From Ectocarpus siliculosus (Eukaryota; Sar; Phaeophyceae; Ectocarpales; Ectocarpaceae), in assembly GCA_000310025.1 (NCBI GenBank), contig FN649742.1, forward strand, positions 3,964,198 through 3,992,561: a stretch of 28,364 bases of DNA. The letters are read 5' to 3'. Each line of letters starts with the position of its first letter. The stretch's first letter is position 1. The notes beneath the pieces were generated by a model that was not told the origin of the DNA, did no database searches, and saw only the letters and a program-made list of their open reading frames with translations. Shown here in pieces: positions 1-28,364 of this stretch. Both the position numbers and the translations under genes were made by a program.

Positions 1-70
1 CCGCTCTGTACGAGTCCCCCGTGCGAGTCCACCCGGGGGGGAAAAATAAAAATAAGTGTGTTCGCCCCGC

Positions 71-103
<33 letters not shown>

Positions 104-635
104 AGAAGCGCCTCAATAGGTCGCATGCATATGCCAAGCGTCGCACGCCGCAGGCCGACCGACCGCATACATATTCCAAGCAGAACAGCAAGCAGAAGTG
201 TACCACACAGAACCCAGACGATGTTGACGCCTTGTCGCTTACAAAGCCACGTCGACGCGACTTCGACAGGCAGGGGGATGAGAGTCCACGGGGAGGGCGT
301 CTCTTAGACAGCAGGTGCTCAAACGGATCTCTTTCCTGAAATATATGCATGCTTCGCAGTTTTGCGTTGGAATGGGTTTCCTAACAGCTCTACCTGCCGT
401 TTCGGCGTAGACAAAAAGATGGACGAAGCGTCCGCCGCTCTCTGTTGTGGGGCGGCAGAAAACAGAGTACTGGTACATGACACAGAACCGCCTCTGGCGT
501 GCTCTCTAACAAAACACCGCTCACTGCTATGCAGTACAGTCCAATCGAAAACAACAAAAAAAGAGACAACGCCCCCCCACCCCCCTCTCGCCCCCCCGGC
601 ATCGACAAGTAACGACGACCTTGTCTGTGACTGAC
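1..635 (-). other. Probable intron continuing off the left edge; contains a G30 tract
   Basis: No conserved coding sequence was found on either strand. An uninterrupted run of about 30 G lies at 73-102. The continuation of the RGKW-type gene is expected beyond position 1. Confidence 0.35.
73..102 (+). repeat. Poly-G tract
   Basis: About 30 consecutive G. G/C homopolymers of 8-25 nt recur across this window; true length is often unreliable in assemblies. Confidence 0.9.
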
Positions 636-1129
636 CTCTTGGCGTACTCTTCTTCGAGACGAGACCATTTCCCCCGGCGGGTAGGCGCAGACTCCCTCAA
701 GCTGTAAATGGAATCACCGCCCTCGGTGGCCTTCACCTCTACCAGAGGAACGTCCTCCTCGGACAACCCTCCGCCGCCGCCGCCGATGCCGCCGCCCGCC
801 ACGCCGGCGGCCGCGGTAGGACCGTTTCCTGAACATCTCGATCCCGCCGGCACGCCTCCATGTTGTAAGGACAACGACGACGATGACAACGAGGCGGAGG
901 AGGAGGAGGAGGAGGACGGAAAACCCACTTGCGCCTTACCGTACGCTCTCGATGATTCCGAATTGCCGATGGCGGCGGCGGCGGTGGGCACGGGCAGGAA
1001 GCCTCCGTCGCTTCGGTCCGTGCTGGCGATGCTAGTGATGCTGCTGCCGCTGCTGCTGCTGCCACTGCTGCAGCTGTCGTTCACGACGTTTGCAGTCGGA
1101 CTCTCGACCTCAACCCTTGGAATACTCAC
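636..1129 (-). CDS. Exon with RRGKWSRLEEEYAKR motif
   Basis: 494 nt. The reading frame opens with GTG directly after an acceptor (minus-strand ...ttacttag) and contains no ATG, so it is an internal exon. It ends AAGAG|gtcagt in phase 2. Poly-Ser, poly-Gly and poly-Ala tracts fill the middle; the last 15 complete residues carry the RGKW..EEEYA motif. The opposite strand has an open frame at 708-1133 (Pro-rich, then Leu-rich), which I read as a shadow of the same simple repeats. Confidence 0.5.
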
Positions 1130-2982
1130 CTAAGTAATTGCGAGGAAAGACAAACACATAACAACATATGGTACGCATCAGAAAAAGAGGTACCACGTAT
1201 CTGCAGACATATCGTAGCGTTCGGAGGGTTTCGAGCGATGACAAGCTGTCAGCTGTGTGTTAAGGAAAAAATAAATACACGCACAGAAAGACTACCCATT
1301 CGAGATATACCCACAGTCGAACCGGATGTGGTGGAGTCTTTTCAGTGAGTGGAGGAAAACCGTGCGTCGAAGTGGGCCCAGAGGGTGGTTGTGTTTCCCG
1401 TCGGCCTTTTGAAGCACCCCTCACTACCAAAGGTGACTGCGTGGTGCGCATGATTGTTTGTGGTCTTCGTTACATCCCTTCAGGTGATATGTACGTAGTA
1501 GCAACCATTGTTGTGTCTTCATCACTACGAACTGTTCATGGTCGGCGAGAGAGAGCGCAAGACTAACCGTTGGCGGCAATAAAACTTATCCTTATCACAC
1601 ACCACCAGATCACCGCCCTTCTCTCTCTTGCTTTCTCTCTCTCTCTTTCTTGACTTTTTCTTCGTTTTGCTGTCAAGGTCACTCGTAATCTGTGTAGATG
1701 CCTAGGGGATACCGGGGCAACGCGCCCATGCTCGGATTACGCATCGGAGAGAGGGCGCCGGAGAGCAAAACAAGATCGCTCGACCAATCAGCGGGCGTAC
1801 AAGCTATCGATGATAGACACGAGTCACTGTTAAACAGATCGAAAATACAACTTTCGCTTCTTTCGCACCGGCCAAAGCGCGGGACGGTGACAAGCCGCGA
1901 GATTTAAAGACCCTCTTTCGTGAACAATAACGAACAAAAGTGGTAGCGAGAAAGAAAGAGAGACGACGCCCGGCGGCGGCTCAAAACCACCACCAACCAC
2001 CATTCCTGGAGATGATGGTGGGATCTACAGGTTGCAAGCGCCAACGAAAAACTAGGTGCGCAGGATACGTAGGATACTGCAGCAATCATCTGCAATGACG
2101 GGCGGGTGCCGGTCAGTCAAGTCCTTCTCACTGGCAACTACCCGGACGGACACCAGACAGAAAAGATTTATATTAAGATGCGTACCTCATTCGATCCTTT
2201 TTGTTCTGTTACTTAATTGTTCGAGAGTTTGATGGAATCGACAGCACGTGTTAAAAAAACCCAAAGATCCAACGTTCACCACGTCAATGTCTAAGGAGGT
2301 AAGGAGGAGCACGGACCTACTTGTAGCCAGGCATCACGCTGCTTGCACACGTCATATTATTGGTTTGTTGCACTCGACTTGTAATGCTCGATTTGCAGTC
2401 GGGACTACGAAGCCCACGATCGGTCCTCGTAAGTACAAGTTTAACATAAGCGCACGGATTTCAGAGAGAGGGGGGGGGGATCAATCTAACGACAGACCAT
2501 GTACCTTCCACTCGTAGATATCTTCATTTACTTCGCAGTATACCATAGTCATTCTGTGGAGCAACCCATACACAAATGACATACATGTAGCTGACCTCTA
2601 ACGCTGTCCAACGGTCGCTGCTGTGAATTCCTCCTGGGATGGCGACCACAGTTGCTGCTGCCGCCGCAAAGGCGGCATGGCCAAACGCCGCCCTGCCGCC
2701 AGCTAGAGCCCGCCGTGGTGCGCACAGAGGCATCATCAATGAAGAAGGCTGTGGCGGCGGTGAGACCCGAGGGCATAGTCTGGATACGGCCGATCCTCGA
2801 CGGCGGGGGGCAACGGAGGAAGGACCCGGCGACGAAGAGTGAATAACGCTGCGGGTGGTGGTGGCCGGGGTGTGGTGGTGGTGTTGGAATAATTCGCGAC
2901 CTTCACGACCTTCTTCCTCCGACGATGCCGACCGCAACCGCTTACTCCCGGCCCGCTGCCGCTCCGTCTCCTTATTATCCAT
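636..2982 (-). CDS. Partial gene, stramenopile RGKW..EEEYA-type hypothetical protein (5' part, two exons)
   Basis: Model: exon 1 at 2982-2596, intron 2595-1130, exon 2 at 1129-636, then an intron running off the left edge. Exon 1 ends in phase 0 (W T A L E, donor gtcagc). Exon 2 begins in phase 0 after a pyrimidine-rich acceptor (cttag). The join stays open for 293 residues. Most of the protein is Ser-, Ala- and Gly-rich low complexity. The only family-like signal is RRGKWSRLEEEYAKR at about residues 278-292; I associate this motif with an abundant stramenopile family of unknown function in which RGKW..EEE is followed by a conserved GTTLR..LNCDPMRI block. That second block is not in the window and should lie to the left. 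The gene is divergent from eIF3c. Function unknown; the motif is stronger evidence than the exon-1 join. Confidence 0.42.
1130..2595 (-). other. Probable intron of the RGKW-type gene
   Basis: 1466 nt between the two proposed exons. It contains a dispersed repeat copy at about 1262-1351 and pyrimidine tracts at 1616-1660. No other coding signal was seen. Confidence 0.35.
1262..1351 (+). repeat. Dispersed repeat, copy 1 (second copy at 23148)
   Basis: About 90 bp matching 23148-23241 with a few substitutions and short indels. Shared landmarks are AAATAAATACAC, CAGAAAGACTAC, CCCATTCGAGATATACC and TTTTCAGTGAGT. No terminal inverted repeats or coding capacity were recognised. Confidence 0.75.
2596..2982 (-). 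CDS. Candidate first exon of the RGKW-type gene
   Basis: 387 nt, 129 residues, starting at an ATG with A at -3 and G at +4 and ending at a donor reading GAG|gtcagc in phase 0. It encodes a basic and acidic start (MDNKETERQR...), a short His run, then Ser/Pro/Arg- and Ala-rich sequence, ending SSDRWTALE. No domain is recognised. Support is the GC-rich composition against AT-richer flanks, the start context and the phase match to the exon at 1129. It could be an unrelated chance frame. Confidence 0.33.
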
Positions 2983-5900
2983 TATTGTTGTGAGCAGTCG
3001 TAACGCGATTGTGCCGGTGGCGGCGGCGCGGTTCCCTTCCGTAGATGGTGTCGTTGCCCGCCGCCCCGTCGCACGCCGTTGTCCTTGCCTCCTCCCTGGT
3101 TCGTCGGCCGTGTTGACGTTGTTGTGATCGCGCTCTCGGTTTCACAATTGTTTCCGCAGGCGGCGCTATTTGTTCGCCGCATTCACCATTCACCTCCCCG
3201 CCGCCGCCGTTTCCGCCCAGATGCCCAGATCAAACTTGTAGATATGCTGTAGATCTGTTTGTTTGTTGCCATGCACACACACACCCTCTACGAACCGCGT
3301 ATGGCCGACGTTGAGCGTTGCACGGGGGGGCGGGCAGATGAGCCAGGGAAGAAGACAGAGAGACAGAGGCAGTTCAAAGGAGAGAGACAGAGAGAGAGAG
3401 AGCACTCTCGTATGCGTACGTAGCATAGTACGCTGCACGACAACAACCATCCATGTCTTCACAAGGGGCAGGATTCATCATACACCAAATAATTGCGAAT
3501 TATTTCATGTCGATGAGAAACACTACCAGTTTCGGTTGGTTGCTGAGATATTCTTTTTTCTGGTCGTCGGCAATATTGCACATGCGCGCGCGTGAGTGTG
3601 AGGTGCACGCGTCCATCAGAGGCTACACGCACGCGTACCCTCACCGCGTTCGAGAGCTTCGCTCACTAGCCCCCATCATCCCTCTTTTACACATAAAGGC
3701 GGCGTTTTTTGTGCCCGTTTGTTTTGAATCACCCGTTTTATTCCCGACATGGATATTTCGATATCGATACAATCATTCGCTTGAAGCATATCTGGGAGCG
3801 GTTGGCCGTAATAAACGATGCGCGCGCGAGCCACCGAGACGAGCTACCGATCCTTCCCACTGACTCACGTGCGCGTGCAGGAAGAAGGAAAATATCAAAG
3901 ATGAACGTGGACGGGAGTGGTGAGGTTGGTTTGGCCAGTAGGGGGGATAGTGTACTGATGATGCCGCGTTGGTTCCTCGGCGGGGCACGCACACACACGC
4001 GACCTCGAAAAAAAAAAAAACTTTCGGGTCTGTTCAATCTCCAAATTCCTGGATCTTTGTGGTATTCTGGAGGGGCATGTGTTGGCGTCATTTGTTGGTG
4101 CGGTTAGAAGCGTAACTTTCTTCAAAATACAAACATACACGAATAACGACCACCCAGCTTTGGTTGCTGGAGCGCGCTCTCCCTCTCCTCCGTACATTTG
4201 TACAGGCGTCGTCAAGCTTGGTGTCGTTCATCATTTCTCTCTCCCCAGCGATCTATCTCCTCGTTTGTCGCAAGCAGAGTCAAGCCTCCAGACTATAGAA
4301 ATGCCCTTGAAATTTTTCTCTTTCTTGTGACGGAGCGATCGAATGTGTGCATGCGTTGTTAGTTGTTGACCAAGAAAGATGAAGAAGAACACTCTTCGAC
4401 TCTTCTTGCAAGTACACGGTTTCGCTGCATGTATTTTTTTCCGAGAGCACGAGTTGCTTGCTGGCAGGATTTTGGTCCTCCCCCCTCCGCCGCCTCTCCG
4501 CACTATTCTTGGTTGGGAGTCGTAGCGTTTTTTTTCTTTTTATGCGCCTGGAGTGATGGTGGGGGGTTGAGCGCGGTCGGACCACGATTGCTTGTCGTAC
4601 TAATATTACTGTTGCAGATAGGTCCATTGTTTTACCTCTCCTCTGCATAGAAGTTTCACCTATCTATCAATGTACAGTATCTCCGTCGAGTCTCTCGTCG
4701 TTCGTGCGGAGTGTGGAGGACAAGGGTGGTGATCTAAAGCGTCCGTCGCCCCGAGGGAAATTCGGTTCATAAATATTTTCGGCGCGGCTGATACAACTAT
4801 ACTGTACCCCACGGGTCCTCGGGGTAAAAGCCTTATTTACCCACCACCAGCTGGATCTCGCCCTGCAAGACTCCAAATAATCGACACAGACAGGGCATGA
4901 ACGAGTGTGCTGTGGCGTTCCGGGGTGGCTAAAGTGGGACCGTTATTATTGTGAAGCCCAGACGGTGCAGTTTTGGTGCTGCAAGCCACTTGCACCAGCT
5001 TTTTCTTTGTTTATTATTATCGGGGTGCGGTGTCGATGACACTCATTGAAGTGCCCTCTCTCTCTCTGTTGCTCCGATGCTCCGATACATCAATCCATCA
5101 ATCCATCAATCCGCGGGGGGTTGCTCCGCGCGCGGCCCCCTCGATACAGCAGGGTTCCCATTTGCGAGCCCCCAACCAGGGTGTGTGTGGTGCGAGAGAG
5201 CGATTATAGCATACCGAACTTCTTTGGTGCTGGAGGCCTGGGCTAAGCAAGGAGCGCCTTCGGTTTCAACTGACGAACGCTCAGGACCACCTATTAGCAG
5301 TGCTTGCGACATATCAAATGTGAGGGCCTACGAACCAATCCAGTTTGGGCGTGTGAGCGTGAAAGAGAGGTGGAGGCAGTGGACGTGCGTGCGCACAGCA
5401 CAGGGGGGGACGGGAGAGCGAGGAGCGTTGCAGGTTATCCCGAGAGGAGCGTTGCAGAAAGAGCAACGGGTTTCTTTATCTCTGGCAATCCGCTGCCGTC
5501 CGAACTCACTTGCAGGGTGACGTGGTTCGCCCGCGGTACTTGCATGGTCTTGTTCTCTTTGTCCGGGTTGTGCTTTTGCGTTATTTTTGAAATCCGATCC
5601 TCAAGAAAAAGCTGCGGCTGTCGGATGGCGAAGGGCAGCAGCAGTTGATGGGCTTCGGCAGCCGTGCCGCACGAAATGATTGTTCTTGCACGGTGCACCA
5701 GGGGCACTGCATGGGACTTGTTTATTTTCTTGTGCAGCTTCGAGGTTTAGATTTTGAAGCCTATGCGCGCTGCTATGCAGCCGAGAGAGAATTGATGCGC
5801 AGCTTTTCGTAGACCCCAAGTCTGGGCAGCATGGCGACCTGATGGCGACCCTCTGTGGGCGTGTCTACAGTATGTACATGTACATGTATGCATATGTCGC

Positions 5901-6677
5901 TCTTGTTCTGCTGTTGTGCTGCCCAAACAGATTGCCGAAGAAGCGCAGTCGCTGTAAGGGGCCCATACCCGAGAGAACCTTTGTAGCAAGCGGCAAAGGT
6001 AGCTTGACTTGATGTGTCTGCGAGTCATATTAACCAGGGCGGGGGGGGGGGTTGGGGGCAGGCACATCAACTCAACTGCAGAATACTGCTGTAGTCAAGG
6101 TCCTACCTTCAGTTGGCGACACAGCCGACACGGCACACGTGCGTGCTGCGCTTCTGTTAGCTTTGAGCCTGTCGCCGCTCGACCTCTACTAGAACAGGAA
6201 AACCGTTCATGGACGATGCAGGCCTGCAGATGCTTTGGCGTGCACAAAGAGCCGTGCGAATATTATGTTTGCCGTGTTCGTCTCCGTACCAGTGCGGGGC
6301 AGCAGAAACGTTGGAAGCTCATTTTCGACTCGATCCTATCCACGCTCCTTTTCTCCATTCCCTACATGTAGCCTGTGTAGTACGCAAGCCCCTCGACTTC
6401 TTCGGGGAGTGAAGAGACTGTGAGGGGTTGGTTGGTTCACACCCGGCCGGCACGCCTCCTGCTGATTGAAACACGCATGTTCGAGTGCATCCACTTTTGG
6501 CGGGGGGACGCCCTCACCCCTCCCCCCCCCCCCCCCATACCTATAGTACCCTCTCCAGCTCTCCCAGCCGTGCGTACAATAGACGATCAGGGTTTTGCAC
6601 CTGCTAGCGGTAATTTCGTGCATCCCGCGACCGCCGCCGCCGCCGCCGCATCCACAACTCAACTTGCAGACAGCAGC
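2983..6677. other. Divergent intergenic region without a supportable gene
   Basis: 3.7 kb between the minus-strand gene and the eIF3c start. It contains GA-rich sequence (3355-3405), an A run (about 4010-4020), a CCAT/CAAT tandem (5088-5112), a CATGTACATGTA-type palindrome (5873-5890), a G run near 6040 and a C run near 6520. Open frames here are short, lack conserved motifs and overlap on both strands. Promoters of both flanking genes presumably lie here, but no core element could be identified. Confidence 0.5.
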
Positions 6678-6680
6678 ATG
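6630..6680 (+). promoter_or_regulatory. Leader and start context of eIF3c
   Basis: A (CCG)n tract (6630-6649) precedes the start, and the initiation context is cagcATGG, with G at +4. A possible acceptor (acttgcag, ending 6670) lies just upstream, so a 5'-UTR intron is possible. The transcription start is not visible. Confidence 0.4.
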
Positions 6681-6830
6681 GCGTCGAAATTCTGGGCGCA
6701 AGAGTCGGGGGCGTCGGGTTCGGAGTCCGACTCTGACTCTGACTCTGACTCGTCTATGGGCGGGGCCGGAGGCGCGGCCGGAGCGCGGCGGCAATGGGCG
6801 GTAGACTCGGACAGCGAGTCCGAAGAAGAG
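6678..6830 (+). CDS. eIF3c: eIF3c exon 1
   Basis: Residues 1-51. Starts [11 protein letters not shown], then a tract of SD repeats and EEE at the end, matching the acidic Ser-rich eIF3c N-terminus that contacts eIF1/eIF5. The alternating SD/SE sequence offers many potential acidophilic-kinase sites. Donor GAG|gtgtgt, phase 0. Confidence 0.93.
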
Positions 6831-9800
6831 GTGTGTGCGCGCGTAGCCTACATGTGTGTGCCTTTTGTACCTGGAATATATGTACTGCTGCTGTTGCCGG
6901 CGAACGAAAGTGCCAAAAAAGTGAGTATGCCTTGAGCATCGACTAAGTGCTGCCGTTGCCGGCGAACCAAGGGACGAATAAGTGAGAGTCTTTTGGGGCC
7001 TTTGGGGTGATGAAATAAATGGCTGCTGTACTGCTGTTGTTTGTCTTGTGGCGTCTTGCTTTACACACGAGAAATCATTCCTGCTCACGGTGTTGGGTGC
7101 CTTTACTGCCTGTTAACATTTTTCAACGATGAGGTTTTCATCTCCTGTAGGCATCACAAATGCGTGCTACAGCAGGACCACACCAAAGCGAAAGACAAGC
7201 CGCGGCAAACGAGCCTACAAAGAAAATGCCGTTGACAGCGTTTCTTGACAAGGTTAAAAACTCCTGGCTAGCTAGCGCAAACACCCCCAACCCGACCAAT
7301 CTTTACCGGTAGCAGTTGGCGAGCGGGGGGGGATCGTGTGCTCTATGCAAGGGCGTCGCAATCAAGCTGTGTCATTGAGGATGCTTGTCCTCACGTCTGC
7401 CGTGGGCATTATGCCAATTGCGAAAAAGAAAGATGACGCGAGGGGGGTTGTACTGAGGCGTGTTTGCTACAAGGACGGGATGCAACCTGGTATTCTAGCC
7501 CTCAGAAGTACGTAGGTTTTTAGTGAAAACGGTGAAAACAATTTCGTGAATTATGTACACTGCCCCCGCTAGGTTTTTGTTGGTCGCTTCGAGGTTGTAT
7601 AGCCCGCGTGTTTCTTTTGTAGTTCATCCTACCGTGTCGCTTTGGTGGTGGCGGTCTTGTAGCTGTTGGTAATTGCTATTCATAGCTTTGCCCCGCATGT
7701 CAATGGAGGTTGTTCATGTGGTCCTCGCTGTCGCTGCTTTGTGGTTCGTTGTCCGTCTTTGCATACCGAACATGGGTAAGTAGCGCGGGTATTCATGGTG
7801 ACAGGCTACACCCCACATGACACCCAAAATGAAAAATTGCCCACAAGACTATTCAGTCCTGCCACAACCCACAAAAGAAGAGAAAGGGAAATTAAAATTG
7901 ATTTTCCCCGTGGAGAGAGGTGGTGCCACCGTCCTGCGTTCGAGCGCACACACGCGCTTTGTAGTCGGTCGACGTGATCGAGTCTTGTTTGTTTCACAAG
8001 CTCATGTCAACCCTGGTTTCATCTCCTTGCTCGAGGTGAGTTTCAACAGTTCTGCTGACAGAGGTTCAGGACAAGGCACTTGCCTCTGCTTGGACGCCCG
8101 ACGGTGCTCCCAAACATACGCATCTGCCGTTTGCTCGCGAAGCAACAACAGCAACTCATCTTGGTATGGAGGTATCTCGACAGCAGTTGGCGGACAAGTC
8201 CTGCGTAGTTAGTTCATGCTTAGCCTCTACGCAGACACCGTCCCGTCTCACTGCCTCCGTTTTTTTGTTTCACCCGGAAATACCGCTGGTGCCTGGCAAA
8301 TCCCATCTCTCTGAGTTGTTGTCGCTCCCTCTCCGTTTCCCGCTCTCTCTCCCTATCCCCCTACTCCTCTCCCCTCTCCCTCTCCCTCTACTTGTCCCTC
8401 TGTATGGTAGGTGCGCGTGGTGAAGTCCGCCAAGGATCGGTCGTTCGAGGCTATCCGCACGTCGGTGGGGAAGATCCGAACCAAGATCAAGATCAACGAC
8501 TGGAACGGCATCCAGACCAACTTCGATGAGTGCAACAAGCACGTCGACAAGAGCAAGGTGTGTGTGTGCATTTTTTTTACTAATAGTATCGACCGCGCTA
8601 ACCGGCTGACCAATGAAAAGACGTCAGTCTCAGTGCGGTTGAAAACACAAAACACTTGTAATCCCATTAGCTGGGACCCCGTGAGGGGGCGGCATGGGTG
8701 TGTGTGTGTGTGTTTATTTACACCGACTGCGCTAACCGGTTGCCCAATGAAAAGCCGTTGAACGGGATATAACGCGAACACGCTGTCTAGGATACAGCTT
8801 CTACCGACAGGGTGGGCGCAGGAGTTGGACGACAGTATGTGCTGCTTCTGAAGTGATTGTGTGTGGGACCAAGAAAGGAATCGGTCAAGACTTTTTCGTC
8901 ACGGGGGGGAACGGGGGGTTAACGTCCGCTGTAGATACCACATGGAAGTAGCATAAGGCGTGTGGTTCCTTGGGACCGTCCCCCGGGAACCCCAGCCGCA
9001 CTTCGACAGGGTTCGTTATTTTCTTCCAAAGCACCAAATGGTTCGTCCCTTTTTTAAACGTACGCCTTGCTTTTCATCTACTGCTGTGTTTGGCGGGCGG
9101 CCTGCCCCTTTCTCTCCGCAGGTGATGATCGCCAAGGAAGGAGTACCGTCGTTCTACATCAAGCTGCTGGCCAACCTCGAGGACCTGCTGGCGGTGACCC
9201 TGAAGGACAAGCCTGCCATCAAGAAGATGAGCGCCACCAACACGCGCTCGCTCAACCGGATGAAGCTCCAGTTGCGGAAGCACAACAAGGGGTGAGAGCA
9301 CTTGTCCGTCCTTCCGTCAGTGCCTTTTTTTGTGTTGTGCGGTGCGCGTACGTAGGAATCCTCCGTGCTTTTAGAGGTGTATATATATTTTCGCTGGGTT
9401 GTATCTGTGCGTGTGGTGGATGGAAGCCTCTGCTGCAGCTGCTGCTGCTGCGCGATTCCTTCTATGTTGGTTGTTGTCATGTGATTTCGGTGCTGGTCTT
9501 GGCTGCTGCTCGTGGGTTCACATTGAACAGTGCTTCTGGAGCGCTGAACCCAGCCTATCTTCCCCACGGACTCTTGTGTGTGATGTCATAAACGGCTGGC
9601 TTGCGTTGTATCAAAACGTGTCGGGAAATTTGGCAAACCTTATTGGTCAAGACCGTAACTATGGGGGGGTACTGCTGTAGAGCGGTACATGAGAGGCAAA
9701 GACCTCCAACAAGAACTTGCTCAGGTACTAGGTATATTACCAGCGAGAAGGGAACGTTGTTTACGCGTACCCCCGTCCTGCCCCTCCGATTTCCTTAATA

Positions 9801-12685
9801 TCTCACGCTTTTGGCACACAAACCACGACGTTCACCCTCCCCCCCCCCCCCCTCCGATACCAGCGTCTTGCCTCCGCACCCCCGGTCATGATAATCATCC
9901 ACTGTCTCTCTGTCTCAAACCATCCCCAACACAACACCGCTCGATCGACTTGTTTCGTCTCTCGAAATGAACGTGTGCTCGCGCGCGTGCGCGAGCAGCT
10001 ACGAGAAAGAGATCGCCGACTTCCGGGCCAACCCCGACGCCTACGCGGAGGAATCTTCCTCCGAAGAGTCTTCTTCCTCCTCCGACTCGGACTCGGACTC
10101 TTCCTCTTCAGACGACGATGCCTCGTCGTCTGAGGAGGAATCGGACTCGGACTCTGACGGTGATGACAGCGACGCAGATGACTCTGACGACGACAGCGAC
10201 GCCTCTTCCGCCGCCGGCGGTGGGACCAGGGGCGTCGGAGAGGCCAAGGCCAGCAAGCCCGTCAAGACCCAGAAGGTGATGGAATGGATGCGGCTTTGGT
10301 TGGTGCTCTCTTCGTCTGTTGCTGGTGTGTGGATGGCGTGTGTTGTGGGTTGACGGGTGGTCAGGATTTTTGCTCGCGTTTTTGTGTGGATGGGGTCCGG
10401 GTGTGTCGTGGGTTGAGCCTTCGCGCTTTGCCGTCGATCGATGGCGCGCAGCAGTGGAATCGAACGTGCTTCTTGGGTGTGCAGGGAGAGCCGTGTGGGT
10501 GTGGAATGGCTTATTATATGTGGCACCGAACTTTCTCCGAGCTGTTGTTGGTCGGAAAGTCTGGCATGTGTTGATCGTGCGAGGGTGAGTGCTGATTTGT
10601 TTGGTGTCGCTGTCTCTGTATGAAGCAGGTGGTTTCTTTGCTGTTTGCGGCAGCGGTGACGATAAGCTAATTCCTCGTTTCCGACGCACCTCGCTGCAAA
10701 AGCGGGGCGCAAATGAGACCAAACGTTGCTTATCCAGCATTTCTGAGCTGTCGCGAATGAGTCTTCGTCTTGCGTCCGCGTTTTTTTTTTTGTTACCGAC
10801 ACCGCCGTTCCGTCGTTTTTTATAAGATCTCGTCCCCGTCGTACCGCACATACTAAAGGACAACAATGGCGGTTCGTTCCGAATCTTGTTTGTTGTCAGC
10901 ATAAGCAGCAGCAGTACCAATAGACTGGTTTTTGTTCCTCGACAACCGGCGGCATTGCCATTTGTGTTGTTTATTCCTCCGACCTCTGCACAACTACGAC
11001 TGGAAATTGACAGCTCGTTCCGTAAGATAGCGTACAAGTAGTAGTTATGTACTCCTCTCTCCTCTGTGGCAATAACCCCTCTTGGTCAATGCTCATCTCG
11101 ATGGCAACTGGCGAAAAACATGCACCATGTCCCGGCCTGGATTTTTTTTTCTACGCGACACGTCGCCCCCCACCTTCCTTCTCGTCCGCGAAAGCCGTGA
11201 AGATAAGCTAATTCCTCGTTTCCGACGTGCCTCGCTGCAAAAGCGGGGCGCAAATGAGACCAAACGTTGCTTATCCAGCATTTCTGAGCTGTCGCGTTCA
11301 AGTACCCAAAATCAATTCGCCAGGCTTTTTTTGTGTGTTTGGGGTATGTCGACGTGATGTTGCAGTACTACAACCACCACACGACGAGAAACGATTTGTA
11401 GAAGTAGCACGCACACGAATTACATAGTCTAGTCTAAACCGGCACCATTTTTTTTTTTTTCGCTGTAAAGACAATTAAAAAAGGAAAAAAATGATCGGAA
11501 GAACCTTGGCCACGGCCCCCGCACCCCCATTCAAGAAAAGAGCCGTGAAGACAAAGCAAATTCCTCGTTTCCGACACGTCTCGCTGCAAAGTGGGACGCG
11601 CGTGAGACCAAACATTTTGCTTATCCAGCATTTCTGAGCTTCAATATGGAGGGTTGTTGTTGTTGTTGTTGTTGCATCACACATGAGCGCGACGGATCGG
11701 TTTTCAACGAAAGCGAGGCCGACTCCAGGAACGGCCGGTAACGGTCACGCACACACACATCCCGGCGGTTGTCATGGTGTCAAAAAACGATACGCAAAAC
11801 ACCCCGCCGCAACCCGTATTTCAAACACATACTTGCACCTGCTCGCAGAAACGCGTTGTAGAACAAGCCTTTTGTTGGAGCGCTCCTACATAACCCCCTG
11901 AAAAAGGGAGTGTAACCCCCCCCCCTCCCCGGTGCGTCTTCGCGTCTTCGATCACGCCACCCATATTTCAGACACATGAAACTGCTCATAGAAACGTAGC
12001 CATACAGAGCAAGCCTACTGTTAGAGCTCTACTGCATACCCCCCTGAAGGAGTCCCCTCCCCCCTACGCCTTCGATCACGCCTCCTTAAACATGGCGCGA
12101 AACCGATGATACCAACCCGCAGAACCTTGAGGACATGGACTCGGACGACTGGTCCTCGGACTCGGACTCGGACTCGGATAGCGACGGCAGCGACGACGAC
12201 GGGGACATGCTCAAGGGCCGCGCGAAGTGGCTCAAGAAGACGGACGACACCTCGGACATCAAGAAGCGGAAGGACGAGAAGAGGGCGGCCAAGGTCGAGG
12301 ACGGCAAGAAGAAGAAGGACAAGGTGCGGGCGGGAAGAGGGCAGAGAGGGTGTTGTTTGGGATGGAGCCGTGGTCTGTCGGTGATGGGGTGTGGGAACTT
12401 TGTGAATAGGCCGGCCCGCGAGCGCTGATCCATGGGTAGGTGGATGGTGTGTCGTGGGTGCCTAGGAGCGAGCTGGGGTCTCCGTCAGGCGTTTGTGAAA
12501 AACATACATCGCGTGGTGCGCTCGTCTTTTTGGTTACCGAGGCTTTCGCTTTCGCCACGGCGGACCAGTGCGCTCCAGGACGCGGTGCCTAGACGTACAG
12601 ATGATAGTGGTTTGCGTTGCTGCCATTTTCTCGCTGGTGTAGCGGTTCTTCTGCCTCCTGTTGCCGGCGGTGTCGCCTCCTTGGT

Positions 12686-12748
<63 letters not shown>

Positions 12749-15700
12749 GATAACTGTTTCGTTCCTGTTGTGTCCGCGCGTGAGATGTAATGTTGTCCGG
12801 ACGTCGCCCCCCCCAAGGCACGTTTCGCGTTCCGCGTCGGTGGAAACAACGCTCGTTCTGTGACGGAGAGAGTTTTTGAACAAAAAAAAAAAGAAAAAGC
12901 AACGCGACACGACCATGTTGTGGACGGCGCTAGTTGCACGTTTTTCGGGGGATTGATTATTGATCGAAAATACAACAACCAACGGGACGTGACCACGTTC
13001 ATCGACGGCACTGGTTGTATCTCATGTGCTTTGCCACGGGACACTTTTTGGCCCCTCCCGTCCTCTTGAGTACGTGTGGTCAATGGTCTAACCGCTAAGG
13101 CATACAAAACGTGAGACTACCTCCCCCCCGCCCCCCGCCCCCCGCCCCCGGCGTGCCCGCCCCCTCTCTCGCTCTCTCGAGACCAGGCCGTCGTTACCGC
13201 CGGCAAGGAGAAGGGTGCGGCCCTCAAGCTGGACCTGGACATCTCGTCCGAGGAGCTGGAGAAGAAGCTGAGGGAGTGCCTCGCCAGCCGTGGCCGCAAG
13301 GCGACGGACCCGAAGGTGACGGGACGGGTCGGGACGGGACGACAAGCAATTTATGGAGAGAAATTTATTCCAAAATATATTTTTTTCCGTACCACGTCTG
13401 TTTAGGAAGTGGGTATGTTCGCGTTTGTCTGTGCCTGTGCTCGGTTCATGCTGAGGCGCGAGGGGTAGGATTGCACCACAGCAGCGCTAATGAGTTGGTG
13501 TCTTGTTCCTGTTTTGCCTGGCTCGTGCTACCCCTACCGCCCCACCCCGCTGGTTGTGCCAGTGCGACAAAAAGTCTGTTGCAGCAATCGCTGCTCCCCC
13601 TCGGTGCTCTGGTAGCTATCTACGATGGCGTTTTTGTGCCGATGGCGACGGCCATCTCCGGGCGTTTCAGCCCCCCCCCCTCCCACATGCACGAAACGCA
13701 CTGCGTTGGAGCTTCGTGTGTCACTTACGAGAGAGCAAAGCACTTTTCTCGCCACTTCCTTCGAGCCATGGTTCCCTATTATCGTGGCCAGCTACGTCTC
13801 TGCTACCACGCACACTCACACTAAGAAGCGTATGCAGGCGTTCGTTGATGAGAAGACTGCTCGTTTTGCGCTCTGTTTCGTTTGGGCTGCTCACAGGAAG
13901 TGCTCCGGCAGCTGAGCGTGCTGGCCTACATCGCCCGGCGGCTGGGCCCAGTCCGTGAGATCCCCATCATCATGTACCTCGTGTCGGCCATGTTCGACAC
14001 CCTGAGGAACATCGACGAGTTTATGGAGACGTCCATGTGGAAGAGCTGCAGGGAGTACATCAGCCGAGTGAGTTAGTTTGTAGCGTCCGTCCGACGAATG
14101 CATGATGGGAAGAGAGTGGGAGACCGAGGACAAATGACCCGCCCGATTGTCCAGCGGTCAAAGTGTCAGCGTTGCCCCGTAGATATCAACGCTGCCTACT
14201 TGCAACCAACGTGCATTTGCATACCACACGCTGGCATCCATGTGTATACACACACAAAGAAGTACTAAGTCGTGCACATTTTTTGCACGGAGATACTTGC
14301 CGTCGGAACATGTCATACCGTCAACTTTCGGAGATCTCGAGACCACTGCCGACAAACCTGTGACTCTTGTGCAGTCGTTTGTTTTGCCTCTCTCGCTGGT
14401 GTTGGGCGTGTAGGTTTGCGGAACGCGGTCGACCCGCTCTCTCCTCTTGGCCTGTCTCCTTGCCTTGAAACCCTCTCGGAAAACAAAACCTTCCTCTTTC
14501 TCTCAGCAGCGGGTCAAAAGCCACCGCGACCTTTTGGCAGGCACCGTTGACTTTACCACGTCGTCCTACAGTCAGTGGCGGGATCCTTGAGTAGTAGGGT
14601 GCTTCTTCCCTCACGCTTGAAGAAAGCTCGGAGTTATTAACAATGGTGGATGCTTTTTTTTTTTTTTTGCTGCTACCGACGAATGACGACGCACGGCAGG
14701 TGGCGGACCTCCTCGAGTCCCGCCCCGAGCTCACGCTCGGGCAGATGGGCAACGAGGTCGTGGCCGACTTGATCCAGGCTGGCACCGGCGTCGACGTGGA
14801 CGAATCAGAGGTTAGTTTCGTCTTGAACAAGTTTATCTTCGTTTGTATTCCCAAGAGCAAGGGGCCCGTTTTTAGTGTGCCGCGTGCAAAAGGGTACCGC
14901 GCTTATGTGGAAGGTCGTGAACGTCTGTCTTGGTAAGTTATACCACTTCTGTTCGGAAATACAAGGGCCATTCGGATACAAATGTGATTATTCCAACGGT
15001 CCCTATATATCCGAACAGAGAGTAAATACCACAGAAATATAAGGAACTTTCGGATACACATGTGATTATCCCAATGGTCCCTGTATTTTCGAACAGAGTG
15101 CTATCTATCTACAACTGTAAATGAACGCTATAAGAGACCCACGATTGGGGTTGGGGAGAGGAGAGGGCAAAGAGTATGTTTTGGTCGTCGGTGTGTGCCG
15201 ATAGATTCCCGGGTCGCGGCTGCGACTCCCGATGCTCCTAGTTCGTGGCCGTGCGTGCCAGGACGCCTTTCTCGTTCGTTCCTCCGACGACGTTAAGCAG
15301 TTTCCATTGACAGGCCGCGTCGCGTTTCTGCGGTCGACCCTCAAAAATCCTCTCGAGACGGGTAGCTTATACCAGTACAGCAGTATGCTTGAGTACTGTC
15401 TGTTTAACGGTTGGCACGCTGAATACTGTCTGTAGAGCACGGGTAGATAGAAATGTGATGCTGGCCTTCTACAACAGAGAGAGGAAGAATGTTTCACTGC
15501 TGGGTGTGTCGACCTCAAACGGCGGAAAGTGAAAATGGTTGTTCATTTAGTTGTACAGGGTGTGTAAAATACTGATGTGTACCCCCCCCCCCCCCCCCCN
15601 NNNNNNNNNNNNNNNNNNNNNNNNNNNNNNNNNNNNNNNNNNNNNNNNNNNNNNNNNNNNNNNNNNNNNNNNNNNNNNNNNNNNNNNNNNNNNNNNNNNA

Positions 15701-18700
15701 CCCCCCGTGTTTTTTTTTTGGGGCCCGGGGGGCCCGAGCCCCTTTTTTTTTTTTTTCTCCCAAGGAGTTTAAACATTTCCAATAACAGGGCGGGTGGGGT
15801 TTTTGGGGGTCCCCCCTAAAAAACCCTCCGGGGGGGGGGGGTTTTCCCCCCCCCCCCATTTGGTTGGATTCCTTTTTTTTTAAGGGTGGCCCCGGGAAAA
15901 CTTTTTTTAAGACCCGGGGAAAAAAAAAAGGGGAGGCGGCCTTTTAAAAAAAAAGAGGGAAAAAATTTTTCCCGGGGGGGGGGGGGCCCCCCAAAGGGGG
16001 AAAAGGAAAAAGGTTTTTTCTTTTTTTTTCCCGGGGGGGTAAAAAATTGGGGGGGCCCCCCCCCCCCCCCCCCCCCCCCCAATATTTCGAAGGTGGCCGA
16101 TGTTCTCGCCGAGGTGGAGAAGACGGGTGTCCTAAAGGTGGTCGGGTCCCTGTCGCAGTACATGATCCGCCTGGGCGACGAGTACACCAAGTCCCTGCAG
16201 AACATCAACCCGCACACGCAGGAGTACATCCGGCGGCTGAAGGACGAGTCCGTGGTGGTGGACCTGGCCGCCAAGGTGCAGGCGTACTACGAGCGCCAGG
16301 GGGAGATGAGCGTCGTGGCGGATCTCGCCCTCCTGCAGGTGTGTGCTTGTGTGTGTCTTTTTTGTTAGCATCGACCGCGCTAGCCGGCTGACCAATGAAA
16401 AGGCGTCAGTCTCAGTGCGGTTGAAAACACAAAGTGCTTCTAAAGGCCATGTGTGTGTTCGGGGAGTGTTTTTTTTTTTTTTGGCGTGGGTTGGTGTTGT
16501 GGCCGCCGATGGGGCCGTTGTGCGAGAGGGTGAAGCGGGTCTTCTCACAAATTTTGTCGATGCGCTGAACGGCGACTGGTTGAAGTAGAAGAAGCGGTCG
16601 CCTGTGTGTGTTGCGCTTCTTCCACGTTGCTGCTGTTTTTGTTGTCGAAATCCTCTCGTGAAGCTTCCTCTGTTGTGGTTGTTGTTGCACTCAAGACTTC
16701 TCGGAAAGACACCTCACGGTGCTTCGCGCTTGATGATGTGAGAGCCTGCTCCAGTGAGAGCCCGGCGTGCTCCGTCCCGGCTTTGTAGGGATGCGAGGTC
16801 ATTGGTCTAACGGCTACGGCATGCACGATACACACCCCATTTGACGCCCTTCTCCTCACCCACCCCATTCGCCGACCGCCCTCGAAACTCTCGACGCAGG
16901 CCGAGCACCTGTACTACCAGCACGAGTCCATCGCCCGCGCGGTGCACAAGGCGCAGTCGTTCACCAACAAGTTCGGGAAGACGGAGGACCTTCACCCGGC
17001 CTGCACGGTCGCCTCGGCCTCCGCCCCCTCCGACGGCGCCCTCGACGTGACCAAGGCCCACCCCGGGGCGTTCCTCGGACAGCCGTCTGTGGACCATGAA
17101 TACGTGCGTTTGTTTCCCCCGTCGTCGTCTGTGTTTTGTTGTGTCCTCGTCGGTAACGTCGTTTTTGGCGTGCGTTTACGTTTCTTTGGTCTTTTTGAGC
17201 TTCAAATTTGTTCACGGCGGACATGATCATTTGGTAGTTTTTGTTTTTATTCGAAAGATAACGTTTTTTTCCGTCCGGCTTGCTTGCTGTTGCGCCATGA
17301 ATACGTGCGTTTCCCCTTGTCTTGTCTCTCTCTCTCTCTCTCTGTATGGGTTGAATAGCATTTTTTTTTTTAGCTGTTTAAGTTTATTGACGGTGTTGTA
17401 GAGACAAAAGAGCTTACGATGATGGATTTTCGAAACATGCGATTTTTGTCGTGTGTTTTGTTGTTGTTGTTGTTGGCGTCGATGTTCCGTGTTGCGTCAC
17501 CAAGGGCCACGACCCTCTTGAGTAGCCCACCCACACGCCTCGCCCGCGTCCGCCTTTTTTTTTTTTCCGATTTTTTGTCGTCCGTTTCGTTTGTCGCCAC
17601 TACTTGACATGCTTCCTGGGCAAACCCTTGATCCCTGTACCCCTTGACCGCTGTTGCTGCTGCTACACAGGCGGACTACACGGAGCAGCTCAAGAACCTG
17701 TGCGTGACCGTCTACCAGCACGGCGACGATCGCTGCCGCACGCGCGCCATGCTCTGCCACATCACCCACCACGCGCTCCACGACCGCTTCCACCCGGCCC
17801 GGGACCTGCTGCTGATGAGCCACCTGCAGGACAACATCAGCCAGGCGGACATCTCGACGCAGATCCTCTACAACCGGATGATGGTGACGCTGGGACTGTG
17901 CGCGTTCCGCAAGGGGCTCATCCACGACGCGCACGACTGCCTGAGGGACGTCTGCTCCTCGAGGGTCAAGGAACTGCTGGCTCAGGGCGTGCAGATGAAC
18001 CGGTTCCAGGTGAGAGAGATGATGCGACGGAGGTGGCTTGGGCGCGCGGGGGGGGTGGGGGGGGGGGGGCGTAGAATTCGTTTTTTGTTTCGCGTTGTTG
18101 TCGTCGTCGTGCTTCAGTTGAAGAGGTTGGGGGCACCGTGCCTCGGAATTGGTCGTTTTTAAAATCGAAATGTTGTTGTTTGTAACCGTTCTTCACGGCC
18201 TTGATTCCCCTCGATCCGAGTTGCTTCATCTAGGAGGTACTACACAAGAGAAGTACAAGCACCGGACCCCCCCTCACCCCATTAACGTGCGCCGTAGGCG
18301 CCCGGCCCGGCCCGGCCCGGCCCGGCCCCTTTCGTTGAGCAAGCAACCCCTGCTCGATGACTCTGACAGCGCCTCTCGTTTCGTTATTTGCGGTAATAAT
18401 GTTTGGGACTTAAAAAAAAAAAAACGTGCAGGACAAGAACCCTGAGCAGGAGAAGGCCGAGCGCCGAAGGCAGACTCCGTACCACATGCACATCAACCTC
18501 GACCTCCTTGAGTGCTGCCACCTCACGAGCGCCATGCTCCTGGAGGTGCCGAACATGGCGCAGGAGTCGACGGAGCTGCGCCGGCGGGTCATGTCCAAGC
18601 ACTTCCGCCGCTACATAGACATCTTTAACCGCCAGGTATTTTGTTTTATGGTGTTCTCGCTCTCCATTTTGGTCTTGAGTATTATTGGGGGCATGTGTTG

Positions 18701-21700
18701 TTGTTGTTGTTGTGGTTGTCTTCACATTAAAAACCGTTCCCGTCTCCGCTCAGTACCTTCTAATGTCCGTACATGTGTAGCCTGCGGTTTTGATTGGCGT
18801 ATTTGGCGTATTTTATATCACTACTGCTGTACGCTGTTAGCTTTTCCTTCTCGGGTATGTTCCTGGTACTGTATTCATACCCGGTGTGGATCATCCTCTA
18901 GTGAGTGATACGCCAACATACCCCCCCCCCCTGCCGTGAAAAGGTGTTCACTGGCCCCCCGGAGAACATCCGCGACCACGTGATCGCCGCCGCCAAGAGG
19001 TTGATGGAGGGCGACTGGAAGCGCTGCTCAGACCTCATCCTGGGGTAAGTAAAGCACTTTCTTGCGCTGCCGGCGTTTCTTCTTTTTTCCTCCTCCTGTT
19101 GTCTTTTCCCTTACACACGTTCTCACCTGGAAGACCCTGTTTCCCGGTGCGCTGCCTCTCAGAGTGAATCCGTTCCGTAAAGGTTTTGCGCGTTTCGTGT
19201 AAGCAGCGGGGTACTTGCCCTGTAACACCAGACCTAGTTTGTGTTTATCGTCACTATTTTTACGGAGCAGGGGTTGTGCCGATACTGGCTATTAATAGGG
19301 GGCACATTTGTCGTGGCTCCGTGTGTCGCGTGTTGCTGCTGCTGGTGTTGTGTGTCGCACACAATAGTTTAAATTCGCGTTGGGTCCGATGTTACCTCAC
19401 GGGATGTTTTCTCGTGTCTGTCTTTTCTTCGTTTTGCACTCGAAAGGAAAGCTTTCGTTTTTTTCCGACGCGTTCATCTCTCCGCTCCGAGCCACGTGTT
19501 TGTGGATTGGTCCTACGTTGACTTGCCGTATGCATAGGAAAGCTGTGTACATATACATGCCCAAGACGGCGCCGGTGATCTTAACTCAAGCTTAGTACCA
19601 TGCCGCGTCTGCGAATCGTTGTTATGTGTTGTCTTCCCGTGTCGGTCGAAACCTTTTTCCTCTTTCGTGCAGGCTGGACGTCTGGAACCTGATCCCCGGG
19701 GAAGGCTGCGCCGAGCTCGTCAAGGTTATGGTGAAGGAGAAGATCCAGGTAACCACACGCCGCCGTACTTCGTACAACACGGCCTGCCCGCATTTTTTGG
19801 GACGCGTCTCTATTCGTACTCTAATAGCGTGGGCGGATGGTGAAGGTGATTTTGTGACGGTGCCTGTGGCGATGGGTGTAGTGATGGGTCGTCTCTCTGG
19901 CATCGATTGGCGAGTGTCGCCGGTGCTCTGCATCGGCCGATATCGGCTACAGGATGCATGAAATAACAGCCCCATGTGGCGACTCTGTTGTTCCCCCGGA
20001 AGTTGTTACCGCTACCCTGCAATACGCCCCTATGGTAACCAACCAACCCTCTCCCCGAAATTCAAAACCAAACGAATCGTCTGGTCACCCGTCGACAGGT
20101 GGAGGCTCTGCGCACGTACCTCTTCACGTACTCGCCGCACTACGAGTCGCTCAGCCTGCCGACGCTGTGCGAGATGTTCGACATGCAGAAGAGCAAGGCC
20201 CACTCCATCATCAGCAAGATGATGCTCAGCCACGAGCTGTACGGCAGCTGGGACCAGCCCACGGAGACCGTGGTGCTTCGGAAGGAGGACCCGAACACTC
20301 TCCAGCTGCTGGCGCTCAAGTTCGCCGATAAGGTAGATGCACAGCACATATTTTTTTTTCGTCTTTTTTCGTTTTCGCACGTTGTTGTTTCGATTTTTCC
20401 ATCGCATTTTTGAACAATCCGTTGGCCTTCCCAGCCGCGTGATGGCCTCGGTCCTCTTACTGGACTACTGCCGATCCGGGGCATGGTGTGTCTTTCAGAA
20501 GAAGACCTCCTGCGCGGTTCATGCATGCATGCCTCTCGTGTCATTGACGTTGTGTCGTCTTTGTCGCGCTTAAGACGGCGAATTTCGTGGTGCAGACGAT
20601 GAGCCGACAGCGGACATGCGCCATGCCATTGAGAAATCCGCGAAAAACCAGCTCCAGGAAGGGTGGTTGTAGGTCTCGTAGCCCTTGACCACCAGTGTAG
20701 TCACGCGATCGGATCTCATTGGACCATTGTTGCTTTTTTTAGTGTCATAAGGCTTGCCGGCTTGCAAGTCAGCAAGGTGTAGCCGGTGTCGTTCACTCTC
20801 TGTTGTTCCAATTTGGGTGTTGAGCTTCTGATGTTGTTGAGACTCGTTCGAGAGTTAGGTATTAATAGGTACACTTGGAGAACCCGATCGCGAGGATGGC
20901 AAACTAATATGATATAATGAGCCTGAACAAATCGTGTGGCCAAATTCTAGCTGAGTGATCGGTTCTGCGCTTGAAAGTGTACCGCTGCTGCTTGTAGCCT
21001 ACCCGCCCCCCGCGCCGCCCCCCTATTTTTATTTTACCCTTGACAAATCGTAACATTGTCGTTGTCGGCTATCTGTCTTCAGACATGTTTACATCGTACG
21101 CAGTAAGCTCACGCTGGAAGAAAAGCAAATGGAGGTTATCCTGTGACTTTTTTTTTCATAGTCGGACGAGGCTTGTTGGCATGTGTACGAGAGAGACTGC
21201 ATGGTACCGATCACGAGGATGGCAATATGATATAATGAGCCTGAATAAATCGTGTGGCCCAACTCTAGCTGAGTGATCGGTTACTACCGCGTCCTTTCCG
21301 CCGGCCGTCTCGATTCCTTTGTTTTTGCAGTGTAAGCTGTTCGATGGAATTGTTTGGACCTGAGCTCTAAAAGCGTGTGTTTGTTGTTCACCTATCGGAC
21401 TGGCAGCGGCTTCCTTGAACAAGCAGTCTACCTCGACACACGCGCATTCGGGTTGCTTTGCTCGCTCTTGTGTTCGTTCTCTTATGGTCCTCGGTTGTAT
21501 TGGTGGCGTGTAAGTGCCGCGTAACGTTGCACACTCCGGCCCGCTAAGAGAATGGCAAAACCTATTTGTTGAGCCTTAAGAATCGGGTGGTCCTAGCTGT
21601 CGCTGGTGAGGGTGCCCCCTCCCCCCCTCCCGTGTGCTATCTTTTATTAGTTCGCACTGCCACGTCATTAACTCAACTGCGTATTCATGCAAGCACGATA

Positions 21701-22612
21701 ACCAAGTTTCCCCCCCCGCTCGGTGTTTGCCATCGGGATTGGGTTTTCATCGCTTAGCAACGACGTTGTAAAACAAGCCAATTCACTTCGTGAACTCGGC
21801 AACCAGGTTACCGTTTTTTTTTTTTTTTACGTCGGTTTTTTTTTTGGCGGTAACCATAATGGTGGTCGAGTAGATCATGTTGTGCGGGGTCGAGAACCCT
21901 CACCCCGCGCAACGGGGGATGATCGCACCACGTTGTGTTAATATTGGTCAAGCACCCTCGAGGCAGTTAAACAGTGCTTACAACTGTCTCTGGAAGTGAA
22001 AGCACCAGAAAATAAATTAAGTCATACGCAGCTGTCATCCGTACGCAAGGAAGTAAGCACAAAATGCCGAACACCCTTAGCAGGATGCAGCTCACCCTTC
22101 ATGCGACTCGCCAAATACCTCACGGTGCTTCGCGCTTGGTGATGTGAGAGCCTGGTCCGGTGAGAACCCGGCGTGCTCCGTCCCGGCTTTGTAGGGATGC
22201 GAGGTCAATGGTCCAATGACTACGGCATGCACGACTATGAGTACACCCCCCCTCCCCTACTGCTGCGGTTCATTTCACGCCACAGGCGGCGAATCTCGTG
22301 GAGAGCAACGAGCGGCTCATCGACGCGAGGACCGGGGCCTACGGCTACCGAGACGACGGAGGCCGTGGCGGCGGACGTGGCGGCGGCCGGGGGGGCGGCG
22401 GGCGCGGGGACAGCAGCAGGGGCGGCAGGGACGGCGGCGGGCGCGGCAGCGGTGACTGGGGAGGGGGCCGAGGGTACAACCGCCCGGGGCAGACGGCGAA
22501 CAACCGTTATCAGGGGGGGCAAGGGGGGCGCGGAAGAGGCGGCTACGGCGGCAGGGGGGCCGGGAACTACATCCGTGAGAGGCGCGATATGGGCGTCGGG
22601 CCGCGCCGTTGA
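6678..22612 (+). CDS. eIF3c: Eukaryotic translation initiation factor 3 subunit c, complete 16-exon gene
   Basis: eIF3c is a core PCI subunit of eIF3. It binds the 40S subunit and, through its N-terminus, eIF1 and eIF5 during start-codon selection in the cytoplasm. Exons: 6678-6830, 8411-8557, 9122-9291, 9999-10275, 12123-12323, 13187-13315, 13897-14067, 14700-14810, 16093-16338, 16900-17103, 17671-18009, 18432-18635, 18944-19044, 19673-19748, 20099-20332, 22286-22612. They total 3090 nt and keep one frame for 1029 residues, longer than animal (about 910) and yeast (about 810) proteins. Diagnostic blocks include KSAKDRSF (56-63), the Ser/Asp-rich region (about 170-275), [75 protein letters not shown] and a C-terminal RGG tail. 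All introns are GT-AG, and 13 of 15 are phase 0. Splice sites were placed by family alignment from memory and frame continuity, not by transcripts. Confidence 0.97.
6831..8410 (+). other. eIF3c intron 1
   Basis: 1580 nt. Apart from the duplication near its start, it ends in a strong CT-rich tract (8315-8400) before the acceptor ggtag. A GTGATGA box-C-like string at 7007 has no CTGA partner at suitable distance. Confidence 0.9.
6888..6986 (+). repeat. Imperfect direct duplication in intron 1
   Basis: Two units of about 38-40 bp (6888-6925 and 6947-6986) share GCTG..GTTGCCGGCGAAC and end in AAGTGAG. Each end resembles a 5' splice site, so this is a duplicated cryptic-donor-like segment close to the real donor. 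Confidence 0.6.
8411..8557 (+). CDS. eIF3c: eIF3c exon 2
   Basis: Residues 52-100. Encodes [16 protein letters not shown]... and ...[18 protein letters not shown], the conserved helical block that follows the acidic N-terminus in all eIF3c proteins. Phase 0 at both ends; donor AAG|gtgtgt. Confidence 0.96.
8558..8662 (+). repeat. Element shared by the 5' ends of introns 2 and 9, copy in intron 2
   Basis: Begins at the donor with (GT)n and a T run, then CGACCGCGCTAACCGGCTGA, CCAATGAAAAG, GTCAGTCTCAGTGCGGTTGA and AAACACAAA. The match to 16339-16443 starts at the splice site in both introns; the core begins 32 nt from this donor and 33 nt from the other. ATCGACCGC can pair with GCGGTTGA. Read on the minus strand it contains TTGGTCAGCCGGTTAGCGC, closely resembling a tRNA D arm/box A, and ends in A-rich plus (CA)n, like a SINE tail. 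Confidence 0.85.
8697..8757 (+). repeat. Third, diverged copy of the same element inside intron 2
   Basis: (GT)n followed by TTTATTTACACCGACTGCGC, TAACCGGTTGCCCAATGAAAAGC. The same order of GT tract, T-rich stretch and core is present, so the GT tract belongs to the element. Confidence 0.75.
9122..9291 (+). CDS. eIF3c: eIF3c exon 3
   Basis: Residues 101-156 plus two bases. Encodes [20 protein letters not shown]... and ...[13 protein letters not shown], aligning with the animal block KEGVPRFYIRILADLED...RQKIRKYNR. Acceptor tctctccgcag; donor AAGGG|gtgaga, phase 2. Confidence 0.96.
9292..9998 (+). other. eIF3c intron 3
   Basis: 707 nt, with GCTGCT repeats near 9430 and a C run at about 9839-9852. 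No feature beyond the NAGNAG-type acceptor at its end. Confidence 0.9.
9999..10275 (+). CDS. eIF3c: eIF3c exon 4 (acidic Ser/Asp-rich)
   Basis: Residues 157-249. Starts [15 protein letters not shown], then about 60 residues of Ser, Asp and Glu, ending [10 protein letters not shown]. It matches the position of the acidic linker after the first conserved block in other eIF3c proteins. The acceptor is GAGCAG, a NAGNAG type, so an extra Ser codon may be included. Phase 2 in, phase 0 out. Confidence 0.94.
10646..10755 (+). ncRNA. Box C/D snoRNA candidate, copy 1
   Basis: Terminal stem TGCGGCAGC/GCTGTCGCG (9 pairs with two wobbles), box C GTGACGA (10656-10662), D' CCGA (10681-10684), internal stem CTCGC/GCGGGG capped by TGCAAAA, C' ATGAGAC (10713-10719) and box D CTGA (10743-10746). 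The 11 nt AATTCCTCGTT (10669-10679) just before D' are complementary to AACGAGGAATT, a universally conserved SSU rRNA segment. A second antisense stretch (about 10723-10742) precedes D; its target is unknown. The expected role would be guiding rRNA 2'-O-methylation by fibrillarin in the nucleolus. The C box departs from RTGATGA at position 5. Confidence 0.68.
11187..11296 (+). ncRNA. Box C/D snoRNA candidate, copy 2
   Basis: Same 110-nt length and box order as copy 1: box C GTGAAGA (11197-11203), D' CCGA, C' ATGAGAC, box D CTGA (11284-11287). The terminal stem is CGCGAAAGC/GCTGTCGCG, with one mismatch; its 5' strand differs from copy 1 yet still pairs. The internal stem is GCCTCGC/GCGGGGC (seven pairs). 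Both antisense elements are identical to copy 1. Box C A5 can pair with U of box D, making this arguably the best-formed copy. Confidence 0.7.
11540..11641 (+). ncRNA. Box C/D snoRNA candidate, copy 3 (diverged)
   Basis: 102 nt with box C GTGAAGA (11545-11551), D' CCGA, C' GTGAGAC and box D CTGA (11634-11637). The internal stem has changed on both sides to GTCTCGC/GTGGGAC and still pairs with wobbles, a compensatory pattern. AATTCCTCGTTTCCGA and TTGCTTATCCAGCATTTCTGA are unchanged. The terminal stem is short (GAGC/GCTT), so this copy may be less stable or decaying. Confidence 0.6.
11815..12085 (+). repeat. Diverged tandem duplication, two units of about 146 and 125 bp
   Basis: Unit 1 (11815-11960) and unit 2 (11961-12085) share ATATTTCA.ACACAT, CTGCTC.(C/T)AGAAACG, CAAGCCT..TGTT.GAGC, CCCCTGAA and TTCGATCACGCC in the same order. 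They lie just upstream of the exon-5 acceptor and have no visible coding potential. Confidence 0.7.
12123..12323 (+). CDS. eIF3c: eIF3c exon 5 (second acidic tract, then Lys-rich)
   Basis: Residues 250-316. [19 protein letters not shown] followed by [16 protein letters not shown]-type sequence and a Lys/Glu-rich helix ending [11 protein letters not shown]. This parallels the 'RFLKK...KK.DRKSKR' segment of animal eIF3c. Phase 0 at both ends. Confidence 0.94.
12691..12746 (+). repeat. (CT)28 microsatellite
   Basis: 56 nt of uninterrupted CT in intron 5. Likely length-polymorphic. Confidence 0.97.
13076..13105 (+). repeat. tRNA-D-arm-like segment near the 3' end of intron 5
   Basis: GTGGTCAATGGTCTAACCGC followed by TAAGGCATAC resembles the corresponding part of the introns 9/15 element (GGTCATTGGTCTAACGGCTA, then CGGCATGC). 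It includes CTAAC, a plausible branch point. Confidence 0.5.
13187..13315 (+). CDS. eIF3c: eIF3c exon 6
   Basis: Residues 317-359. [18 protein letters not shown]... then [20 protein letters not shown], aligning with the 'VVIKKLNEILQARGKKGTDR' block. Phase 0 at both ends; donor AAG|gtgacg. Confidence 0.95.
13316..13896 (+). other. eIF3c intron 6
   Basis: 581 nt; no distinct element seen beyond a C run at about 13672-13681. Confidence 0.9.
13897..14067 (+). CDS. eIF3c: eIF3c exon 7
   Basis: Residues 360-416. [18 protein letters not shown]..., [19 protein letters not shown] and [11 protein letters not shown] match the conserved 'L..L..A......V.I...I..LYD...........W..C' helices of the eIF3c core. 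Phase 0 at both ends; donor CGA|gtgagt. Confidence 0.96.
14068..14699 (+). other. eIF3c intron 7
   Basis: 632 nt. Contains a tRNA-like stretch with an 8-bp hairpin (14141-14195) and a T run shortly before the acceptor. Confidence 0.9.
14141..14195 (+). repeat. tRNA-like 5'-half with hairpin
   Basis: GCCCGATTGTCCAGCGGTCA, then an exact 8-bp stem CAGCGTTG/CAACGCTG with a 12-nt loop. It resembles the 5' part and anticodon stem of a tRNA, but there is no T arm (GTTCGA) downstream, so it is not a functional tRNA gene. Possibly SINE-derived. Confidence 0.4.
14700..14810 (+). CDS. eIF3c: eIF3c exon 8
   Basis: Residues 417-453. [19 protein letters not shown]... ending [10 protein letters not shown]. 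This is the variable acidic stretch before the 'VxG.L......D.E' block. Phase 0 at both ends; donor GAG|gttagt. Confidence 0.93.
14949..15096 (+). mobile_element. MITE-like double inverted-repeat element
   Basis: Outer ends CTGTTCGGAAATACAAGGG and CCCTGTATTTTCGAACAG are near-perfect inverted repeats. The element is two head-to-tail units (14949-15018 and about 15031-15096), each itself a hairpin, with shared cores ATGTGATTAT.CCAA.GGTCC. No coding capacity; a target-site duplication was not clear. This suggests a non-autonomous DNA transposon or a nested pair. Confidence 0.65.
15582..16080. other. Low-quality homopolymer sequence around the gap
   Basis: Almost every base is in a run: C18 before the gap, T, G and A runs after it, C25 at 16056-16080. 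The pattern is of inflated homopolymers at a contig end rather than biology. Frames through it are not meaningful. Confidence 0.8.
15600..15699. other. Assembly gap (100 N)
   Basis: Exactly 100 N, so the size is probably a placeholder rather than a measured length. Confidence 0.99.
16093..16338 (+). CDS. eIF3c: eIF3c exon 9
   Basis: Residues 454-535. [20 protein letters not shown], then [24 protein letters not shown] and [18 protein letters not shown], a highly diagnostic eIF3c block. Phase 0 at both ends. The acceptor (atttcgaag) sits next to the low-quality stretch, so its first bases are less certain than the rest. Confidence 0.95.
16339..16443 (+). repeat. Element shared by the 5' ends of introns 2 and 9, copy in intron 9
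   Basis: Starts at the donor as GT repeats and a T run, then CGACCGCGCTAGCCGGCTGA, CCAATGAAAAG, GTCAGTCTCAGTGCGGTTGA and AAACACAAA. The core differs from the intron-2 copy at only a few positions, suggesting recent common origin or gene conversion. Confidence 0.85.
16711..16827 (+). repeat. 117-bp element shared by introns 9 and 15, copy in intron 9
   Basis: Matches 22117-22233 at about 90% with no length difference. Landmarks: ACCTCACGGTGCTTCGCGCT, GGCGTGCTCCGTCCCGGC, GTAGGGATGCGAGGTCA and TACGGCATGCACGA. TGGTCTAACGG fits the tRNA box A consensus and contains CTAAC. It ends 73 nt before the acceptor. Confidence 0.85.
16900..17103 (+). CDS. eIF3c: eIF3c exon 10
   Basis: Residues 536-603. 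[20 protein letters not shown] matches the 'lr.LY.hH' helix; the following [12 protein letters not shown]... ...[11 protein letters not shown] is a variable linker. Phase 0 at both ends; donor TAC|gtgcgt, duplicated 201 nt downstream. Confidence 0.94.
17094..17312 (+). repeat. 18-bp direct repeat spanning the exon 10 donor
   Basis: CCATGAATACGTGCGTTT occurs at 17094-17111, across the exon/intron boundary, and again at 17295-17312 inside intron 10. The second copy supplies an identical donor; reading to it would meet an in-frame TGA near 17224. Confidence 0.9.
17104..17670 (+). other. eIF3c intron 10
   Basis: 567 nt, T-rich, with CT and GTT repeats and a clear acceptor (gctacacag). Carries the duplicated donor segment. 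Confidence 0.9.
17671..18009 (+). CDS. eIF3c: eIF3c exon 11
   Basis: Residues 604-716, the longest internal exon. [58 protein letters not shown] and KELLAQGVQ are the most conserved eIF3c segment, the helical repeats leading into the PCI module. Phase 0 at both ends; donor CAG|gtgaga. Confidence 0.98.
18010..18431 (+). other. eIF3c intron 11
   Basis: 422 nt with G runs (about 18049-18069), a CCCGG pentamer repeat at about 18300-18328 and an A run immediately before the acceptor cgtgcag. Confidence 0.9.
18300..18328 (+). repeat. (CCCGG)n pentamer repeat
   Basis: Five to six copies of a CCCGG unit within intron 11. Confidence 0.9.
18432..18635 (+). CDS. eIF3c: eIF3c exon 12
   Basis: Residues 717-784. 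[40 protein letters not shown] and [19 protein letters not shown] match the family block 'QE..QEK.ERRRQ.P.H.HINLELLE' closely. Phase 0 at both ends; donor CAG|gtattt. Confidence 0.98.
18636..18943 (+). other. eIF3c intron 12
   Basis: 308 nt, the shortest intron. Its 3' end is unusual: a C run and ctgccgtgaaaag before the exon, a weak pyrimidine tract next to the AG. Confidence 0.88.
18944..19044 (+). CDS. eIF3c: eIF3c exon 13
   Basis: Residues 785-817 plus two bases. [34 protein letters not shown] matches 'GPPE..R.HV.AA..A...GDW..C'. Phase 0 in, phase 2 out; donor GGG|gtaagt. Confidence 0.97.
19045..19672 (+). other. eIF3c intron 13
   Basis: 628 nt, no distinct element recognised; good acceptor (ctctttcgtgcag). 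Confidence 0.9.
19673..19748 (+). CDS. eIF3c: eIF3c exon 14
   Basis: Residues 818-843. [25 protein letters not shown], matching 'VWDLFP.AD.V..ML..KIQ'. Only 76 nt, phase 2 in and phase 0 out, and required to link exons 13 and 15. Confidence 0.96.
19749..20098 (+). other. eIF3c intron 14
   Basis: 350 nt; several GATGGG/GTGATGGG motifs around 19855-19890 but no complete snoRNA box set. Confidence 0.9.
20099..20332 (+). CDS. eIF3c: eIF3c exon 15 (PCI/winged helix)
   Basis: Residues 844-921. [40 protein letters not shown] and [15 protein letters not shown] are the winged-helix half of the PCI domain, which mediates packing against other eIF3 PCI subunits. Phase 0 at both ends; donor AAG|gtagat. 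Confidence 0.98.
20884..20962 (+). repeat. Short inverted-repeat element, copy 1
   Basis: 79 nt, ends CCGATC/GATCGG, about 90% identical to 21207-21280 apart from a short indel. Shared core: CGAGGATGGCAA, ATATGATATAATGAGCCTGA, AAATCGTGTGGCC, TCTAGCTGAGTGATCGG. Non-coding. MITE-like; two CTGA boxes make a snoRNA-like reading conceivable, but no proper box C adjoins the stem. Confidence 0.7.
21207..21280 (+). repeat. Short inverted-repeat element, copy 2
   Basis: 74 nt with exact 8-bp ends CCGATCAC/GTGATCGG. The tRNA-like size is coincidental: no D, anticodon or T stems form on either strand. Confidence 0.7.
22117..22233 (+). repeat. 117-bp element shared by introns 9 and 15, copy in intron 15
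   Basis: Ends 53 nt before the exon 16 acceptor. Compared with the intron-9 copy, the TGGTCTAACGG segment reads TGGTCCAATGA, so the box-A-like motif is weaker here. Confidence 0.85.
22286..22612 (+). CDS. eIF3c: eIF3c exon 16 with Arg/Gly-rich tail and stop
   Basis: Residues 922-1029. [20 protein letters not shown] aligns with 'LVE.NE...D...G.YG', the last conserved element. It is followed by about 75 residues rich in RGG/GGR with interspersed GYN, RYQ and GNY, ending VGPRR and TGA. RGG tails typically bind RNA and are arginine-methylated; that role here is inference. Confidence 0.96.
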   Translation, partial: AANLVESNERLIDARTGAYGYRDDGGRGGGRGGGRGGGGRGDSSRGGRDGGGRGSGDWGGGRGYNRPGQTANNRYQGGQGGRGRGGYGGRGAGNYIRERRDMGVGPRR

Positions 22613-23147
22613 TTCTTGTTGTGGTTTTAGTAGACTTTGTGGACATAATGGAGCGGGGCGGGGGCTGACAACCCTGCTGTTGTTTCGATAGTGTTGGTGG
22701 GGGGGGGGGGGTAGCTCGGCTTCTGCGGCGGCGACCCTGCTTTTGGGCCATGCGGTGTTCCACCTTGCTTTTGGGTGTCTGATGATATTATTGCAGGTTT
22801 TTTTTTCTCGCCCTTCATAAAAAACAGGGTTGGATTTATTAGTGCGGCGCTCCGGCGCCAGGCTCCGTTGGTTCTTCCCAGATACGAAAAGAGCACGCCC
22901 TTTGGCTTTTTTCTTTTGCTGTGTCTCGTCCCATTGGTTCCACGGGCAAGTTTTTTCCGGTTCTCGAAGTTGGGGTTTGTGCTCAATAAGCAAGGATACG
23001 CGCTGGTGGACTGATGCTATAGCTGTGTACGCCGTACCACCTCATTCGCAGGTTGGTCAACCAGCACGCAAGAGATTATATAGTTGTAGTGACGAATGAA
23101 AATCTCGGTGGACTTCTAGAAACTCATCTCGACCTCTCCGGAAATCA

Positions 23148-23241
23148 AGGAAAAATAAATACACACAGAAAGACTACAACCCATTCGAGATATACCTACA
23201 GCAGTCGAACGGGATGTGGTAGGTAGTATTTTCAGTGAGTT
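23148..23241 (+). repeat. Dispersed repeat, copy 2 (first copy at 1262)
   Basis: Same orientation as 1262-1351, with small insertions (for example CTACAACCC versus CTACCC). Confidence 0.75.
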
Positions 23242-24412
23242 GTACCTCCGCCACCTTATGTACCAATTACCAACATCACCAACAGGAGCGGTGAAACTTC
23301 GCTTATAATAGTTGCTTGTATCTTTACCAACCAGCGCGGAAGACGATGATGATCGTACACATGCTGTTGTTATTTGTCGCGCCTTTGGAAAAAACCGAAA
23401 AGCGTATCGTCGCTTAGTGTCCCATTTTCTCACTCTGCCGTGGCTGAAGGTTCGGCGCGGAGGGGAGAGAGAATCGCACAACCAACAAAACGATGGCAGA
23501 CTACAAAATTGGGAAGGGTCGCAGAGTCGCAGACACTTGTTCAAAACAGGGAGGGGTCCGTAAGGCGTTTATCAACGTTGGAGAATCGCAACCTTTTCAC
23601 CTTTTCACGGATCGGTTACTCTCTTTGTAGGGTGATCGCTGGTTGTGCACACGGCCAGCTTTGGTCGCCTGTCCTGCCATTTACACCTCTCGCCGAAGGA
23701 GGAATCAGGTCCTCGTATTAAGACTCTCTGTACCGCACAGTAGTACAGGTGGGGCGAATGGGCGAGGGTTCCTACACCCGGTTTTCGCAATAGTTATTTG
23801 GAGGTAGACCCATGATCGTTTCTGGAGGTCTTTGTTTCGTCTGTAACGCGCTCAGACGTGGAGACCGACTTGTATTGCCGCGATGGTGCAGTGCACATGA
23901 TTTTCCTTCCTGTTGCTTATTCTATGGTGGCGGTGTGGGCAGGTACAACAGCTGCTGCAGTGGCCGAGTTCCCAGCAGCTACTGCTGCACATCCACGATG
24001 AACGACACAACATTATTCGCTCTTCAAAGGTTGCTCCGGCAGAACATCGCGTCCACAGAAGGCGCTCCTGACAACGAGGGTACCGACAAATCGGACTCGG
24101 AGGGCACGCCTTGCTCCTCCCAACCAGCCTTCCGCCTTGTTGGTGGCAAGCTGCGCTCTGCGTTCGAGGCTTGCGTGACCAAAAGGTCTCTACGTTCTGC
24201 AGCTAGCTGGCGGCAGGGAGCCCGCTTGGCCGGCGGGATGTGTAGAAAGATCCGGCAGTTTTTTGTGGAGAGGAACTGTAGGATTTGGTGGTCTCCATGT
24301 CGGAACATGCGGTATGCAGCAGATGATTATAAGAGAGCTGTGACACACACAAGCGCCATTATACAACAGCAGCAACAACAACCTCACGCCCTCTTAGCTG
24401 GCACGCACGCGT

Positions 24413-24520
24413 GTGTTGGCCGACCTGCAGCAGCTACAAGAAGGTCGGGCGCGCTGGCCTCACATCAAAGCTATCGTGTTCTGGTTCAACGAGGACGTGC
24501 GAACGACAGCAAGCAGCGTA
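24413..24520 (+). pseudogene. Possible glycoside-hydrolase-like remnant
   Basis: A frame reading LADLQQLQEGRARW then PHIKAIVFWFNEDVRT resembles the 'WP.IKAIVWFNE' C-terminal strand common in GH26-type and related hydrolases. It is bounded by stops and no further domain sequence was found, so it is at best a fragment. Chance resemblance is quite possible. Confidence 0.15.
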
Positions 24521-24826
24521 GCCTAGGACAGGCTGTTTGCAGATTCCGCAAAGATCCGCTGAGTGCTGTGAGAGCTCGTGCGCCGCTGTCGTCAACTTGT
24601 CAACCATCTTTTGCTGGCGACGAGTGCCACCCTCCAGCACTCCTTGCACACGGAACACTCGAGGGGACGATCGAGCCTTGTCACCACCGGACGGACGCTT
24701 TGCCGGCAGACCCAGGCAAGGCCAGAGACAAGAGACAGAACGAGAGGGGGCGGCGGGGGAAACTGCGTACAGCCCAGGCCAGGCTATACTGCTGTAGCTC
24801 CGCGCTGGTGGTGGTCCATCAGAGAA

Positions 24827-24869
24827 ATGATGGTGATGCCGAAGCCCGCGCAGCAACAAGAGGAGCAAG
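24827..24869 (+). CDS. LRR gene, proposed first exon
   Basis: 43 nt, beginning at tandem ATGATG and ending CAA G|gtacgc in phase 1. Spliced to the next exon it restores a Glu codon and gives a continuous charged Gln/Glu/Lys-rich lead-in (QQQEEQ|E|AKERK), which is why I prefer it to the alternative upstream frame. Confidence 0.45.
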
Positions 24870-27800
24870 GTACGCACGCATCTATCTTCGGAACACGTCT
24901 CTGGCAGCCAAGTGCCCCAATGAGAAGCTATCTCGTCTGTGTGTGGTGTCGCGTGAGTGACTGACGGACTCACTGAGCTACGGGGATGTATGTCTTGTGT
25001 CAATATGGTGATGGCGGTGCAGAATTGAGAATTGTGCGCCGGGTGTGATGGACGGCATTTTTTTTGTGAATCACTGAGAACAACCTGTGTTGTGTACAAT
25101 GGTATGTGTGCAGACCGCAGGAGCAGTCCTGGTCCTGTGTGTTATGTGTGTATCCGCTATCTGTCCCTCCGCCATACGTGCGTGTAGGTCGCTGCTGAGA
25201 TTGCAGAGCTTACCCAACAACGCGTTACCAGACATACACGATCTCGGTTCAGCTCTCTCCAGGTTGCCATCATGCACGCAGACCAAGAGAGAAAAGACTG
25301 GACACTCGAAGGCAGTTTCTCTCTCTCTCTCTCTCTTTATGTCCAAGTGCAGCGAATGTGCCACCATGAAATTTCGTTCTGTCTGCTGCCGGTGCCCGTC
25401 TGCTCTCGCTTTGCCTCTGTTTTTTTGTGTAAAAAATTCAGTACTTGTTATGTACCACGATGTCATGGTGGTGTTGACTGCTTTGTTGTTGATGTGTGGT
25501 TGTGATGTGAACAACAACAGAGGCGAAGGAGAGGAAGGCGTTAGCGGCTCTGTGGTGGTGCACGAATGGCCCGGCCTGGGTCCAGGCGCTGGGGTGGGAG
25601 GAGGCATCCGCAGCAGCTGGAGGGGACGGGAAACAGCAACAGCAGCAGCAGCAGCAGTGCCTGCTGGGAGAGTGGGACGGGGTTGGTGTGGGCCCAGAAC
25701 TGCAAGGCGTCACGCTGATTGACCTTCGCCGAAACAACCTGCAAGGTCAGTGGTACAGCAGTATGCATGTGGACGAAGGTACACGTACATGGTGGAACGT
25801 TCTTCTTTCATGAAGTACATTTTCATTTTCGTATACCTTTTTTTGGGTAAGTTAGCCTATGACCACGGGCGGGGGGAATCGATCCCGTCAAGTGCTAGAC
25901 TAGTACGGACAGAAGAAGGTACTAGGCAGAGAGAACGGAACGGTTTTTAAATGTGAAGACAACAACAACAACAACAACAACTGCTGTAGTCTAATATAAA
26001 GTGGATGTGTTCGATATATCAGCTTTGTATACCGAATGCCTATGGTACACGACACGCAGCAGCAGTGCTTATGTTCATCGCTCGCCTTCTCAGGCCTTGA
26101 GTTGCACGCGCAACAACAACAGCCGCACGCACGACGTGCACAAACAGACAGCAGCACCAGGGAGACCCAAGCTTTTTTTTATTGTTGGCAAATTGTTGTC
26201 TTGTCTTCGTGATGTCACCGAGAACGACCACTGACAGATAGATCGTAGAGGGAGGCGGGGCGGCGCCGCGTTGCTATGCAGTAAATAGGCAATAGTTGGA
26301 CCGACTTTGCACGCGTTTTTTTTTTTTTGACACAATGAATCCATCTCTATCATAGAAAAGAGTCGTCAGAGACAGGTTAATTAGCAATGAATTCATAAGC
26401 GTCAGAAAAAGCTACCTGTCTGTCTGTATGTCTACGATTTCCCAGACAGCATATTAGTAACAACCGACAATCTGTTGTTTCTTCATATATATATACGGCA
26501 TGCGATTGGAGCCGCGTCACACTTACTTTGGTTTCTTTGGGTAGATTCAGATCTTCTCTCTCCGCCAAAGCACCAGATATATATCTCCTCCTTGAACCGC
26601 TCGAGACTGACTTTCTTTCCGTTGCCAACGTACCATGTTCGTCAATATCGAATCCCCTCTCCTCATAGTTCCTCTACTGTACCTTGGTTGGCCCAGTCTG
26701 TTGGTTTGGCTACCCCTCGCCCTTGTTGCCCACTGGCGGGGAGGGGGGGGGGGGAAGTCACGAGCACATTACCACGCATGCATACGCATATATATATATA
26801 ATAATCGTTGCAGAAGGTTGCTTCCTTGTCATACTTTTTCTTGTGAACGGCGGGGAGGAACCAGTCTCCCGCCTTGTGATCCAGCCGTCTATGGTTAAAA
26901 AGAATAGAAACCGAAAATAAATACCGCGAGAGAGGCCAAGTTGGAGAGGCATCAATCATGTTGTTAGTAAGTTTGTCTTCTTCATTCATTCGTGAGCGAT
27001 CGTTCGGGAGCGCATGCACAAAACAGCACAGCCCTTTTACCTTTGACACACTTTCAGAACCCCACCCGTTTTATCGGTTGGCGACGAGATACATGGTATT
27101 TTCCGGGGTTGTACTGCAGCATTTTTTTCTACTTAGCGGGGCGGGGCAGAGAGGAGCGGCGGTGGAGCGGTTCTGCGTTCTCCGCTAATAGCTATTCTCC
27201 GCTCCGTGCGTTTTTTTTTTTTTTGTTGTGTACGGGAGAGCGAGTGGCTGTTCGAGTTCGAATCTGACATGAGTGCAGCAACGAATTCTATATTTGGGCG
27301 TATTCCTCTCTTGTAGTTATAGTGAGTTTGTGAATAGTGCATGAGGCGCCTGGTTTTACCTGATACTGGCGTGGCGAGTTCTAAGAAGAGAGAGGGAGAG
27401 GCAAATAGTGAGGAATTATCTGTTGCTGTTTGGCACGTGTCGCAGGGGACGATTAGGTCGAGGAGGTATCAACGTGGGCAACGGCCCCTTCACCTTACTA
27501 TTTGTACAATGATTTGATTAGCCTTTTGTTCGTGTGTGGACTGTTCTGGCAGCGAGGACGCGTGCGGTGTCACGGGCGACCTCCACACCCAGCCTCCACA
27601 GTCAAGAAAAATTAACTTTCCATGTTATCAGACCCAACGTACTGCACGAAATCGCAGGTACTCAGTACGCACGGATATGCGATTGATTTGTCGGTGTTTT
27701 TTTCTCACGCTGCACCGTCGTCAAGGCCTGCTTTCGCGCAGTTCGTGCTGTGCATACGGAGGAAATCAAGCCGCTCCGTAGTAAGAACTTGCTACGGATT

Positions 27801-28184
27801 AACCGCTCCGCTCCGTGAACATTTCGAAAAAAACGCTCCGTGAACAACCAACCGTGATCGTTTGCTTGGGTGGTATACTTTCATCATAGTTGTAGATGGT
27901 ATGGTATCACACTCGAAGATGTACACACGCGGCGAGCACGCACACCACGCACATGCTTCATTCTTTATTGGTCCCGCAGATGGACTGACACGAGTCTCCG
28001 TGCGGTCAAAAACCTGGAGAAATTTTAAATATTTATCGACGGCAAGCCAAGACACAAAACACGCTTGATATTCTTGATATGCACATTAAAAAATAAAAGC
28101 TGTCCACCGCAGGAGCATTGCCACCGGAGATCGGGGACCTTCGGCACCTTCGGCACCTCTACTTGGGAGACAATCAGCTGCAAG
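24827..28184 (+). CDS. Leucine-rich repeat protein, 5' part (three exons, continues off right edge)
   Basis: Model: exons 24827-24869, 25521-25745, 28113-28184, all joined in phase 1, giving 113 residues so far. It starts MMVMPKPAQQQEEQ, then EAKERKALAALWWCTNGPAW and GW, a Gly/Ala- and Gln-rich insert, LLGEWDGVGV, VTLIDLRRNNLQG, and one full repeat ALPPEIGDLRHLRHLYLGDN-QLQG. This order (AL.AL....NGP.W......W.GV......LDL..NNL.G, then 24-residue LRRs) is that of brown-algal and plant-type LRR proteins. No signal peptide is seen, so it is probably cytoplasmic or starts a multidomain protein such as an LRR-ROCO GTPase; that cannot be decided here. The start exon is the weakest part: a longer frame (23812-24952) also ends at a phase-1 donor. 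Confidence 0.72.
25521..25745 (+). CDS. LRR gene exon with N-terminal cap-like region
   Basis: 225 nt after acceptor caacaacag; no ATG in the exon and an in-frame TGA just upstream, so it must be spliced. Encodes residues 16-89: KALAALWWCTNGPAWVQALG, Q8, LLGEWDGVGVGPELQ and LIDLRRNNLQ. Donor CTGCAAG|gtcagt, phase 1. Confidence 0.72.
25631..25657 (+). repeat. Coding (CAG)n/poly-Gln tract
   Basis: AAA followed by eight Gln codons (one CAA, seven CAG) within the LRR exon. Likely length-variable between strains. Confidence 0.85.
25746..28112 (+). other. Intron of the LRR gene
   Basis: 2367 nt between the cap exon and the first cassette LRR exon. Contains an (AAC)n tract (25959-25980), an AT repeat near 26790 and a 9-10 bp palindrome at 27776. 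No additional LRR cassette was recognised on either strand. Confidence 0.65.
27776..27797. repeat. Perfect-arm hairpin
   Basis: CCGTAGTAAG and CTTGCTACGG separated by AA pair almost fully (one G-T). It is embedded in a cluster of CGCTCCGT(GAAC) motifs at 27771-27845. Function unknown. Confidence 0.6.
28113..28184 (+). CDS. LRR cassette exon (exactly one 24-residue repeat)
   Basis: 72 nt between accgcag and gtatgc, phase 1 on both sides. Encodes ALPPEIGDLRHLRHLYLGDN-QLQ plus the split Gly. The exon ends with the same CTGCAAG|gt as the previous exon, so copies can be added or removed without changing frame. Confidence 0.82.
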
Positions 28185-28364
28185 GTATGCATGTAGTTTG
28201 CAGTACTACCTCGAAACCATGGCATGATACAAAGGAGTGGGGGGGCAGCGGGTTCCATGGGGTCATGGGGGCGGGGTTGGTGGGGGGGGGGGGGGGCAGC
28301 CCCTAACCAGCACGTGCCACATCGCTGTGGACTGGGCGACATTGTATCTAGGCCTGACTACTCC
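28185..28364 (+). other. Start of the next LRR-gene intron (to window edge)
   Basis: 180 nt after donor CAAG|gtatgc, with a G run at about 28280-28296. Further cassette exons are expected to the right. Confidence 0.7.

Follow-up and report, generated by a model that had tools for sequence, protein, structure and literature searches.

Three copies of a box C/D snoRNA-like gene with a predicted 18S rRNA target in one intron of the Ectocarpus eIF3c gene

In yeast, the 18S rRNA modification Gm1572 is made by snR57 and Am100 is made by snR51, according to the accessible part of PMC5199042, which also states the box D+5 rule for locating a methylated nucleotide from its guide. The snR57 target is written as G1570, not G1572, in the corresponding passage of PMC4633970, and the portion of PMC8307265 available to us lists Gm1572 as more than 85% modified, at the E site, and without the mark 'H', which we take to stand for human. 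SNORD57 is assigned to SSU-A99 in the excerpted text of PMC10911272. Clusters of snoRNAs within introns are described in plants (rice), as cited in the accessible part of PMC2656528. In Ectocarpus itself, the snoRNA loci that CDseeker and ACAseeker predicted in a small-RNA study amount to 88,311 bp in all (PMC4513859, available in part), and the units described below may therefore already be in that prediction list. Among the matches listed in our literature search, which reached few subscription journals, none dealt with brown-algal C/D snoRNAs or with snoRNAs of eIF3c.

Here, we describe three direct repeats, u1, u2 and u3, in a 28,364-nucleotide window of the Ectocarpus siliculosus genome (contig FN649742.1, positions 3,964,198 to 3,992,561); coordinates below are those of the window, and all features lie on its + strand. 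The explanation that best accounts for the locus as a whole is that u1-u3 are box C/D snoRNA genes repeating a single guide, with a predicted target at the 18S rRNA equivalent of yeast Gm1572, and we put the probability of this reading at roughly 0.87. Box order, stems, an internal hairpin and an 18S antisense match in register all favor the initial annotation's proposal that an eIF3c intron carries box C/D snoRNA genes, and the 18S target is an addition to that annotation, which named none. The units are real, functional-looking, fresh members of an established snoRNA class: what is unusual is their arrangement, whereas the type of gene is ordinary and no novel machinery is implied.

All three units lie on the sense strand of a single predicted phase-0 GT...AG intron of the eIF3c gene (10276..12122; 1,847 nt), where they had been placed from the start and where we find them as direct repeats. 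The putative splice sites at 10276 and 12122 were positioned through the frame continuity of the flanking ORFs together with splice motifs. The identity of the host gene comes from PF05470, which matches five of the eight ORFs tested near the units; these five include the exon directly 5' of the host intron, with a score under the Pfam cut-off, and the exon directly 3' had no PF05470 match in the same Pfam profile test of eight ORFs. Further downstream, the gene encodes a PCI domain at 20039-20410. When the genome was searched at the DNA level with one unit as query (E<=10), the three candidates scored were u1, u2 and u3 themselves; since only these three copies were found, we reject a dispersed repeat, with the caveat that such counts are lower bounds.

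Each unit presents the same order of elements: terminal stem, box C, D' guide AATTCCTCGTTT, box D', internal hairpin, C'-like box, an invariant stretch, box D, and the closing strand of the stem. In u1 (10646..10755), delimited by direct repeat, boxes and stem scan, the 5' stem strand GCGGCAGC (10647..10654, partner strand 10747-10754) is followed by box C (10656..10662), the D' guide (10669..10680), box D' (10681..10684), a folded hairpin in the D'-C' interval (10686..10710), the C'-like box (10714..10720), the invariant stretch defined by alignment of the copies (10726..10742), and box D (10743..10746). Unit u2 (11187..11296), delimited by direct repeat, boxes and hairpin fold, has its terminal stem at 11188-11195 with 11288-11295, box C at 11197-11203, the D' guide at 11210-11221, D' at 11222-11225, the hairpin at 11227-11251, the C'-like box at 11255-11261 and D at 11284-11287. 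Unit u3 (11540..11641), delimited by direct repeat, boxes, stem scan and hairpin fold, has box C at 11545-11551, the D' guide at 11559-11570, D' at 11571-11574, the hairpin at 11576-11599, the C'-like box at 11603-11609 and D at 11634-11637.

Box D is CTGA in all three units, box D' is CCGA in all three, with one mismatch to CUGA, and the C'-like box is TGAGACC throughout, a poor match to the box C' consensus. The eukaryotic box C consensus is RUGAUGA, from which each copy deviates once (GTGACGA in u1, GTGAAGA in both u2 and u3). Boxes C, D', C' and D follow one another as originally described, and their spacing likewise fits a C/D snoRNA; box C, however, is not invariant, with u1 differing at one position.

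We scanned the window in both orientations for the pattern [AG]TGANGA...CTGA (45-120 nt), requiring a stem of at least 4 bp at a distance of 0-2 nt from the boxes. The + strand gave two matches, u1 and u3, and the - strand gave none; we attribute the failure to recover u2 to an A.G mismatch in its stem. This pattern alone is not decisive, since 200 shuffled windows (one strand each) yielded 90 candidates and 19 of the 200 contained two or more. Its combination with an antisense match is stronger: both real matches pair with the organism's own 18S rRNA, and only one of the 90 shuffled candidates does so as well. Rfam gave no match to a unit, and no family match anywhere in the window, at gathering score, which speaks against the snoRNA reading. 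A permissive Rfam search of 10000-12400 returned seven matches, of which the best on a unit was the C/D family snoR126 for u3 (23.2 bits against a threshold of 39, E 0.35; subthreshold); such matches mean little, because others with snoRNA names (sR33, Afu_513) fall in exon sequence. As to snR57 by descent, no Rfam family was matched at gathering score, and none of the seven permissive matches is named snR57.

Differences between the copies avoid the guides and boxes. Of the 94 columns compared between u2 and u3, 15 carry differences, all of them outside the 46 box and guide columns (P 1.2e-5), and between u1 and u3 a single one of the 16 differences falls in features (P 1.1e-4); u1 and u2 differ at three positions, one of them in box C (P 0.52), and this pair is uninformative. 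The feature columns were chosen after inspection of the alignment, and u1 closely resembles u2, so that these column tests are not independent. The earlier statement that boxes and antisense stretches are invariant while loops drift needs correcting in one point, the difference in box C of u1. Flanking sequence beyond the units mostly scores no higher than shuffles do; the two exceptions, both weak and both on the 3' side, score 22 and 24 (means near 17), which 4/200 and 0/200 shuffles matched.

The internal hairpin folds in all three units (z -3.39, -4.35 and -4.46). Folds of the whole units give z -2.84 for u1, -3.34 for u2 and -1.83 for u3, where 12 of 200 shuffles were as good; u2 folds well on its antisense strand too (z -2.25), and for u1 and u2 the fold of minimum free energy, a long hairpin joining GATAAGC with GCTTATC, would bury part of box C and of the D guide. 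Terminal stems are present in every copy, with at least 12 paired positions including G-U in u1 (the scan stops at 12), eight positions including the A.G mismatch in u2, and 4 bp in u3. The stem changes quoted between u1 and u2 are one-sided, a G-U to A-U change that keeps the pair and a C-G to A.G change that breaks it, and we counted one terminal-stem double change, C-G in u1 versus G-U in u3. The hairpin, too, had been described as rebuilt by changes on both sides, yet the quoted CTCGC/GCGGGG versus CTCGC/GTGGGA alters the 3' strand only; the true double change is in the neighboring pair, C-G to U-A. When we scored covariation over 16 pairs in the three sequences, 89.4% of cells were paired, which 76 of 500 shuffles equaled, and the two double changes were reached in 208 of 500. 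Because neither measure rises above shuffles, we soften the view that the locus bears the signature of selected RNA structure: the proof from covariation was overstated and is not significant, whereas the hairpin itself is firm.

The D' guide AATTCCTCGTTT, 12 nt long and adjoining box D', pairs with GAACGAGGAATT of the organism's own 18S rRNA through 11 Watson-Crick pairs and one G-U pair in all three units. This is the best antisense match of every unit to its own rDNA locus, with a score of 13.2 against next-best scores of 12.5 (u1) and 11.7 (u2 and u3). Counting by the D'+5 rule points at the G in GAAC-G-AGG, within 18S GAACGAGG near the 18S 3' end. This G precedes the m7G1575 position by three nucleotides and the bracketed C in CACACCG[C] by 67; we take that C to be yeast position 1639, and the letters found at the offsets of Gm1572, Arabidopsis A1579 and m7G1575 agree with that placement. 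Yeast Gm1572 and Cm1639 are likewise 67 apart in the accessible parts of PMC5199042 and PMC8307265. We predict with good confidence that the D' guide targets 18S rRNA at the equivalent of Gm1572, the snR57 site.

Register matters to how this match should be read. With shuffled 20-nt guides kept in place next to the box, 7 of 3000 trials attained a score of 13.2; a bare antisense match is not rare, because 216 of 2000 shuffled whole units reached that score somewhere in the 725-nt 18S fragment when no register was required. Six yeast ribose-methylation sites in the table of PMC5199042, as far as it was available, fall inside this fragment of ~725 nt, so that an arbitrary site would land on one of them with a chance of ~0.8%. 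By chance, an 11-nt match of the D' guide (score 13.0) occurs in a non-rRNA part of a viral contig (L016:8148-8158), and inspection of two other genomic places with a box C and the D' guide (L017, L018) revealed no convincing snoRNA. In u1 and u2, GATAAGCTAATTCCTCG, from the 5' part of the guide region, pairs with foreign LSU rRNA (L009:2791-2807) at 16 of 17 positions including one G-U, scoring 15.2, above the 18S match; we set this candidate aside, as the stretch does not abut D', the rRNA is foreign, and the letters of u3 differ. The matched LSU place is presumably a variable region.

The 18S sequence used here is a 3' fragment, a 725-nt match in L006 (G000:C28:1-7200), a stretch of 7200 bases around the fragment of which 5000 are N. 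Neither the 5' end of 18S nor an LSU 3' landmark turned up in a search of the genome assembly, and a foreign LSU query gave nine short matches on eight contigs other than L006, scattered pieces that are perhaps rDNA-derived insertions. Among bacterial MAG and IMG/VR contigs, L007, L008, L009 and L016 carry eukaryotic rRNA matches and are probably contamination or misclassified records; eukaryotic 18S 5' sequence sought in viral contigs gave no match.

The stretch 5' of box D, which contains TTGCTTATCCAGCATTT and ends in TTATCCAGCATTT, is invariant in all three copies and probably serves a second target or an extra pairing. Together with the imperfect D' box, this invariance would suit an alternative in which u1-u3 are C/D snoRNA genes whose D' guide is idle, or acts on the neighboring A, while the box D guide does the main work at another target. 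For action on the neighboring A there is a parallel in Arabidopsis, where A1579 (SnoR8) lies 66 nt before C1645 (U43) and is thus the adjacent nucleotide (PMC8053127, accessible in part). We consider this alternative improbable, since the pairing of the D' guide with the organism's own 18S is in register for the G. No convincing target of the D guide was found in the own 18S 3' fragment, in foreign 5.8S/LSU or in LSU fragments; an 8-nt match in foreign LSU L009 (AAATGCTG) was rejected as too short. An exact genome search for the 12-nt D target, which excluded G-U pairs and used an assembly in which most of the rRNA was not found, returned nine places, three of them the units, and the six elsewhere, which have no Rfam match at gathering score, likewise speak against a main role for the D guide.

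Two further alternatives set the snoRNA assignment itself aside or deprive most copies of activity. Intragenic miRNA loci of Ectocarpus are mainly intronic and nearly all on the host strand, as reported in the available text of PMC4513859, and u1 and u2 fold better than shuffles, as the hairpins of microRNA precursors in an intron might. We nonetheless reject such precursors on the predicted fold and hold them to be the least probable of the readings considered: the hairpins are interrupted by internal loops of several nucleotides on both sides and offer no near-perfect 21-nt duplex, and conservation sits in the C/D boxes and guides. A near-perfect 21-nt duplex within one hairpin is the criterion for brown-algal miRNA precursors. 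The short stem of u3, the mismatched stem of u2 and flanks scoring close to shuffles outside the two weak 3' exceptions would instead be expected of relics, either once-functional snoRNA copies or a decaying small local repeat with at most one active copy. That the boxes and guides are kept while the remainder varies, and that all three units retain the internal hairpin, makes relics very improbable as well.

Taking u1-u3 as box C/D snoRNA genes, and starting from the boxes, stems, conservation pattern, antisense match and register that we computed from the sequence, we propose a model for their processing, protein binding and methylation activity. Trimming of the spliced eIF3c intron, or of a precursor, back to the terminal stem and box C/D k-turn would yield the three RNAs, which would then associate with fibrillarin and the other core C/D proteins. 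In the assembled particle, AATTCCTCGTTT 5' of D' would pair with GAACGAGGAATT near the 18S 3' end, and the paired guide would direct 2'-O-methylation of the G in GAAC-G-AGG, the putative equivalent of yeast Gm1572.

A repeat search of the window also uncovered a companion C/D-like pair, v1 (20884..20962) and v2 (21207..21280), whose presence in this gene region is a further point in favor of the snoRNA reading of u1-u3. Their position downstream of the PCI exon makes it likely that they, too, lie in an eIF3c intron, upstream of a presumed last exon in which a family search found no match. The terminal stems are CCGATCGC/GTGATCGG in v1 and CCGATCAC/GTGATCGG in v2, that is, CCGATC[G/A]C/GTGATCGG, and guide plus box read TGATATAATGAGC-CTGA. 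In v1 the guide TGATATAATGAGC occupies 20910-20922, D' CTGA 20923-20926 and D CTGA 20951-20954; in v2 the guide lies at 21228-21240, D' at 21241-21244 and D at 21269-21272. No canonical box C follows the terminal stem, where both copies read GAGGATGG. In an Rfam search of 20700-22400 with E up to 5, the sole match was SNORD57 on the guide and box of v1 (18.5 bits versus 47, E 1.4), and v2 had no match of its own. The 17 letters of guide plus box in v1, identical in v2, differ from the SNORD57 model by one base, and this single difference would fit an 18S reading of TTATATC in place of TTAAATC. At the SNORD57 target segment, TTATATC is presumably the stramenopile reading. The segment complementary to the v1/v2 guide is GCTC-A-TTATATCA, with the A as candidate target. 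In addition, the stretch 5' of box D in v2 pairs over 11 nt with the own 18S (TGGGCCGCACG; score 14.2, compared with 11.7 for v1), outside the D+5 register because the pairing ends 7 nt from the box; this is either extra pairing or chance.

The window contains other repeats and one irregular stretch. A 118-nt pair (16711-16828 and 22117-22234), 93% identical and apparently in two introns of the eIF3c gene, was rejected as a structured RNA, its fold being no better than shuffles. A 78-nt pair (8584-8661 and 16366-16443), 91% identical, forms one strong hairpin (z -4.23 and -2.28) followed by ACA; it could represent an H/ACA-like RNA with one hairpin, or else a genomic repeat, and judging by eye from translations there may be part of a third copy near 8680-8760. 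Low-complexity runs surround 100 N at 15600-15699, and 15500-16100, immediately upstream of an eIF3c exon, looks like a stretch of poor assembly. A tRNA search of the window found none.

The locus pairs a guide with a target in a way open to testing, at an 18S site with methylation in yeast and, in the available part of PMC8307265, no mark for human; the adjacent nucleotide is methylated in Arabidopsis (PMC8053127, likewise accessible in part). It also suggests a multi-copy intronic organization of snoRNAs in a lineage on which there was little snoRNA work among the matches listed. The eIF3c protein binds the 40S subunit. It is conceivable, though in our estimation unlikely, that in this lineage eIF3c has turned into a dedicated host of small-subunit guides, whose two introns would supply the Gm1572 site with three copies and the Am100 site with two, that copy number sets 18S methylation in step with initiation-factor output, and that the invariant box D guide leads to a second, lineage-specific modification. 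In yeast, a multicopy plasmid carrying SNR51, along with SNR70 and SNR41, raised A100 methylation, as described in the accessible part of PMC3938493, and duplicated guides could therefore matter for the level of modification.

How new is the arrangement? The triplicated guide in eIF3c had been presented as undescribed, and it is indeed unusual, but the available text of PMC2656528 supplies precedents in the plant clusters and in Plasmodium PFS15/PFS16. Like u1-u3, PFS15 and PFS16 are more than one C/D gene in one intron with one shared target; they differ in being two copies in an intron of ribosomal protein S27a, compared with three in eIF3c here. The companion pair invites comparison with SNORD57 and yeast snR51, from which it differs in that only v1 matches, below threshold, and in having its guide at D' and a non-canonical box C. 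Arabidopsis SnoR8 targets A1579, the adjacent nucleotide of the same 18S rRNA segment (PMC8053127, in the part available), whereas the register of u1-u3 points at the G one nucleotide upstream. With yeast snR57, the units have in common the predicted target nucleotide, 18S Gm1572; the Rfam searches showed no sequence homology to it, and in the units the guide lies at D' and three copies share one eIF3c intron.
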